From: Prosthecobacter gellanilyticus
GTDB lineage: Bacteria > Verrucomicrobiota > Verrucomicrobiia > Verrucomicrobiales > Verrucomicrobiaceae
Direction of reading: 5' to 3'
DNA length: 64,000 nt
Assembly: GCF_007992435.1 (NCBI RefSeq)
Contig: NZ_BKAG01000003.1
Location: forward strand, 1-64,000
Positions 1-64,000 of this stretch are shown here, piece after piece. The position numbers and the translations under genes were made by a program. The first letter of the stretch is position 1. Each line of letters begins with the position of its first letter. Under the pieces are notes generated by a model, which did not search any database, was not told the origin of the DNA, and saw only the letters and a list, made by a program, of their open reading frames with translations.

Positions 1-272
1 AGAACTGTTCCCCATCCTTTCGATGGGTGTGCGACTCCCATAAATTGAAGGAGCAGATTCAATTATTATGCGGGTGTTCTTTATGGTTCGCCAGGACATC
101 CTGATCGGGAGTGTGGGTCGCCAACCACCTTAACCCTTTTGCAGAAATCGTGTTCCAGTAGACAACAAGACATCACAGGATAATGATGGAGTTGAGTGGA
201 CGTATTCTTACTTTTATTCTTAAAACGTCGGTTTTTCAGGTCGCTTAAGTTGTAAATCGTTGGTTATCAACT
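1..272. other. gene-free left edge upstream of tRNA-Arg
   Basis: I see no convincing coding sequence in these bases; stops occur in the frames read and no RNA family is recognised. A small hairpin (CCATC...GATGG) lies at about 13-26, and the stretch from about 180 to 270 is AT-richer than its surroundings, as expected for the tRNA promoter. It could hold the 3' end of a gene whose body lies to the left of the window, but nothing here shows that. Confidence 0.5.
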
Positions 273-347
273 GTCCCCGTAGTTCAATGGATAGAACGAG
301 GGTTTCCTAAACTCTAAATACAGGTTCGATTCCTGTCGGGGATACCA
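273..347 (+). tRNA. tRNA-Arg (anticodon CCT)
   Basis: The sequence folds as a complete cloverleaf. The 7-bp acceptor stem pairs 273-279 with 337-343, ending in a G-U first pair. The D arm contains the TAGTTCAATGG pattern. The anticodon stem AGGGT/ACTCT holds the loop TTCCTAA with anticodon CCT, and the T arm is CAGG-TTCGATT-CCTG. The discriminator is A344 and the CCA tail (345-347) is encoded. It reads AGG arginine codons and resembles the E. coli tRNA-Arg(CCU) in the D and T arms. Small tRNA-Arg genes are common integration sites, but no integrase or repeated 3' end was seen nearby. Confidence 0.95.
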
Positions 348-360
348 AGGGTGTGAGGCC

Positions 361-379
361 ATGGACAAAAATGGTCCAT
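361..379 (+). terminator. hairpin just after tRNA-Arg
   Basis: ATGGAC and GTCCAT form a 6-bp stem around a 7-nt AT-rich loop, followed by TTTG. It sits 14 nt after the tRNA and could end the tRNA transcript or be processed. The stem is short, so this is tentative. Confidence 0.35.
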
Positions 380-467
380 TTGACGACTTCTGGGGGGACA
401 CACCCCAAGGCTGGCACTATGCAGGCGTGTTAAGCTGGCTCATTTCTGTCCCTTTTTTCCCTTTCCC

Positions 468-1805
468 ATGCGCGTTCTGATCATCGAAGACGAATATGCC
501 CTCGCGGCGGCCCTCTCGACCGTGGTGCGTCGTTTGAATGTGGAACCGATGGTGGCGGCTTCCGGGCAGAGCGGAATCGAAAAGGCCCAACGTCAGCGCT
601 TTGACCTTGTGCTGCTGGACATCGGTCTGCCGGACATGAGCGGTTTGCGGGTGCTGGAGCAACTCCGGGCGCTGCCCGCGCCTCCGCCTGTGCTCATCAT
701 CACGGCGCATGGCACCCTGGAAAATGCCCTGGAGGCCCGTCGGCTCGGGGCGCATGACTATTTCCTCAAGCCGCTGAACCTCAGCGAGATCCAGGCGGCG
801 CTGCGAGACCTCCTCCAGCCGCCTGCGACGGACAAGCTGCCAGTTCCTTCCACCTCATCCGCCCCCGCTGCCAGCACGCCGGAGCAGGCGGTGATGATCG
901 GAGCCGCGCCGGGGATGCAGCGGGCCTTTGCGGTGATCGCCCAGGCTTGTGCCTCTGAGGCCCCAGTGCTACTCAGCGGACCGCGCGGCACGGGCAAGAC
1001 GCTCGCCGCCCAGGTCATTCATCGAAACAGCAGCCGCTCTGCGGGTTCGCTGGTCGCTTTCCGCGCGGATGAATGGGCGGAGGGTGAGCGCGAGCAGGCG
1101 CTGCTGCGGGCTATTGAGAGCGCCCGCGCCGGCACCTTGCTCATTGAGGAGATCGGCACGCTTTCGCTGCCGTTGCAGGCCATTTTGGCACGCACGCTTG
1201 CGGGGTCTCCACCTCTGCCGCGCCTGCTGGCCACCGCTTCGGGTTCGCTGACGGAACTCATCGCCGCAGGCAGTTTCCGAGAGGATCTCTTCTATCAGCT
1301 GGCGGTGCTGCAGGTGCAGCTTCCACCGCTGTGCGAGCGCATGGAAGATGTGGCCGTGCTGGCCTCCTATCTGGCGGGCCGTGCGGCACCTGGTCGCGAG
1401 TTGACCCTCGCGCTTGAGACACTGGCCTGCATCAAGGCGCATGCCTGGCCGGGCAATGTGCGTGAGCTCGCCGCGGCCATGCAGCATGCGGCGGCGGTGT
1501 GCACGGGCTCTGTGGCCCTGCCACGTCATCTGCCGGAATCCGTGGCTGCGGCGAGCCAGACGGATACATCCGGTCATCTCGATGTCTCCCTGACTCGTGT
1601 GCTGAATGCCTGGCTGGACCAGCGCCTCACCGGCCCTGAAAACACCTGGCCGGATTATGACACACTGCTCGCCCATGTGGAAAAGCAGATGCTGGCCACG
1701 CTGCTCGTACGCTTTGAAGACAAACCGACGCGCCTCGCCACCGCGCTGAACATGAACCGTGCGACACTGCGTAGAAAGCTGCGGGAACTGCTGGGGAGGG
1801 AGTAG
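468..1805 (+). CDS. NtrC-like response regulator lacking the GAFTGA loop
   Basis: This 445-residue protein has the three-part layout of sigma-54 activators: a receiver (1-115; acidic pocket E7/D8, phosphoacceptor D51, T79, K101), an AAA+ core from about 143 and a Fis-type helix-turn-helix at the C-terminus (motif RLATALNMNRATLRRKL). Walker A is GPRGTGKT (171-178), Walker B is LLIEEIG, and the WPGNVREL motif is kept. The segment that normally carries ESELFGHxxGAFTGA is shortened and lost. FREDLFYRL has become FREDLFYQL, and LPPLRER has become LPPLCER. Loss of GAFTGA suggests it cannot remodel sigma-54 holoenzyme in the usual way, so it may act through sigma-70 or as a plain DNA-binding regulator. 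No histidine kinase lies beside it. Confidence 0.85.
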   Translation: MRVLIIEDEYALAAALSTVVRRLNVEPMVAASGQSGIEKAQRQRFDLVLLDIGLPDMSGLRVLEQLRALPAPPPVLIITAHGTLENALEARRLGAHDYFLKPLNLSEIQAALRDLLQPPATDKLPVPSTSSAPAASTPEQAVMIGAAPGMQRAFAVIAQACASEAPVLLSGPRGTGKTLAAQVIHRNSSRSAGSLVAFRADEWAEGEREQALLRAIESARAGTLLIEEIGTLSLPLQAILARTLAGSPPLPRLLATASGSLTELIAAGSFREDLFYQLAVLQVQLPPLCERMEDVAVLASYLAGRAAPGRELTLALETLACIKAHAWPGNVRELAAAMQHAAAVCTGSVALPRHLPESVAAASQTDTSGHLDVSLTRVLNAWLDQRLTGPENTWPDYDTLLAHVEKQMLATLLVRFEDKPTRLATALNMNRATLRRKLRELLGRE

Positions 1806-1820
1806 AGGGTCTCTGCAAAG

Positions 1821-1886
1821 CACTCATCACACTCCGTGTGATGAGTGTATGCCAGCTCGTTTGTCCTCTCGGCGGAGCGAGAGGAC
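1821..1886. terminator. two strong hairpins between convergent genes
   Basis: The first hairpin is a perfect 12-bp stem, 1821-1832 with 1836-1847, around a 3-nt loop. The second is a 9-bp stem, 1863-1871 with 1878-1886. They lie between the stop of the NtrC-like gene and the stop of the convergent gene that ends at 1902, so they probably terminate transcription in both directions. Confidence 0.6.
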
Positions 1887-1901
1887 TGCTTTGCTCCGCG
1901 C

Positions 1902-3434
1902 CTATTGAATCGCTCTCTTGATCGCATTTTTGGTTATGCGTTGCACGCGTTCGTCAGGTCCGTGAGGTCTTGAATAGTGACTCCATGGAATCATGTGCCC
2001 GGGAGGATCGCTAAGGCCCTGGCTCCAGAAGATGGTGGTGGCATTGAAGACGATGTTTTTCTTCGGGCCTTCAAAGAGGGTTGCGGCGTATTTGCCGAGT
2101 CGTGTGCCGCCAGCCCAGACGTGGCCTTCGGCGACGACTTCCAGACCTTCGCGAGCCGTATCAGGATCGCCATGAAATTCCCAGCCGACGAGGCCGGGGA
2201 TGCTGTCGCCCTTCTTCATGCCGGTGCCTTCAAAGAGCCAGTGATCAGGCTTTGCGCAGGTCCAGTCACCACCGCCATTGAAGGGCACGACGGTGCGGGC
2301 GCCGATGATGTCACGCTCGTCAGGGCCTGGGTTTTCAAAGGGGCCGAGCACTTTGGCATAGGCTTCTTTTTCCTCCTCACGGAACTCGCCGTAGCAGGTC
2401 TCGCGTGTGAGCCTTCTGTTAGGCGCGCCTTGGGCATTCGACGTGAAGGGCGTGACCATGTACACATCATTCGCGGAGAGCCAGAGCACGCTGAGGCCGT
2501 TCGCGATGGCCTGCTTCACATTCTGATACTGACGCAGGTCCCAGTACTCATCGTGGCCGATGCTGATCATCGTCTTCGCACGGGTGAGGTTTGCGGGATC
2601 GAGGTTGTCGACGTTGGAGCAGTAGGTGACATCGTAGCCTTCCTTCTCCAGCCAGTAGCAGAGTGGATATTCCCAGAGCAAAAACTCGCCGCTGCCCATG
2701 CTGAGCGGGTTCTCCAGGATCTGCACATACTTGCCGTAAGGGCGGTCAAAGCTCACGCTCACGCCTGGGGCATGCGCGGCACGCGGATCCGTGTAGAGGG
2801 ACTCCTTGACGGGCCATTGGTTATACGCCTGCCAGGTGTTGTCACTGCACTGGAAGAGAATGTCGGCGGGACGATCGTCTTTAACGATGAAGATGATGTA
2901 GCTCTGCCAGTAGGGTTCGGGGTTCTCAGTTCCCTGTTCTCGGTTAGGCTGGGTAGAAAGTCTGCCGAGGTAGACGCCGCTGGGCCAGTCGGCGGGGATG
3001 GTCAGGGTGGTGCTGGCCTGCCACTGGCATTCGCGCAGGCGCTGATCACCCATCTCGGGCACCATCTGTTCTTTGCCCTCAAAGGGGCCCAGCGTCGTCA
3101 TGAGCCGAGAGCCTGCGCCGCCGTAGTAGCCCATGCGGAAGATCTCGAGCCCAAACCGCGCGGCGGGTTTCGTGCTGACGAAGATGTCCAGCTTCTCCCC
3201 GGCGCTCACGGACTGGCGGGAGCAGTAGCCTTCGATCTTCGAGGTGCGGTGGGACTTGGAGTCATCCGGCATCATCCGGGTGAGCTGGAAATCGGCGCCG
3301 GGCCGGGTGTTCTCCACCTTGATTAGGTCTGGCTGTGCGGGTGCGGTGGCACCTGCGGAGGTGTTCATGCGCGCCCCGAGGGCGGCTGCGGCACTGGTAG
3401 TCTTGATGAAATCCCGGCGGTCCATGAGAGGCAT
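1902..3434 (-). CDS. Tat-exported N,N-dimethylformamidase beta-subunit-like protein
   Basis: The N-terminus carries a twin-arginine signal (MDRRDFIKTTSAAAALGA), so the folded protein is probably exported by Tat. The rest resembles the C-terminal domain family of N,N-dimethylformamidase large (beta) subunits. Features include a beta-rich N-terminal part with GLEIFRMGYYGG at about residues 98-109, and aromatic-rich stretches such as GHDEYWDLRQYQ. No small-subunit gene is adjacent, so amidase activity on dimethylformamide is unproven; related proteins are widespread with unknown substrates. Start M1 or M4 are both possible. It converges on the NtrC-like gene and faces away from ileS. Confidence 0.75.
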   Translation of the reverse strand: MPLMDRRDFIKTTSAAAALGARMNTSAGATAPAQPDLIKVENTRPGADFQLTRMMPDDSKSHRTSKIEGYCSRQSVSAGEKLDIFVSTKPAARFGLEIFRMGYYGGAGSRLMTTLGPFEGKEQMVPEMGDQRLRECQWQASTTLTIPADWPSGVYLGRLSTQPNREQGTENPEPYWQSYIIFIVKDDRPADILFQCSDNTWQAYNQWPVKESLYTDPRAAHAPGVSVSFDRPYGKYVQILENPLSMGSGEFLLWEYPLCYWLEKEGYDVTYCSNVDNLDPANLTRAKTMISIGHDEYWDLRQYQNVKQAIANGLSVLWLSANDVYMVTPFTSNAQGAPNRRLTRETCYGEFREEEKEAYAKVLGPFENPGPDERDIIGARTVVPFNGGGDWTCAKPDHWLFEGTGMKKGDSIPGLVGWEFHGDPDTAREGLEVVAEGHVWAGGTRLGKYAATLFEGPKKNIVFNATTIFWSQGLSDPPGHMIPWSHYSRPHGPDERVQRITKNAIKRAIQ

Positions 3435-3583
3435 ACGGAAGCAGCCGGGCCTTTTTGAACCGCTAATGGGACGCTGATAAATACGCTAATGACCCAGCCC
3501 TTCGGGTTTCGTCATTCCGGCTGCGCCGGTCCGCCCTTGCCCCAGAGCCCGTCCCGGCTACTCTCCGCCCCCTTTTCCCTGAT

Positions 3584-6415
3584 ATGAGCGCTGAGACCCC
3601 TGCCAAGAAGAACTACAAAGACACCGTCCGCCTGCCGAAGACCGACTTCCCGATGAAGGCGGACTTGGTGACGCGTGAGCCTCAGCGTCTGGCCAAATGG
3701 GAGGCTGGCGGCTTGTACCAGCGCATCATGAAGCAGAGCGCCGGACGTCCGAAGTTCGTCCTGCATGACGGCCCGCCTTTCGCGAACGGTGACGTTCACA
3801 TGGGCACCGCGCTGAACAAGGTGCTGAAGGACATCATCGTGAAGTCCAAGACTATGGCCGGTCACCACGCACCCTTCATCCCGGGCTGGGATTGCCATGG
3901 CCTGCCCATCGAGTTCAAGGTGGTGAAGGAGGCCAAGGACCTCGCCCCGGCGGAGATCCGCACGCGCTCCGAGGCCTATGCCCGCAAGTTCATCGACATC
4001 CAGCGCCAGAGTTTTAAGCGTCTCGGCATCTTTGGCGATTGGGAGAACCCCTACCTCACCCTGACCCCAGGCTATGAGGCGGACATCATGCGCACCTTCG
4101 CGAAGTTCGTGGAGAAGGGCCTCGTCTATCGTGCGAAGCGCCCCGTGCAGTGGAGCTACGGCGCACAGACCGCGCTCGCCGAGGCCGAGGTGGAGTACAA
4201 GGAAAAGACCTCCCCGGCTATCTACGTGAAGTTTGCCGTGCTCACCCCTGGCTTCAGCCGCCTGCAGGAAGATGGCTACTCGCTGGTGATCTGGACCACC
4301 ACACCCTGGACGCTGCCCGCGAACCTCGGCATCGCCCTGCATCCGGATTTCGAATACACCGCCGGCACGTTTGCCCATGAAGACGGCCGCCAGGAGAAGC
4401 TCATCCTCGCGAACTCCCGTCTTGAGGCCTTCAGCGCCAGCACCGGCTTCAAGCTGGATGAATCACGCCCGACCACGAAGTTCAAAGGCAGCACGCTGAA
4501 AGGCGCGGAGGCCCAGCATCCCTTCCTGCCGCGTGGCTCGAAGGTCATCAATGCTCTCTTCGTGACCAACGACACCGGTACCGGTGCCGTGCACATGGCC
4601 CCCGGTCACGGCGCGGACGACTACATCGCCGGCAAGGAAAACGGTCTCGAGGTGCTCTCGCCTGTGGATGATCAGGGCAACTTCACTGCTGAGTGCGGTC
4701 TGCCCGAGTTCGTGGGCCAGCATGTCTTCAAGAGCAACGAAGGCATCATCGCCATCCTGGAGGGCAAAGGCGCTCTCCTGGGTAACGAAAAGTATGTTCA
4801 CCAGTATCCGCACTGCTGGCGCTCTAAAACGCCGATCATCTTCCGCGCAGTGGAGCAGTTCTTCATCCGCATCAATGACTTCCGTCAGGACGCCCTGAAG
4901 GCCATCGACACGGTGAACTGGCTGCCCGCCTGGGGCCGCAACCGAATCCATGGAACGGTGGAGAGCCGTCCAGACTGGTGCATCAGCCGCCAACGCACCT
5001 GGGGCGTGCCGCTGCCTGTGTTCTACGCGGCGGATGGCAGCATCCTCATGGAAGGCGAGATCTCTCGCAAAGTGGCGGACGCCGTCGAGCTGCATGGCAC
5101 GAATCTCTGGTTTGAAAAAGACGACGCCTTCTGGTGTGACCTCATCGGCCTGCCGGAGGGTTCGAAGCGCTGCAAGGACACGCTGGATGTGTGGATTGAT
5201 TCCGGTTCCTCCTCTGTGGCCGTGCTGGAGCGTCATCCCGAGCTGTATTGCCCGGCGGATGTCTACATCGAGGGCACGGACCAGCATCGCGGCTGGTTCC
5301 AGAGCAGCCTCATGGTCAGCGTGGCCGTGCGCGGCACCGCGCCGTACAAGACGGTGATCACGAATGGTTTCGTCGTCGACACCAGCGGCAAGAAGATCAG
5401 CAAGAGCGACCAGGAGCAGCAAGGCGACGACAAGGGCAAGGACGGCAAGGACAAGGAGAAAGCCAAGTCCGGCAAGCCCATGACTGCCGAGCATTACTTC
5501 AACAAGTACGGCAGCGACATGGTGCGCCTCTGGGCTGCCAGCGTGGACTACCAGAACGACGTTCCCTTCAGCGAGGAGCTCTTCCAGCAGACCGGCGAAT
5601 CCTACCGCCGCATCCGCAACACCTTCCGCGTCTTGTTAGGCAACCTCAACGATGAGAAGGTGGAGCAAGCTTCCAGCTTGCCTGAGGCAACCAAGATGGT
5701 TGCACCACATTCCTACACCCTCATCGACCGCTGGATCCTCGAGCGTTTGCACAGCATCGTCAGTGACTGCCTCGCCGGCTTCGCCGCGTATGACTTCCGC
5801 AAGGTCGTCAGCACCATCACCCAGTTCGTCTCCGGAGATCTCAGCGCCCTTTATATCGACATCACCAAGGACCGGATGTACTGCGATGCGGAGAACAGTC
5901 CGCGCCGCCGTGCCACCCAGGCCGCCATCCGCGAGATCACCGAGACCCTGACGAAGCTCCTGGCCCCCATCCTGGCCTACACGGCTGATGAGACCTGGGA
6001 GTTCCTGGGCCACGCCGACAGTGTGCACCTGCAGGACTTCCCGCAGCCTAACGAAACATTCGCCAACGCCGAGGCCGGTGCTGCCGTCGAGGACCTGCTC
6101 AAGGCCCGTGCCGTCATCCAGCAGGCCATCGAAGCCGCGCGCCAGGCCAAGAAGATCGGCTCCAACCTCGAGGCCACCGTGAAGCTCACTCTTCCCGAGG
6201 CCGGCTTCGCCCACGCCATCTTCAGCGATCTCCCCGCCCTTCAAGAGTTCTTCATCCTCAGCGACCTCCACCTCACCCGTGGCCCCGACCTCGCCGCCAC
6301 CGTCGAAGTCTGCACGAATCCGAAGTGCGAACGCTGCTGGAAGCTGCTGCCCGATGTGGGAACCATCGCCGAGCACCCGACTCTTTGCGGACGGTGTGCG
6401 GAGGCGGTTGGTTGA
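3584..6415 (+). CDS. ileS: isoleucyl-tRNA synthetase
   Basis: This class I synthetase charges tRNA-Ile with isoleucine in the cytoplasm. It has 943 residues, close to the usual 930-940. The HIGH motif is HMGT (72-75), the KMSKS loop is KISKS (604-608), and the C-terminus has the zinc-binding cysteines CxxxxCxxC...CxxC. Two oddities are visible. Directly after KISKS, the usual LGN stretch is replaced by about 25 charged residues rich in D, K, G, Q. At residues 692-709, between the catalytic core and the DRW start of the anticodon-binding domain, the protein is encoded by a two-hairpin palindromic repeat found elsewhere in the window. The start follows TTTCCCTGAT with no clear Shine-Dalgarno sequence. 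Confidence 0.97.
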   Translation: MSAETPAKKNYKDTVRLPKTDFPMKADLVTREPQRLAKWEAGGLYQRIMKQSAGRPKFVLHDGPPFANGDVHMGTALNKVLKDIIVKSKTMAGHHAPFIPGWDCHGLPIEFKVVKEAKDLAPAEIRTRSEAYARKFIDIQRQSFKRLGIFGDWENPYLTLTPGYEADIMRTFAKFVEKGLVYRAKRPVQWSYGAQTALAEAEVEYKEKTSPAIYVKFAVLTPGFSRLQEDGYSLVIWTTTPWTLPANLGIALHPDFEYTAGTFAHEDGRQEKLILANSRLEAFSASTGFKLDESRPTTKFKGSTLKGAEAQHPFLPRGSKVINALFVTNDTGTGAVHMAPGHGADDYIAGKENGLEVLSPVDDQGNFTAECGLPEFVGQHVFKSNEGIIAILEGKGALLGNEKYVHQYPHCWRSKTPIIFRAVEQFFIRINDFRQDALKAIDTVNWLPAWGRNRIHGTVESRPDWCISRQRTWGVPLPVFYAADGSILMEGEISRKVADAVELHGTNLWFEKDDAFWCDLIGLPEGSKRCKDTLDVWIDSGSSSVAVLERHPELYCPADVYIEGTDQHRGWFQSSLMVSVAVRGTAPYKTVITNGFVVDTSGKKISKSDQEQQGDDKGKDGKDKEKAKSGKPMTAEHYFNKYGSDMVRLWAASVDYQNDVPFSEELFQQTGESYRRIRNTFRVLLGNLNDEKVEQASSLPEATKMVAPHSYTLIDRWILERLHSIVSDCLAGFAAYDFRKVVSTITQFVSGDLSALYIDITKDRMYCDAENSPRRRATQAAIREITETLTKLLAPILAYTADETWEFLGHADSVHLQDFPQPNETFANAEAGAAVEDLLKARAVIQQAIEAARQAKKIGSNLEATVKLTLPEAGFAHAIFSDLPALQEFFILSDLHLTRGPDLAATVEVCTNPKCERCWKLLPDVGTIAEHPTLCGRCAEAVG
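5659..5708 (+). repeat. REP-like two-hairpin repeat inside ileS
   Basis: The element contains two perfect hairpins. One is GCAAGCT-tcc-AGCTTGC (5665-5681); the other is GCAACC-aagat-GGTTGC (about 5687-5703). They are framed by GTGG and CCAC ends. The first hairpin is an exact reverse complement of 26579-26595, and the second resembles 59650-59666. It is read in frame as about 17 residues of IleS. Confidence 0.75.
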
Positions 6416-6467
6416 GGCCAAGCAAAGAAGGCTGGCCAACGATCAAACGATCCCCCAACCTAAACAG

Positions 6468-7424
6468 ATGAATCAGACTCATTTTTCGTCCCAGGGTTTA
6501 CTCAAGGGGCTGCGCTACCTATTAGGGACCACGCTTTTGATGGTTCTGACAGGATGCCTTGAACTGGAAGAAAAGTATCTGGTGAATCCGGACGGCAGCG
6601 GGAAGTTTATCATTACCTGTCTGCTTGATATGCAAAAGTTTCCAGGGGCTGAGGGATCTCGGGCTGCGCTTCCTTCCGCAGAGGAATGGCTTCAGGGTCT
6701 TGTTCGAGAGAGCAAAGGTGTGGATGTTTGGGCGAGTGCATCTGTCGAAAGCAAGGCAGACGGAAAAGTCTTCATTAAAGCTGAGGGTTATTTCAAGTCG
6801 CTCAACAGGCTTGATTTTGGCGGGCCTCATCCCTTGGTCCTGGCTGAGCCAGCTCTTGAACAAGCTGGCCTCAAGGCATCGCCTCTGCTTGAGCCGCGAG
6901 GCTTTATTGGAACAGCGCACCTTTCGGGGAGGCCAGAGCGACCCAGGCAGCTGACCACCCGGGCATCGATGATCATGACGGCTCTGCTCGATACCATTCC
7001 GCCAGCATCTACACCTACCAATGAGCCGCTGGAGACCATTGAGGGCAATATCGGCAAAAATTTACCGCAACTTTTTGATGTCTTGGCGGATGCTCGATAC
7101 ACCGCTCTTTTTAATTTCGGAGACGCGACCGTCAAATCGACTTCGGGATTTGAGCAAGTGAACCCACACACGGTCCGCATGGATGTGAAGTTGGGACAAC
7201 TTGCGCGACGAGCGGACGGTGCGCACGCCTTGATAACAAGCGGAACCAAGCCAAGTCAGAGCAGAACATTTCTACTGGACCTCCTAAACATCCCGTTCAC
7301 CAGATCGCCCAGCCCTCCCGCTGCAATCATTGAAGGAGAGCAAGTGGTCTTTGACTATCTGACAGAGTCTGAGAAGGCTAAGGAGGCGCAGTCACCTGAA
7401 TTGAAGCGGCTGCTAGCGAAATGA
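6468..7424 (+). CDS. predicted lipoprotein, function unknown
   Basis: The start at 6468 is chosen because it begins a lipoprotein signal: basic residues, a hydrophobic run and the lipobox LTGC near residue 30, implying lipid attachment to that cysteine. The 318-residue protein then continues with LELEEKYLVNPDGSGK, reminiscent of exported proteins annotated as hypothetical in Verrucomicrobiota. I recognise no catalytic motif. It lies 52 nt after ileS on the same strand, and the following gene begins 58 nt later, so read-through from ileS is possible. An upstream in-frame extension overlaps ileS and is rejected. Confidence 0.7.
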   Translation: MNQTHFSSQGLLKGLRYLLGTTLLMVLTGCLELEEKYLVNPDGSGKFIITCLLDMQKFPGAEGSRAALPSAEEWLQGLVRESKGVDVWASASVESKADGKVFIKAEGYFKSLNRLDFGGPHPLVLAEPALEQAGLKASPLLEPRGFIGTAHLSGRPERPRQLTTRASMIMTALLDTIPPASTPTNEPLETIEGNIGKNLPQLFDVLADARYTALFNFGDATVKSTSGFEQVNPHTVRMDVKLGQLARRADGAHALITSGTKPSQSRTFLLDLLNIPFTRSPSPPAAIIEGEQVVFDYLTESEKAKEAQSPELKRLLAK

Positions 7425-7482
7425 GTCATCCCTTCAGACTGAACCAGCTCAAAACGTCAAACGCAGTTACTCATCGAGGAAC

Positions 7483-7878
7483 ATGTCCTTGCCCCATCCT
7501 CTTGCCACCCTCCTGGTCATCCTGCTGTGCCTGGGCCTGACGATGGCGGTAGATGCCCAGCCTAACCAAAACAAGGAACCCGATTTTCCGGCGGTCGAGA
7601 AGTCACGCCTGGTGAAGCTGGAGGTGAAGAAGAAGGACAATGCCTGGGCCATCACCCGGCCTGATGTGGTGCCGGGCATCGACATGAAAACGCTGGCCTG
7701 GGTCATTTTCCGCGATGGCAAGCAGGTGAGCAGCATCGCCGCGCGCACGACCATCTTGGACGACCCTTGGCACACGCGGGAAAAGGGCACCTACCAGATC
7801 TTCCTCCAAGCTGGCGTCGACAAGAAGTACCAACGGGTTAGCGAGGTGGTGCAGTTCCGGCAGGTGCGCGGATCTTGA
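7483..7878 (+). CDS. small exported protein, function unknown
   Basis: This 131-residue protein has an N-terminal signal peptide (hydrophobic run of about 15 residues ending VDAQ). The mature part has alternating beta-like segments (RLVKLEVKKKDNAW, TYQIFLQAGVDKKYQRVS), suggesting a small Ig-like or beta-sandwich fold. GAGG lies just upstream of the ATG. I do not recognise the family. It is co-directional with the lipoprotein before it and converges with the next gene. Confidence 0.6.
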   Translation: MSLPHPLATLLVILLCLGLTMAVDAQPNQNKEPDFPAVEKSRLVKLEVKKKDNAWAITRPDVVPGIDMKTLAWVIFRDGKQVSSIAARTTILDDPWHTREKGTYQIFLQAGVDKKYQRVSEVVQFRQVRGS

Positions 7879-7907
7879 AATGATGCGTCAGAAAGAAGAA
7901 CAAGCCA

Positions 7908-8690
7908 TCACGGATGGTACGTGATCTCACGTTTGACCGTCTCTTTAGGAAGCGGGATTTTTTCGCCGTTGGGGCGGTGCATGGTGCTGGTCTCGATACA
8001 GATCAGCCAGTTGCCGTTGGCGTCGACGTCCGGGTGCTCATAGGTGGTGATGAGGCGGTCATCGCTCTCATGGCGCATGATGAAGGTGGAGTGGATCTCA
8101 AAGCCCTTGTCAGACCATTGCATGAGATACTCCGTGCTCTGGCGGCCTTCGTCCTTCTCCGTGAGGATCTGCTCTTCCTTATGGGATGAGGCATTGCGGC
8201 GGAACGTGGTGGTTTCGATGATCTTGCCCGCGCTGGTCTTGAGAAGGGTGTCATTGATAAGGCCCTGCGCGGTGTAAGAGTAAAATTCGGTCTGCTTGGT
8301 CTTTGGCTCGACGTGGGCGACGCGGCGCGAAGCCGTGTCCACAAAGATCTGGTAGCTCTTCACCGGCTCGTCTTCGAGCTGCTCCACCAGGGAGACCCAG
8401 GTGCCGCTGGCATCATACTTGTAGTCGGCAAAACTGAGCTTTTTGTTAGCCGCATCCACCTCCTCTTCATGCAGCAAATTGCCCTCCGCATCGAACTCGA
8501 GCCGAATCGTCGAGATCAGCTTTTGGGTTCCTGTATCGGATGTCTCGTAGCGCCGCTCAATGACACAATGCGGTCTGCCATGGTAATCCATTTGCTGGCA
8601 GTAAGGCGCCATGACTTCCAGGTGTTTGCCGCCTGCCCATGCGATGGAAAGTGTGCACAGGACGAGAAGAAGAGGTCTAATCAAAGGCAT
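7908..8690 (-). CDS. exported protein with YD-repeat-like strands, function unknown
   Basis: The 260-residue product begins with a signal peptide (MPLIRPLLLVLCTLSIAWA). The mature chain has repeated patterns such as LEFDAEGNLLHEE, ADYKYDASGTWVS and YEHPDVDANGNWL, spaced like the strands of RHS/YD or beta-propeller-type repeats. No RHS core or toxin domain is present. Function is unknown. It lies convergent to the small exported gene, with 29 nt between stops. Confidence 0.6.
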   Translation of the reverse strand: MPLIRPLLLVLCTLSIAWAGGKHLEVMAPYCQQMDYHGRPHCVIERRYETSDTGTQKLISTIRLEFDAEGNLLHEEEVDAANKKLSFADYKYDASGTWVSLVEQLEDEPVKSYQIFVDTASRRVAHVEPKTKQTEFYSYTAQGLINDTLLKTSAGKIIETTTFRRNASSHKEEQILTEKDEGRQSTEYLMQWSDKGFEIHSTFIMRHESDDRLITTYEHPDVDANGNWLICIETSTMHRPNGEKIPLPKETVKREITYHP

Positions 8691-8873
8691 GATTGATGAA
8701 GGGGATGCTCACAGGAGCCACATGATTCGTCAATGCTTGAGTCAGGAGAGGCGAAGACAAGCCCTGGAAACACCGGCTTTAGTTCGCAGCAGATGGTGAG
8801 CACTCCAAGGGACGGGACAGTCGCAGTTTACCCTTCCCATTGCCAAAGCGGCAGCCTCCGCGCTGAATGCGAC

Positions 8874-9314
8874 TCACTCCTCGCCGCTGAGGATGATGCT
8901 GCCGGAGGCGATCTTGGCGCCATCAGCGGTGAGGATCTCGCCGCTGATCTGGACGAGGCCGGGCATGACAGCATCCCGGCGGACCTGGAGGGTGAGGGTC
9001 TGGCCGGGGGGGATGGTGCCGAGGATCTTGAACTGGCGGACGGCGGTGAGGCGGAGGTTTTTGAGGGGATTGTCTCCCCGGTCACTCTGCGCCAGCACGC
9101 CGCCGAGCTGGGCCAGGGACTCGATCATGATCACGCCGGGGAGGATGGGCTGGCCGGGGAAGTGGCCAGTGAGGAAGGCTTCATCTCCTTTCAGAGTCCA
9201 GCGACCGGTGGCGGACTGGCCGGGCACAAGCTCGGTGATTTCATCCACAAAGCGGAAGGAGGGTCCGTGGGGCAGGCAGGAAAGCGCTTGGAAAAGGTCG
9301 GCGGGCTGCGACAT
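8874..9314 (-). CDS. FabZ-like hotdog-fold 3-hydroxyacyl-ACP dehydratase
   Basis: This 146-residue protein matches the FabZ/FabA-type dehydratase core. It has GHFPGQPILPGV with catalytic His51, followed by IESLAQ with Glu65, the general acid/base pair of the family. Length fits FabZ (about 145-150). It would dehydrate beta-hydroxyacyl-ACP in fatty acid or lipid A precursor synthesis. The gene is divergent from an acyltransferase (plsC-like) 68 nt away, which supports a lipid role. It could be a specialised paralogue and not the main FabZ, because no lpx or fab genes adjoin. Confidence 0.85.
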   Translation of the reverse strand: MSQPADLFQALSCLPHGPSFRFVDEITELVPGQSATGRWTLKGDEAFLTGHFPGQPILPGVIMIESLAQLGGVLAQSDRGDNPLKNLRLTAVRQFKILGTIPPGQTLTLQVRRDAVMPGLVQISGEILTADGAKIASGSIILSGEE

Positions 9315-9382
9315 ATTAGGCGCGTCTTAACGATGGAGTCGGCTCCTGACAAACGGCAATCCACCCTTCACCGGAGTTCTGC

Positions 9383-10174
9383 GTGATCTCTCCGGCCCTC
9401 ACCACGTGCATGCATAGCACTACCCTGGCAGACCGGCTGCGCTTCGCCACGGCAGGTGTGGTGCTGCTGACCTACTGGTCGGTGTGCTCGCTGGTGTTTC
9501 TGCCGGTGGTGAATCTGGCGCTGCTGCTGCGCTGCCAGCCGAGGCGGCGTGAGCTGGGCCAGGCAGTGCTGAAGCAGCTCTTCCGCGGGGTGGCAGGCAT
9601 CCTGCGCCGGTTTGGAGTGATCGACGTGACCTACGAAGGCTTCGAGCGTGTGAAGGCGCACATCGGTCCGGTGATCCTGGCGCCCAATCATCCGGCGCTT
9701 TGGGATGCGGTGTTTGTGCTGGCGGAGGTGGATCGGGCGGCCTGTGTGCTGAAAGCCTCGCTGCTGTGCAATCCGCTGCTCGCCTTTGGCGCGCGGGCCG
9801 CCGGGTTCATCTCGAACGAGCCTTCGCATCAAATGATGCGCCGCTGCATCGAGCTGCTGCGTGATGGCGAGCGCATTTTGTTTTTTCCGGAAGGCACGCG
9901 CACAAGACCGGAGCATGGACGGATGAATCCGCTGTCCGGTGGTCTGGCCATCATCGCGCGCAACTCAGGTGCGCCTGTGTGGCCGATCATCGTGCGGACG
10001 AGCAGCCGTTATCTAAGCAAAGGCTGGCCGATCTGGCGCCTGCCTCCTGAACCCATCCACATTCGCATCAGCATGGGCGAGCCCGTGGTGTGCAGCCCGG
10101 AGGAGGATGCGCAGAAGTTTTTGGACCAGTTGCGGGAGAGCTACATCGCCGCGGGATGCGGTGTAATGGAGTGA
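9383..10174 (+). CDS. plsC: 1-acyl-sn-glycerol-3-phosphate acyltransferase family protein
   Basis: The 263-residue protein carries the acyltransferase signatures NHPALWD (the NHxxxxD catalytic motif) and FPEGTRTRPE, plus an N-terminal hydrophobic segment (TAGVVLLTYWSVCSLVFLPVV) that would anchor it in the inner membrane. It should transfer an acyl chain to lysophosphatidic acid or a related acceptor. I chose the GTG at 9383 because GGAG sits 6 nt upstream; the in-frame ATG at 9410 is an alternative with no visible ribosome-binding site. It diverges from the FabZ-like gene. Confidence 0.85.
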   Translation: MISPALTTCMHSTTLADRLRFATAGVVLLTYWSVCSLVFLPVVNLALLLRCQPRRRELGQAVLKQLFRGVAGILRRFGVIDVTYEGFERVKAHIGPVILAPNHPALWDAVFVLAEVDRAACVLKASLLCNPLLAFGARAAGFISNEPSHQMMRRCIELLRDGERILFFPEGTRTRPEHGRMNPLSGGLAIIARNSGAPVWPIIVRTSSRYLSKGWPIWRLPPEPIHIRISMGEPVVCSPEEDAQKFLDQLRESYIAAGCGVME

Positions 10175-10205
10175 TTATTGGTTAGGTCACGAGTTCTATT
10201 TTGCC

Positions 10206-10634
10206 ATGTCATTCACAATCACATTCTGCGATGGGTGGTCTGACATCACTGAGGAAGTGGAAGCCGTAGACCCGCCTTGGACATTGGCAAAACCGGATGG
10301 TGTCGGCGCACTTCAATTCTCGATCGGGATCTACAAAGGTGGCCCCGTCCCGAATCCGACCCAGCGAGACCTGCTGTCGTTGCTTCACGGCTTTGCGACT
10401 TCACAGCAGCTAGGCGACCCGGTGGACTTGGTTGAAGAGGATGGAGAACTTCGGCTGGTGGCTGGCAGTTTTCGAGCAGGTGAAGATTTCCTGCGAGTCT
10501 GGTATGTGACGAATGGACGAAGTATCGCCCAAGTCACCTATCTATGTTCCTGGGGCGAACAGCACGCAGAACTAGCTGATTGCGAACAGATGGTTCGCAC
10601 TTTGGGATTTGATGGTGAAGCACCAATAGGTTAG
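10206..10634 (+). CDS. hypothetical protein
   Basis: This 142-residue acidic protein has no signal peptide or membrane segment, so it is probably cytoplasmic. It alternates predicted strands ([31 protein letters not shown]) and ends with a helix ([10 protein letters not shown]), a pattern seen in small immunity-type or SUKH-like folds, but I cannot assign a family. Base composition is lower in GC than its neighbours. Its stop overlaps the stop of the convergent clpX by 4 nt. Confidence 0.6.
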
Positions 10635-11911
10635 GCCGCATTCCTCTCGATCCGCTTCTTCACGATGGGCGGGCGCTCGCCTTTGACGACGGCTTCGTTG
10701 ATGGAGACGGAGCGCACGTCCATGCGGCTCGGCACGTCATACATCACGTCGAGCATGATGCGCTCAAAGATGCTGCGCAGGCCGCGCGCACCGGTGCCGC
10801 GCTTCACGGCCTCGCGGGCCATGGCCAGGAGGCCTTCCTTGTTCACATTGAGGTCCACACCTTCCATGCCGAGGAGTTTGGCATACTGCTTGAGCAGGGC
10901 GTTCTTCGGCTCGGTGAGGATGCGCACGAGCTCGCCTTCGCTGAGTTCGCGCAGTGCGCAGGTCACAGGCAGACGACCTATGAATTCGGGGATGAGGCCG
11001 AAGGTGATAAGATCCTCGGGCTCGACGTCTTTGACGAGGTCGTCCTTCTCCTCTTCCTTCTGCAAGGGGCCGCTGGAGAAGCCCATGGTGTTACGGCCTT
11101 TGCGACGGCGCACGATCTGATCGAGACCGCCGAAAGCTCCGCCGCAGATGAAGAGGATGTTCTCCGTGTTCACCTGGATGTACTCCTGCTGCGGGTGCTT
11201 GCGGCCACCCTGCGGCGGCACGTTGCAGACGGTGCCCTCGATGATCTTCAACAGCGCTTGCTGCACACCTTCGCCAGACACGTCGCGCGTGATGCTGACA
11301 TTGCCTGTGGTGCGACCGATCTTATCAATCTCATCAATGTAGATGATGCCGATCTCGGCGCGGGCGACATCGAAGTCTGCGGCCTGAAGCAGGCGCAGGA
11401 TGATGTTTTCCACGTCCTCGCCCACATAGCCGGCCTCGGTCAGGGTGGTGGCATCGGCGATGCTGAAGGGCACGTTGAGGATCTTCGCCAAGGTGCGGGC
11501 CAGGAGAGTCTTGCCGCAACCGGTGGGGCCGAGCAGGAGCACATTGCTCTTCTCGATGTCCACATCATTCGGGTCGTTGATCTTGCGCGGCTGGTCCTTC
11601 CTCATGGCCTGCTGGCGGGAGTGGAGGATGCGCTTGTAGTGATTGTGCACGGCCACGCTCAGCACCTTCTTCGCCTGGTCCTGGCCGATCACATGCTGGT
11701 CGAGGGTGGCGCGGATCTCGGCGGGACGGGGCACGATGAGCGCGCTTCCACCATTGTCAGCTTCCTGCGCTGCCTCGCGGTCGAGGATGTTTTTGCAGAC
11801 GCCGATGCAGTTGTCACAGATATACACCCCCGGGCCGGCGACGAGTTTGCGCACCTCCGCATGGCTTTTACCACAGAAGGAGCAGAGGGTGACGGTGGAG
11901 GTTCGTGGCAT
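10631..11911 (-). CDS. clpX: ATP-dependent Clp protease ATP-binding subunit ClpX
   Basis: The 426-residue AAA+ unfoldase has the ClpX zinc-binding domain (C10, C13, C32, C35), Walker A GPTGCGKT, the pore loop GYVGEDVEN, and Walker [10 protein letters not shown]. Length and motifs match the family. It recognises tagged substrates and threads them into ClpP. No clpP or tig gene adjoins, unlike the common tig-clpP-clpX arrangement, so clpX appears to be transcribed alone, toward a small hypothetical gene. Confidence 0.97.
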
Positions 11912-12120
11912 TGGAGGGGGCTGTGGAAATGTCGCACACGGCGGGTTTGCACGTCAAGAGAAGCGTCACATCTCTGCGGAGGCGGGGGAAGAGCAGTATT
12001 GGCTATAGTAAAAACGCGCCACCCCGGTCTTCCGGTTGTTCCCGAAAAGTTGGTTTGAGAGTGGATGTAACATTTTCGAGACGTTTCCCTGCAACCTGCT
12101 TAATTTCAGACTCAATCTCC

Positions 12121-13725
12121 ATGATCGAGTTCGATTTTATCATCGTCGGCAGCGGTGCCGCGGGCCTCAGCGCGGCCCTCCATGCCAGTGAGCACGGCCG
12201 GGTGGCGCTCATCACCAAGCGCGGCGCGCTCGACTCCAACTCCAATTGGGCCCAGGGCGGGATCGCCTGCGTGACCAGTGAGCAGGACAGCGTGGAGCAG
12301 CATGTGAGCGATACTTTGATCGCCGGAGCCGGGCTCTGCCATGAGGACGCCGTGCGCACCATCGTGACCGAGGGGCCGGACCGCATCGCCGAGCTGGTGA
12401 AGTGGGGAGTCAGCTTTGATCAGCGCGAGGCCGAGGACGGTCATCTGGAATTTGATCTGACCAAAGAGGGCGGCCACTCCCGCCGCCGCGTGCTGCATGC
12501 GGCGGATGCCACGGGCCGGGAACTCACGGAGAAGCTGCTCATCGCCGTTCGTGAAAAGGCGAACATCACTCTGATGGAGCATCATTTCGCCATCGACCTG
12601 ATCACGACGACGAAGCTCGGCTATGTCTCCGAGGAGCGCATTTTAGGCCTGTACGTCCTCAATGAGGAGACGCATGAGGTGCTGACGCTGAAATCCGACC
12701 GCGTGGTGCTGGCCACCGGTGGCTGTGGACGTGTGTATCTTTACACCACGAATCCCCGCATCGCCACGGGTGACGGCGTGGCCCTGGCCTGGCGTGCCGG
12801 GGCGAATGTGGCAAACATGGAGTTCATCCAGTTTCACCCGACCTGCCTGTACCATCCGGAGAAGCGCTCCTTCCTGATCACGGAGGCCATGCGCGGTGAA
12901 GGCGCCCGGCTGGTGGGTGCTGATGGGAAGGAATTCATGCACCGCTATGATCCGCGCGGCTCGCTGGCGCCTCGTGACATCGTCGCCCGGGCCATCGACC
13001 ATGAGATCAAGCGCACAGGCGGTCCGTGTGTGTATCTGGACATCTCGCACAAGCCTGCGGAGTTCATCCTCAGCCACTTCCCGAACATTCACAAAGCCTG
13101 CCTGGAGGTGGATATCGACATCACGAAGGACCCGATTCCGGTGGTTCCGGCGGCGCATTATCAGTGCGGCGGCGTGGTCACGGATGTGAACGGAGCCACC
13201 CGCATCCGGGGTCTCTGCGCCGTGGGTGAGGTGGGCTGCACAGGTCTGCATGGAGCGAACCGTCTGGCCAGCAATTCACTGCTGGAGTGCCTGGTGATCT
13301 CCCACCGCGCGGTGGAGCACATGCTGAGAAAGATGCCGATCGGCAAAACGCATGAGCAGGAATACCCCATCCCGCCCTGGCAGGCTGGCACGGCCGTGGA
13401 CAATGACGAGCTGGTGGTGATCTACCACAACTGGGACGAGATCCGCCGTTTGATGTGGGACTATGTGTCCATCGTCCGCACCACGAAGCGTCTCCAGCGC
13501 GCTGCGGCCCGCCTGCGGAACCTGAAGCGCGAGGTGCAGGAGTTTTACTGGAACTTCCGCATCACCAGCGAGCTCCTGGAACTGCGCAATCTGGTGGAAT
13601 GCGCCTCATTGATCGTGGAATGCGCCATCCGCCGTCATGAGAGCCGCGGCCTGCACTACACGCTGGATTACCCGGAGAAGGATGAGGCTCGTCCGCCAGC
13701 GGACACAGTGGTGAGGCGGTATTGA
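12121..13725 (+). CDS. nadB: L-aspartate oxidase
   Basis: NadB oxidises L-aspartate to iminoaspartate with FAD, the first step of de novo NAD synthesis. The 534-residue protein begins with the FAD-binding VGSGAAGLSAAL motif, followed by NSNWAQGGIA, the GGHSRRRVLHAADATG segment and the C-terminal succinate dehydrogenase-flavoprotein-like domain (GLHGANRLASNSLLE). The ATG at 12121 is chosen because it begins two residues before the beta-strand of the Rossmann fold; the longer in-frame extension back to 11905 has no such similarity. No nadA or nadC is next to it. Confidence 0.95.
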   Translation: MIEFDFIIVGSGAAGLSAALHASEHGRVALITKRGALDSNSNWAQGGIACVTSEQDSVEQHVSDTLIAGAGLCHEDAVRTIVTEGPDRIAELVKWGVSFDQREAEDGHLEFDLTKEGGHSRRRVLHAADATGRELTEKLLIAVREKANITLMEHHFAIDLITTTKLGYVSEERILGLYVLNEETHEVLTLKSDRVVLATGGCGRVYLYTTNPRIATGDGVALAWRAGANVANMEFIQFHPTCLYHPEKRSFLITEAMRGEGARLVGADGKEFMHRYDPRGSLAPRDIVARAIDHEIKRTGGPCVYLDISHKPAEFILSHFPNIHKACLEVDIDITKDPIPVVPAAHYQCGGVVTDVNGATRIRGLCAVGEVGCTGLHGANRLASNSLLECLVISHRAVEHMLRKMPIGKTHEQEYPIPPWQAGTAVDNDELVVIYHNWDEIRRLMWDYVSIVRTTKRLQRAAARLRNLKREVQEFYWNFRITSELLELRNLVECASLIVECAIRRHESRGLHYTLDYPEKDEARPPADTVVRRY

Positions 13726-13754
13726 GATCCCTTTAATTTGTTCACTCTGAATGA

Positions 13755-13813
13755 GGTAGAAAGATTGGGGGTAGAAAAATTTCTGAAATCTTTTTACCCT
13801 TCATTTTTCTACC
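13755..13813. terminator. nested inverted repeat with four copies of a GTAGAAA core
   Basis: GGTAGAAA (13755-13762) pairs with TTTCTACC (13806-13813). Inside, 13769-13783 pairs imperfectly with 13785-13799. The unit GGTAGAAA is therefore present twice directly and twice inverted. It lies between the convergent nadB and coaX stops and probably acts as a bidirectional terminator; the modular repeats also suggest a dispersed repeat family. Confidence 0.55.
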
Positions 13814-13834
13814 ATCCAATGACTTGGAGTCATT

Positions 13835-14569
13835 TCAGGTGTTCAGGTTCCCCACCAGTCGCAGACCATGCAGGGTGAGATCGGGGTCGACGGGGATTTT
13901 TTCTTCGATGCCAGCCATGATCCATCCGGCATCCCCTCCTGTGGCGACGACGTGGGCATGAGCGCTCTCAGAGAGCTCTTTTTTCAGGGCGTCCAGGATG
14001 CCCCGGATCATGCCACGATAGCCGATGGCGGCTCCCGCCTGGATGGCGCCGACGGTGGAGGTGCCAATGGCGCTGGGGGGCTCGTTAAGCTCCACAAGGG
14101 GGAGGAGGGCGGTGCGCTCGTGCAGGTAGTCGGTCATCAGGCGCAGGCCGGGGGCGATGACGCCGCCGATGTAGTGTTTATCGGCGGAGAGGATGTCAAA
14201 AGTCACTGCCGTGCCGAAATCGATGACGATGCCTGGGGCTCCATGCAGATGGGCGAGGGCCACGGCATTCGCGAGGCGGTCCTGGCCGATGCTCTCGGGC
14301 TTCGGGTAGCGGATGCCGATGCCCAGGGGGGTGTCGTGGCGGAGTTCCAGGAGGGTGGGAAAGACCTCCCGCCAGACTGGGACCACCGCCGGGACCACAC
14401 TGGCGATGACGGCGCGGCCGAAATTCCAACCCGCCACGGCTTCGCGGATGGCCTCTGGCGTGACGTCGCGGGAGGGCAAATCACGACGGTCCAGGAGGGC
14501 GTCCCGGGTGGAGAGACCCAGTTTTGTGCGGCCATTGCCCACGTCGATCAGGAGGTAGTCAGCAGTCAT
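13835..14569 (-). CDS. coaX: type III pantothenate kinase
   Basis: CoaX phosphorylates pantothenate at the first step of coenzyme A synthesis. The 244-residue protein has the family motifs: [10 protein letters not shown] at the N-terminus (phosphate-binding), [18 protein letters not shown] and GGVIAPGL. The start at 14569 is chosen because it places DVGNG at residue 8, as in other CoaX proteins; the in-frame upstream extension runs into the rplS leader and is rejected. It is divergent from rplS with about 157 nt between starts. Confidence 0.93.
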
Positions 14570-14726
14570 GTGGTTGTGGGTCTCCCTATGCCACCAAACT
14601 CGGCCTAGCGACAAGGATGGAAAAATGTGGTTGCGAATCGCCAGAACACCTGCACTATGCGCGCCCCTTGCCCGGTTCGGCCCCTCCAGGGAACCTTGTG
14701 GCGAGTGGATATACCCCTTCATCATC

Positions 14727-15086
14727 ATGAGCAACATCATCTCCAAACTCGAAGCCGAGCAGACCAAAAAGGAAATCGCTTCCTTCCACGTCGGCGACAC
14801 CGTGAAGGTGCATACCCGAGTCATCGAAGGCGACAAAGAGCGTATCCAGATCTTCGCTGGTATCGTCATCGCCCGCAAAGGCACCAGCCTGAACGAAGCC
14901 TTCACCGTCCGCAAAATTTCCTATGGCGAAGGCGTGGAGCGTGTGTTCCCCCTGCATAGCCCCAAGGTGGCCAAGATCGAAGTCACGAAGCCAGGCCGCG
15001 TGCGCCGTGCCCGCCTGCATTACCTCCGCGGACGTCAGGGCAAGGACGCCATGACCGTGAAGGACGTGGTCCAGAACGACGCTTAA
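14727..15086 (+). CDS. rplS: 50S ribosomal protein L19
   Basis: This 119-residue protein matches L19 throughout ([59 protein letters not shown]). L19 sits at the 30S-50S interface. The ATG at 14727 gives the normal length; in-frame sequence upstream is discarded. Unusually, rplS stands alone here and not with rpsP, rimM and trmD. A strong terminator follows the gene. Confidence 0.96.
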
Positions 15087-15152
15087 TTCCAAATTTCCGA
15101 CAACGGCCAAGCTCTGAGGAGCTGGTTGCGGTTGGTTTGTTGATGTTCAGAG

Positions 15153-15190
15153 CACCTCCGCGCCGATCACGCGGAGGTGTTTTGTTTTTG
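15153..15190 (+). terminator. rho-independent terminator after rplS
   Basis: CACCTCCGCG (15153-15162) pairs perfectly with CGCGGAGGTG (15170-15179) around a 7-nt loop, followed at once by TTTTGTTTTT. This is a classic intrinsic terminator and separates rplS from pheS. Confidence 0.9.
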
Positions 15191-15295
15191 CGGCAGGTTG
15201 CACGTCCGCCGCGCCCGTCCATCATCGCCGCCCCCTGTGGAGCGTGGTTGTCTGCCAACAACCGCCCGTCCGCCTGACTTTTTCTTTTTCTTCCC

Positions 15296-16315
15296 ATGCT
15301 CACTGAACTCGACTCCCTGAAGACCGAAGCCCTCTCCGCGCTCGACACGCTGACTGATGAAGCCGCGCTGGAGGCCTTCCGCATCGACTACCTCGGCAAG
15401 AAGGGCAAGCTCACGGGTCTCAGCGCCGGCATGCGTGATGTGCCGGTCGAGCAGAAGAAGGACGTCGGTGCCAAGCTGAATGAAGTGCGTGACGCCATCA
15501 CGAATGGTCTGGCCACGCGCAAAGAAGCCCTGCAGGCCGCGAAGGATGCAGAAGCGGTGGCTGGCATCGATCTCACGCTGCCCGGCCGCCCAGGTGCAGG
15601 TACTGGTACGCTGCATCCGCTGACGCAGATCCGTGATCTCGCGGTGCGCACGCTTCGCCGCATGGGCTTCACGCTCGCGGATGGTCCTGAAGTGGAGACT
15701 GAGTGGCATTGCTTTGATGCGCTGAACACGCCTGCTGATCATCCAGCGCGCAATGAGAGCGACACTTTCTACATGCCTGATGGCAAGCTGCTGCGCACTC
15801 ACACCAGCAGTGTGCAGATCCGCACGCTGGAAACGGTGAAAGCACTGCCTGTGCGCATCATCGCCCCTGGCGCTGCGTATCGCCGCGATGAGATCGATGC
15901 GACGCACCTGAGTGTCTTCAATCAAATCGAAGCGCTCTTTGTCGACAAAGACGTGAGCCTCGCGGATCTCAAAGGCACGCTGGAGTTCTTCTTCCGCGAA
16001 GTCTTCGGTCCTGGCACGGCGGTGCGCTTCCGTCCGCACTTCTTCCCCTTCACCGAGCCGAGCTTCGAGATCGATGTGAAACTCGAAGCCAAGGGCAAGG
16101 AAGCCCGCTGGATCGAAATCGCCGGTTGCGGCATGGTGGACCCCGCTGTGTTCGCGGCGGTGAGCAAGTCACGTGGTGATGATCTCTTCCATCCTGATCA
16201 GGTGACAGGATTTGCTTTCGGCATGGGCCTCGATCGCCTCGCCATGATTCTTCACGGCATCTCGGACATCCGTCATCTCATCGAGAACGACGTTCGGTTC
16301 CTTCAGCAGTTTTGA
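15296..16315 (+). CDS. pheS: phenylalanyl-tRNA synthetase alpha subunit
   Basis: PheS is the catalytic subunit of the alpha2-beta2 class II enzyme that charges tRNA-Phe. The 339 residues show an N-terminal coiled-coil, then the class II core with HPLTQI, LRTHTSSVQIR (motif 2 region: PGAAYRRDEIDATHLSVFNQIE) and the motif 3 segment GFAFGMGLDRLAM. Length fits the family. The partner pheT lies downstream, separated by a GxxExxY gene and its flanking repeats, a disruption of the usual tight pheST pair. Confidence 0.97.
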   Translation: MLTELDSLKTEALSALDTLTDEAALEAFRIDYLGKKGKLTGLSAGMRDVPVEQKKDVGAKLNEVRDAITNGLATRKEALQAAKDAEAVAGIDLTLPGRPGAGTGTLHPLTQIRDLAVRTLRRMGFTLADGPEVETEWHCFDALNTPADHPARNESDTFYMPDGKLLRTHTSSVQIRTLETVKALPVRIIAPGAAYRRDEIDATHLSVFNQIEALFVDKDVSLADLKGTLEFFFREVFGPGTAVRFRPHFFPFTEPSFEIDVKLEAKGKEARWIEIAGCGMVDPAVFAAVSKSRGDDLFHPDQVTGFAFGMGLDRLAMILHGISDIRHLIENDVRFLQQF

Positions 16316-16331
16316 GGACTGGGGCACCTGA

Positions 16332-16378
16332 TTTTACAGGATTCACAGGATGAACATGATTCACAGGATTTTTCTTTT
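16332..16378 (+). repeat. left inverted repeat of the GxxExxY unit
   Basis: About 47 bp made of degenerate ACAGGATTCACAGGAT-type units followed by TTTTTCTTTT. It starts 17 nt after the pheS stop. Read in reverse complement, the right-hand copy at 16809-16857 matches it closely over its whole length, so the two form a large inverted pair around the gene at 16385-16804. Confidence 0.8.
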
Positions 16379-16384
16379 GGATTT

Positions 16385-16804
16385 ATGACGATGAATCAAC
16401 TCACAGAGAAGGTCATCGGCATGGCCATGGAGATCCATCGGAACATGGGAGCGGGATTCAATGAGTCCATCTACCATCGCTGCATGGAGATCGAGCTTGC
16501 CGCAGCAGGCATCGATTTTGAATCGAAGATCCCTATCGAAGTATTCTACAAAGGAAGGCTGGTTGGCAAATTCGAGGCCGACATGATCATCGTCGTCATC
16601 GACAAGCGCTTGCTGATCGAACTGAAGTCTTGCGAAGCCATCCTCAAAACTCACGAAGCCCAGACCGTGAATTATCTCTCGGCCACGAAAATCGATGACG
16701 GCCTCATCCTGAACTTTGGGGCTCCCAGCCTCCAGTTTAAACACAAATATCGTCTCTATCAGCCACGTGCCGTCAAAGACGTCGAACCTTTCGACCTGCA
16801 TTAA
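16385..16804 (+). CDS. GxxExxY protein (PD-(D/E)XK nuclease-like)
   Basis: The 139-residue protein contains the family signature G24-x-x-E27-x-x-Y30 near the start. A PD-(D/E)XK-like core follows, with D66 in KFEADMIIV and the ExK pair E79/K81 in LLIELKSCE. These are the residues expected to bind metal in this nuclease-like superfamily; the biological function of the family is not established. The gene sits between pheS and pheT, bounded on both sides by matching inverted repeats, and its codon use is less GC-biased than pheS and pheT. An alternative start is M3. This looks like an acquired unit within an otherwise conserved operon. Confidence 0.9.
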   Translation: MTMNQLTEKVIGMAMEIHRNMGAGFNESIYHRCMEIELAAAGIDFESKIPIEVFYKGRLVGKFEADMIIVVIDKRLLIELKSCEAILKTHEAQTVNYLSATKIDDGLILNFGAPSLQFKHKYRLYQPRAVKDVEPFDLH

Positions 16805-16808
16805 AAGG

Positions 16809-16857
16809 AAAAGAAAAAATCCTGTTAATCCTGTCATCTTGTTAATCCTGTAAAAAG
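16809..16857 (-). repeat. right inverted repeat of the GxxExxY unit
   Basis: It begins 5 nt after the GxxExxY stop and ends 18 nt before the pheT start. It consists of AAAAGAAAAAATCCTG followed by TTAATCCTGT-type units. Its reverse complement aligns with 16332-16378, including the terminal oligo-T/C tract, with a few substitutions. Confidence 0.8.
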
Positions 16858-16874
16858 AAGCCCCGCCAATCCCT

Positions 16875-19274
16875 ATGCAAGTCTCCCTCAACTGGCTCTC
16901 GACTCACCTTGATCTGAGTTCTTTCTCGACCCCTCAATTGTCTGACCTTCTGACCTTTGCGGGCATTGAGGTGGAAGGCATTGAGGAGAAGGGTGTCTCG
17001 TCTGACAAAGTGATCGTGGCGCAGATCCAGAGCTTTGAGCCGCTTCCGAATTCGGACAAGCTTAGCATCTGCCAGGTGGATGATGGCAGCGGATCGCTGC
17101 GCCAGATTGTGTGTGGCGCGAAGAATTTCAAAGCAGGTGACAAAGTGCCGCTCGCGCTTCCAGGCGCGGTCCTGCCGGGTGGTTTCCAGATCTCGGAAGG
17201 CAAGCTGCGCGGTGTTGTGTCCAACGGCATGATGTGCAGTGCGAAGGAGCTCGGGATCGGTGAAGACACCGGCGGTCTGTGGATCCTCGATGGTGGCCTG
17301 CCGGTGGGCAAGCCGCTCAACCAGATCGTCGAGAGCGACACGCTGTTTGATCTCGAGATCACGCCGAACCGTTCCGATCTTCTCAGTCATCTTGGCCTGG
17401 CTCGTGAACTCGCCGCACTCACTGGATTGTCGCTGAAGAGTGAGCGCGATCACCGCAAGACGACCTCCACAGCACGTGCGGCGAAGGCGGATGAAGTGGC
17501 GCTCGAAGATACTGAAGGCTGCCCCTACTACACGGCCCGTGTGATCAAAGGTGTAAAGGTGGGTCCGAGCCCTGAGTGGCTCAAGACAAGGCTCGAAAGC
17601 ATCGGCCTGCGTCCGATCAATAACATCGTCGACATCACGAACTATGTGATGATGGAAATGGGGCAGTCGCTGCATTGCTTTGACCTCGACAAGCTGCAGG
17701 GCGGCATTGCCGTGCGCCGTGCGAAAGAGGGTGAGAAGATCCTCGCTCTAGATGGTCAGGAGTATTCTTTGTTAGTCGAAGACCTCGTCATCACGGATGG
17801 CCAGCGTCCGGTGGCCATCGCTGGCGTCATGGGCGGTGAGGAGACCGGTGTCGTTGAAGGCAGCACGAACATTCTTCTGGAAGCCGCTTACTTTGCGCCT
17901 TCCACGGTGCGCCGCACGGCGCGTCGTCTGAACCTGCATTCGGACTCCAGCTACCGCTTTGAGCGCGGCATCGACCCGCAGCAGGTGCATGGTGGCAGTG
18001 ACCTCGCCACAAAGCTCATTCTCGAAATCGCCGGCGGGACCGCCGAGGCAGAAATCCGCGTCGCGGGTGAAGCGCCAACACTCGTCAACGACGTCGTGCT
18101 GGATGAAGTGCGTGCGCACAAGCTGCTCGGCATCAGCGAGCTCAAGACGGAAGAGGCTCATGATATCCTCAGCAAGCTGGGCCTCATCAAGAAGAGCGGT
18201 GACGCGGCTGCCAGCACCTGGAGCATTCCGAGCTACCGTCTCGACCTCCTGCGCAGCGTGGATCTGGTGGAAGAGATCGCCCGCGTGATCGGTCTCGACC
18301 GTGTGCCGGCGAAGTTCACCGCCGCCTTCGCGCAAGGTGATGGCACGGACAAGATTTACGATCACGCCATGCAGCTCCGCCAGGCGCTGGCGAACCGTGG
18401 CTTCAATGAGGCGCAGACGCTGCGTCTCATCGCCACCGGCCAAACCAATGATGCTCTTGGCAATCCGACCGGTGGTCTCGCCGCGCTGAAGAATCCGCTT
18501 TCTGAAGATCACACCACGCTGCGTCCAAGCATCGTCCCAGGTCTGCTGGCCAGCGCTGCGCTGAACGTGCGCCAGGGCGCCGACCGTCTGCGCTTGTTTG
18601 AGATCGGCCGTGTGTTCCTGAAGATGCCGAACGGCATGGTGCGTGAAGAGGAACGTCTCGCCATTCTTCTCAGCGGCCCGGTGGCACCTTCCACCTGGCA
18701 TGCCCGCGAGCCGAAGGCCGCGGACATTTTTGACCTGCGCGGTCTGGTGGAGTCCCTTCCAGGCGTCTCCAGTGTGGAGATCAAGCCACTGAAGGACAAC
18801 GGAACCTTCCTGCTTCACAGCGAGCTGAAGGCTGGCAACCGCGTGCTTGGCTGGATCGCCCAGGTGCATCCGGCTCGTGCGCGTGCGCTGGATGCCCGCA
18901 CGCCTGTGTATGTCGTGGAGCTTCTGCTCAGCGCGCTGCGCCAGGGCAGCGCTGGTCCCGCGAAGTTCACGGATCTGCCGCGTTTCCCATCGATCACACG
19001 CGACGTGGCCTTTGAGCTCTCCACCGATGTCTCGAACGCCAAGGTCACCGCCTTCTTCGGCAGCGTGAAAGAGCCTCTGCTCATCAGCACCGCGCTCTTT
19101 GACGTGTTTGCCGACCCGAGCGGCACCAAGCTTCCGAAGGATCGCAAGTCCCTCGCCTGGACCCTGACCTATCGCGCCTCTGACAAGACCCTCGAAACCG
19201 CCGAAGTCGATGCCGCGCATAGCCGCATCGTCGCCGCGCTGGAGAAGGCCTTGCCGGTGGTGGTAAGGCGGTGA
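16875..19274 (+). CDS. pheT: phenylalanyl-tRNA synthetase beta subunit
   Basis: PheT is the large, tRNA-binding and editing subunit of phenylalanyl-tRNA synthetase. The 799-residue protein has the N-terminal tRNA-binding OB domain (residues 40-150; HPN-type segment EPLPNSDKLSICQVDDG), the B3/B4 editing domain (NIVDITNYVMMEMGQSLHCFD), the B5 domain and the C-terminal anticodon-binding ferredoxin-fold domain (FPSITRDVAFEL). Length fits the family (about 795). It should form the enzyme with PheS despite the inserted gene between them. Confidence 0.97.
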   Translation: MQVSLNWLSTHLDLSSFSTPQLSDLLTFAGIEVEGIEEKGVSSDKVIVAQIQSFEPLPNSDKLSICQVDDGSGSLRQIVCGAKNFKAGDKVPLALPGAVLPGGFQISEGKLRGVVSNGMMCSAKELGIGEDTGGLWILDGGLPVGKPLNQIVESDTLFDLEITPNRSDLLSHLGLARELAALTGLSLKSERDHRKTTSTARAAKADEVALEDTEGCPYYTARVIKGVKVGPSPEWLKTRLESIGLRPINNIVDITNYVMMEMGQSLHCFDLDKLQGGIAVRRAKEGEKILALDGQEYSLLVEDLVITDGQRPVAIAGVMGGEETGVVEGSTNILLEAAYFAPSTVRRTARRLNLHSDSSYRFERGIDPQQVHGGSDLATKLILEIAGGTAEAEIRVAGEAPTLVNDVVLDEVRAHKLLGISELKTEEAHDILSKLGLIKKSGDAAASTWSIPSYRLDLLRSVDLVEEIARVIGLDRVPAKFTAAFAQGDGTDKIYDHAMQLRQALANRGFNEAQTLRLIATGQTNDALGNPTGGLAALKNPLSEDHTTLRPSIVPGLLASAALNVRQGADRLRLFEIGRVFLKMPNGMVREEERLAILLSGPVAPSTWHAREPKAADIFDLRGLVESLPGVSSVEIKPLKDNGTFLLHSELKAGNRVLGWIAQVHPARARALDARTPVYVVELLLSALRQGSAGPAKFTDLPRFPSITRDVAFELSTDVSNAKVTAFFGSVKEPLLISTALFDVFADPSGTKLPKDRKSLAWTLTYRASDKTLETAEVDAAHSRIVAALEKALPVVVRR

Positions 19275-19296
19275 TGCTGCGAAGCCTGATCAGACC

Positions 19297-19947
19297 ATGA
19301 ATGAGCCTACCATCTGTCCGCAGTGTGGTTCCAAGTTCTCAAACTTCGGAGTGCTGAAAGCCAATGTCCAACTGCCAGACGCGACCAACCGTCTGATCAA
19401 TGAGTATTCTGAGCCGAGATTTCCTTATCGCTGCACCAATTGTGGTGATGCAGTGCTGTGGCAATGTGTGAAACTGCGAAACGAAGAGCAGGCGGAACAC
19501 ACGGCCTATCTTCAGTCCAGGCTCCATGTTGTGCCCCTGGTGAGTTCACATAGCCCACAAGGATGGGAGTATCAGACCATCGGGCTTGTCACGGCCCAGA
19601 GCACACTTGGAACCAGCATTTTCACGGACATCAGCTCCACTTTCGCGGATTTGTTTGGCACTCAAGCCAAAGCTTACAATGCCAAGATCAAGGCTTGTGA
19701 AGATCTGTGCCAGTCCATTTTGCGGATGAAGGCTCTCGAGCTCGGTGGAGATGCGGTTCTTGCCGCGGACATCGACTACGCCGAGGTAGGGTCCGGAAGA
19801 GGATTGATGATGGTTTGCATGACGGGAACGGCCATCAAACTCCGCAATCCGCATGTGGTGAACTCTGAACTACAGACAGAGTCCGAAAACCTCAGAACCA
19901 GTGCGCGGCGACTGAGTTACCTTGGGGGCTTGAATCCAGCTCCCTGA
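19297..19947 (+). CDS. zinc-ribbon plus YbjQ-type (DUF74) protein
   Basis: The 216-residue protein has a CxxC...CxxC zinc ribbon at its N-terminus (CPQCG, CTNCG). A YbjQ/DUF74 domain follows from about residue 86 (YQTIGLVTAQSTLGTSIFTD, then ALELGGDAVLAADIDYAEVG and MMVCMTGTAIKL). YbjQ forms pentameric rings; a metal-binding role is proposed for the family but is not proven. A ribbon fused to YbjQ suggests a nucleic-acid or protein-contact module. It starts 22 nt after pheT, so it may ride on the same transcript. Confidence 0.8.
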   Translation: MNEPTICPQCGSKFSNFGVLKANVQLPDATNRLINEYSEPRFPYRCTNCGDAVLWQCVKLRNEEQAEHTAYLQSRLHVVPLVSSHSPQGWEYQTIGLVTAQSTLGTSIFTDISSTFADLFGTQAKAYNAKIKACEDLCQSILRMKALELGGDAVLAADIDYAEVGSGRGLMMVCMTGTAIKLRNPHVVNSELQTESENLRTSARRLSYLGGLNPAP

Positions 19948-19998
19948 CGGTAGAGTGTTGGAAACGCCCTGTTGGTGGCGATCTGCCAGTGTGATCTC

Positions 19999-20322
19999 TC
20001 AAACTGGCAGATCGCCACCTTCCAGAGGCTTTCGAGAATGGTGTCGCACCGAGAGGATGACGACACGTTCTCCGGTGATGGTGAACAAGATGCGAAACTG
20101 GCTCCGGCGTTTGCGGAAGAGTAACTGGCGTATCTCCGCGGGAAACCGGGAGCTTTCAGAAGCGAGTCGATGACGCTCTGGCGAGCTCGACAGCGATTCC
20201 ACCTTGCTGATGATTTCCTCACGCCAGCGGATGGCCGACAAGGGAGCCCGCATTTGGATCCAGCGGTAGACCTCCTCCAATTCACTCTGAGCCTGCAGGG
20301 TGTACTCGACCTCGTAGCTCAT
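19999..20322 (-). CDS. ParE/RelE-superfamily toxin
   Basis: This 107-residue protein has the compact alpha-beta fold pattern of ParE/RelE toxins: an N-terminal strand and two helices (AQSELEEVYRWIQ), then strands with FRKRRSQFRILFTITGERVVILSVRHHSR. It starts 4 nt inside the end of the antitoxin gene (ATGA overlap), the standard arrangement for these pairs. ParE-type members inhibit gyrase and RelE-type members cut mRNA; the ParE type is more likely from the sequence, but not certain. Confidence 0.88.
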   Translation of the reverse strand: MSYEVEYTLQAQSELEEVYRWIQMRAPLSAIRWREEIISKVESLSSSPERHRLASESSRFPAEIRQLLFRKRRSQFRILFTITGERVVILSVRHHSRKPLEGGDLPV

Positions 20323-20591
20323 AGCTCCCGCAGCTTTTGATGCACCACCTTGGCAGACACGGTCTTCCCAGCGGCCATTTGTTGAAGGCTGATTTGGACT
20401 GACTTGATGGCAGAGAGCTCCTCGATCGCATCTTGCATCTTGGCATAGGCATCACGGCCGAGCAAAACGGCCTCGGCGCGTCCATTAACCGTGAGCACCT
20501 GCGGCTTGCCGGTTTTGTTCACTCGCTTGAGGCAACTCTTCGCGTTCCGCTGAAAAGCACTCAGGGGCTGGATGTCATCAAGATGAATCAT
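20319..20591 (-). CDS. Phd/YefM-family antitoxin
   Basis: The 90-residue protein has the Phd/YefM N-terminal DNA-binding pattern (IQPLSAFQRNAKSCLKRVNKTGKPQVLTVNGRAEAVLLG, given here only as a landmark for residues 8-46) and a C-terminal helical part that should wrap the toxin. It is the upstream gene of the pair, and a perfect 18-bp palindrome lies just before it, as expected for autoregulation by the antitoxin or complex. It shares ATGA with the toxin start. Confidence 0.88.
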   Translation of the reverse strand: MIHLDDIQPLSAFQRNAKSCLKRVNKTGKPQVLTVNGRAEAVLLGRDAYAKMQDAIEELSAIKSVQISLQQMAAGKTVSAKVVHQKLREL

Positions 20592-20601
20592 GTCCTTTTA
20601 T

Positions 20602-20619
20602 AACATGAAATTTCATGTT
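20602..20619. promoter_or_regulatory. perfect palindromic operator of the toxin-antitoxin pair
   Basis: AACATGAAATTTCATGTT is an 18-bp perfect palindrome, 11 nt before the antitoxin start on the minus strand, in an AT-rich stretch that could contain the -10 region. It fits an operator bound by a Phd/YefM dimer. Confidence 0.75.
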
Positions 20620-20792
20620 CCGCCAATGCTAGTGTGAGGGTGGCTCCCCCCTTGCCATCCCGCCTGAGGCATCCACAGCAGCTCGTCCCCCTTTTCAGAC
20701 GAACAGAGGTTTTGCATGGGTGCGGGTGTTTTTAGAGATTGCCTGCCCTGCGGTTCATCAGGTAAACTCCCGGCCCCCTCCCCGGAAACAGC

Positions 20793-21731
20793 ATGCTCCT
20801 CAAACCCGCCTCATGCTCGACAGTGATCCTGCTGCCAGCCCTGTGCCTGGTGCTGGGTGGCATGGGGCTGGCGCAGTCGCTGCCGAAGGTGAGTGCTTCG
20901 GGGGCTTCCGCCGCCTCGCAGGGCAAGACGACCACGGTGGCCTCTAACACTAAGGCGCCTAGCACACCGGCGGCACCGGCGGTCAATGTACCGAGGATCA
21001 ACACACCCACCATGCCGCGCATGGGCTATGCGAAGTACCCGTGGAAGACGGACATCGTGGCCACGGTCTTCTGGGTGGGCGAGGCGCCAGCGGAGAACAA
21101 TCCCACGCCGAATGACAAGAGTTCCTGGGACACGGAATGGGTGAAGAACTTCGGCGGTTATGATGATCCGGATCCGACGAAGCGCGGTACGAATTTCTGC
21201 CCGCTGGCCTTCACGCCCGGACTGAATCCTTTCTACATCGCGCTGCCTTACAACGACTGTCTGGACTACAACTCGCACAAGGACGAGGCCTCCAGGGTGA
21301 TCCCGTGGTTCAAGCAGAAGTTCACCCGCTCCGGCCGCAGTGTGGTGCATGGCCAGTGGCTGGCCATCCGCTATGGCAACCGTGTGTGTTACGCGCAGTG
21401 GGAGGACTGCGGCCCCTTCCTCACGGACGACCATGAGTACGTCTTCGGCAATGCGCGCCCGAAAAACACGAGCAACAATGGCGCGGGCATCGACATCTCC
21501 CCCGCCGTGCGTGACTACCTCGGGCTGCGCAGTGGTGGCCGCTGTGACTGGCGTTTTGTGGATGTGACCGAGGTAACCGCGGGCCCGTGGCGCAACCTGG
21601 GCGCGAACAACCCCTTTGTCAGGGCTCAGCAGCAGCAAAAGGTGCGTGACACGCAGTCCACCATGGACCGCCTGCAGGAACTCCGCCGTCTGCGGGACGA
21701 GTACTTCAAGCAGAACTCGGGCGGACGGTGA
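20793..21731 (+). CDS. exported protein with a possible double-psi beta-barrel
   Basis: The 312-residue protein starts with a signal peptide (hydrophobic run ending GLAQ). A Ser/Thr/Pro/Ala-rich linker follows (about 30-70), then a globular domain, and it ends in a charged helix. Within the globular part, CYAQWEDCGPF is followed about 30 residues later by GAGIDISPAVRDYLGL. This spacing resembles the DRGPF and hDLSxAA motifs of RlpA/barwin-like double-psi barrels, so a role in the cell wall is conceivable. The match is by eye only. Several cysteines are present, fitting an exported protein. Confidence 0.65.
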   Translation: MLLKPASCSTVILLPALCLVLGGMGLAQSLPKVSASGASAASQGKTTTVASNTKAPSTPAAPAVNVPRINTPTMPRMGYAKYPWKTDIVATVFWVGEAPAENNPTPNDKSSWDTEWVKNFGGYDDPDPTKRGTNFCPLAFTPGLNPFYIALPYNDCLDYNSHKDEASRVIPWFKQKFTRSGRSVVHGQWLAIRYGNRVCYAQWEDCGPFLTDDHEYVFGNARPKNTSNNGAGIDISPAVRDYLGLRSGGRCDWRFVDVTEVTAGPWRNLGANNPFVRAQQQQKVRDTQSTMDRLQELRRLRDEYFKQNSGGR

Positions 21732-21762
21732 GGAGATGCGGAGAACACTGACGGAGCTTCCG

Positions 21763-23610
21763 TCAATCCTTCCACAAGATCCGTGCCGCGTAGACGCTGT
21801 TGTCAGCCCCGAAGGCGTTGTCAGGTTTGATGACGATGTTGGGTGACAGGGTCTGCATCCACTCGGCCACGGTGACCCAGGTTTCGTTGTCACTGACCTC
21901 GGTGATGCCGAAGTTGCAGACGCGTGCGCCGCGCTCGGGGATGAGGATGTTTTCGGTGGAGCGCTTCACGGCGAGCGTCTTCTGATCCACCTCCGCCATG
22001 AAGAGCGGCGCGCGATGGCGGAACACGTGGTCATTGTGCGCGCCTTTGCGGGTGTAGACGAGGTAGAGACGATCCTTGTGGGTGACCCAATGGTGCTGCG
22101 TGTTGTAGTTCCCGAGCTCGCTTCCGTCATCGAACTTCCAAGGCTGGATGGCGCTGAAGTGCAGGCCGTCCTCACTGGTGCAGACATAACCCGCCGTGTC
22201 GTTGCGCAGGGTCAGAAAGAAACGTCCGTCGCAGCGGATGAGCGAAGGCTCATAGACTCCGCGGCCGGAGGCGAGGGTGAGTTCGTTGCCCTGCTCGATG
22301 AACTTCAGCGTGGTGCCATCGAACGAGCAACTCAGCACGGTGACGCGGTAGTGTTTGTCGGCCTCAGCTTTGCCGTAGATGGGCAGGAGGATGTCGCCGT
22401 TCTCCAGATCCACGCGCTGCACGCTGCCGGCGCCGGCATTGTAGAACTTGGGCTCCTTCGGCAGAGCAAGGGTGGTCCAGGGTGTCCAGGCGCGGGTCTT
22501 TTCATCATAGACGGACCAGGAAGATTCACGCGGGCGGTTCTCGATCACGCGATCCCCTTGGTAGCGGACGGTGTGGCCGATGCCGAGCAGCTTGCCGGAC
22601 TTCGCATGGAACTTGGGCGTGAAATCACAAGCAGCGACAATGGTGCCATCGACCTCGGTTCGACGGCCCAGAGTGTCCGTGTGCTCGCGGATCTCGCTCC
22701 AGGTCTGGCCGAGGTCTTCGCTGCGCACGTCGTTGAGCGCGTAGAAGATGTCACTGCCGGTGAGCAGCAGCTTTTGCATCGTCAGCACCACGCTTGGAGT
22801 CTTGCCGGGGATGGCGCCTGCGCGTGGATGCACCCAGCAGGTCTTGCCATCGTAGCCTTTGGACACCGTGGTGAGTTTCACTTCATACGGCAGGCCTGCG
22901 GGTGGTGGTGGCTGGAGGCGGACGTAGTCGCGCAGCTCCGGCACCTCACGCACGATGCCCTCGGCCACAAGGCGTGCCATCATGCGCGCGCCTTCGTTGG
23001 AGAAGTGAGACCGGTCCTCCACGGACGGTCCGTAGAGCTGGCAGAACTTTTCCCCCATCTGCTGAAACAGGGCGAAGCTGGCACGGTGAAGGTCGATCAC
23101 CGGCACCTCCATCTCTTTCCCAACGGCCAGTGCAGCCTCGACATAGGGGGTGAGCGTGGTGGTGAGCTTGCCGTTCTCATACACGCGGCGCGCCACGGAG
23201 GTGATGAGCACGGGCTTGCCACCGGTGCCACGTACCTCAAGGATGAAAGCCTTCAGGTTGTCACGATAGGTCGTAGCTGGATCGGTGCCTCGCGCTGGAT
23301 CCTGCATCTTTTGATCATTGTGACCGAACTGGATGAGCACCCACTGGCCTTTTTCCTTCAGCACGCGATCCCACAGCCCCAGGGTGCGGAAACTCTTCGT
23401 GCTGGCACCAGAGCGCGCATGATTGACGACGTTCATCTTGGGCAGGAACTCGTTCAGCATCTGCCCCCAACCGGCGAGTGTGGGGCGATCCTTGGGTGGG
23501 TTGCTCTGCGTGGCCACCGTGGAGTCTCCGGCGAGCACGATTTTCAGCGGCTCCTGGCAGAGGGCGTGGGAGACACAGATCCATCCAAGGACGAAGGTAA
23601 GAAGTCGCAT
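21763..23610 (-). CDS. exported SGNH esterase fused to a BNR/sialidase-like domain
   Basis: This 615-residue protein has a signal peptide, then an SGNH hydrolase of the rhamnogalacturonan-acetylesterase type. The blocks are GDST with nucleophile Ser30, the QFGHND block, and the Asp-His pair DRSHFS near residue 205. After about residue 225 a second domain shows beta-propeller features of BNR/exo-sialidase-like proteins (RSEDLGQTWSEI, FHAKSGKLLGIGHT, RCDGRFFLTLRND). A deacetylase linked to a carbohydrate-binding or hydrolase propeller suits degradation of acetylated polysaccharide outside the cytoplasm. No polysaccharide-lyase cluster adjoins. Confidence 0.82.
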   Translation of the reverse strand: MRLLTFVLGWICVSHALCQEPLKIVLAGDSTVATQSNPPKDRPTLAGWGQMLNEFLPKMNVVNHARSGASTKSFRTLGLWDRVLKEKGQWVLIQFGHNDQKMQDPARGTDPATTYRDNLKAFILEVRGTGGKPVLITSVARRVYENGKLTTTLTPYVEAALAVGKEMEVPVIDLHRASFALFQQMGEKFCQLYGPSVEDRSHFSNEGARMMARLVAEGIVREVPELRDYVRLQPPPPAGLPYEVKLTTVSKGYDGKTCWVHPRAGAIPGKTPSVVLTMQKLLLTGSDIFYALNDVRSEDLGQTWSEIREHTDTLGRRTEVDGTIVAACDFTPKFHAKSGKLLGIGHTVRYQGDRVIENRPRESSWSVYDEKTRAWTPWTTLALPKEPKFYNAGAGSVQRVDLENGDILLPIYGKAEADKHYRVTVLSCSFDGTTLKFIEQGNELTLASGRGVYEPSLIRCDGRFFLTLRNDTAGYVCTSEDGLHFSAIQPWKFDDGSELGNYNTQHHWVTHKDRLYLVYTRKGAHNDHVFRHRAPLFMAEVDQKTLAVKRSTENILIPERGARVCNFGITEVSDNETWVTVAEWMQTLSPNIVIKPDNAFGADNSVYAARILWKD

Positions 23611-23733
23611 TTTCCCTGTACGGGCATCGGATGGAAAACAATCGCCAATCTCCGGGCGTTAAGAGTGGAGCCGTATTTTTGTGTTTGATGAGCACGAAAG
23701 AATGTCGCTACGCTGACCGTGACCTTGACCCCC

Positions 23734-25044
23734 ATGTTTCGCCCTGCCCTCGTTCTTCCTCTCTGCCTGGCTTTTGGCAGCCTCTCCCTCTTCGGACAGG
23801 TGGCCACGACACCTCTCTTCTGGCCGGACAAAAACGGCCCCACCCTGGATGGCGTGGTGCCTGCGGCTGAAGCGGCGAAAGTGCCGCTGAAATGGAACTC
23901 GGAGACGGGTGAGAACATCGTGTGGAAGACCGATCTCGAGGACGATGGTCATAGCTCTCCCGTGATCGGTGGAGACCGTGTCTGGTTCACCTCGGCGACG
24001 CCAAAGGGTGACAAGCAGTATGTCTACGGCATCGACCGCCAGACCGGGAAGGTGGCGCATCACCTCCTGGTCTTTGAAAATCCCGCGCCTGAGGAGCTGG
24101 GCAATCCGCTGAACAACTACGCCGCGCCATCTCCCGTGCTGGAGGCAGACGCGCTGTATGTGCACTTTGGCACGTATGGCACCGCGCGGATCGACCCGCA
24201 GACGGGCAAGACGGTGTGGCAGCGTCGTGACATCAATGTGCGGCACTATCGCGGCCCGGGCTCGTCACCTCTGCTGCATGGAGACCTGCTCATCCTGACC
24301 TTTGATGGGATTAACGAACAGTTTGTCACAGCGCTGAACAAAAAGACGGGTGAGACGGTGTGGAAGACGAACCGCACCACCGACTACGGCGACCTCGACA
24401 AAGAAGGCCATCCGACGCGCGATGGTGATATGCGGAAGGCCTATCACACGCCATCCGTTTTCAACATGGGCGGAGTCGACACCGTCGTCTCAGTGGGGTC
24501 TCGCGCTGCTTTTGGTTATGAAGCGGCGACTGGAAAGGAGCTGTGGACCATCCGTCATGGAGGGTTCAATGCCGCGATCCGCCCGCTGGTGCTGAAGGAG
24601 GTTCTGATCCTGAACACCGGGTCCGAACGAGCCCACACGATCGGGGTTCGGATTGATGACAAGATGAAGGGAGACATCACGGAAAGCCATGTGCTCTGGG
24701 ACCGGGAGAAGCGTAATGCGAGCGAGTCCTGCCCTGTGCTGGCGGGCGGTCTGCTGTATCAGATCACACGCGGGGGCATCGTCACCTGCATGAATCCGCT
24801 CACGGGTGAAGACGTGTGGGAGGACCGCTTTCCTGGCCAGCACCTGCCCTCACCCATCGTGGCGGGAGACCGTATTTATTTCAGCAATGACCGGGGTGAT
24901 ACTCATGTGATCAAGGCCGCGGACAAGTTCGAGGTGCTGTCGGAGAACAAGCTGCCGGATGCGATGACGGCCTCACCCGCCGTGGCGGAGGGGGCCTTGT
25001 TCATCCGGACGAAAAAGCAGCTTTTCAAGATCGCCACGAAATAG
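23734..25044 (+). CDS. exported PQQ-like beta-propeller protein
   Basis: The 436-residue protein begins with a signal peptide (hydrophobic run ending SLFGQ) and is then built of repeats of the pyrroloquinoline-quinone-like propeller type: YGIDRQTGKVAH, ARIDPQTGKTVWQ, TALNKKTGETVWK, YEAATGKELWTI, TCMNPLTGEDVWE. No catalytic residues of PQQ dehydrogenases are obvious, so it may be a structural or binding propeller. I chose ATG 23734 so that the signal peptide starts the protein; a GTG at 23719 is in frame. It is divergent from the SGNH-BNR gene. Confidence 0.8.
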   Translation: MFRPALVLPLCLAFGSLSLFGQVATTPLFWPDKNGPTLDGVVPAAEAAKVPLKWNSETGENIVWKTDLEDDGHSSPVIGGDRVWFTSATPKGDKQYVYGIDRQTGKVAHHLLVFENPAPEELGNPLNNYAAPSPVLEADALYVHFGTYGTARIDPQTGKTVWQRRDINVRHYRGPGSSPLLHGDLLILTFDGINEQFVTALNKKTGETVWKTNRTTDYGDLDKEGHPTRDGDMRKAYHTPSVFNMGGVDTVVSVGSRAAFGYEAATGKELWTIRHGGFNAAIRPLVLKEVLILNTGSERAHTIGVRIDDKMKGDITESHVLWDREKRNASESCPVLAGGLLYQITRGGIVTCMNPLTGEDVWEDRFPGQHLPSPIVAGDRIYFSNDRGDTHVIKAADKFEVLSENKLPDAMTASPAVAEGALFIRTKKQLFKIATK

Positions 25045-25301
25045 CCTAGCGGGGTTATTGACAGACAAACTTCTGACAAGATGGATGAGTCCGGCCGTCA
25101 TTTTTGCCAAAAAGATGGTTCGGGGATTCCGATAACTAGAAGTTGCAAATGCAATGTGAATACATCGCTGGTTCGGGCATTGCGGTGTCAACTTTGGATT
25201 GGCAGAAATCCCGGAGTCTTCTTTAGCGACGGATAAAAATCCGCACAAAGATCATAAACCTTTCGCCAAGGGGTCTGTGTTGTGTTACACTACTATCCTC
25301 T

Positions 25302-25625
25302 ATGGCTACGACACCGACCCGTAAAACTCGTTTCTCCCGTCGCGTTCCTGATCATGTAACTGACGAACTGGTAAACGTCCTCGGCAATGGGGATACCCTC
25401 GAGTTCAACCAGCTCTTCAAACTGGTTTACGACAATCTGAAGCTTAAAAATGCCGTGAGCGGTGGGGAGGAAATGCTCCGTCTCCGTTCTTATGAGAAGC
25501 TGCAAGGTCTGGTTAGCCGAGGCCTTTGTGCCAAGGCTGGCAAGACCTACCGCGGTCTTCCAGGTCTGCGTGAGTCCCACCAGGCCACCATTGCAGCCCG
25601 TACGGCTGCCGTGGCTGCCCGTTGA
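25302..25625 (+). CDS. small basic protein, function unknown
   Basis: This 107-residue protein is rich in Arg/Lys at both ends (MATTPTRKTRFSRR... and ...GLRESHQATIAARTAA) with a central helical, winged-helix-like stretch (FNQLFKLVYDNLKLKNAV, YEKLQGLVSRGLCAK). The central part could bind DNA or RNA. It has its own leader of about 255 nt and a strong terminator, so it is a single-gene unit. A TTGACA occurs at 25058-25063 but no good -10 follows at the right distance. I do not recognise the family. Confidence 0.65.
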   Translation: MATTPTRKTRFSRRVPDHVTDELVNVLGNGDTLEFNQLFKLVYDNLKLKNAVSGGEEMLRLRSYEKLQGLVSRGLCAKAGKTYRGLPGLRESHQATIAARTAAVAAR

Positions 25626-25646
25626 TCTTTACTTCCTTAACCATTT

Positions 25647-25690
25647 ACGGGTCGTCTCCTCATCGGGAGACGGCCCGTTGTGTTTTCCGG
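25647..25690 (+). terminator. intrinsic terminator after the small basic protein
   Basis: ACGGG-T-CGTCTCC (25647-25659) pairs with GGAGACG-G-CCCGT (25666-25678) around a 6-nt loop, followed by TGTGTTTTCC. This is a 13-bp stem with one T-G pair and a T-rich tail. Confidence 0.8.
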
Positions 25691-25819
25691 GATGGTGCCT
25701 CGGACACCTCCTGAAGGCCGAAGACGCCTAAAAAGGGTCCATCAGCGGGTTTGTTTCGGGATTTGACGGTTTCCCGGCCCTCGGCTACTTCTCCGCCGCT
25801 TTCAGTCCCCCTTTCTCTC

Positions 25820-26194
25820 ATGCTCGAGAACTACCTGCCCGTCCTGCTTCAGATCGTCATCGCCAGTGGCTTTGCCGCGGTCACGCTTTTGATTTCCGTG
25901 CTTGTTGGCAGGTCCGCGAAGCGCACCGCCATCAAGGACAGCTCCTATGAGTGCGGCATGCTGCCGCTGCAGGAGGGCCAGCCGCGCTTCAGCGTGAAGT
26001 TCTACATCGTGGCGATGCTCTTCGTGCTCTTCGACATCGAGGTCGTGTTTCTTTATCCCTGGTCGGTGATCTATAAAGATTACATCGCCGCTCATGGCGC
26101 GGGCATTTTCTTCTCAGCGCTCAGCTTTGTGTCCATTCTCGGTGTGGCCTTCGTCTACGCCTGGCGCAAAGGCGCGCTGAACTGGAGGAACTGA
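25820..26194 (+). CDS. nuoA: NADH-quinone oxidoreductase subunit A
   Basis: This 124-residue membrane protein has three hydrophobic segments and the NuoA signature SSYECGMLPLQEGQ followed by RFSVKFYIVAMLFVLFDIEV with the conserved acidic residue. NuoA is a small core membrane subunit of complex I. The ATG at 25820 gives the normal length; the upstream in-frame extension is rejected. The rest of the nuo operon (nuoB onward) is not present: the next gene encodes a Dabb protein. NuoA must join subunits encoded elsewhere. Confidence 0.92.
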   Translation: MLENYLPVLLQIVIASGFAAVTLLISVLVGRSAKRTAIKDSSYECGMLPLQEGQPRFSVKFYIVAMLFVLFDIEVVFLYPWSVIYKDYIAAHGAGIFFSALSFVSILGVAFVYAWRKGALNWRN

Positions 26195-26232
26195 TCGTCT
26201 CCCGGCGGTCCTGCCCTCAACTCCCACGCTGC

Positions 26233-26550
26233 ATGATCGCCTACCTGAGCCTCTACCAGCTCAAGCCCGAGGTCACCGAGGAGGCCCTGGAGAACATGAT
26301 GTTTCGCACTCGGGTGCAACTGCTGCGTGTGCCGGAAGTGCTGGCCGTGAAAACCGGCAAGCGTGTGAACCCGAACGACCGGTTTCCGTGGTTCGTGTAT
26401 CTGGAGGTCGAGAGCATGGACAAGCTGGCCATCTGCCAGGACGACCCTCACTACATCAAGTTCCGTGAGGAGGTGCTGAAGCCGAACATCGCGGACCAGG
26501 AGTCCACGGCGTTTGAGATGGAGCCGCGGAAGGATGTGAAGTACTCTTGA
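26233..26550 (+). CDS. Dabb (stress-responsive alpha/beta barrel) family protein
   Basis: The 105-residue protein has the strand-helix-helix-strand pattern of dimeric alpha/beta-barrel (Dabb) proteins: AYLSLYQLKPEVTEEALENM, then LLRVPEVLAVKTGKRV and a WFVYLEVESMDKL segment, ending in a helix HYIKFREEVLKP. Such proteins are small and cytosolic, with no conserved catalytic residues visible. It begins 38 nt after nuoA and may be cotranscribed with it. Confidence 0.78.
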   Translation: MIAYLSLYQLKPEVTEEALENMMFRTRVQLLRVPEVLAVKTGKRVNPNDRFPWFVYLEVESMDKLAICQDDPHYIKFREEVLKPNIADQESTAFEMEPRKDVKYS

Positions 26551-26578
26551 GGTGAGGGCGGTGAATTACCCGGGGCAT

Positions 26579-26595
26579 GCAAGCTGGAAGCTTGC
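26579..26595. repeat. palindrome GCAAGCT-gga-AGCTTGC
   Basis: This 17-nt hairpin is the exact reverse complement of the first hairpin in the ileS-internal repeat (5665-5681). It lies 28 nt after the Dabb stop, in a repeat-rich gap. Confidence 0.65.
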
Positions 26596-26619
26596 GCAAC
26601 TTCCTCCAGTGACGAAGTC

Positions 26620-26786
26620 GCGGAGCGTCCTGGAGTGCTCCAGTCCTCTGGAGCTTTCCGACGAAGCGAGTGATCTTGTGAATTTCTGAAGGCGAACGGA
26701 CCTCAATTGATCTTCACAGATGGCTTGCGCGAATCTTTTTGTTAGGCCTTCGAAAGCGCCGGAGGGCCGGCGCACTCCAGGACGCT
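26620..26786. repeat. REPIN-like pair of inverted repeats with compensatory base changes
   Basis: The left arm (26620-26658) and the reverse complement of the right arm (26752-26786) share AGCGTCCTGGAGTGC, a 7-bp hairpin and GCTTTC. The left hairpin is GCTCCAG-tcct-CTGGAGC; the right is GCGCCGG-aggg-CCGGCGC. Two base pairs differ and both members of each pair have changed together (T-A to G-C, A-T to G-C), so the stem is maintained. About 93 nt separate the arms. This is the layout of a REPIN in a 261-bp gap between the Dabb gene and the convergent DUF1549/1553 gene. Confidence 0.75.
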
Positions 26787-26811
26787 GGCGCGAAGCTCCG
26801 GATCAGGTTGT

Positions 26812-28722
26812 CTATCGCACCGTGATGAAATCGTGGTGATTCAAGAGGGTGTGAATGAAAGCCGTGCGGGCTTTCTCACCTGTGCCGAGCTCATGGAGGG
26901 CTTCGAGGCAGATTTGGACCTCTTCTTGGTTAGGTGCGGTGGCGAGAAGGGCCTCGAAGGCAGTGCGCACGAAGGCTTCATCCTCCGGCTGGTGGAAGTG
27001 TTTGGCGATGATGGCTGCGGACGACAGCGAGGTCTGCGCATTCATGAGCGCAAGCGCCTGCTGCGGGACGATGCTCTCGGCGCGGCGGTAGCAGTCGAGC
27101 ACGTTGGCGTTGTCAAACATCTCGAGGAAGAGGTTCGACTCGTCACGGGTCTGGTTGAAGTAGAGACTGCGGCGGCGGAGCTTTTCACCGGTGGTGGGAT
27201 CGAGCGTGGGTCCCCCCAGGCGTGGATCGAGGGTGCCGGAGAGGTGCAGCAGGCTGTCACGCAGGATCTGCGCATCCAGCCGCACTGGGTTCATGCGCCA
27301 GAGGTATTCGTTTTCCTTGTCGCGCTCACGGTTCACGTCTGCGGCCTGCGCGTTGCTGCTGGACATGGCATAAGCGTCACTGGTGACGATGAGGCGATGG
27401 ATGTGCTTGAGGCTCCAGCCGTTTTCCATGAGTTCGATGGCCAGGAAGTCCAGCACGTCTTGCAGCGGTGGCTTCTTCGCCTGCCTGCCAAAGTCGAAGA
27501 CATTCGCGGAGAGCGCCTGGCCGAAATGGCGTAACCAAAGATGATTCACAATCACCCGTGCGGTGAGCGGGTTCTGGCGATCCGTGATCCATTTTGCGAA
27601 AGCGCTGCGCCTGCCGGTACTCTGCACGGGGAAGGGGAGGAAGCGCGTCTTCTCCGTCTCATCCGGGCCGTCGAGGGCTTTGAGGGAGCTCACCTCACGG
27701 GTTTCCTTTTTCTTCGCATCACCCACGGGCACCTTGGCCTTGCCACGCTGGGACTGCGCGGCGGTGGGGCTGAGTTTGACAGGCACGATCTCCAAAGGTC
27801 TGAAGGCGATCGCCGCCGGGACGGCCGGGACGACGGCATGGGACGTGTCCAGGTTCTTCTCGTCACCCTTCAGGTGGATGTTCGTCACGCGGTCCAGGTG
27901 CAGGTCATAAGCGCGCGGCAGGCCGTCCTTTTCCAAATCAGACTGGCCGGGCAGGGCATCCAGCCGGACATGATAGGGCTCGAAGATGGCCCGCATCGCG
28001 TAGTATTCCTCATGTTGGATGGGGTCATACTTGTGCGTGTGGCACTTCACGCAATTCATCGTTAGGCCGAGGAAGGCCTTGCTGGTGTGCTCGATCACGT
28101 CATCGAGCCAGGTGGTGCGGTTGAAGAGGTAGTAGTTTCGCGCCAGAAAACCGGTGGCGCGCAGCACCTGCGGATCCTCGGGGGCGATCTCATCACCGGC
28201 GAGCATCTGCTGCACCATCACGTCATAGCCTTTGTCCTCGTTCAGGGATTCGACGATCCAGTCACGCCAGTGCCACATGTGCTTCTGGCTGTAGCGCAGC
28301 TGCGCACCGAGTCCGTACCAGTCGCTGTAGCGCCAGACATCCATGAGGTGGCGGCCCCAGCGCTCGCCATGATGCGGTGAAGAAAGCAGCTGGTCGATGA
28401 TGCGGCGGCGCGTGGCGGGGGAATCACTGGCGGAGAAAGCCTTGAGCTCCTCCAGCGTGGGGGGCAGGCCGGCCAGGTCCAGATAGACACGGCGCAGCCA
28501 GAGGCTGGGCTCCACGGGTGCCTGGGGCACGAGACCGTGCTCACGGCGGGCCTTGGCCAGGAGCTGGTCGATCGACCGCGCGCCTTCAGGCTTCACCGGC
28601 GCGATGAAGGCCCAGTGAGGGCCGGCGGGCGCCTTCTCCTCCGAGGCAGCGCAGGGTTGCGCCACGACTCCCAGCAAAGCCAGGAGGACGGGGGTGAGGG
28701 AGAGCCGGGAAGACGCCGCCAT
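26812..28722 (-). CDS. exported DUF1549/DUF1553 domain protein
   Basis: The 636-residue protein has a signal peptide (cleavage near PCAAS) and then DUF1549 (SIDQLLAKARREHGLVPQ, VYLDLAGLPPTLEEL, WGRHLMDVWRYSDWYG) with the CxxCH motif at 224-228 (CVKCHTHKYDPI). DUF1553 (TARVIVNHLWLRHFGQ, WSLKHIHRLIVTSDAYAMSS, YLWRMNPVRLDAQILRDSLL) follows. These PSCyt2/PSD1 proteins are characteristic of Planctomycetes and Verrucomicrobiota and are usually longer, with an N-terminal cytochrome-like PSCyt1 domain and a neighbouring DUF1501 gene; both are missing here. The start at 28722 is chosen for the signal peptide. Function in the periplasm is unknown. Confidence 0.85.
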   Translation of the reverse strand: MAASSRLSLTPVLLALLGVVAQPCAASEEKAPAGPHWAFIAPVKPEGARSIDQLLAKARREHGLVPQAPVEPSLWLRRVYLDLAGLPPTLEELKAFSASDSPATRRRIIDQLLSSPHHGERWGRHLMDVWRYSDWYGLGAQLRYSQKHMWHWRDWIVESLNEDKGYDVMVQQMLAGDEIAPEDPQVLRATGFLARNYYLFNRTTWLDDVIEHTSKAFLGLTMNCVKCHTHKYDPIQHEEYYAMRAIFEPYHVRLDALPGQSDLEKDGLPRAYDLHLDRVTNIHLKGDEKNLDTSHAVVPAVPAAIAFRPLEIVPVKLSPTAAQSQRGKAKVPVGDAKKKETREVSSLKALDGPDETEKTRFLPFPVQSTGRRSAFAKWITDRQNPLTARVIVNHLWLRHFGQALSANVFDFGRQAKKPPLQDVLDFLAIELMENGWSLKHIHRLIVTSDAYAMSSSNAQAADVNRERDKENEYLWRMNPVRLDAQILRDSLLHLSGTLDPRLGGPTLDPTTGEKLRRRSLYFNQTRDESNLFLEMFDNANVLDCYRRAESIVPQQALALMNAQTSLSSAAIIAKHFHQPEDEAFVRTAFEALLATAPNQEEVQICLEALHELGTGEKARTAFIHTLLNHHDFITVR

Positions 28723-28795
28723 GAGGTGTGAATGTATTCTACGGCGCAGGAGAGCGGGTTCTTTAAACCAGCCTGCAAGCGACGTATGAGATCTG

Positions 28796-29161
28796 ATGAC
28801 CTCCACACCCGTCCGCACTCTGGCTGAAGGCCGGCTTCTCGACCAGCCTTGGGGCAGGCTCACCTGGCTGGCCTCCCGTGAGCTAGGCAACTCCACGACG
28901 ATGACCTTTGGCCGCGTGATCATTCCGGCGGGGCAGACGAATCCGCGGCATCGGCATCCAAACTGTGACGAGATCCTGCACCTGCTTTCGGGGCGCATCG
29001 AGCACTCGCTGGGAGGTGAAAGCTTCGTGCTGAAGCCTGGAGACACGATCTCGATTCCCGCGGGTGAGTGGCACAATGCGCGGGCGCTAGATGAGGTGGA
29101 TGCGGAGATGGTGATCTGCTTTTCCTCGTCGGACCGGGAGACGGAGTTTGAGGGCGGATAA
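28796..29161 (+). CDS. cupin-domain protein
   Basis: This 121-residue protein is a single cupin barrel with a metal site: HRHPNCDEI (motif 1 His, His, Glu) and PAGEWHNA (motif 2 His). Family members bind Fe, Mn or Zn; the substrate cannot be predicted, and sugar-phosphate isomerase or dioxygenase-like roles are possible. It is divergent from the DUF1549/1553 gene, with 73 nt between starts, a shared promoter region. Confidence 0.8.
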   Translation: MTSTPVRTLAEGRLLDQPWGRLTWLASRELGNSTTMTFGRVIIPAGQTNPRHRHPNCDEILHLLSGRIEHSLGGESFVLKPGDTISIPAGEWHNARALDEVDAEMVICFSSSDRETEFEGG

Positions 29162-29283
29162 CTTGTGGTCTTCGTGGCTTCATTGACACGCTGAAGCGTG
29201 AACAACGTACGTGTGAAAACGAAGCCGCCGTGCTCGCAGGCTGCGGGCACGGCGGATGACAGGACATCGTTGGTTAGGTCTGA

Positions 29284-29874
29284 TTAGTTGGGACTGGGGA
29301 CCTGGCCGCCGTTGCCGCTGGTGGTGGCGCCGGGTGAGCCTGCGGCACCTGAGTTGGGCTTGCTGGAGTTTTGGGTGTCCGGCTTGGCGTTGGTATTTTT
29401 GTCCTTGTTGCTGTTGTTCTCGCGGTTGTCGTTATTGCTGCGTGCATCAGGACGGTTGTTCTGGGCATCGGGCTTTTTGCTGTCGTTATTGCGGGCATCC
29501 GCATTGTTGCTGTTGCTCTGCGCGTTGGCGGCATTGCGGTCATTGGCGGGCAGGCTGGCAAATTCGTCCTTGCTCAGGCTGCCATCGGAATTGAGGTCCG
29601 ACTTCTGGATCAGAAGCTTGTTGGCGTCGTTGTCTCCGCGCATGCGGGACAGCTCTTCCTTGCTCAAAATGTCATCCTTGTTGCTGTCCAGTTCCGCGAA
29701 GGTCTGGCGCTGGTCAGGATTGGCCACATTCAGCGAGCCGCCTGCGGTGTTCGTGTCCACGTTGCTGGAGCCAGGAATGCCTCCGACGCGGGAGGTGCCG
29801 GAGCCGCCGGACTGGGCAGCTGCCGTGAGTGTGAGGGCCAGCAGCGCGGCCATGGTGGTAAGTGTGCGTTTCAT
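29284..29874 (-). CDS. exported EF-hand protein with an Asn-rich tail
   Basis: This 196-residue protein has a signal peptide (MKRTLTTMAALLALTLTAAAQ) and two EF-hand-like calcium loops: DSNKDDILSKEEL at about residue 63 and DLNSDGSLSKDEF at about residue 93. From about 115 the chain becomes a low-complexity stretch of Asn, Asp, Lys, Ser and Pro (NNDSKKPDAQNNRPDARSNN-like). It is probably a periplasmic or surface calcium-binding protein. GC is dented by AAC/AAT runs, and slippage could vary the length of the tail between strains. Confidence 0.8.
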   Translation of the reverse strand: MKRTLTTMAALLALTLTAAAQSGGSGTSRVGGIPGSSNVDTNTAGGSLNVANPDQRQTFAELDSNKDDILSKEELSRMRGDNDANKLLIQKSDLNSDGSLSKDEFASLPANDRNAANAQSNSNNADARNNDSKKPDAQNNRPDARSNNDNRENNSNKDKNTNAKPDTQNSSKPNSGAAGSPGATTSGNGGQVPSPN

Positions 29875-30133
29875 GATCTAGTCTGGTTTGGTTTGTTTAT
29901 TGGTTAGGTTTGGGACGTCGTCGTCCGTTCTGACGGCGAAGGTTCGATGGTACTCATGGGTTTGGCCGCAGGAGAACCTCCGCTCTGCGTGAGCCTGACC
30001 TGCCAACCAGCGCACGGCCTTAAGGCTCGGCCATGAACTGCGCATGGAGAACAGGGGGAATGGCATTTGGCACTCGCACTGGCATTCAAAACGCTGTCAA
30101 TATCCTCCCGGTGAGATGCGTTGGTTGGAGACC

Positions 30134-31456
30134 ATGCGATTCTCTCTGCTGCTAAGCTCTCTTCTCACCGCTGGCCTTTGTCTGGCGGAAGCGCCGCGCC
30201 TGCCTGCTTTTCCAGGGGCTGAAGGCGCTGGCATGTGGGCCAAGGGTGGCCGTGGTGGGGAGGTCATTGCTGTGACGAATCTGGATGACAGCGGGCCGGG
30301 AAGCCTGCGCGCCGCTGTGGAGACGAGGTGTCCGCGCACGGTGATCTTCCGTGTCTCAGGCACGATCGAACTGAAGACACCTCTGCGCATTCGTGAACCC
30401 TTTATCACCATCGCCGGACAAACCGCGCCAGGTGATGGCATCTGCCTGAAGAACTATGAGCTGCAGATCGGGCAGACTCATGATGTCATCGTTCGTTATC
30501 TACGTTGCCGTCCTGGTGACAAAACATCACAAGCCAGCGAGATGGATGCGCTCACCATCTGGGACACCAAAGACGTGATTGTGGACCACTGCTCCGCCAC
30601 CTGGAGCACGGATGAATGCCTCTCTGTCACGAACGATTCGGACCGCATCACCGTGCAGCACTGCCTCATCGCTGAGGCGCTGCCCACGCATGGACTTGGC
30701 TCCATCATCGGTTGTTATCGTGGCAGCATCTCCTTTCTGCACAATGTCTATGCGCATAACCGCGACCGCAATCCGCGCGCGAGCGGTTATCAAGCTGTCG
30801 CAGGTCATGCGGACGATCCGGGGCCGCGCATCGAGTTCCGTGGGAACACGCTCTTTAACTGGTCCTCCGGTGCTGGTTACACCGGGAGCGGCAAGGCGGA
30901 TGCGCCGGAGCGCATCGCCATGAACTACACCGGCAACTACCTCAAGCCCGGCGCCGACACCTCCACCGCCTATCGCACCAGCGCCTTCTCCGTCTACAGT
31001 GGTGCGGTGGCAGAGCTCTTCCTGGATGGCAATCAGGCTCATCAGCCCCCGCAACCCATCGAGTTCCAGTCCGAGCTCCTCATCGTGCGCCCCGGCGCGA
31101 CCATCGTGATGCGGGAGACGCCGCTGCCCTTTGAACCGGCTGCTGAAAAGCTGACCGCTTCTGCCGCGCACACCCGCGCCCTTGCCATTGCCGGTGCGAG
31201 CAAACCCAAGCGCGATGCTGTGGACACCCGCATCATCGCCGGAGTGAAGGACGGCACTGGTCGCCAGATCAAAACCGTCACCGAGGATGCCTGGCCGGTG
31301 CTGCGCGGTGGTGAGGCAGAAGCCGACACGGATGGCGATGGACTGCCAGATGTCTGGGAGAAGGCGCATGCGCTCAACCCCATGGACTCCGCGGATGCAG
31401 CGCACACCAACCCGGAGGGCTGGACCCACCTTGAAGTATGGCTCAATGCTTTGTAA
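30134..31456 (+). CDS. exported pectate lyase-like protein
   Basis: The 440-residue protein has a signal peptide (MRFSLLLSSLLTAGLCLAEA) and a right-handed beta-helix with pectate-lyase-family features: FPGAEGAGMWAKGGRGG, LDDSGPGSLRAAVE, TIAGQTAPGDGI, DALTIWDTKDVIVDHCSATWSTDE, GHADDPGPRIEFRGN. It should cleave pectate or a related uronic-acid polysaccharide with Ca2+. The last 45 residues carry a thrombospondin type 3-like calcium repeat (ADTDGDGLPDVWE), common at the end of exported verrucomicrobial proteins. ATG 30134 begins the signal peptide; the in-frame start at 30044 does not. Confidence 0.85.
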   Translation: MRFSLLLSSLLTAGLCLAEAPRLPAFPGAEGAGMWAKGGRGGEVIAVTNLDDSGPGSLRAAVETRCPRTVIFRVSGTIELKTPLRIREPFITIAGQTAPGDGICLKNYELQIGQTHDVIVRYLRCRPGDKTSQASEMDALTIWDTKDVIVDHCSATWSTDECLSVTNDSDRITVQHCLIAEALPTHGLGSIIGCYRGSISFLHNVYAHNRDRNPRASGYQAVAGHADDPGPRIEFRGNTLFNWSSGAGYTGSGKADAPERIAMNYTGNYLKPGADTSTAYRTSAFSVYSGAVAELFLDGNQAHQPPQPIEFQSELLIVRPGATIVMRETPLPFEPAAEKLTASAAHTRALAIAGASKPKRDAVDTRIIAGVKDGTGRQIKTVTEDAWPVLRGGEAEADTDGDGLPDVWEKAHALNPMDSADAAHTNPEGWTHLEVWLNAL

Positions 31457-31530
31457 TCTGCTCATCCAAGGCAAAAGTGTGCAGCCGTGCGTGATTCGTA
31501 CAGCCAGGCGCGCGGTTTCGCCCGATAAAT

Positions 31531-31552
31531 GAATCAGGATATCTCCTGATTC
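31531..31552. repeat. hairpin GAATCAGGA-tatc-TCCTGATTC
   Basis: A 9-bp perfect stem in the gap between the pectate lyase and the bphO operon, without a T-run. It shares TCCTGATTCAG with the hairpin at 37900-37922. It could be a regulatory site or a small dispersed repeat. Confidence 0.4.
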
Positions 31553-31647
31553 AGTGATTTGGGGGATGACTCGCATTAAATACACGCCTCTTTATCCTGT
31601 TTTTCCATCTCCTTCCCCCCACTTGCGTCTCGCGCCTTCTTGATCAC

Positions 31648-32229
31648 GTGACTTCGACAACTTCAGAAACTCTCGCGCGTCTCAGAGCCGCCACGGCGAC
31701 GGTGCACCGCCAGCTTGAGGATCAGGTCAACATTCCCCAGGTGTGTGGCAAACGGGAGACCTATGAGCAGCTTCTGGAGGACTTTTTAGGCTTCTGGGAG
31801 CCGTTGGAGAGCTGTCTTCAGCAGATTTCAGGCTGGGAAGAGAGAGGCTTTGACTGGGGTGAGCGCGCCAAAGCTGGCATGCTGCTGGCGGATCTGCGCG
31901 CTCTCGGGCGCACCGCAGCAGAGATCGAGGCGCTCCCGAGATGCACGAACCTGCCGCGACCGGAGAGCCTGGAGGAAGCCTTTGGCTGTGCCTACGTGGT
32001 GGAAGGCTCCACGCTGGGTGGCCGGCATATCCTGGGTGTGCTGGCGAAAACGGACATTCCTGAAGACGCGCGCCACTACTTCGCCAGCTATGGTGATCAG
32101 GTGGGCGCACGCTGGCGCGAGTTCTGCGCGATGCTCAGCGAGTTCGCCGATACCGAGGCCGAGATGATGGTGCCGCAGGCCGTCGAAACCTTCAACACAC
32201 TGAGCGCCTGGCTCGCCCGTCCACGATGA
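31648..32229 (+). CDS. bphO: biliverdin-producing heme oxygenase (BphO)
   Basis: The 193-residue helical protein fits bacterial heme oxygenases, with the proximal heme ligand His20 in ATATVHRQLE and the distal-helix pattern AFGCAYVVEGSTLGGRHI. It opens heme to biliverdin IXalpha, iron and CO, giving the chromophore for the phytochrome encoded next. A GTG start at 31648 is used; it overlaps the bphP start by 4 nt at its end (ATGA), so the two are translationally coupled. Confidence 0.92.
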   Translation: MTSTTSETLARLRAATATVHRQLEDQVNIPQVCGKRETYEQLLEDFLGFWEPLESCLQQISGWEERGFDWGERAKAGMLLADLRALGRTAAEIEALPRCTNLPRPESLEEAFGCAYVVEGSTLGGRHILGVLAKTDIPEDARHYFASYGDQVGARWREFCAMLSEFADTEAEMMVPQAVETFNTLSAWLARPR

Positions 32230-34436
32230 GCCAGCCTGATCCCGTGAGCGCCACGCAGCTCGATGCGTGCAGCCGAGAACCGATCCACATCCCGGGTTCG
32301 ATCCAGCCGCATGGCGCATTGCTTGTGCTGAGCGAGAGCGATCTGACCTGCCTGCAGGCGAGCGCCAACTGCGGCGGTTTCCTGGGTGGTGATTTCGCCA
32401 ATTTGGTTGGGCGAAAGCTGGTGGAAGCCTCGGTGTCGACGGCGGAAGCGCTGAAGCTGGCGCTCGCGGATGCAGGCATGCCGACCTCGCCAGTCACCAT
32501 GGAGATCGGCGGGAAGCGTTTCGACGTTTCTGTGCAGAAGACTGAGGCGGGATTGATCGTGGAATTTGAAGCAGCGGGCCCGAACGATGCACATTTCCAC
32601 CGCATGCTGCAGCAGGCGCTCGCGGACATGAAGGCCGCGCCGGATCTGACTGCCCAACATGAGCGGGCCGCCAGGTTTGTCAGCGAGATCACCGGCTTCG
32701 AGCGGGTGATGATGTATCGCTTTGATGCGGACTGGCATGGCCAGGTGGTGGCGGAGCATCTGAGCGCGCCGGTGGACTCCTACATGGGCCTGCACTTCCC
32801 GGCCACGGATATCCCGGTGCAGGCGCGGGAACTTTATCGTCAAAGTTGGTTGCGCCTCATCCCGGACTCCTCCTACAAGCCAGTGCCGGTGGAGCCCGTG
32901 CTGAACCCGGGCACGGGGAAGCCGCTGGACATGAGCTTTGTCTCGCTGCGCAGCGTCTCGCCCATCCATCTGGAGTATCTGCGGAACATGAATGTGGCAG
33001 CGTCGATGTCGATCTCTGTGATTGTTGACGGAAGGCTCTGGGGGCTCATCGCCTGTCATCACAGCCAGCCGAGGCTGCTGCCGTATGGCATTCGTGCCAT
33101 TTTGGAGATCTTCGGTCAGGTTGTGTCATTCCAGATCGCTGCGCGGCAGGAGGCGGAACTGCTCTCGCAGTTTGTGCAGGCCACGGAGATCCAGTCACAG
33201 TTCTTTGATGTCATCTCAGGTGAAAAGAACGTGCTGGATGCGCTGGTGAAGTACACACCTCAACTGCTCCGGTTCATGGGCGCCACCGCCGCCGCCGTGC
33301 ATGTGAACGCCCAGACGACACTGCTGGGTGCCACGCCATCCGAAGAACAGGTGAAGAAGCTGATCGAATGGCTGCAGACGAAGGAGCTGAACCCGATCCT
33401 CGAGACGGATGCGCTTTCGCAGATGTATGCACCTGCGGCGGAGTTTCATGAATCCGCCAGCGGCTTGCTGGCGGTGAAGCTCTCACGCGTGGAACCGCAT
33501 TATTTGTTATGGTTCCGGCCGGAGGTCGTGCAGACTGTGGTCTGGGCGGGCCAGCCGGACAAGCCTGCGGATCCGAATGAGCGTCTGACGCCGAGAAAGT
33601 CATTCGCGGCCTGGCAGCAAACCGTGACCGGCCAGGCGCTGCCCTGGGGTGAGGCGGAGCGCAAAGGGGCACGTGAATTGATGCAGGCCATCAATGCGCT
33701 GGTGCTGCGCCGCACCCAGACTCTGCTCAGTGAAAATGTGGAGCTGGAGCGCCGTAACACGGACCTGAATTCCTTTGCCCACATCGCCTCACACGACCTG
33801 CGTGAGCCGCTGCGCAACCTGCAAAACTACCTGCGCTTTCTCCGTGAGGATCATCAGCTCGAGTTCTCCTCCGAGGCTCTGCGCAAGCTGAGCACGATGG
33901 ACGCGCTGGTGACACAATCGAAGGAACTGATCGATGTGCTGAACACTTATTCGAACATCGGCCGCATGGAGATTTCCACGCGGACGGTGAACGTGGACAC
34001 CGTGGTGAATGACGTGCTGGCAAGCCTGGAATCCCTGATCAGGGAGAAGGGTACAGAGATCCGCCGCCCACGCCCGCTGCCCGTGATCTCCTGTGATCCG
34101 GTGCTTACTCGCGAGGTCTTTGCCAATCTGCTCACGAACGCGCTCAAATACACCGTGCGCGATGGCCGATGGATTGAGATCGGCGCCATTGAGGAGCCCA
34201 ATGCTCCGGTCACGTTTTATGTTCGGGACAACGGCATCGGCATCCGCGAGAAGCACTTCGAGGTGATCTTTCGCATCTTCCGGCGCCTGCATGCGCATGA
34301 TGAGTATGGTGGCGGCACAGGTGCAGGCCTCACCATTGTGAAGAATGTGGTCGAGCGGCATGGCGGACGCGTCTGGCTCGAGTCCAAGTTTGGTGAAGGC
34401 AGCACTTTCTATTTTCAACTTCAGCCCGCTCTATGA
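32226..34436 (+). CDS. bphP: bacteriophytochrome photosensory histidine kinase (BphP)
   Basis: This 736-residue red/far-red light sensor has the PAS-GAF-PHY photosensory core and a histidine kinase. Cys15 in CSREPIHIPGSIQPHG is at the place that forms the thioether with biliverdin in bacteriophytochromes. GAF has PATDIPVQAR and CHH, and the PHY tongue has FRPEVVQTVVWAGQP followed by TPRKSF. The HisKA domain has His523 in SHDLREP, and the HATPase domain has NLLTNALKY, DNGIGI and GAGLTIV. It is cytosolic and soluble. Upstream bphO makes the chromophore; downstream is a receiver-containing kinase that should be its partner. Confidence 0.95.
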   Translation: MSQPDPVSATQLDACSREPIHIPGSIQPHGALLVLSESDLTCLQASANCGGFLGGDFANLVGRKLVEASVSTAEALKLALADAGMPTSPVTMEIGGKRFDVSVQKTEAGLIVEFEAAGPNDAHFHRMLQQALADMKAAPDLTAQHERAARFVSEITGFERVMMYRFDADWHGQVVAEHLSAPVDSYMGLHFPATDIPVQARELYRQSWLRLIPDSSYKPVPVEPVLNPGTGKPLDMSFVSLRSVSPIHLEYLRNMNVAASMSISVIVDGRLWGLIACHHSQPRLLPYGIRAILEIFGQVVSFQIAARQEAELLSQFVQATEIQSQFFDVISGEKNVLDALVKYTPQLLRFMGATAAAVHVNAQTTLLGATPSEEQVKKLIEWLQTKELNPILETDALSQMYAPAAEFHESASGLLAVKLSRVEPHYLLWFRPEVVQTVVWAGQPDKPADPNERLTPRKSFAAWQQTVTGQALPWGEAERKGARELMQAINALVLRRTQTLLSENVELERRNTDLNSFAHIASHDLREPLRNLQNYLRFLREDHQLEFSSEALRKLSTMDALVTQSKELIDVLNTYSNIGRMEISTRTVNVDTVVNDVLASLESLIREKGTEIRRPRPLPVISCDPVLTREVFANLLTNALKYTVRDGRWIEIGAIEEPNAPVTFYVRDNGIGIREKHFEVIFRIFRRLHAHDEYGGGTGAGLTIVKNVVERHGGRVWLESKFGEGSTFYFQLQPAL

Positions 34437-36025
34437 TTGAACCGTCAGCTTCCACGGACTCGGCGAGCCCGGCACCTCTGCGCATCATGCTGCTCGATGA
34501 CAACGCCATCGACCGCGAGACCTGCCGGCGGCATCTCGCACGGGTGGGAAACAGCAGCTATGAGTTTCTAGAGCATAATTCGGTGGATGGTGCCATCGAG
34601 CGTGTGCTGGAATACAAGCCGCAGTGCATTTTGTTAGACTATCACCTGCATGACGGTACCGGCCTGCACTTTCTCGATGCGCTGAGCATCATTGGCGGCC
34701 CGAAGACCTATCCCGTGGTGATGCTCACCGGAACGGGAAGCGAAAGGATCGCCGTGGAGGTGATGAAGACCGGTGCGCAGGACTACCTTTCGAAAGACCA
34801 TCTGAATCCTGAGCTGCTGCAGCGCAGCATCGAGTCCGCCATCTATCGTGCCAATGCCGAGCGCCTGCTGGAGGAGCAGCGGCGTGAGATGGAGCGCCTG
34901 TTCAGGGAGGCGCAGAATGCGAATGCGCAGAAGGACCGCTTCTTTGCCACGCTGTCGCATGAGCTGCGCACACCGCTGACACCGGTGCTGGCCGTGGTGA
35001 GCCAGACTGATCTCACAGACTTCAGCATGGAGGACTTCAAGGAGACCTTCGCCATGATCCGGCGCAATGTGGAGGTCGAGGCCAGGCTCATCGACGACCT
35101 GCTGGACATCACGCGCATCACCAGCGGGAAGCTGCAGATTCACACGCGCTCCATGGACCTGCACGAGGTGCTCAAGCACTCGGCGGAGGCCTGTGATTCC
35201 GAGCGCCAGGCCAAAGGCATCCGTCTGGATTGGAACCTGACCAAGGACACCATCCAGCTCCATGCGGATCCTGCGCGCATCCAGCAGGTGTTTTGGAACC
35301 TGCTGAAGAATGCCATCAAGTTCACCCCGGACGACGGGGTGATCATTGTGACCACGCGCAAGGCTGGCCACATGGTGGAGATCGAGGTCGCGGACACCGG
35401 TATCGGCCTGCCCACCACGGGCGTGGAGAGGATCTTTGATGCTTTTGAGCAGGGCAATTCGGAGGTCACCAAGAAGTTCGGCGGCCTGGGGCTCGGCCTC
35501 GCCATTTCGAAGGCGCTCGTGGCCGCGCATGGCGGCCGCATCGGCGCCGCGAACCGCGTGGAGAGCAGCGGCGCCGTGTTCACGGTGCGTCTGCCTTTGG
35601 GAGGTGAATCTCGAAACACGGCACAGACAACGAGCGCACCCGCCCCGGCAGCTCATGCCATCCCCGCAGGCATCACCATCCTGCTGGTGGAGGACCATCT
35701 GGACAGCGCCTCCGTCCTCCGGCGCATCCTCACCGCGCGCGGCTACCACGTGCATGTGGCCTCCACCGTGCGCAAGGCGCTGGAGCTTTTCCAGGCGCAT
35801 CCCATCGACTGCGTGGTCAGTGACCTCGGCCTGCCGGATGCGAGCGGCATCGAGCTCATGGAGCAGATCTCCAAGATGCGTCCTGTGCCTGCCGTGGCCA
35901 TCAGCGGCTACGGGCAGGACAGTGATGTGCAGCGCTCTCTCGCCGCCGGCTTTGACCAGCATCTGACGAAGCCCGTGGACGTGCAGCGCCTGCTGCAGGC
36001 GTTGCAGACTTTGATTGCTTCGTGA
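34433..36025 (+). CDS. receiver-histidine kinase-receiver hybrid, likely partner of BphP
   Basis: The 530-residue protein has three parts. An N-terminal receiver (LLDDNAIDRE, phosphoacceptor D69, K in YLSKDH) is followed by a HisKA/HATPase kinase (His176 in LSHELRTPLTP; DTGIGLP; GGLGLGLAISKAL) and a C-terminal receiver (LLVEDHLDS, D464 in SDLGLPDASG, K in LTKPVDV). It overlaps bphP by 4 nt (ATGA). With no sensor domain, it probably takes phosphate from BphP on the first receiver and modulates its own kinase and second receiver. The output regulator is not encoded here, so a further partner elsewhere is expected. Confidence 0.92.
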   Translation: MIEPSASTDSASPAPLRIMLLDDNAIDRETCRRHLARVGNSSYEFLEHNSVDGAIERVLEYKPQCILLDYHLHDGTGLHFLDALSIIGGPKTYPVVMLTGTGSERIAVEVMKTGAQDYLSKDHLNPELLQRSIESAIYRANAERLLEEQRREMERLFREAQNANAQKDRFFATLSHELRTPLTPVLAVVSQTDLTDFSMEDFKETFAMIRRNVEVEARLIDDLLDITRITSGKLQIHTRSMDLHEVLKHSAEACDSERQAKGIRLDWNLTKDTIQLHADPARIQQVFWNLLKNAIKFTPDDGVIIVTTRKAGHMVEIEVADTGIGLPTTGVERIFDAFEQGNSEVTKKFGGLGLGLAISKALVAAHGGRIGAANRVESSGAVFTVRLPLGGESRNTAQTTSAPAPAAHAIPAGITILLVEDHLDSASVLRRILTARGYHVHVASTVRKALELFQAHPIDCVVSDLGLPDASGIELMEQISKMRPVPAVAISGYGQDSDVQRSLAAGFDQHLTKPVDVQRLLQALQTLIAS

Positions 36026-36082
36026 GGTCGGGAAAAAGTCTTTCCAAAAGCGGAGGCGCCTGTCAGAAGCCATGGATTCTCC

Positions 36083-37150
36083 ATGCCTGCCGTTACTCGC
36101 CACTCTCGCGCTATCCGTTCATTCACTTTGGCTGCCGGTCTTCTGACGCTGGTCACCTGCCTCATTCCCTCCAGCTCGGTGGCGCAGGGCCCGCAAACCA
36201 TCCCGTTATCACGCACAGAGCTGACGCGCGCTTCTCCAGGCGCGATCACAGAGCTGGTCTGGACACCGGATGGTCTGCTCTATAGCGGTGACTGGGAAGG
36301 CAATATCTGTGTTTGGAAACCTGGGCGCAAAACGTCCGTCAAATCCTTCGATGTCGCCGGCAACTTCATCCGCTCGCTGGGCGTGCTTGAAAAGGGCGCC
36401 AGATACATCGCCTGTGTGAACGATGGCGTCGTCATTGGTAAACTGCCCTCGGGAGTGGTTCAGGACAAGTTCAGCCGGCTCTCCGATCCCCAAAGCTATA
36501 ACTCGAGGGCACTGCTGAGCCCGGACGAAAAAACGGTGGCTGTTCAAGTGGGATCCACAGCCGTGAAAATCTTCAGCACCTCCACTCTGCAGGAGACTGG
36601 AAGACTGAAGATACCAGAAAACGGTCCGGTGGGGAACATCGCCTTCACGCCTTCCGGTGGACTGCTCGTCAGCAGTACATCCCTGCTGCATTTCCCGCCC
36701 GGCCAGATGACGCACGATGTCTCCCTGCCGCTTCAGGGTGGTGATGTGATCGCTCTCGAATGCAGCCCGGATGGCAGCATGGTGGCAGTCGCCAGGCCGT
36801 CCCTGGTGAACGTGGCTGAACTCAAGGCCGGTACCCCGGTCAGCAAACTGACCACCAAGGCGGGTGCTTTGGATGCGGTTGCCTGGTCTCCAGATGGACG
36901 TCGGATCGCCGCTGCGGGTGCCAGTGGAGTCGTGGAGTTCTTTGATCCGGCCACAGGCGCCTTGAAGGAGACGCTGACCATCGTTCCAGGGCAGACTTCC
37001 AGCCTGGCCTTCAGCCCGGATGGCAAATGGCTCGCGATCGGTGGAGGGCACTATCTTGACACGACGATCACGCCGTCGTTACGGAGGATGACAGGGGACA
37101 ACACGATCCGTCTGCTGTCGGTGAATTTCGCTCCGCCCAAAGGCAGGTGA
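36083..37150 (+). CDS. exported WD40-like beta-propeller protein
   Basis: This 355-residue protein has a signal peptide (hydrophobic segment IRSFTLAAGLLTLVTCLI, cleavage after VAQ) and WD40-like repeats (LVWTPDGLLYSGDWEGN, ALECSPDGSMVAVA, AVAWSPDGRRIAAAGASG, SLAFSPDGKWLAIGGG). It is likely a periplasmic propeller that scaffolds or binds other proteins; no catalytic residues are apparent. It starts 57 nt after the hybrid kinase gene and could be the last gene of that transcript, though nothing in the sequence ties it to light signalling. Confidence 0.8.
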   Translation: MPAVTRHSRAIRSFTLAAGLLTLVTCLIPSSSVAQGPQTIPLSRTELTRASPGAITELVWTPDGLLYSGDWEGNICVWKPGRKTSVKSFDVAGNFIRSLGVLEKGARYIACVNDGVVIGKLPSGVVQDKFSRLSDPQSYNSRALLSPDEKTVAVQVGSTAVKIFSTSTLQETGRLKIPENGPVGNIAFTPSGGLLVSSTSLLHFPPGQMTHDVSLPLQGGDVIALECSPDGSMVAVARPSLVNVAELKAGTPVSKLTTKAGALDAVAWSPDGRRIAAAGASGVVEFFDPATGALKETLTIVPGQTSSLAFSPDGKWLAIGGGHYLDTTITPSLRRMTGDNTIRLLSVNFAPPKGR

Positions 37151-37242
37151 AGCCGGCCGTGATGTGATGCGCGAGGCTGCATCTGACGCTGATTTTGAAT
37201 AGTGCTGGACGTGTCCGGGTGCGCTGCGCACCGTCCTTCGCA

Positions 37243-37890
37243 ATGACCACTGTCCTTTGTTTCGGCGACTCCAACACCTGGGGATTTGATCCTGCTTACA
37301 TCACCGCGCCTTATCCTCGGCGGCATCCCCTCGGCGTGCGCTGGACCAGCCTGCTGGCCACGGAACTGGGCGAAGACTTCCGTGTGATCGAGGAAGGTCA
37401 AAATGGCCGCACCACGGTGCATGAAGATCCGCTGAACATTGCCCGCAATGGCAAGGAGTATCTCCCCGCATGTCTGGAGAGCCACAAGCCGATTGATATC
37501 GTGGTCATGATGCTCGGCACGAATGACCTGAAGAGCTACTATAACCTGCCTCCGGGTGAGATCGCCAATGGTGCGGGCATCCTGGCGCGGATGATCCTGG
37601 GCAGCAATGCAGGACCTGACAATCGCGCACCACGTCTGCTTCTGGTGTGCCCGCCGAAGGTTGGCAGCCTGGCTCATCTGCCGGATCTGGATGCGAAGAT
37701 CCCGAACGGCATCGCGCGCAGCGAGCAGTTCCCGAAATATTACGAGGCTCTGGCGATCAGTCTGGGCTGCGCGTATCTGAACAGCCAGGATTATGTGCAG
37801 ACGAGCCCCGTTGATGGGATTCATCTGGAGGCCACCGAGCAGCCCAAGCTGGCCTACGCCATCGCCGAGAAGATCCGGGCGATGGACTGA
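37243..37890 (+). CDS. SGNH/GDSL hydrolase
   Basis: The 215-residue protein has the four SGNH blocks: GDSNTWG with nucleophile Ser10, a glycine region (ENGQNGRTT-like: EEGQNGRTT), GTND in MMLGTNDLK, and the catalytic Asp-His in PVDGIHLEA near the end. It is probably an esterase or arylesterase (TesA-like group). No signal peptide is present with the start at 37243, so it may be cytosolic; an upstream in-frame start at 37195 gives no better signal. Terminator-like hairpin follows. Confidence 0.87.
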   Translation: MTTVLCFGDSNTWGFDPAYITAPYPRRHPLGVRWTSLLATELGEDFRVIEEGQNGRTTVHEDPLNIARNGKEYLPACLESHKPIDIVVMMLGTNDLKSYYNLPPGEIANGAGILARMILGSNAGPDNRAPRLLLVCPPKVGSLAHLPDLDAKIPNGIARSEQFPKYYEALAISLGCAYLNSQDYVQTSPVDGIHLEATEQPKLAYAIAEKIRAMD

Positions 37891-37899
37891 AGAAGATTC

Positions 37900-37922
37900 A
37901 TGATTCCTGATTCAGGAATCAT
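37900..37922. terminator. palindromic hairpin between convergent genes
   Basis: ATGATTCCTGA (37900-37910) pairs with TCAGGAATCAT (37912-37922) around a single T. It lies between the SGNH stop (37890) and the sulfatase stop (37941) and probably terminates both transcripts. Confidence 0.6.
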
Positions 37923-37940
37923 GATTCACCGAGAGGCTAC

Positions 37941-39458
37941 TTATGGCTTTGTCAAATTTGGTGCCCACATCGCACCTTCAGAAACCTTTGGCGTCACGCC
38001 GTCAGCGGGGAAGGTGGCTTTGGCGGCTGCCTGAAGCTGGCTGGAAAGCTCTTTGACGGTGGCGGCGTGCTCAGGCTTGTCGGCGAGGTTGGTGAGCTCC
38101 TTCGGATCTGTCTCGTGATCGTAGAGCTCGCGGCCTTCGTTGCCTTCATCCCACTCGGTGTAGCGGTAGCGCGGGGTGCGGAGGGAATAACCAAAGATGC
38201 GTTTGCCATCGTCACCCTTCGCCGCGCTCGCTCCAGCGCGCTTGAAGCCTCCGCCGCGCACGACCTGGCTCAGCACCCAGCCGCGCCCGGTCTGCGTGGT
38301 GTCCTTGAGGATGGCGGAGAGATCTTGACCCTGGAGATTCTCCGGAGCCTTCACGCCACAGAGGTTTGCCAGCGTCGGATACAGGTCAATCAAGCCTACG
38401 GGTGTGTTGGCCACAGCGCCCTTGCTGATGCCAGGACCGGCCATGAGGAGAGGTACGCGGGCGCTTTCCTCAAACAGGCTCTGCTTCTGCCAAAGGCCGT
38501 GCTCGCCGGTATGGTAGCCATGATCACTGGTGAAGACGACGATCGTGTTGTCGGTTAGGCCGAGCTTGTCGAGTGAATCCAGCACAATGCCCGCTTGCGC
38601 ATCCATGTAACTGATCGCGGCAAAGTAAGCCTGCAGCGCCTGGCGGCGGAGGTCGTCGGTGAGATCGTCCTGCTCCTTTTTATAACTGCCGAGCGCGTGC
38701 TTGGGCAGGTCTTTCTGATCTTCCTCGATGCCACTGACGACGGGCATCTTTTCCACCGGATAGCCTTCAAACCACTGCTTTGGCGAGACATAGGGCGTGT
38801 GCGGACGGAAGAAGCCGAGCGCGAGGAAGAAGGGGCGGGACTTGTCGCGCGCGCAGCGCTCCAGCACCCAGGCCGCATCACGGGCCATCATGCCATCCGT
38901 GTGCTTCTCATCGGGAGATGGGGAGGCATACCAGCTCAGCGTGCCGCCGAAATTTCCGGGCAGCAGGCTGAAGATGTTCGGCTCATCCGTGAGGCGGTCC
39001 GCCCCGGCCGGATTCAGCTCCAGCTCCCAGGATCCTGGATCATCATGGCCGTTTGTGCCGATGGAGTTCGGGACGTTGTAATGGTAGAGCTTGCCGATGC
39101 GCCCCGCGAAGTAACCCGCCTGGCGGAAGGCCTGGGGTAGGGAGACCTGGGAGGGCACGGTCTGGCGGAAAAGCTGGCCATTCGTCAGGATGCCGCTGCT
39201 GTTCGGGTAGAGGCCGGTGAGCATGGAGTTCCGGCTCGGGCCACAGAGGGGGAACTGGCAGGCCGCCTTCTCAAAGCGCACACCGCGTGCGGCCAGCTTG
39301 TCCAGGTTTGGGGTCTTCACCAGAGGGTGTCCGTAGCAGCCGAGGCTGTTGTTCAGGTCATCCGCGATCATGAAGAGCACGTTCGGGCTTTGGGCGGCCT
39401 GGGCAGCCCCGGCAAGGACGAGCAACGTGGCGAGGAGGTGATGGAAAAGCGGGCGCAT
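37941..39458 (-). CDS. exported type I sulfatase
   Basis: This 505-residue arylsulfatase-family enzyme has a signal peptide (MRPLFHHLLATLLVLAGAAQAA), the metal-binding Asp pair D33-D34, and the formylglycine motif C72-G-P-S-R (CxPSR), which needs a formylglycine-generating enzyme encoded elsewhere. Further features are FTSDHGYHTGEHGLW and ARVPLLMAGPG. It resembles iduronate-2-sulfatase-like members. It should remove sulfate from polysaccharides in the periplasm. The start at 39458 is chosen for the signal peptide. A CTAAC-containing Leu-Thr codon pair is one of few CTA codons noted. Confidence 0.9.
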   Translation of the reverse strand: MRPLFHHLLATLLVLAGAAQAAQSPNVLFMIADDLNNSLGCYGHPLVKTPNLDKLAARGVRFEKAACQFPLCGPSRNSMLTGLYPNSSGILTNGQLFRQTVPSQVSLPQAFRQAGYFAGRIGKLYHYNVPNSIGTNGHDDPGSWELELNPAGADRLTDEPNIFSLLPGNFGGTLSWYASPSPDEKHTDGMMARDAAWVLERCARDKSRPFFLALGFFRPHTPYVSPKQWFEGYPVEKMPVVSGIEEDQKDLPKHALGSYKKEQDDLTDDLRRQALQAYFAAISYMDAQAGIVLDSLDKLGLTDNTIVVFTSDHGYHTGEHGLWQKQSLFEESARVPLLMAGPGISKGAVANTPVGLIDLYPTLANLCGVKAPENLQGQDLSAILKDTTQTGRGWVLSQVVRGGGFKRAGASAAKGDDGKRIFGYSLRTPRYRYTEWDEGNEGRELYDHETDPKELTNLADKPEHAATVKELSSQLQAAAKATFPADGVTPKVSEGAMWAPNLTKP

Positions 39459-39566
39459 GGTGATGGGAGGGCCGCTGGAACGACAAGACATGCTCACAAA
39501 TTTCCCAAATCGTGCCTTCCAGGCGCTTGCATCCGGGGCGCGCACAGCCCACGGAATCCCCTGTCC

Positions 39567-41363
39567 ATGGTTCCTGTCTCCGATCTGCCCATCACGAACA
39601 TCTCCTGCTACAAGTTCGCGCCGCTGAGTGACCTCAAGTCGCTGCGCGAGCGCCTGATGGCTTTTTGCAAAGAGCACGCGCTGAAGGGCACCATCCTGAT
39701 CAGCACGGAAGGCATCAATTTCTTCATCGCCGGCGAGCGCTCGAACGTGGATGCGCTGGTGGAGGTGCTGCGCCAGATCCCCGGCCTGGAAGACGTGGCT
39801 CCCAAGTATAGCTTCAACGAGCATCAGCCCTTCAATCGCATGCTGGTGCGCATCAAGAAGGAGATCATCGCCTTCGGTGTCGAGAGCATCGATCCTGCGA
39901 AGTACACCTCGCCACATCTGAAAGCCGCGGAGTTGAAGCGCTGGCTGGATGAGGGAAGGCCCATTGTCCTGCTGGACACGCGCAATGACTACGAGGTGAA
40001 GCTCGGCACCTTCAAAGGTGCGAAGGTGATCGGCATCGACAGCTTTCGTGAGTTCCCTGAGGCCGTGCGCAAGCTGCCCGAGGAGATGAAGAAGCAGCCT
40101 ATCGTCAGCTTCTGCACAGGCGGCATCCGCTGTGAGAAAGCAGCACCGTTTTTGGAGAGCGAAGGCTTTGAGCAGGTGTGGCAGCTTGATGGCGGCATCC
40201 TCAAGTACTTCGAGGAAGTCGGCGGTGATTACTGGGAGGGCGAGTGCTTTGTCTTCGACCAGCGTGTGGGTGTGGACCCCGCTTTGCGCGAGACGGAGTC
40301 TAACCAATGTTTCCACTGCCAGACGCCGCTGAATGAGGAGGAGCAGCGCGATCCCCGCTATGTGGAAGGCAAGTCCTGTCCCTATTGCTTCAAGACCGAC
40401 GAGGAGCAGCGCAAAGAAAGCCTCGCGCGAAGTCAGGAAGCCATCCGCCGTGTCACCACACCGCTGCCCGGCAGCGTGCCGTATGACAACCATCGCCCGC
40501 TGACCATTCCAGAGCGTTGTGATGGTTTTACGCTGCTTGAAACGGTGTGCACCATCTTCCCCTACATGCCGCGTGAGGAGTGGCTGACGCTCTTTGAGAA
40601 GCAGCGTCTGCTCAATGACCAGAAGCAGCCTGCCGCACCGGATCAGATCGTCAGGGCAGGGGAGTTTTATTTTCGCCTGCATGAGGGCGTCATCGAGCCT
40701 GATGTGAATGCGGACATTCGTTTGCTGCATGAGGATGAGGCCATCATCGTGCTGGAGAAGCCTGCGCCGCTGCCCATGCATGCCTGCGGGCGCTACAACC
40801 GGAACACGCTACAGTACATCCTGCATGAGGCCTATGCGCCGCAGATGCCGCGCGCCTGCCATCGCCTGGATGCAAACACCACCGGGCTCGTCGTGCACGC
40901 TCGCACGCGCCACTTTGCCAAGCTGGTGCAGACGCAGTTTGCGCGTGGCGAGGTGGAGAAGGCTTATCTCGCGCGAGTCATCGGCCATCCCGTGCAGGAT
41001 GAGTTCGTCTGTGACCTGCCGATCAGCAGCGAAGCGGGCGGCCTCGGCAGCCGCGAGATCGATGAAGAGTCCGGCGATGAAGCACGCACGGAATTCCGTG
41101 TGATCAGCCGTGATGCCGATGGCACCTCGCTTGTTGAGGCGAAGCCCATCACGGGCCGGACGAACCAAATTCGTGTTCATCTCTGGCAGCTCGGCCATCC
41201 CGTGAAGGGTGATCCGGTGTATCTGCCGGGTACTGTGAAAGGTGATACGCAGACTCTGCCTGCGGATGCCCCTGCCATGTGCCTGCATGCCTGGCGTGTC
41301 GGCTTCAAACATCCGCTGAGAGGTGAGCGGGTGGTGTTTGAGAGTCCGCCGCGCTTCGTCTAG
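39567..41363 (+). CDS. TrhO (rhodanese tRNA hydroxylase) fused to RluA-type pseudouridine synthase
   Basis: The N-terminal half (about residues 1-300) is TrhO/YceA: an acylphosphatase-like segment, then a rhodanese domain with active C183 in FCTGGIRCEKA, and cysteine-rich CFHCQTPLN...CPYC. TrhO makes 5-hydroxyuridine at position 34 of certain tRNAs. The C-terminal half is an RluA-family pseudouridine synthase with an S4-like segment and HRLDANTTGLVV (catalytic D435), then ITGRTNQIRVHLWQLGHPVKGDPVY. The 598-residue fusion joins two RNA uridine-modifying enzymes. The start is at ATG 39567; the longer in-frame extension overlaps the divergent sulfatase and is rejected. Confidence 0.9.
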   Translation: MVPVSDLPITNISCYKFAPLSDLKSLRERLMAFCKEHALKGTILISTEGINFFIAGERSNVDALVEVLRQIPGLEDVAPKYSFNEHQPFNRMLVRIKKEIIAFGVESIDPAKYTSPHLKAAELKRWLDEGRPIVLLDTRNDYEVKLGTFKGAKVIGIDSFREFPEAVRKLPEEMKKQPIVSFCTGGIRCEKAAPFLESEGFEQVWQLDGGILKYFEEVGGDYWEGECFVFDQRVGVDPALRETESNQCFHCQTPLNEEEQRDPRYVEGKSCPYCFKTDEEQRKESLARSQEAIRRVTTPLPGSVPYDNHRPLTIPERCDGFTLLETVCTIFPYMPREEWLTLFEKQRLLNDQKQPAAPDQIVRAGEFYFRLHEGVIEPDVNADIRLLHEDEAIIVLEKPAPLPMHACGRYNRNTLQYILHEAYAPQMPRACHRLDANTTGLVVHARTRHFAKLVQTQFARGEVEKAYLARVIGHPVQDEFVCDLPISSEAGGLGSREIDEESGDEARTEFRVISRDADGTSLVEAKPITGRTNQIRVHLWQLGHPVKGDPVYLPGTVKGDTQTLPADAPAMCLHAWRVGFKHPLRGERVVFESPPRFV

Positions 41364-41433
41364 AGCACGATGCCATCACAAGCGCTGTGATTTGATTGCC
41401 GAATGGCGCAATGTCCCGCATCTTGCGTGCCTC

Positions 41434-43002
41434 ATGGCTGTTCGTTCACGTCGTCGCTCCCGCCAGATTCCACGCTGGCTCCTGGTCCTCTTCGGACTCG
41501 GAGCGGTGATGATCGTGCTCGTGCTCATGGCGCCGATGCTGGTGATGAACTGGGTGCGCGGCTATGTGCAGAAAGACGCCTTCCGCGGCAGGATGGAGCA
41601 GTTTCTCGGCACGCAGATGAAAGGCAGCGTCACGCTCGGCCCGCTGCGCTGGACGGGTGATGAGGTGACCACCTCCATGATGGAAGCCACCACGGTGAGC
41701 GGCTGGAAGGCGGAAGTCAGCGGGCTGCGTGTCGGGCTGGACTGGCAGGCCTTTCGGAACCGCCAATGGCGCATTGTGGAAACGGGCGCGGATTCCTTGG
41801 AGCTCAGTTTCAAGGCACCGGAGACCGGGTTGCCCCAGGTGACCGTCCCGCCGCCCACGGAACCCCTGCTCACCAGCGAGACGCAGAGCTCCTCCATCCC
41901 GGAATGGATCAAGGCCTACCTGCCGAACACCACGGAGATCGATGGCGTGCGCTTTGATGCGCTTTTGCTGACCTATCCTGGCGGCTGGCGGCTCAGCGAG
42001 TCCAAACTGCGTGTGGCGGCCTGGCAGCAGGGCGAGCAGTCTGTGCAAGCCACGGTGGAAGGCGGCATCCTGGAGACCCCGGTGCAGCTGCCTGTGCAGC
42101 TCCACGCCATGAAGTTCAATCTCTCCCGTGCCAGCGCCCGCCTGAGCCGTGAGGATCTGCACCTCACCAGCGCCACCCTGAGCTGGATTGGCGATAGCGA
42201 GATCACCGCGCGCGGCCATGTGCGCCCCCAGGAAAAGACCTGGGAACTGAGCACCCACCTCAGCGGGATCCCCCTTCGGGAGGTCTTGTCCGAAGACTGG
42301 AAACTGCGTCTCACTGGCTTCGTCGAGGGTGATCTGAACATCACGGGCGGGCAGGGCAGGGAACCCAGGGTGGAAGGCGATGTGCAGCTCAAGAATGCCG
42401 TGCTCACGGCTCTGCCGGTGCTGGATAAACTGGCCAGCTACACCCACGTGGAGCGCTTCAAGCGCCTGGTGCTGGACATCGCCACCGCGCATGTCACCGG
42501 CAGCGGCGAATCGCGGCAGTTCGAGAAGATCGTCATCCAGTCGAACGGCCTCCTGCGCATCGAGGGAAACATCGCCGTCCTCAGCGGCAAGATCGACGGG
42601 CATTTCATGCTCGGCGTGACGCCGGAAACCCTGCGCTGGATCCCTGGTGCCCAGCAGCATGTTTTCACCGGCACAAACCCCACCGCGCCTGCGGGCATGA
42701 TCTGGACTCCGCTGCACATCACGGGCACCATCGATGCACCGAGGGAAGACCTGACCGAGCGCCTCATGGGCGGAGCCGGGAAAGCTCTCCTGAATGCCCC
42801 GGCGGAGGTCGTGGGCAAGGCCGGGGAGACCCTGCTCTCCCCTGTGGTGGGCGAGGATCTGGCCAAAAAGCCCGGCGAGGTGATGAAAAGCGCCACCGAA
42901 ACCCTCACGAACCCTGGAGACGCGGTCAAAAAGGCCAGCGATGCCGCCGAAAAGGGCATCGACCTGCTGAAAGGCCTGGGTGGCGGACTCCTCGGAAAGT
43001 AG
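41434..43002 (+). CDS. membrane-anchored AsmA-like protein
   Basis: The 522-residue protein has a basic N-terminus, one transmembrane segment (WLLVLFGLGAVMIVLVLMAPML), and a long beta-rich body with repeated features of AsmA/DUF748-like proteins (GSVTLGPLRWTGDEVTT, LQLKNAVLTALPVLDKLASYT, LRIEGNIAVLSGKIDGHF). Such proteins span the periplasm and are implicated in outer-membrane lipid transport or biogenesis. The C-terminal 70 residues are alanine-rich and amphipathic. Distant from the TrhO-RluA gene by 70 nt. The start at 41434 is placed before the basic stretch. Confidence 0.65.
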   Translation: MAVRSRRRSRQIPRWLLVLFGLGAVMIVLVLMAPMLVMNWVRGYVQKDAFRGRMEQFLGTQMKGSVTLGPLRWTGDEVTTSMMEATTVSGWKAEVSGLRVGLDWQAFRNRQWRIVETGADSLELSFKAPETGLPQVTVPPPTEPLLTSETQSSSIPEWIKAYLPNTTEIDGVRFDALLLTYPGGWRLSESKLRVAAWQQGEQSVQATVEGGILETPVQLPVQLHAMKFNLSRASARLSREDLHLTSATLSWIGDSEITARGHVRPQEKTWELSTHLSGIPLREVLSEDWKLRLTGFVEGDLNITGGQGREPRVEGDVQLKNAVLTALPVLDKLASYTHVERFKRLVLDIATAHVTGSGESRQFEKIVIQSNGLLRIEGNIAVLSGKIDGHFMLGVTPETLRWIPGAQQHVFTGTNPTAPAGMIWTPLHITGTIDAPREDLTERLMGGAGKALLNAPAEVVGKAGETLLSPVVGEDLAKKPGEVMKSATETLTNPGDAVKKASDAAEKGIDLLKGLGGGLLGK

Positions 43003-43017
43003 GGAATGCGAAGTTCA

Positions 43018-43080
43018 AAGGACAGACGAATGGGGACAGACGAATAGAATTCCCCTGTTCCTATCCAACTATTCGTCTGC
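43018..43080. repeat. direct and inverted repeat of a GACAGACGAAT unit
   Basis: GACAGACGAAT occurs twice in direct orientation (about 43021-43031 and 43035-43045). CAGACGAATAG (43037-43047) pairs perfectly with CTATTCGTCTG (43069-43079), with a 21-nt loop between. It lies between the AsmA-like gene and sufE and looks like a dispersed repeat element, not an ordinary leader. Confidence 0.55.
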
Positions 43081-43105
43081 CCAGAAAGCCCAGTATAACC
43101 GCCTC

Positions 43106-43516
43106 ATGTCCCTCGCCGCCAAACAAGCTGAACTCATCGACGACCTGAACCTGATCGAGAACGCCCAGGAGCGCCTGGCGGCCCTGACCAGCTATGTGGC
43201 AAAGACCCGGCTGCCGGAGGAACAGAAGGGAGATGACCTCATCGTTCCCGGCTGCGTCTCCCGTGTCTGGGTGAAGGGCCGTGTGAAGGACGGCCTGACC
43301 GAGTTCCGCTGCTCGGCGGACTCCCCCATGGTGGCAGGCTTGGTGGCATTGCTTTGTGACCTGTACAGCGACGTCAGCCCTTGGGAGGCTGCCGAGGTCG
43401 AGCCTGAGCTCTGGACACGCTGCGGCTTCACGAAGATCCTCTCCCCCACCCGCCTGAATGGCCTGAGCGCCGTGAGAGGCAGGATCAGAGAGCTGGCGAG
43501 CCATTGGAAAGCCTGA
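43106..43516 (+). CDS. sufE: SufE family cysteine desulfurase partner
   Basis: SufE accepts sulfur from SufS cysteine desulfurase for iron-sulfur cluster assembly. The 136-residue protein has the family pattern, with the persulfide-forming Cys50 in VPGCVSRVW, followed by FRCSADSPMVAGLVALLC and LSPTRLNGL. Length fits SufE (about 138-145). The ATG at 43106 gives the normal N-terminus (the upstream extension lies in the repeat). sufS and sufBCD are not adjacent. Confidence 0.92.
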   Translation: MSLAAKQAELIDDLNLIENAQERLAALTSYVAKTRLPEEQKGDDLIVPGCVSRVWVKGRVKDGLTEFRCSADSPMVAGLVALLCDLYSDVSPWEAAEVEPELWTRCGFTKILSPTRLNGLSAVRGRIRELASHWKA

Positions 43517-44031
43517 GCGAACCGCTCAACGGGCCGTTTTTGAGACTCGGGGCCGCCGAATGGCGGACAGAATCGATGAAGATTCGTGATGAAGTCAGGT
43601 CTCTTCACGACCGAACGATGTTTTGTTCCGTGGAGCATTTGCCGCCATGTGAAAAACTAGAAACCGATTTAAACGTCGTCGCGAATCGCTCTAAATCAAT
43701 GCCTTGAATGGGGTCCGACCCAACCAAATAGAGTGAATGCCGAACAAGAAGCGTGGCAAGATTGTGAATAACTTTTTAAAAAATTGATTCAATAAGATCA
43801 AAATATCGGTTGCGATTCCCCCATCCTGTCCCAGAATGCGCGCCCCCAGCTCCGGGCTTTTCCCCCAAAAGCCCTGCTGGATCGAATCCTTCGGGATTCA
43901 ATCTCCTATCGGAGCAGTGAACCGGAAAAACACTGTGCTCGACTCTGACATTCGCAGAGCAGGCACATTGTCTCTCCTGTTTCCAGCCCCACCAGGCCAA
44001 CTTAACGGAACGGAATTTTTCCCCAGACAAC
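43517..44031. other. gene-free AT-rich leader of the ribosomal cluster
   Basis: No convincing protein is coded in these 515 bases. The part at about 43620-43810 is distinctly AT-rich (runs such as CTTTTTAAAAAATTG) and is the likely promoter region for the str operon; -35/-10 boxes cannot be assigned with confidence. The remaining about 220 nt before rpsL form a long 5' leader with short pyrimidine tracts. No riboswitch or RNA gene was recognised. Confidence 0.5.
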
Positions 44032-44439
44032 ATGCCCACCATCAATCAGCTCGTCAGACACGGCCGCAAAGACAAAGCGGTGAAGTCGAAGTCGCCTGCG
44101 CTTGCAAAGTGCCCGCAGCGTCGCGGCGTTTGCCTCCAGGTGATGACCCGCACCCCGAAGAAGCCGAACTCCGCTCTTCGTAAAGTTGCCAAGGTCCGTC
44201 TGACGAATGGCTTTGAAGTCATCGCCTACATCGGTGGTGAAGGCCACAACCTCCAGGAGCACAGCATCGTGCTGGTCCGCGGCGGTCGTGTGAAGGACTT
44301 GCCGGGTGTGCGTTATCACATCGTCCGTGGTACTCTGGACTGCCTTGGCGTGGACAAGCGCCGTCGCGGCCGTTCCAAGTATGGTGCCAAGCGTCCGAAG
44401 CCGGGTGCTGCTGCCGCTCCGGCCAAAGGCAAGAAGTAA
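44032..44439 (+). CDS. rpsL: 30S ribosomal protein S12
   Basis: S12 lies at the decoding centre. The 135-residue protein has [16 protein letters not shown] and the [14 protein letters not shown] segment, the two loops where streptomycin-resistance mutations fall in other bacteria. It is about ten residues longer than E. coli S12 because of an Ala/Pro/Lys-rich tail. It is the first gene of the str part of the cluster. Confidence 0.98.
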
Positions 44440-44490
44440 GCCTTTGGATTTCTCTGAACTGATCTTTCCCATCTCCAACCTTTTCAATTT

Positions 44491-44964
44491 ATGGCCCGCA
44501 GGAAACGCGTTTACGACAAGGAAGTCGTCAAAGACTCTCGCTACGACAGTGAAGTGGTCGCCCGGCTCATCAGCCGCGTGATGCTCTCCGGCAAGAAGTC
44601 CGTCGCTGAAAGCATCGTCTATTCCGCCATCGACATTCTCAATGAGAAGACCGAAACCGTGGATCCGCTCGAGCTCTTCAACCGCGCCATCGAGAATTCG
44701 AAGCCCAAGGTTGAGGTGAAGGCCCGCCGCGTCGGTGGTGCCACCTACCAGGTGCCGCTCGAAGTCAGCACCGCCCGTTCCGAGTCTCTCGCCATGCGCT
44801 GGCTCGTCGGTTATGCTCGCGGTCGCAAAGGTCAGCCGATGCATCGCGCCCTTGCCAACGAGCTCAAGGAAGCCGCCCAGGGCCAGGGTTCCTCCGTCCG
44901 CAAACGCGACGACGTGCACAAGCAGGCTCAGGCCAACCGCGCCTTCGCCCACTTCCGCTTCTAA
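44491..44964 (+). CDS. rpsG: 30S ribosomal protein S7
   Basis: S7 organises the 30S head. The 157-residue protein matches throughout (RRKRVYDKEVVKDSRY, KSVAESIVYSAID, GGATYQVPLEVS, RRKR-like C-terminus). It follows rpsL by 51 nt. Confidence 0.98.
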   Translation: MARRKRVYDKEVVKDSRYDSEVVARLISRVMLSGKKSVAESIVYSAIDILNEKTETVDPLELFNRAIENSKPKVEVKARRVGGATYQVPLEVSTARSESLAMRWLVGYARGRKGQPMHRALANELKEAAQGQGSSVRKRDDVHKQAQANRAFAHFRF

Positions 44965-45025
44965 TCACTGAGCGGATCTCCTTCCTCACCAGGCCGATCT
45001 TACCCCCCACTTCTTTTTTCGACCC

Positions 45026-47176
45026 ATGTCCAATCCGAATTCTCCCAACCGCGAATACCCTCTGGAGCGCACCCGTAACATCGGGATCTGTGCCCACATC
45101 GACGCGGGCAAGACGACTCTGACTGAGCGAATCCTGTTTTACACCGGCATGATCCACAAGATCGGCGAAGTGCATGACGGCGCCGCCACGACAGACTGGA
45201 TGGAGCAGGAAAAGGAGCGTGGTATCACCATCACTTCCGCCGCTGTGACGGCCCGCTGGAAGCAGCTGAAGGAAGAGGGGATCTACAAGACCCGCGAGAT
45301 GGAAGACATCCGCGTCAACATCATCGACACCCCTGGACACGTGGACTTCACCGCTGAAGTGGAACGTTCCCTGCGCGTGCTGGACGGTGCCATCTTCGTG
45401 CTTTGCGGTGTGGCCGGCGTGCAGCCCCAGTCTGAGACGGTGTATCGCCAGGCTGAGAAGTATGGTGTGCCTCGTATCGCCTTCGTGAACAAGATGGACC
45501 GCACCGGTGCCAACTTCGAAAACGTGGTGAAGGACGTCCGCACCAAGCTCGGCGCTCCTGCTTACCCGATCCTCATCCCGATCGGTGCTGAAGAAAATCT
45601 GATCGGTCAGATCGACGTGGTGAACCAGAAGGCGATCATCTACTCGGATGACGAAAAGTTTGGTTCCAAGTACACCGTCCGTGATCTCGAAGGTGCTGAA
45701 GTAGCCCGCGCCAAAGCTGCCTATGACGAGCTTCTCGACGCCGCCTGCAGCTCTGACGAAGAGCTGGGCATGATGTTCCTCGAAGAGCAGCCTATCGGCC
45801 CTGTGGAACTGAAGGCCGGCCTCCGCCGCGCTGTGATCGCCAACAAGATCATCCCGATGGCCGGTGGTTCCGCCTTCAAGAACAAGGGCGTGCAGTATCT
45901 GATCGACGCCGTGATCGACTATCTTCCCGGCCCTCTCGACATCGAAGCCCAGAAGGGTCACGTTGTGGATGAGCCAGAAAACATCGTTGAAGCTACCCCG
46001 AACGACAACGGCAAGTTCATCGCCCTGGGCTTCAAGCTCTGGTCTGACAAGTTTGGCCGCCTTGTGTTCTTCCGCGTGTATTCCGGCAAGATCTCCAAGG
46101 GTGACACCATCTACAATCCCCGCACTCGCAAGTCGGAGCGCGTCGGCCGCCTGATCCAGATCCAGGCCAGCGTCCATAAAGACATCGACACCTGCTACTC
46201 TGGTGACATCGCCGCCCTCGTGGGTGTGAAAGACGTCCGCACCGGCGACACCTTCTGCGACGAGAGCCTCGAAGTTCTGCTTGAGCCACCGACCTTCCCA
46301 GAACCCGTTATCTCCATGGCTGTCGAGCCAAAGACCAAGGGTGACCAGGAGCGCATGGCGAACGCCCTTCAGCGTCTCTCCGAAGAAGATCCTACCTTCT
46401 TCGTCAAGACCGACGAAGAAACCGGCCAGACCATCATCGCCGGCATGGGTGAGCTTCACCTCGAAATTCTCTGCGACCGCCTCAAGCGCGAGCACAAAGT
46501 GGAAACCAACACCGGCAAGCCTCAGATCGCCTACCGTGAGACCCTCACGAAGGAAGCCGATGGCGAAGGCAAGCTTGTCAAGCAGTCCGGTGGTCGCGGT
46601 CAGTATGGCCACGTGGTCATCAAGATCCGTCCTGGTGAGAAGGGTTCCGGCGTCGTCGTCGAAAACAAGGTTGTCGGCGGCACCATCCCGAAAGAATTCA
46701 TCAACCCTGCCAAGGCAGGTTGTATCGAAGCCGCTCTGAACGGCATCATCGCGGGTTACCCGGTGATCGACCTTCACATCGACCTCGTTGATGGTTCCAG
46801 CCACGACGTGGACTCCAACGAAAACGCCTTCAAGATGGCCGGCATCTTCGCCGTCAAAGACGCTCTGAAGAAAGCCAAGTGCATCCTGCTCGAGCCGATC
46901 ATGGCTGTGGAAGCTTCCACTCCTGAAGATTATCAGGGCGATATCATGGGTGACCTCAACCGTCGCCGTGGCAAGATCCAGGGCATGGACAGCCGTGGCA
47001 CCACCGCCATCCTTCGCGCTGAGGTCCCCCTCGCCGAGATGTTCGGTTACTCCACCGCCATCCGCACTCTCTCCTCCGGTCGCGCCAGCTACTCCATGCA
47101 GCCTTCCCATTTCGAACAGGTGCCACAACAGATTGTGGACCAGATCGTCGAACAGCGCGGCGGCAGCAAAAACTGA
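45026..47176 (+). CDS. fusA: elongation factor G
   Basis: EF-G catalyses ribosomal translocation with GTP. The 716-residue protein has G1 AHIDAGKTT, switch II DTPGHVDF and NKMDR, then domains II-V (GMGELHLEILCDRL). It is the str-operon copy. Unlike many bacteria, no tuf gene follows; the S10 operon starts 39 nt later. Confidence 0.98.
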   Translation: MSNPNSPNREYPLERTRNIGICAHIDAGKTTLTERILFYTGMIHKIGEVHDGAATTDWMEQEKERGITITSAAVTARWKQLKEEGIYKTREMEDIRVNIIDTPGHVDFTAEVERSLRVLDGAIFVLCGVAGVQPQSETVYRQAEKYGVPRIAFVNKMDRTGANFENVVKDVRTKLGAPAYPILIPIGAEENLIGQIDVVNQKAIIYSDDEKFGSKYTVRDLEGAEVARAKAAYDELLDAACSSDEELGMMFLEEQPIGPVELKAGLRRAVIANKIIPMAGGSAFKNKGVQYLIDAVIDYLPGPLDIEAQKGHVVDEPENIVEATPNDNGKFIALGFKLWSDKFGRLVFFRVYSGKISKGDTIYNPRTRKSERVGRLIQIQASVHKDIDTCYSGDIAALVGVKDVRTGDTFCDESLEVLLEPPTFPEPVISMAVEPKTKGDQERMANALQRLSEEDPTFFVKTDEETGQTIIAGMGELHLEILCDRLKREHKVETNTGKPQIAYRETLTKEADGEGKLVKQSGGRGQYGHVVIKIRPGEKGSGVVVENKVVGGTIPKEFINPAKAGCIEAALNGIIAGYPVIDLHIDLVDGSSHDVDSNENAFKMAGIFAVKDALKKAKCILLEPIMAVEASTPEDYQGDIMGDLNRRRGKIQGMDSRGTTAILRAEVPLAEMFGYSTAIRTLSSGRASYSMQPSHFEQVPQQIVDQIVEQRGGSKN

Positions 47177-47215
47177 TCCTTTTAGTCACAAACCCTTTCA
47201 CGACGGACACACGCC

Positions 47216-47524
47216 ATGAACAATCAGAAAATTCGCATCCGCCTTCGCGCTTACGATTACCGCACCCTCGACAAGAGCACCGCGGACATCGTGGAAACCG
47301 CCAAGCGCACGGGCGCCAAGGTCGCCGGCCCCATCCCGCTTCCGACCCGCATCGAGAAGTTCACGGTGAACCGCTCTCCCCACGTGGACAAGAAGTCCAT
47401 GGACCAGTTCGAAATGCGCACTCACAAGCGTCTTCTCGACATCGTCGATCCCACCTCCCGCACCGTGGACGAGCTGAAGAAGCTCAACCTCCCATCCGGC
47501 GTGGACATCACGATCAAGATCTAA
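47216..47524 (+). CDS. rpsJ: 30S ribosomal protein S10
   Basis: The 102-residue S10 matches ([60 protein letters not shown]). In E. coli, S10 is also the NusE transcription factor. It is the first gene of the S10 part, only 39 nt after fusA, so str and S10 are likely one transcript. Confidence 0.98.
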
Positions 47525-47559
47525 CCCTCACTTATTGAACTCCAAGGAGGATACTCACC

Positions 47560-48213
47560 ATGGCAATCGGCTTGATTGGAAAAAAACTCGGAATGATGAA
47601 GGTGTACACCGACAAAGGTGAGGCTATTGCCGTCACGGTCGTCGATGTCTCCGGCAACAGCATCATCCAGGTGAAGCAGAAGTCCGGCAAAGATGGCTAC
47701 AGCGCCATCCAGGTCGGTTACGGAGACCAGAAGGAGTTTCGCGTGACGAAGCCCCTCCTCGGCCACTTCAAGAAGGGCGGCTCCGCCCCGAAGAAGGTGA
47801 TCAAGGAATTCCGTGTCACCGGCGACGACCAACTCCCAGCGGCTGATGCCAAGCTTGACGCTGGCCTGTTCAGCGCCGGCCAGTGGGTCGACGTGATCGG
47901 CACCACGAAGGGCAAGGGCTTCCAGGGCGTTGTGAAACGCTGGAACTTCTCCGGTCAGCCAGCCACCCACGGTCACATGATGCACCGTCGTCCTGGTTCC
48001 ATCGGTTGCCGTCTTACCCCCGGTCTCGTGTGGAAGAACCAGAAGATGCCTGGTCATGATGGCGTCGAGCGCGTCACCACGCAGAATCTGAAAGTCATCC
48101 AGAGCCGTCCGGAAGATGGCGTGCTGCTCATCAGCGGCGCAATCCCCGGCAACAAGGGCAGCATCGTCGTGGTGCGCCCGGCCAAGAAGAAACCCGCCCC
48201 TGCGGCCAAGTAA
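47560..48213 (+). CDS. rplC: 50S ribosomal protein L3
   Basis: L3 binds 23S rRNA near the peptidyl transferase centre. The 217-residue protein has GLIGKKLGMMKVY, FSGQPATHGHMMHRRPGSIG and the C-terminal RPAKKK tail. A strong Shine-Dalgarno AAGGAGG lies about 11 nt before the ATG. Confidence 0.98.
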   Translation: MAIGLIGKKLGMMKVYTDKGEAIAVTVVDVSGNSIIQVKQKSGKDGYSAIQVGYGDQKEFRVTKPLLGHFKKGGSAPKKVIKEFRVTGDDQLPAADAKLDAGLFSAGQWVDVIGTTKGKGFQGVVKRWNFSGQPATHGHMMHRRPGSIGCRLTPGLVWKNQKMPGHDGVERVTTQNLKVIQSRPEDGVLLISGAIPGNKGSIVVVRPAKKKPAPAAK

Positions 48214-48233
48214 TCTGAGGAGGAAACTGAATC

Positions 48234-48842
48234 ATGTCCGCTACTATTCTTTCCGTCGACGCCGCGAAGCAGGCGAACCTGAACCTTGTGGAAGGCCACA
48301 AAGGCAAGCAGGCTCTCCATGAAGCAGTCGTCGCTTACCGCGCCAACCGCCGCCAGGGCAATGCGCATACGAAAAACCGTTCTGAAGTTGCCGGTTCCGG
48401 CACCAAGCTTTGGAACCAGAAGGGCACCGGTAACGCCCGTATGGGTTCCAAGCGCTCCCCGATCTGGTCTGGTGGTGGTGTCGTCTTCGGCCCCCGCAAC
48501 ACCACAGTGTGGGCGAAGAAGACCAACAAAAACGTCCGCAAGCTTGCCCTCCGCACCGCGCTGACCGCCCGTATTTCTGACGGCGCTGTCGCCACCATCT
48601 CCGGCCTTTCCGTCGCTGATGGCAAGACGAAGAGCTTCGTGAGCGCCGTGAAGAGCCTGTCTGACGCCAAAAAGCTTCTGGTGATCGGCTCCTTCGACGA
48701 AAACACCTTCCGCTCCGCCCGCAATGTGCAGAGCGTCCAGCTCATCTCCGCTGAAGACGTGAACGCCGAGCAGCTCCTGAACTACCCTCAGGTCCTCGTC
48801 ACTACCGCCGCCCTTGAAACCCTTGCCCGGAGGACTGCCTGA
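48234..48842 (+). CDS. rplD: 50S ribosomal protein L4
   Basis: The 202-residue L4 has the extended loop that lines the exit tunnel (RRQGNAHTKNRSEVAGSG, KGTGNARMGSKRSPIWSGGG). In E. coli L4 represses its own operon through the S10 leader; no obvious leader structure is visible here. AGGAGG precedes the ATG. Confidence 0.98.
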   Translation: MSATILSVDAAKQANLNLVEGHKGKQALHEAVVAYRANRRQGNAHTKNRSEVAGSGTKLWNQKGTGNARMGSKRSPIWSGGGVVFGPRNTTVWAKKTNKNVRKLALRTALTARISDGAVATISGLSVADGKTKSFVSAVKSLSDAKKLLVIGSFDENTFRSARNVQSVQLISAEDVNAEQLLNYPQVLVTTAALETLARRTA

Positions 48843-48843
48843 T

Positions 48844-49131
48844 ATGATCCAAGACCCTCATTCCGTGATCCAAACCATCCGCCTGAGCGAGAAGGCCACC
48901 CGTCTCGGTGAAGAGAACAACGACTACGTGTTCATCGTCGCCCGATCGGCCAACAAGATCCAGATCAAGGCCGCTGTGGAAAAGCACTTCGGCAAGAAGG
49001 TCGCCGCAGTCCGCACTGCCACCTTTGATGGCAAGGCCCGTCGTGAACGCCGCGCTGATGCCGGCCGCACGAATCATTATAAGAAGGCCATTGTCCGTCT
49101 GAAGGACGGCGAGCGTCTTGACCTCGTGTAA
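48844..49131 (+). CDS. rplW: 50S ribosomal protein L23
   Basis: The 95-residue L23 (IRLSEKATRLGEENNDYVFIVARSANK pattern, residues 11-37, then VRTATFDGKARRERR) sits at the tunnel exit, docking trigger factor and SRP. Start ATG 48844, immediately after the rplD stop (2-nt gap), gives the usual length. The longer in-frame start within rplD is not used. Confidence 0.96.
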   Translation: MIQDPHSVIQTIRLSEKATRLGEENNDYVFIVARSANKIQIKAAVEKHFGKKVAAVRTATFDGKARRERRADAGRTNHYKKAIVRLKDGERLDLV

Positions 49132-49176
49132 TTCACTAACCCCGGTTCCGAACCTTAACCACAAGGACTCACAGCC

Positions 49177-50016
49177 ATGGCGCTGAAAACTTTCAAGCCC
49201 AACACCCCATCGAACCGCTACAAGGAGTGGAACTCCTTCGAGGAACTCACCAAGCACCAGCCAGAGCGCGCCCTCACGGTCGCCCTGCGCAAGTCTGGCG
49301 GTCGTAACAACACTGGTCGCATCACCTGCCGTCACATCGGTGGTGGCGCTGTCCGCCGCTACCGCCTGATCGACTTCAAGCGTGAGCGCCGTGACGAAGC
49401 CGCGAAGGTTGTCGCCATCGAGTATGATCCGAACCGCTCCGCTCGCATCGCCCTGATCGAGTACAAGGACGGCCAGCGCTCCTACATCCTGGCTCCTGCC
49501 GCTCTGAACGTCGGCGCGTCCGTGATCGCCGGTGAGAAGGCTGCTCCAGATGTGGGCAATGCCCTCCCGCTGCGCAAGATCCCTCTCGGCACCAGCATCC
49601 ACAATGTCGAGCTCGTGCTCGGTCAGGGTGGTGTTGCCGCCCGCGCCGCCGGCCAGTCCGCCATCCTTTCCAATCGTGAAGGTGAATACGCTCTGGTCCG
49701 CATGCCTTCCGGTGAAGTCCGCAAGATTCACTCCGAGTGCTACGCCACTGTCGGTGTCGTCGGCAACAGCGAGCACATGAATGTGGTCTCCGGCAAGGCT
49801 GGCCGCACCCGCTGGAAGGGCACCCGCCCGACCGTCCGCGGTATGTGTATGAACCCGATCGACCATCCGAACGGTGGTGGTGAAGGCCGCTCCAAGTCCG
49901 GTGGTGGTCGCCAGCACCTTCTCAGCCCCTGGGGCCATGCGAAGGGCGAGAAGACCCGCAACAAGAAGAAGGCTACGAACAAGCTTATTGTTCAGACCCG
50001 TCACGCCAAGAAGTAA
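49177..50016 (+). CDS. rplB: 50S ribosomal protein L2
   Basis: L2 is needed for peptidyl transferase activity and subunit joining. The 279-residue protein has the [11 protein letters not shown] start and the [19 protein letters not shown] loop. In most bacteria the second residue after HP is His (HPHGGGEG) or sometimes Met; here it is Asn, while the first His is kept. Confidence 0.98.
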
Positions 50017-50044
50017 TCCTTCGAACCCTCTGTTTCCCTGACCC

Positions 50045-50326
50045 ATGCCACGCTCTCTCAAAAAAGGCCCCTTCGTCCAGCAGGCTCTGCTCGATAAGGT
50101 GGACAAGATGAATGACTCGAAAGGTCCAAAGCGCCCGATCAAGACCTGGGCTCGCTCCTCGATGATCACGCCTGACCTCGTCGGTCACACCTTCCTCGTC
50201 CATAACGGTAAGGACTTCGTGAGCGTGTATGCCACGGAAAACATGGTTGGCCACCGCCTCGGTGAGTTCGCCCTGACCCGTATCTTCAAGGGCCACGGCG
50301 CTCACACCGTCAAGGCTGCCAAGTAA
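50045..50326 (+). CDS. rpsS: 30S ribosomal protein S19
   Basis: The 93-residue S19 ([51 protein letters not shown]) lies in the 30S head. It is the last canonical gene before an inserted secreted-protein gene; rplV would normally follow directly. Confidence 0.98.
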
Positions 50327-50366
50327 TAACCCTCCCTGGTTTCGACCTCCTGATCTGCTTCATTCG

Positions 50367-51152
50367 ATGAAAAACCTGCTCGCCAACCTCTATCAGCACG
50401 CCGCTCTGCTTTTTGCAGCTGTGGTGGTCTGTGGTGGCGTGCAGGCCCAGACATCCTTTGAGCTTCAGGAGTTGAACACCACCCTTCAGGTGGCGGCGCA
50501 GAAGATCCAGGCCCTTGAGGCCCAGATCGCCGCTTCCAAGGACAAGAACGACGCCCTGGCCCAGAGCGCTGCCGCTTCCAATCAGGAAGCGCTGGAACTC
50601 AAGGACCGCTACGAGCGCCTCCGCAGCCTGCTCGAAGGTCTGGGCATCGCCGCTCTTGAAAACAATCGTGAGCAGACTCAAGACCGTCTGCTCTCCGCTC
50701 TGAGTGATCTGCGCATCTCAGAGACCTCCCGCAAGAAGCTGGCTGACAGCCTGATGGAGCTCGCTGAAGCTTCCCTGGCTTTCGCCAAGACCGTGCAGAC
50801 CCCGGACGCCGTCGCTGGTGACCGCCTGCAGAAAGCCCTCGTCACGGCCGAGGCAACCCTCGCCGGCGCCTCCAGCCGCGTGGTCGAAGACACCGCACCT
50901 GCCGCCAATCTGCAGGAAGCCCGCATCGTGAGCCTCAAGAATGAGCTCGGCATCGCCGTCATCGGCGTGGGTGCCCGCGATGGCGTGAAGCCAGGCATGC
51001 CTTTTGAAATCTTCCGCGAAGACAAACCTATCGCGAAAGTCCTCGTCACTGAAGTCCGCAACTCTGTCAGCGGCGCAGTGGTCCAAGAACTGGCCTCCGT
51101 CTCCGACCCTGTCCGCGTCGGTGATCGTGCCAAAGTCGCAATCAACCGTTGA
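50367..51152 (+). CDS. exported coiled-coil protein inserted in the S10 operon
   Basis: This 261-residue protein has a signal peptide (hydrophobic run AALLFAAVVVCGGVQAQ) and a long coiled coil (about 33-120; QVAAQKIQALEAQIAASKDK). After about residue 185 comes a globular SH3-like domain (SLKNELGIAVIGVGARDGVKPGMPFEIFREDKPIAKVLVTEVR, landmark residues 190-235). It should be a periplasmic or cell-surface protein and has no ribosomal similarity. It starts 40 nt after rpsS and ends 9 nt before rplV, in the same direction, so it must be cotranscribed with the ribosomal genes. The linkage may be a growth-rate-tied expression device, or ancient lineage-specific insertion. Confidence 0.85.
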   Translation: MKNLLANLYQHAALLFAAVVVCGGVQAQTSFELQELNTTLQVAAQKIQALEAQIAASKDKNDALAQSAAASNQEALELKDRYERLRSLLEGLGIAALENNREQTQDRLLSALSDLRISETSRKKLADSLMELAEASLAFAKTVQTPDAVAGDRLQKALVTAEATLAGASSRVVEDTAPAANLQEARIVSLKNELGIAVIGVGARDGVKPGMPFEIFREDKPIAKVLVTEVRNSVSGAVVQELASVSDPVRVGDRAKVAINR

Positions 51153-51161
51153 TCCTTGTTT

Positions 51162-51557
51162 ATGGAAGTCCGCTCCACCTACAAATACGCCCGTATCTCG
51201 TCTCAGAAGGCGCGCCAGGTTACCCGTGCCATTACCGGCATGCCCGTCTCGCAGGCCCTCAGCGTGCTTGATTTCACCCCGAAGAAGGCAGCCCTCATGG
51301 TTGGCAAAGTTCTTCGCTCCGCGATCGCGAACGCCACCAACAATCATGAACTCGACGCCGAGGAAATGATCGTCGCCAGCGCTGTCGCCACCCCTGGTCC
51401 GGCCCTGAAGCGCATCATGCCCCGCGCCCGTGGCTCTGCCTCCTCCATCAAGAAGCGCATGACCCACATCACCGTCGTGCTCGGTAACAAGCCTGAAGAG
51501 GCTGAAAAGCCCGCCAAGCGCGTCCACAAGTCCAAGGCCAAGACCGCCGCTGAATAA
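51162..51557 (+). CDS. rplV: 50S ribosomal protein L22
   Basis: The 131-residue L22 ([52 protein letters not shown]) lines the exit tunnel with its hairpin loop. It has about 20 extra Lys/Ala-rich residues at the C-terminus compared with E. coli. The ATG at 51162 is chosen over an in-frame TTG at 51156. Confidence 0.97.
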
Positions 51558-51586
51558 TCACCCCCTCCTCAACTCCACGCACCTTT

Positions 51587-52369
51587 ATGGGACAGAAAGT
51601 TAATCCGATCGGCTTCCGCCTCGCAGTCACCAAAGACTGGCGCTCCAAGTGGTTTGCCACTGGCAAGGAGTTCTCTGATTCGCTCCACAGCGACATCGCC
51701 ATCCGCAACTACCTCAAGGAGAAGCTCAACGGAGCCGCTCTGGCCAAGATCGTCATCGAGCGTGCTTGGAACCAGGTCCGCGTGACCCTTCACACCGCCC
51801 GCCCGGGTCTGGTGATTGGTCGTAAAGGTCAGGAAATCGAGGTGATGAGCCAGAAGATCTCCGAAATGTGCGGTGGCAAGCAGGTCAAGATCGACATCTT
51901 CGAGATCAAGCAGCCAGAAGTGGATGCCCAGCTCGTCGCTGAAGGCGTGGCCGTTCAGCTTGAGCGTCGTATTTCCTTCCGCCGCGCCATGAAGCGCGCC
52001 GTGCAGACCGCCATGGACCTCGGTGCTGATGGCATCCGTATCCGCGTCGCTGGTCGTCTCGGTGGTGCTGACATCGCCCGCGCTGAGTGGTATCGCCTTG
52101 GCAAAGTGCCTCTTCAGACCCTTCGTATCCCGATCGACTACGGCTTCTATGAGGCCCGCACCGTTTACGGCATCATCGGCGTCAAAGTCTGGCTGAACAA
52201 GGGCAACGCCGGTGAAAACGGCGCCACCGCCCCCCGCCGTGAGCGTCGCGAGCGTCGTGACGACCGTGGTGGTCCTCCTCGCCGTGGTGAGCGCGCTGTG
52301 CGTGATCCCCGTGGTCCCGCCCCTTCAGATGCCCCAGCTCCTGAGGCCGCCCCTGTCGCCGCTGCGTAA
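51587..52369 (+). CDS. rpsC: 30S ribosomal protein S3
   Basis: The 260-residue S3 has the KH domain ([17 protein letters not shown]) and the C-terminal S3 domain ([25 protein letters not shown]). It ends in an Arg/Pro-rich tail of about 45 residues ([13 protein letters not shown]) that is longer than in E. coli and probably disordered. Confidence 0.97.
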
Positions 52370-52425
52370 GCCGAAGATAAGTATTCCGCCCTTCCGACAT
52401 CCGTTTTTAGCCCCCTTTCCATCCC

Positions 52426-52845
52426 ATGGCCCTTCTTCCCAGTCGAGTAAAGTATCGCAAAACCCAGCGCGGCAACCGCGGTGGTAATGCCACCAGCGCC
52501 AACAAGCTGGACTTCGGTGAATACGGACTGCAAGTGCTTGAGCGTGGCTGGCTGAAGAACAACCAGATCGAAGCTTGCCGCGTGGCCATCACCCGCTTCC
52601 TGAAGCGTAAAGGCAAGGTCTTCATCCGCGTGTTCCCTCACAAGCCCGTGACCGCACGTCCGCCTGAAACCCGAATGGGTAAAGGTAAAGGCTCCCCGGA
52701 ATTCTGGGTGGCCGTGATCCTTCCGGGTCACATGTTGTTTGAAATCTCCGGCGTGAACGAGGCCACGGCCCGTGACGCCTGCCGTCTGGCCGCCAACAAG
52801 CTGGGCTTCCGCACCCGCTTCGTGACCCGCGCCATCTCCCATTAA
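52426..52845 (+). CDS. rplP: 50S ribosomal protein L16
   Basis: The 139-residue L16 ([42 protein letters not shown]) contacts tRNA and the peptidyl transferase region. It follows rpsC by 56 nt. Confidence 0.98.
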
Positions 52846-52868
52846 TCCCCCTCATCTGACCGACGACT

Positions 52869-53078
52869 ATGAAGATCAAAGAACTCCGTGAGATGTCCGT
52901 GGACGAACTCGGTGCCCGCAAGCGCGAGATCCGCCAGGAAATGCTGAACTTCCGCGTCCAGCAGCAGATCGGCCAGCTCGAAAACCCATCCCGTCTGCGC
53001 TTCATGCGCCGCGAAGTGGCCCGCATCGAGACCCTCATCACCCAGCGCAAAGCCAGCGCCGCTACCAAGGCTGCCTGA
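52869..53078 (+). CDS. rpmC: 50S ribosomal protein L29
   Basis: The 69-residue L29 (KIKELREMSVDELGARK, MRREVARIETLITQRK) is a small two-helix protein at the exit-tunnel rim. It is 24 nt after rplP. Confidence 0.96.
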   Translation: MKIKELREMSVDELGARKREIRQEMLNFRVQQQIGQLENPSRLRFMRREVARIETLITQRKASAATKAA

Positions 53079-53116
53079 TCCTGCCAAGAAACCCTTTTTG
53101 AACTGAACGAAGCATC

Positions 53117-53395
53117 ATGAGCGAACCAGCAACCGCCCCGGCCCCGGCCAAAGCTCCCGTGCAGAAGACCCGCGTTGGCGTGGTCGTCTCTGCCAAAATG
53201 AACAAGACCATCGTCGTCGAGGTCGAGCGCCGCGTGCCGCACGCCCAGTTCAAGAAGATCGTGCGCAAGACTTCCAAATTCTACGCTCACGACGAAAACA
53301 ACCAGGCCAAGGAAGGTGACAAGGTCCTCATCGCTGAGACCCGCCCCCTGAGCAAACTCAAGCGTTGGAACCTCGTGGAAGTGCAGAAGCACTAA
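53117..53395 (+). CDS. rpsQ: 30S ribosomal protein S17
   Basis: The 92-residue S17 ([43 protein letters not shown]) has an OB fold and binds 16S rRNA early in assembly. Eleven extra Ala/Pro/Lys residues precede the core. Confidence 0.96.
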
Positions 53396-53450
53396 TCACG
53401 GCCCGCACGTCCCGATTTTTTAAACCCTATTCTTCCAGGAGGAACCCTCA

Positions 53451-53819
53451 ATGCTTCAGATGGAATCTTCAATCCCGGTGGCTGACAACACCGGAGCCCG
53501 TGTGGCCGAAATGATCGGCGTGCTCGGCAAAAAGAACAGCCGCTTTGCCTACATCGGCGACATCATCACCGCCCACGTCCGCGAGTCCACCCCGACCGCC
53601 AGCGTGAAGAAGGGCGAAGTCGTCCGCGCCGTGGTGGTGCGCACCGCACACCCAATCCGCCGCAACGACGGTTCCATCCTCCGTTTCGACAAGAACGCCA
53701 TTGTCATCATCGACAAGGACAACAACCCCAAGGGCACCCGTATCTTCGGCCCTGTCGCTCGTGAACTCCGCGACAAGAACTTCATGAAGATCGTCTCCCT
53801 CGCCCCCGAAGTGCTGTAA
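53451..53819 (+). CDS. rplN: 50S ribosomal protein L14
   Basis: The 122-residue L14 ([40 protein letters not shown]) forms a bridge with the 30S subunit. AGGAGG lies about 8 nt before the ATG. It ends 2 nt before rplX. Confidence 0.98.
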
Positions 53820-53821
53820 TC

Positions 53822-54100
53822 ATGAGCCGCATCAAGACCCACGTCAAAAAAGGCGACACCGTCGTCGTCATCTCCGGAGCCCACAAAGGTGCTCAGGGCA
53901 CCGTCAAGGAAGTGCAGCCCGCCAAGAGCCGCGTCCTGATCGATGGCGTCCGCATGATCAAGAAGGCCGTCCGCCCAAGCCAGCAGAACCAAGCTGGTGG
54001 CTTCGTCGAAAAAGAAGGCCCCATCCATATTTCCAACGTGAAGCTTGCCGAGGCGCCAAAGAAAAAGGCTCCCGCCAAGAAGAAGGTTGCGAAGAAGTAA
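53822..54100 (+). CDS. rplX: 50S ribosomal protein L24
   Basis: The 92-residue L24 (HVKKGDTVVVISGAHKGAQG, VEKEGPIHISNVKLA) is an assembly-initiator protein with a Lys-rich tail, slightly shorter than in E. coli. Spacing from rplN is 2 nt. Confidence 0.96.
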   Translation: MSRIKTHVKKGDTVVVISGAHKGAQGTVKEVQPAKSRVLIDGVRMIKKAVRPSQQNQAGGFVEKEGPIHISNVKLAEAPKKKAPAKKKVAKK

Positions 54101-54134
54101 GAGTCCCGTTAATTGCTACCCCCCCGGCTCGCCC

Positions 54135-54155
54135 GTCTCGTCTCCCCGACGAGAC
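54135..54155 (+). repeat. hairpin between rplX and rplE
   Basis: GTCTCGTC (54135-54142) pairs with GACGAGAC (54148-54155) around TCCCC, in a 93-nt gap unusually long for this cluster. It may slow transcription or stabilise the mRNA. There is no T-run. Confidence 0.5.
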
Positions 54156-54193
54156 CCCGCCAGGGACAGGCCGCACAGCCCAAAACTGAATCC

Positions 54194-54793
54194 ATGACCC
54201 CCGTCCTTAAGACACTCTATAGCGAAAAGATTCGCTCCTCCCTCAAGACCCAGCTCGGTGTGGAAAACATCCACCAGGTGCCGAAGCTCGACAAGATCGT
54301 CATCAACTGCTCCGTCGGCTCCCAAGGCGAGCGCAAGCAGGCCATCGAAGACGCCGTCAATGAGGTGCAGCTCATCACCGGCCAGAAGCCAGTGATCACC
54401 AAGTCGAAGAAGGCCATCGCCAACTTCAAGCTCCGCATCGGTGAAAACGTCGGCGTCAAAGTGACCCTTCGTGGCAACAAGATGTATGACTTCCTCATGC
54501 GTCTCGTCCGCACCGCCCTTCCCCGTGTGCGTGACTTCCGTGGTGTCGCCCCCCGTTCCTTTGACGGTCGTGGCAACTACACCCTCGGCATCACCGACCA
54601 GTCCATTTTCCCCGAGATCGAGCTTGAAAAGATCAAGCGTTCCCTCGGTTTTGACATCACCTTCGTGACCTCGACCAACAACGACGATCACGCTCGTGAA
54701 CTCCTCCGTGCTCTGGGCATGCCCTTCCGTGGCAAGATCAACCAGCAGGGCGGGAAAAGCGAAAGCGCAGAAACTGAAGCCGCCGCCGCCTAA
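54194..54793 (+). CDS. rplE: 50S ribosomal protein L5
   Basis: The 199-residue L5 (TPVLKTLYSEKIRSSLK, PRVRDFRGVAPRSFDGRGNYTLG, KRSLGFDITFVTST) binds 5S rRNA. It carries about 20 extra residues at the C-terminus. ATG 54194 gives the usual start. Normally rpsN (S14) follows; here rpsH does, so S14 must be encoded elsewhere. Confidence 0.96.
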   Translation: MTPVLKTLYSEKIRSSLKTQLGVENIHQVPKLDKIVINCSVGSQGERKQAIEDAVNEVQLITGQKPVITKSKKAIANFKLRIGENVGVKVTLRGNKMYDFLMRLVRTALPRVRDFRGVAPRSFDGRGNYTLGITDQSIFPEIELEKIKRSLGFDITFVTSTNNDDHARELLRALGMPFRGKINQQGGKSESAETEAAAA

Positions 54794-54833
54794 ACCTCCA
54801 CCCTGACCTGAACCGTCCGACTCCCACCGAGCC

Positions 54834-55223
54834 ATGACCGATCCCATTTCTGATCTTCTCACCCGCATCCGCAACGCCGCCACCGCAGGCCAGCAGGAAG
54901 TTCTCATGCCCTTCTCCAAAATGAAGAGCGAGATCGCCCGCATCCTGCAGGAAGAAGGCTACCTGTGGAGCTATGAAGTCGATACCACCGCTGCTCATCC
55001 CCGCCTGAAGCTGAAGCTCAAGTATCAGGGCAAGAGCGCCGTCGTGCGTCACCTCAGCCGCGTGTCCAAGCCAGGCCTGCGCAAATACGTTTCCGTTGAC
55101 GAGATCCCCCGCGTGCTCGGCGGCCTCGGCATCGCCATCCTTTCCACCTCGCGCGGTCTGATGACCGGCGCACGCGCCAAGAAGGCCAAAGTCGGCGGCG
55201 AGCTGCTCGCCACGGTCTGGTAA
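54834..55223 (+). CDS. rpsH: 30S ribosomal protein S8
   Basis: The 129-residue S8 (TDPISDLLTRIRNAATAGQQE, VLGGLGIAILSTSRGLMT) binds the 16S central domain. In E. coli S8 is the spc-operon repressor. It directly follows rplE. Confidence 0.97.
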   Translation: MTDPISDLLTRIRNAATAGQQEVLMPFSKMKSEIARILQEEGYLWSYEVDTTAAHPRLKLKLKYQGKSAVVRHLSRVSKPGLRKYVSVDEIPRVLGGLGIAILSTSRGLMTGARAKKAKVGGELLATVW

Positions 55224-55250
55224 CCCCCAACACGAGAGGAACCCCACACA

Positions 55251-55790
55251 ATGTCACGAGTCGGTAAACAACCCATCTCCCTTCCGGAAAAAGTCACCGT
55301 CAAGATCGGCGCTGACCGCTCCGTCCTCGTCGAGGGCCCCAAAGGCAAGCTCAACTGGACCCTTCCTGTCGGCGTCAACGTCGCCACCGAAGGCAAGGAA
55401 CTCAACGTCACCCGCGAAAGCGAAGACCGCAAAGTGCGTGCCATGCATGGCACCACCCAGCGTCTCATCAGCAACATGATCCACGGCGTCAGCCAGGGTT
55501 ATCGCAAAGACCTTGAGATCCACGGCGTCGGTTTCCGTGCCGCCGTCAAAGGCAGCGTCATCGATCTCCAGCTCGGCCAGAGCCATGACCGCCTTCATCC
55601 GATCCCTGCCGGTGTGAAAGTCACCGTCGCGGAAAACACCAAGATCGCCATCGAAGGCATCGACAAACAGGTCGTCGGCCAGCTCGCCGCTGACATCCGT
55701 GCCTACTACCCGCCAGAGCCTTACAAGGCCAAGGGCGTGCGTTATGCAGGCGAACAGATCCGCCGCAAGGCCGGCAAGAGCGTGAAGTAA
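55251..55790 (+). CDS. rplF: 50S ribosomal protein L6
   Basis: The 179-residue L6 has two L6 repeats (RVGKQPISLPEKV; GFRAAVKGSVIDLQLG; YYPPEPYKAKGVRYAGEQ). It lies near the sarcin-ricin loop where elongation factors bind. Confidence 0.97.
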   Translation: MSRVGKQPISLPEKVTVKIGADRSVLVEGPKGKLNWTLPVGVNVATEGKELNVTRESEDRKVRAMHGTTQRLISNMIHGVSQGYRKDLEIHGVGFRAAVKGSVIDLQLGQSHDRLHPIPAGVKVTVAENTKIAIEGIDKQVVGQLAADIRAYYPPEPYKAKGVRYAGEQIRRKAGKSVK

Positions 55791-55811
55791 CCCCTGACGA
55801 GCACTACGAAC

Positions 55812-56165
55812 ATGGCTTTGAATCGCAAACTTATCCGCTCGCGTATCCACGCGCGCATCCGCCAGAAGGTCAAAGGCACCGCAGCCCGTCCGCGTCTCGC
55901 CGTTTACTTCTCCAACACCAACGTTTACGCCCAGCTCATCGACGACGAGGCAGGCAAGACCATCGTTTCCGCTTCCACCAAGGAAAAAGGATTCGGCGGC
56001 GGCAAGGCGAACATCGCCGGTGCCACCAAGGTCGGCCAGGCTGTCGCTGAGCGCGCCATCGCTGCCAAAGTCGAAGAAGTCGTCTTCGACCGCGGTGGTT
56101 TCTTTTACCACGGCAAAGTCAAGGCGCTCGCCGACGCCGCCCGTGAAAAGGGTCTGAAGTTCTAA
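55812..56165 (+). CDS. rplR: 50S ribosomal protein L18
   Basis: The 117-residue L18 ([40 protein letters not shown]) binds 5S rRNA with L5. Spacing from rplF is 21 nt. Confidence 0.97.
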
Positions 56166-56183
56166 TCCCCCACCGCAACCATT

Positions 56184-56693
56184 ATGGCAGAAGATACACG
56201 CAATTCCGGTGAGAGCGACTCCGTCGAAAAAGTCGTTCACATCAACCGCTGTGCGAAGGTCGTCAAAGGTGGCCGTCGCTTCAGCTTCAGTGCTCTCGTC
56301 GTTTGTGGCGACAAAAACGGCCGCGTCGGCTGGGGCTTTGGCAAGGCGAACGAAGTCGCTGACGCCATCAAGAAGGCCACCGAGTCTTCCCGCAAGAAGA
56401 TGAACGTCGTTCATCTGAACAACAACACCATCCCGCACGAAGTCATCGGCGAACATGGTGGCGGTCACATCATGCTGAAGCCAGCCTCCCCAGGTACTGG
56501 TATCATCGCTGGTGGTGGTGCCCGTGCGGTGCTCGAAGCAGCCGGCGTCAAGGACGTCATCGGCAAGTCCTTCGGCTCCAGCAATCACGCCAACGTCGTC
56601 AAGGCCACTCTGGCCGCCCTCCACGCCCTGCGTCCGAAGGATGAAATCCTCCGTGCCCGTGGCAAAGAGATCAAGGAGCGCAAGGCTCTCTAA
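56184..56693 (+). CDS. rpsE: 30S ribosomal protein S5
   Basis: The 169-residue S5 (INRCAKVVKGGRRFSFSALV, VGWGFGKANEVADAIKKA, GGGARAVLEAAGVKDVIGKS) affects decoding accuracy. Normally rpmD (L30) lies between rpsE and rplO; it is absent here. Confidence 0.97.
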   Translation: MAEDTRNSGESDSVEKVVHINRCAKVVKGGRRFSFSALVVCGDKNGRVGWGFGKANEVADAIKKATESSRKKMNVVHLNNNTIPHEVIGEHGGGHIMLKPASPGTGIIAGGGARAVLEAAGVKDVIGKSFGSSNHANVVKATLAALHALRPKDEILRARGKEIKERKAL

Positions 56694-56732
56694 TCAGATC
56701 TCTCATCCTCCACCTCTTTTCAATTTACCGTC

Positions 56733-57173
56733 ATGCGTCTTCACGACACACAACCCCGCCCAGGCGCCGTTAAGCGCAAAAAGCGTATCGGCTGCGGCGA
56801 AAGCTCCGGCCACGGCAAAACCTCCTGTAAAGGTCACAAGGGTCAGATGGCCCGTGCTGGCCGCGGTATCCGCCCCGGTTTCGAAGGTGGTCAGATGCCA
56901 CTCTTCCGTCGTCTTCCTAAAAAGGGTTTCTCCAATGCCCGCTTCCGTGACGTCTATGAGACCGTCAACGTCGGCGATCTGGAAGCCTTTGAAGACGGTG
57001 CTGTGATCAACGAAGCTTCCCTCCGTGAGAAGGGCCTCGTCAATCGCGGCTGCGACGCCATCAAGATCCTCGGCACCGGCGAATTGAGCCGTAAGCTGAC
57101 CGTGGAGATCAAGAGCCTGAGCGCTTCAGCCCGCGAGAAGATCGAGAAGGCTGGTGGCTCCATCGCTGCCTGA
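56733..57173 (+). CDS. rplO: 50S ribosomal protein L15
   Basis: The 146-residue L15 (RPGAVKRKKRIGCGESSGHGKTS, QMPLFRRLPKKGF) is a late-assembly protein with a Gly/Arg-rich N-terminal extension. The start at 56733 matches MRLHDTQPRPGA. An unusual structured gap follows before secY. Confidence 0.97.
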   Translation: MRLHDTQPRPGAVKRKKRIGCGESSGHGKTSCKGHKGQMARAGRGIRPGFEGGQMPLFRRLPKKGFSNARFRDVYETVNVGDLEAFEDGAVINEASLREKGLVNRGCDAIKILGTGELSRKLTVEIKSLSASAREKIEKAGGSIAA

Positions 57174-57194
57174 TCCCCCCGAACCCACACCTTT

Positions 57195-57247
57195 AGCGGG
57201 CCGGTCCCTGCCAACTGTTAAAAGTTGGTCTTGAGACTTGGCCCGCT
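57195..57247 (+). promoter_or_regulatory. Y-shaped RNA structure before secY
   Basis: AGCGGGCC (57195-57202) pairs with GGCCCGCT (57240-57247), enclosing an inner 6-bp hairpin CCAACT/AGTTGG (57211-57228). TTTCCTTT follows. This could be a partial terminator or processing site that lets secY-map be expressed at a lower level than the ribosomal genes upstream. Confidence 0.55.
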
Positions 57248-57286
57248 TTCCTTTATCCCAGCCTCCCTTTTTCCCGTCCCCCGACC

Positions 57287-58786
<1,500 letters not shown>

Positions 58787-58824
58787 GGCTCTCAAAGCAA
58801 AGCGGGCCGTGGCCCACGATCGAC

Positions 58825-59643
58825 ATGCTTGGCAACAAGATCCCCATCCGCCACGGTTCCGTGCTGAACGGACTGCGCGCCGCCAATGCGCTGGCGCGTG
58901 ACATCCTGATCAAGACGGCCTCCCAGGTGGCCGTCGGCATCACCACCGGTGAGGTAGACCGCTACGCCGCCGCTGAAATGAAGGCGCGCGGCTGCAAAAG
59001 CGCCTTCCTCGGTTACCGCAAGTTCCCCGGTCACATCTGCATCTCCATCAACGAGGAAGTCGTGCACGGCATCGGCGGACCTCGCGTCATCCAGGATGGT
59101 GACGTCGTGAAGATCGATGTCGGCATCGAGCATGACGGCTGGATCGGCGACAACGCCCTTACCGTCCCGGTCGGCAACGTCGCCAAAGAAACACTACACC
59201 TCCTCGCCGCCACAGAAGAGTCCCTGCACATCGCCATCCGCCATGCGCGTGATGGCTGGATGCTCGGCGACCTCAGCCACAGCGTGGAAAACCACGTGGT
59301 GCAGTATGGCTACACCGTCGTTCGCGAATTCGTCGGCCACGGTGTCGGTCGCAAGCTTCACGAAGAGCCCCAGGTCCCCAACTACGGCCGCAAAGGCGAC
59401 CGTCCGCGCCTCAAGGCCGGCATGAGCATCGCCATCGAGCCGATGGTGAACATGGGCACCGGCAAGACCCGCGTCCTCAGCGACAACTGGACCGCCATCA
59501 CCCAGGACCGCAAGCCCAGCGCGCATTACGAGCACGTCGTGCTTATCACCGAGCAGGATCCGGAAGTGCTTACCTTCCGCAAACGCATGTTCCCCAACGG
59601 CGTAAATGATCTCACGCCGCTGCCGGTCAGCTCGCTGATCTAA
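58825..59643 (+). CDS. map: methionine aminopeptidase type I
   Basis: The 272-residue enzyme removes N-terminal Met from new proteins. The metal ligands are visible: KIDVGIEHDGWIGDNA (D, D), GHGVG (H), IEPMVN (E) and the last Glu in HYEHVVLIT. ATG 58825 is chosen because sequence before it overlaps secY without similarity. It is the last gene of the block; infA, rpmJ, rpsM, rpsK, rpsD, rpoA and rplQ do not follow. Confidence 0.95.
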   Translation: MLGNKIPIRHGSVLNGLRAANALARDILIKTASQVAVGITTGEVDRYAAAEMKARGCKSAFLGYRKFPGHICISINEEVVHGIGGPRVIQDGDVVKIDVGIEHDGWIGDNALTVPVGNVAKETLHLLAATEESLHIAIRHARDGWMLGDLSHSVENHVVQYGYTVVREFVGHGVGRKLHEEPQVPNYGRKGDRPRLKAGMSIAIEPMVNMGTGKTRVLSDNWTAITQDRKPSAHYEHVVLITEQDPEVLTFRKRMFPNGVNDLTPLPVSSLI

Positions 59644-59938
59644 GGTGGTGCAACCTTCCAGGTTGCCCTCCTCATTCGGAAAGATTGCGAACCCGCGAAG
59701 CAAGGCTGTGCTCTCAATCCGCCGAGCGGACGATTGGCCCAGCTATCTTTCAAAGCCAGCGAGTGACACTGCACCCGAAGGGAGCGGGGACACTCCTGGC
59801 CGCCTCACCATCGCTCTCCCCCGAGCCGCCAGAGATCAATTCACCCGATCCTCGAAAGCAAAGCGGCACCACCTCGAGCCGAGATGATGCCGCCTAACAA
59901 ATAAAGTGTTTTAGTGCAGACAGAGGTTTGTCAGCCCG
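59644..59938. other. gene-free gap after map with repeat remnants
   Basis: No gene is seen. The gap opens with a palindrome GCAACC-ttcca-GGTTGC (59650-59666), the same type as the second hairpin in the ileS repeat, within GGTGGTGCAACC. The rest is GC-rich with short mirrored fragments that look like degenerate repeats. The end of the gap holds the stop side of the DUF6799-type gene. Confidence 0.55.
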
Positions 59939-60307
59939 TTACTTGGCCTCTTTTTCCTTCTCCTGCTTTTTCTCGATGCTCTTCATGAGCTTGGCATGGT
60001 CCTTGACCTTGCCTTCCCAGGTGATGGCCTCGCCTTCCTTGAGCATCTTCTTCTCTTTGGCATCCTTCTCGAGATAGGAACCATCGGTCATCACCTTGGT
60101 GCCGTCCATGAGGGTGGCCTCTTCCTTCAGCTCCATGGTCTTGCCGTCCTTCATGACCCAAAGTTTGCCATCCTTCATGGCGATGTGGTTCATCTCAGCG
60201 GCCTGCTTTTCCTCCTTCGTGGGTTTCTCAGCGTCCGCAGCCAGGGCGTAGCCCGAAAGACCGAGCGTGAGACAGGCGAAGGCGAGAGTTTTGATCAGAG
60301 TTTTCAT
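59939..60307 (-). CDS. exported DUF6799-type protein
   Basis: The 122-residue protein has a signal peptide (MKTLIKTLAFACLTLGLSGYALA). The mature part is a repeat of short MKDGK-type beta strands: MKDGKLWVMKDGKTMELKEE, TLMDGTKVMTDGSYLEKD and EGEAITWEGK, as in DUF6799 proteins. It ends in a Lys/Glu-rich tail. Function is unknown; the Met-rich mature region might bind metal, but this is speculative. It is convergent with map across the repeat gap. Confidence 0.8.
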   Translation of the reverse strand: MKTLIKTLAFACLTLGLSGYALAADAEKPTKEEKQAAEMNHIAMKDGKLWVMKDGKTMELKEEATLMDGTKVMTDGSYLEKDAKEKKMLKEGEAITWEGKVKDHAKLMKSIEKKQEKEKEAK

Positions 60308-60910
60308 AGCGTTGTTTGTCAGGTTATTGGTTACGGCAACTTTCGTTGTTGAATGATTGTCCGTGCGTCAGATTCATCGGCCCAACCAAATGTCGTGGCT
60401 GCATGAAAGGGAGCGCCGGCGCCCCTATAGTCTTATCAGGTGGCTCGCGCACTGCCGGGTGGCACCTCCCCTATCAGACCGGTTCTCGATCAACTGCCGC
60501 CGAACTGGTCGTGCCGCTTGCAGAGGCCGGCGTGATAAAAGTCAGCTGCTGTCATTCGGGCCTAACCAACGAAGCGGAGTGACGTGCAGGCTGTGGATGC
60601 GGTGTTCTTTCTCTGTGGCGTCATGTCGCGCATAGTCGAGGAAATTGGGCGTGCACGGGACGCGTGGCATCGATGGGATGAATGGCTGTTTGCAGGGGGC
60701 GAATCCCTCCGTCACCGTGCTTCAGTTGGCTCAGGCGGCTCGAGTTCTCGGGGAAGGGTGGACCTTGACGGCCCATGTCCGTAATATCAGTATCCGGAGC
60801 TTACTATTTAATGCAGGAGCATTCGTCTTTCAGACTTCCCTGTGCCGGCGCCGCGGAGGTCATGAGAGAGTTTCAAACGAACATATCTGTCGCACGCCAA
60901 GGAGCAAACT
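60308..60910. other. about 600-bp gene-free upstream region
   Basis: Short open frames exist (for example 60316-60582 and 60584-60784) but they overlap one another in different frames, have no plausible starts and show no recognisable sequence, so I count them as chance. A GC-rich imperfect hairpin (AGGGAGCGC...GCGCCCCT) is at about 60407-60426. TTGACG at about 60765 could be a -35 box but no good -10 lies at the right distance. The end holds the strong Shine-Dalgarno sequence AAGGAG (60899-60904) of the next gene. Confidence 0.5.
60899..60904 (+). promoter_or_regulatory. strong Shine-Dalgarno before the PEP-synthase-like gene
   Basis: AAGGAG lies 6 nt upstream of the ATG at 60911. Most starts in this window lack such a clear site, so it both fixes the start and suggests efficient translation. 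Confidence 0.75.
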
Positions 60911-63900
60911 ATGAGCCTTCCCATCTCAACCCAACTGGTCAAGACACCTATCCTCGGCGGACATGAGCCCACCCCGCAAACGCAGAATGTCCAGGGAAAG
61001 GATGGAGGCCGGAGTGTCTCCAAGCTCATCCAGCAATTTGAAGGAGAGACGACCAAGACTCCGAAGAGCAAGGGGCCTCCGACCGGCAAGCCGCCGGAGG
61101 TTGTCACCCGAGACCGGAGCGTGCGACACGCGACGCCTCCCGAGGGCCTGCAGGGGAGCGTGAGCATCTCCAAGGGGCCGAAGACCGGACCCCAGAACGG
61201 ACCGACGACGACACCGGAAGTGAGCCCGCCGAAGCCCACCTTTGAGCAGCGAGTGGAGAAGTTCGGCAGCAAGACGGCCAACCTCTACCGGATTGCAGAT
61301 CTAGGGGTGAAGGTTCCCGAACTGGCGCCGGTGTCATCCAAGGAGGTCTTCGACCACCTGATGAAAATGGACACGGAAGGTGTCATCATGAAGAGCTGGG
61401 AGGCCATGAAAAGGAATGGCAAGGTGGATGACGTCAACCTGAAGGCCATCACTGACTCGATCGGCAAGATCTTTGATAAAGGGTATCCTTTCACCACGGA
61501 GCAGCGGAAGTGGATCGAGGAGACCATGGCGGGCAAGGTCATCATTGCGCGAAGCACGGGTGATGAAGACAGTGCCGACACACCGAACGCCGGCGGCAAC
61601 GAGTCGGTCCTGTTTGTGGAACCGAACACGGCTTCCGTCAGCAAGGCAATGAAGGAGGTGGTGCTCTCCTATTTCGGCGCGGACTCGCTGCGCAACCGCA
61701 TTGTGGGAGATGGCTTGGACAAGGTCCTCACCAGCCTGCCGAAGATGCCGGTGCTGCTGATGGAGATGGTGGCCGAGCCGATCATCGACCCCAGCAAAAA
61801 GGATCCGGGCACACGGCCGCCCGTCGGGATTGCCATGTCCACAAACAAAGTGGAATTCACCGGTGGCGAAGATTTCCAATTCGTCTCCATCAGCTCGGCC
61901 ATCGGCCCGGGTGTCAATGAAGGCAGCGGTCGCATCGAGATCGATGAGACATTCGTGATGCAGGGCAAGGACGGCACGCCGTTGCTCATCTACCAGAAGC
62001 CTTCAGTGAAGCAGGAGCGCATCCGCGCGATGAAGGAGGAAGGTGGCAAGATCACCCATCAACTGGTGAAGAACTCCAAAGAGCAGGCTTACAGCCCCAG
62101 CCTCTCCCGGGAGGAGGCTCGCTCGCTGGTGACGTCCACCAACAAGATCAAAAGACTGAACGGCGGGGCTACCACGGAAGTGGAGGGTGTGGTGGGCAGT
62201 GACAAGCAGATCAACTTCGTCCAGCAACGGCAGATTCCCGATTCACGCTCCAAGGTAGCCCCCACCTATGTCAATGTGGGACAGGCGAAGGATCACTCCA
62301 AGGCCTTCAATTTCACCACCGTGGTGCCGAAGTCTGGCGATGCCCTCGTGATTGATGACTGGAGCCAGGTCTGTTTTGCCGAAACAATGAAGGAGGCCGA
62401 GGGGCTCTTTGACTGGACAGGTCAGAAGCACAAGATCGTCATCGTCCGCCAGCCTGACTGCTCCAACAGCCATCCTGCGGTGAACTTCGGCAGCTTCAAG
62501 ACGGGCACGGGCAAAGACAAAGTAGCGAGCCCGATTCCCTGCCTGGTTGTTGGCAATTACGCAGAAATGCTGGCCATGAAGAATGAGGCCCTGTCTTCCA
62601 CCAGGCCTCTGGTGATCGACGGGCAAACCCAGAAAGCCTTCGTCTGGACAGACGGTTCCTTCGTGTCCGGCACCGCCATTTCCCAAGGCCGAATCTCCCA
62701 CCACATCGGTCTTGAGACCGGCACCACGGGTGAAGGTGTGGAGGCGCTCGTCGGGAAACTCAAAACGACTCCGAGCGACCAGATGGGGACGCTCAAGGAG
62801 GAGATGGCGACTGTTCTCAAGCAGTACGAGACCCAGATCCATGACCTGGAGGCTCAACTGAACGATAACGAGGACACGATCCACAATTCCGAAGGTCTGC
62901 TGTGCCAGCTCCAGACCATGAAGGACAACTTTGAGGCGGTCAGAGGAGCCTTTGCCAAGGTGCTTGCAGGGAAAGACCAGTACACCTTTGAGCCGGGATC
63001 ACACGGGCGGCTGCTTCTGGTCAAGTTTCTCGAGTCCAGCCTGCACGATATCGAAAGCTTCCCGCAGCTGATCGAAGCTGAGAAATCCGCCTCCAAATAC
63101 CTGGAGGCGATGAAAGGCTCGAAGCTCGAAAATCCGACGTTTGGGGACCAGGTCGGCGCCGTGAAGGACGGGCTCACCAGCCCGATGATGATGCGTTGGA
63201 AACGCTTCCTGACACTCGCGGAACAGTCGGGACTCAGCCAGAAGGAGATCACCGACTTCAAGAAGATGGTGGAGGATATGGACAAGATGGGCGTCACCGC
63301 CATCTGGATGTCCACCGTCTTCGACAAGATGTATGACAGGCTCCTTCCCAGCAAGGAAAGCCTCAAAGGTGAGTCGGCCCTGCCCCATGCCAAAACCCTG
63401 CTCCAGGCACTGGTCAAAGACTACGAAACCACAGCGCCGTTCCTGCGTACCCAGCAGGCCTTCCAGAAGAAGCTCGAGGACGCAGAACGCGGCGTGGCGG
63501 ACTTCTCATCGAAGTCAAAGTATGAGAAGGCATTCGCCAATCTGAAGGGCCTTGCCGAGACCTTTATCAAAGAGCCCTGGCCGGACGACCTGGACAAGAA
63601 TCCGCTGAAGAAAGCCGCCCAGATCGAGTCCCTCGGTCGCATGATCGAAGTCTACGACAGCAGCATCAAGGCACTCAAGAACAGCGATTTCGACACGGCC
63701 GAGCTGTTGCAAAAAGAACTCGAAATGCTGGATACGTTCAAGGCGATGTTCGAGAGTGTGTTCATCAAGGCGGACCTGCCTTCCGGCAGCCCCATGCCAA
63801 AGTCTACGTATGTCGGCAAGCTGGATCAAGCTTACAAGGGGATCAAGAGCCAGGTCAGCGACCAGACCACCAAGAAGGAGACGGAAAACCTCAAGGCACA

Positions 63901-64000
63901 GTCCCGCTGCGGCCCCACCTTCAACGTCACCAACAGCCTCTACAACAACCGGGCCAAGATCATGCCTGGCAACGTGGAAGAGATGTTCACCACTCTCCAC
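60911..64000 (+). CDS. divergent PEP/pyruvate-binding (PEP-synthase-like) protein, partial
   Basis: The frame is open for all 1030 codons to the window edge, so the 3' end is missing. After about 100 Pro/Thr/Lys-rich residues (probably disordered) comes an ATP-grasp domain resembling the N-terminal domain of PEP synthase, PPDK and rifampin phosphotransferase. Landmarks are GSKTANLYRIADLGVKVPE, RSTGDEDSA (Arg214), LMEMVAEPI and the closing FVQQRQIP (Q438/Q439, R440; QxRP in the family). A swivelling phosphohistidine-like part follows, with GDALVIDDW, SNSHPAVNFGSF (His521, where the family has TCHAAI) and LVIDGQTQKAFVWTDG. The GGRT before the His is lost. From about residue 615 the chain is helical and coiled-coil (EMATVLKQYETQIHDLEAQL), unlike known PEP synthases. 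No PEP-binding barrel is visible so far. Enzyme activity is uncertain. Confidence 0.75.
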   Translation, partial: MSLPISTQLVKTPILGGHEPTPQTQNVQGKDGGRSVSKLIQQFEGETTKTPKSKGPPTGKPPEVVTRDRSVRHATPPEGLQGSVSISKGPKTGPQNGPTTTPEVSPPKPTFEQRVEKFGSKTANLYRIADLGVKVPELAPVSSKEVFDHLMKMDTEGVIMKSWEAMKRNGKVDDVNLKAITDSIGKIFDKGYPFTTEQRKWIEETMAGKVIIARSTGDEDSADTPNAGGNESVLFVEPNTASVSKAMKEVVLSYFGADSLRNRIVGDGLDKVLTSLPKMPVLLMEMVAEPIIDPSKKDPGTRPPVGIAMSTNKVEFTGGEDFQFVSISSAIGPGVNEGSGRIEIDETFVMQGKDGTPLLIYQKPSVKQERIRAMKEEGGKITHQLVKNSKEQAYSPSLSREEARSLVTSTNKIKRLNGGATTEVEGVVGSDKQINFVQQRQIPDSRSKVAPTYVNVGQAKDHSKAFNFTTVVPKSGDALVIDDWSQVCFAETMKEAEGLFDWTGQKHKIVIVRQPDCSNSHPAVNFGSFKTGTGKDKVASPIPCLVVGNYAEMLAMKNEALSSTRPLVIDGQTQKAFVWTDGSFVSGTAISQGRISHHIGLETGTTGEGVEALVGKLKTTPSDQMGTLKEEMATVLKQYETQIHDLEAQLNDNEDTIHNSEGLLCQLQTMKDNFEAVRGAFAKVLAGKDQYTFEPGSHGRLLLVKFLESSLHDIESFPQLIEAEKSASKYLEAMKGSKLENPTFGDQVGAVKDGLTSPMMMRWKRFLTLAEQSGLSQKEITDFKKMVEDMDKMGVTAIWMSTVFDKMYDRLLPSKESLKGESALPHAKTLLQALVKDYETTAPFLRTQQAFQKKLEDAERGVADFSSKSKYEKAFANLKGLAETFIKEPWPDDLDKNPLKKAAQIESLGRMIEVYDSSIKALKNSDFDTAELLQKELEMLDTFKAMFESVFIKADLPSGSPMPKSTYVGKLDQAYKGIKSQVSDQTTKKETENLKAQSRCGPTFNVTNSLYNNRAKIMPGNVEEMFTTLH

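Follow-up and report, generated by a model that had tools for sequence, protein, structure and literature searches.

One of the closest known counterparts of the system reported here is formed by REPINs and their RAYT proteins (REPtron, TnpA-REP). According to two papers (PMC3116915; PMC8266576), REPIN-RAYT repeats are dispersed in extragenic space, largely as inverted doublets, and fall into several gene-repeat classes; the gene is present as a single copy, and its phylogeny at the level of species agrees for the most part with that of the species themselves. The intervening sequences of 23S rRNA with their S23/IVP protein carry a small ORF in a loop between inverted arms; in Coxiella, such a sequence is a 428-nt element bearing an ORF and is termed a selfish genetic element in PMC4990558. 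MITEs and insertion sequences combine a gene-bearing copy with many shorter gene-free copies that have related ends. GxxExxY proteins, to our knowledge, constitute a widespread family without known function.

The GxxExxY genes analysed here resemble each of these systems in part. With REPIN-RAYT they share a dedicated gene beside repeats of the kind dispersed in the genome, as well as the division into several gene-repeat classes, different genes having classes of their own. The differences are that the RAYT protein is of the HUH/Y1 type while GxxExxY has a predicted PD-(D/E)XK fold, and that a REPIN-RAYT repeat is one short hairpin while the GxxExxY arms are tandem arrays of 8-10-nt units in which a CRCnRA-like core is frequent. 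Because the protein is not HUH, we place the GxxExxY system outside REPIN-RAYT. A small ORF enclosed by inverted arms is common to 23S rRNA intervening sequences and GxxExxY, and the IVP genes of the genomes studied also have arms of tandem units; however, the protein is unrelated, the IVP units are of GTTTCAA, GTTGACAGTG and AGTGATC types, and the unit analysed here is not in rRNA. A gene-bearing copy with many shorter gene-free copies is likewise shared with MITEs and insertion sequences, unlike which the GxxExxY unit has no known transposase and shows no target-site duplication visible by eye in the junctions, and its gene (clade A, see below) was seen at no second site within the genus.

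The window, i.e., the whole stretch of 64,000 nucleotides of Prosthecobacter gellanilyticus that was analysed (contig NZ_BKAG01000003.1, positions 1 to 64,000), contains such a gene between pheS and pheT. A sequence-only reading of this DNA had placed the end of pheS at 16315, the GxxExxY gene at 16385-16804 and the start of pheT at 16875, and these coordinates are correct. The features of the locus are the following:

15296..16315, plus strand: pheS, phenylalanyl-tRNA synthetase alpha, the upstream neighbour (Pfam tRNA-synt_2d, E 7.7e-87)
16316..16384, plus strand: left inverted arm, an ACAGGATTn array with its core at 16332-16378, T-rich ends and an outer GGGGC stem
16385..16804, plus strand: GxxExxY protein of 139 aa, a predicted PD-(D/E)XK nuclease (E27, D66, E79xK81, Q93xxxY97)
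16805..16867, minus strand: right inverted arm, an ATCCTGT array with its core at 16810-16855 and an outer GCCCC
16875..19274, plus strand: pheT, phenylalanyl-tRNA synthetase beta, the downstream neighbour (Pfam B3_4, B5, FDX-ACB, tRNA_bind)

The inverted arms described earlier around the gene were recovered between 16332-16378 and 16810-16855 in the form of two segments without gaps, with 84% and 91% complementarity. Their gapped alignment has a local score of 58, and a score of at least 50 occurs in 3 of 747 shifted control intervals around such genes. The arms are indeed built of short sub-units, ACAGGATTn at 9-nt spacing, and the right arm, said to end 18 nt before pheT, stops 17-19 nt before it. 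Since a GGGGC/GCCCC pair outside the arms lengthens the stem, the element makes up nearly the whole pheS-pheT intergenic region, about 16316-16867. In the RNA fold predicted for the element the arms are paired (z -5.6), and 0 of 100 shuffles were equally good. An Rfam search of 9 sources for a palindrome RNA family yielded a single match at gathering score, to a tRNA. Elsewhere in the window there are a tRNA gene (273-344, plus strand; Rfam RF00005, 64.6 bits) and two overlapping small ORFs on the minus strand (19999-20322 and 20319-20591) that resemble, by eye, a toxin-antitoxin pair.

The window protein matches TIGR04256 (E 6.8e-36, 123.2 bits against a cut-off of 35) and PF13366 (E 2.1e-35, 122 bits against a cut-off of 22). 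A profile search at E 0.001 returned nothing beyond these two, no transposase family and in particular no HUH Y1 transposase; nor is the protein an IVP (PF05635), and the window unit lies outside 23S rRNA. With the AlphaFold2 model (pLDDT 86.9), the best Foldseek match is SSO0001 (4ic1, E 3.1e-5), and AddAB, MGME1 and Hjc are also found. VIA-align gave a best Z of 10.5 at an rmsd of 7.9 (4ic1_G) and a next one of 9.4 (CinB, 7et0_C), so that the fold match implies no function. The model points to a Cas4/RecB/Hjc-like PD-(D/E)XK fold and hence to a predicted nuclease, and the catalytic residues E27/D66/E79/K81 are all present. GxxExxY shares with the Cas4/RecB-like and Hjc-like nucleases the fold and the motif layout E, D, ExK, QxxxY, the last of which is a mark of RecB and Cas4. 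Unlike them, it has only about 130 residues and is tied to palindromic repeats. A role as a defence gene was discarded, since a PADLOC search with the protein gave 0 families at E 0.01. Carriage as plasmid or phage cargo was dropped as well, given that at E 1e-5 the family matched 8 plasmids among 72,556 records, each of them predicted to be non-mobilizable, and no phage among 50,697 records, and that PHROGs had no match to the protein.

The window gene exemplifies a wider rule, by which most GxxExxY genes are flanked by inverted arrays with units of 8-10 nt. Arms were scored by the inverted similarity of the two 300-nt flanks, with a threshold score of 28, and the controls were intervals shifted along the same DNA. 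Arms flank 88 of 134 GxxExxY domains of the same order, as compared to 9 of 747 controls. This sample, which holds many orthologues, comprises 134 of 136 distinct domains (two were excluded because of too short a flank) and was assembled from automatically returned loci and 80 regions chosen from match lists. A second sample, from public species genomes, consists of the best 80 of at least 557 loci confirmed for one peptide pattern; here 61 of 79 loci (the flank of L293 being too short) have arms vs. 7 of 437 controls. By record title, the 79 testable loci among these best 80 of at least 557 span some 16 phyla, class names being assigned to what we take to be their phyla, and 15 of the phyla have at least one positive. 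Among periods of 7-11, the best is 8-10 in 83 of the 88 armed loci of the order and in 58 of the 61 among the best 80 of at least 557. An arm with two or more CRCnRA or CAGGA cores is present at 73/88 and 53/61 of these loci, respectively, as compared to about 4 each after shuffling; the CRCnRA core was picked after the data had been seen, as were the clade cut-offs of 55%, 57% and 70%. The genomes are partly incomplete drafts. Four clear GxxExxY domains are present in the genome of P. gellanilyticus itself: besides that of the window, two are flanked by inverted arrays whose units are ACCGCTAAT-like and ACCACTAATGG-like, and the fourth has neither arms nor catalytic residues. Absence of the repeat from GxxExxY genes elsewhere had been named as a refuting observation; it holds true for the window unit, but most of these genes carry arms of other units (46 of the 134 have none at the threshold).

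The presence of arms is linked to the active site. They surround 87 of 112 domains with an intact E/D/(E,D)xK motif vs. 1 of 22 others (Fisher 7e-11), a p value that overstates independence because the 22, sorted by eye, form two groups and a single case: 14 L004-like domains, 7 second domains of fusions and 1 that starts past the motif. In the sole armed domain among the 22 the match starts after the motif. Ten of the 25 intact domains without arms lie in long reading frames (at least 777 nt, counted from the domain start), and in 5 of these ten a second GxxExxY domain is present. The L004-like group is armless and lacks the full catalytic set at 14 loci (L004, which is C25:76032 of the own genome, L062, L064, L065, L167, L170-L177 and L192); its members may be domesticated binding proteins. 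At L048, L051, L113, L138, L181, L182 and L187, an intact GxxExxY domain is fused in tandem to a degenerate one, and arms are absent from such fusions wherever the flanks permitted testing.

As far as the arm sequences tell, the unit tends to follow the GxxExxY clade, also across loci and phyla. Clades at 55% identity or more mostly have a single unit type (ACAGGATTn, CGCAAAAAGG, ACCACGGAATACAC, ATCCACAGATT, ACCACTAATGG, CCACAGAGG, CCGCAGAGGGGC and others). Arm similarity increases with protein identity (Mantel test, 0 of 500 permutations), and it does so with rho 0.356 (0 of 1000 permutations) in the best 80 of at least 557 named loci taken alone. Pairs at different loci, defined by flanking ORFs without a mutual hit, share arms in 11 of 12 cases at a protein identity of at least 0.75, at least one of the 12 (L102-L104) being probably pheST cut by contig ends; the share is roughly 37% of 276 pairs at 45-75% identity and at most 1% below 0.45. 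Among the best 80 of at least 557 named loci, ACAGGATT-type units stand beside clade-A-like genes of planctomycete (L218), syntrophobacterial (L219) and proteobacterial (L229) records, and neither pheS nor pheT was found in these 2-3.4-kb loci. A counter-example from the same best 80 of at least 557 is L221, which is 57% identical to the clade-A-type query yet has CACGAAA units. This correspondence between unit and protein clade, which extends to separate loci and other phyla, supports the proposal that gene and arms behave as one cassette. It was expected that, among the loci of a clade, the left and right arm of one locus would be each other's closest match; this fails in clade A and partly holds elsewhere, the two arms exceeding all clade cross pairs in 26 of 76 loci and in 2 of 19 of clade A.

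The pheS-pheT junction is a hotspot for palindromes of several unit families in one genus (L066-L095, L328-L343, L185). In 47 genomes, 17 junctions hold the gene with its arms (G055, at a contig end, is counted as probable), one (G023) holds a lone ACAGGATT remnant, and 11 hold gene-free palindromes or half-palindromes of CCGCAGAGG, ACCACGAATG/ACTAATG and GACAGnAGAATGGG types. In the remaining 18, which are empty, pheS and pheT are 14-55 nt apart. Relatives thus do have the empty site that was to be looked for, and the view of pheST as a repeated landing place is supported by these counts. In G041 the gene is oriented opposite to the operon. The clade-A gene gave 17 hits of at least 57% identity in 48 genomes, one per genome, of which 16 are at pheST and the 17th (G055) is at a contig end. 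Since one gene per genome, at no second site and only at pheST, was found, the notion of a self-mobilising or homing element is unsupported and was given up.

In the pheST tree, the pattern in one clade suggests that the gene was inserted long ago and lost several times; the gene also stands at two other places of the tree. Read by eye, it suggests losses in G043, G044, G005, G009, G023 and G054; supports are low near G043, G044, G005 and G000, and given these low supports the number of gains at pheST may be anything from 1 to 3. The occupied G006 and the empty G044 are close (97% of PheS). In the lower tree clade, pheS of occupied sites ends with Phe-stop while that of the empty G043, G044, G005 and G052 ends with Ala-stop; pheS of the empty G009 ends with Phe-stop. 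GxxExxY genes with other units were also seen adjoining pheT in records of Ktedonobacteria, Prevotella and Prevotellaceae, 3 of the best 80 of at least 557 named loci (L221, 1501-3339; L232 and L287, around 1400-1860). The genes of Prevotella and Prevotellaceae are likely orthologues, and L292 has a weak PheT-like match only.

The own genome (7.65 Mb, 137 contigs) has 76 matches of ACAGGATTNACAGGAT at up to 2 mismatches, against 2 for the reversed-pattern control; some are convergent pairs with a short loop, others single arms. Over four genomes, 37 of 72 dispersed loci hold a convergent pair, with a median span of 50 nt. For the sequence-only reading, wide gene-free occurrence of the repeat was to count as a refutation; it is found, but a REP-like system would predict it as well. 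Judged by eye, 16 of 20 fetched loci of G003 (L379-L398) are near-identical copies of a longer ACAGGATT-unit element with a variable number of units, and G037 has single left arms with similar flanks, which together suggest a recent spread. In the four genomes compared, the dispersed copies most like the gene arms of their own genome number 11/17 in G000, 4/20 in G037, 3/15 in G017 and 11/20 in G003.

Copy number is higher where the gene is present. The median is 32 in the 17 genomes with the clade-A gene and 1.5 in the 30 without it (p 2.7e-6, and p 4e-4 once 4 hits are deducted to allow for the arms that the gene itself brings). When the pheST tree is taken into account in a regression, p is 0.026 for lambda 0.9, which was the likeliest among five values, and 0.052 for lambda 1. 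For a second family the medians are 11.5 (8 genomes with the gene) and 1.0 (40 without; p 1.2e-4), with p 0.068 after the own-gene correction. Many copies without the gene occur in G054 (43), G023 (29) and G020 (22), and the gene with few copies in G006 (1), G019 (4) and G041 (5). In G006 (L148/L069), both arms have turned together from ACAGGATT to ACAGGAGG/ACAGGAAGG. This unit has 4 hits in the G006 genome, of which 2 are the gene's arms, with one further place; the idea that it had become the genome-wide unit of G006 failed, as it did not spread.

We consider it somewhat more probable than the opposite that GxxExxY is a cognate nuclease which maintains or spreads its palindromes; the window unit would then be the copy with the gene in a REP-like system. 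As to the layout, the loop of a palindrome built of tandem 8-10-nt units holds the small predicted PD-(D/E)XK protein, and short gene-free palindromes of the matching unit are scattered through the same genome, clades tending to have their own unit. We infer that GxxExxY would recognise and bind its unit once the palindrome has folded, be it into a hairpin of single-stranded DNA or into a cruciform, and that it would nick the folded unit and so promote copying into, or upkeep at, intergenic sites. The gene itself would be passed mostly by descent, with losses. In favour of this reading are the arms and their wide occurrence, the ties of the unit to the protein clade and of the arms to the active site, the dispersed copies with their higher number in genomes that have the gene, and the range of junction states. 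Against it are the finding of the clade-A gene at pheST only, the dispersed copies that are more like the arms of another genome, the many loci whose two arms do not match best, the genomes in which gene and copy number disagree, the G006 unit that did not spread, the p values of the corrected second family and of lambda 1, the units of L221, and the layout of the IVP genes.

The main rival holds that the palindromes owe their spread to something else, such as replication slippage, a reverse transcriptase or host repair, and that GxxExxY is cargo or a regulator binding its own element. What makes it serious is the result for the 23S_rRNA_IVP genes (PF05635), a four-helix family different from GxxExxY, which would be a second cargo: 21 of 30 (L298-L327) are flanked by inverted tandem-unit arrays of other units, against 2 of 161 controls, so that the layout does not require a nuclease. 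The IVP genes are possibly a sister system. That no movement of the gene is seen within the genus and that copy numbers are high without it (G054, G020; in the second family G002, G051) would also fit a passenger. Set against this are the agreement of the unit with the GxxExxY clade, seen at separate loci and in several phyla, and the absence of arms from lineages without the catalytic residues, and we regard this explanation as rather unlikely, at perhaps one chance in a handful.

It is still less probable that the arms act at the level of RNA, a transcript stem, RNase III-processed or terminating, letting the gene sit harmlessly in the operon as 23S rRNA intervening sequences do. The pairing of the arms in the predicted RNA, the joint change of both G006 arms and the Coxiella element would suit such insulation. 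However, it leaves the unit-clade link, the active-site link and the gene-free copies elsewhere unexplained, and the gene of G041 runs against the direction of the operon.

An addiction module akin to toxin-antitoxin systems, in which the repeat, as RNA or as DNA, would hold a toxic nuclease in check and so keep the cassette in place, could account for the persistence of the gene at one locus in a clade; repeat-RNA antitoxins are arrays of short repeats, which the arms recall. The losses hinted at by the tree in several lineages, the empty PADLOC result and the dispersed copies, which it leaves unexplained, speak against it, and we think it very improbable.

RAYT-type genes served as a positive control. 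Inverted flanking repeats occur at 25 of 29 Y1 loci of the genus, by eye mostly as GC-rich short hairpins, and 6 of these 25 have at least two matches to the loose core pattern. The genus that has these GxxExxY genes also has Y1 genes, whose inverted repeats look different. Y1_Tnp genes are found in 47 of 48 genomes, with 19 matches in the own genome and up to 27 in relatives. That these abundant transposases move the palindromes, GxxExxY being unrelated, is the least credible reading and was rejected as the main one, since the Y1 repeats differ, a ACAGGATT site (up to 1 mismatch) is present in none of 30 Y1 loci, ACAGGATT counts over the 48 genomes track GxxExxY presence (rho 0.66) more than Y1 counts (rho 0.25, p 0.09), and G048 has 44 hits with only one weak Y1 match.

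Our literature searches found no description of GxxExxY together with repeats; two papers name the family once each in passing, and 'PF13366' appears once in PMC9756366. The tie between GxxExxY and a matching palindrome offers a candidate substrate for the family. We would put at even chances the broader proposal that GxxExxY proteins across many phyla are dedicated nucleases of unrecognised CRCnRA-type palindromes, a second, independent answer to the REPIN-RAYT problem by PD-(D/E)XK in place of HUH chemistry, in which unit and protein co-evolve by clade, with IVP as a third class. Short repeats of this type are very common in environmental bacterial genomes. If the proposal is true, it would give them an origin, and nuclease-palindrome pairs would have arisen more than once.
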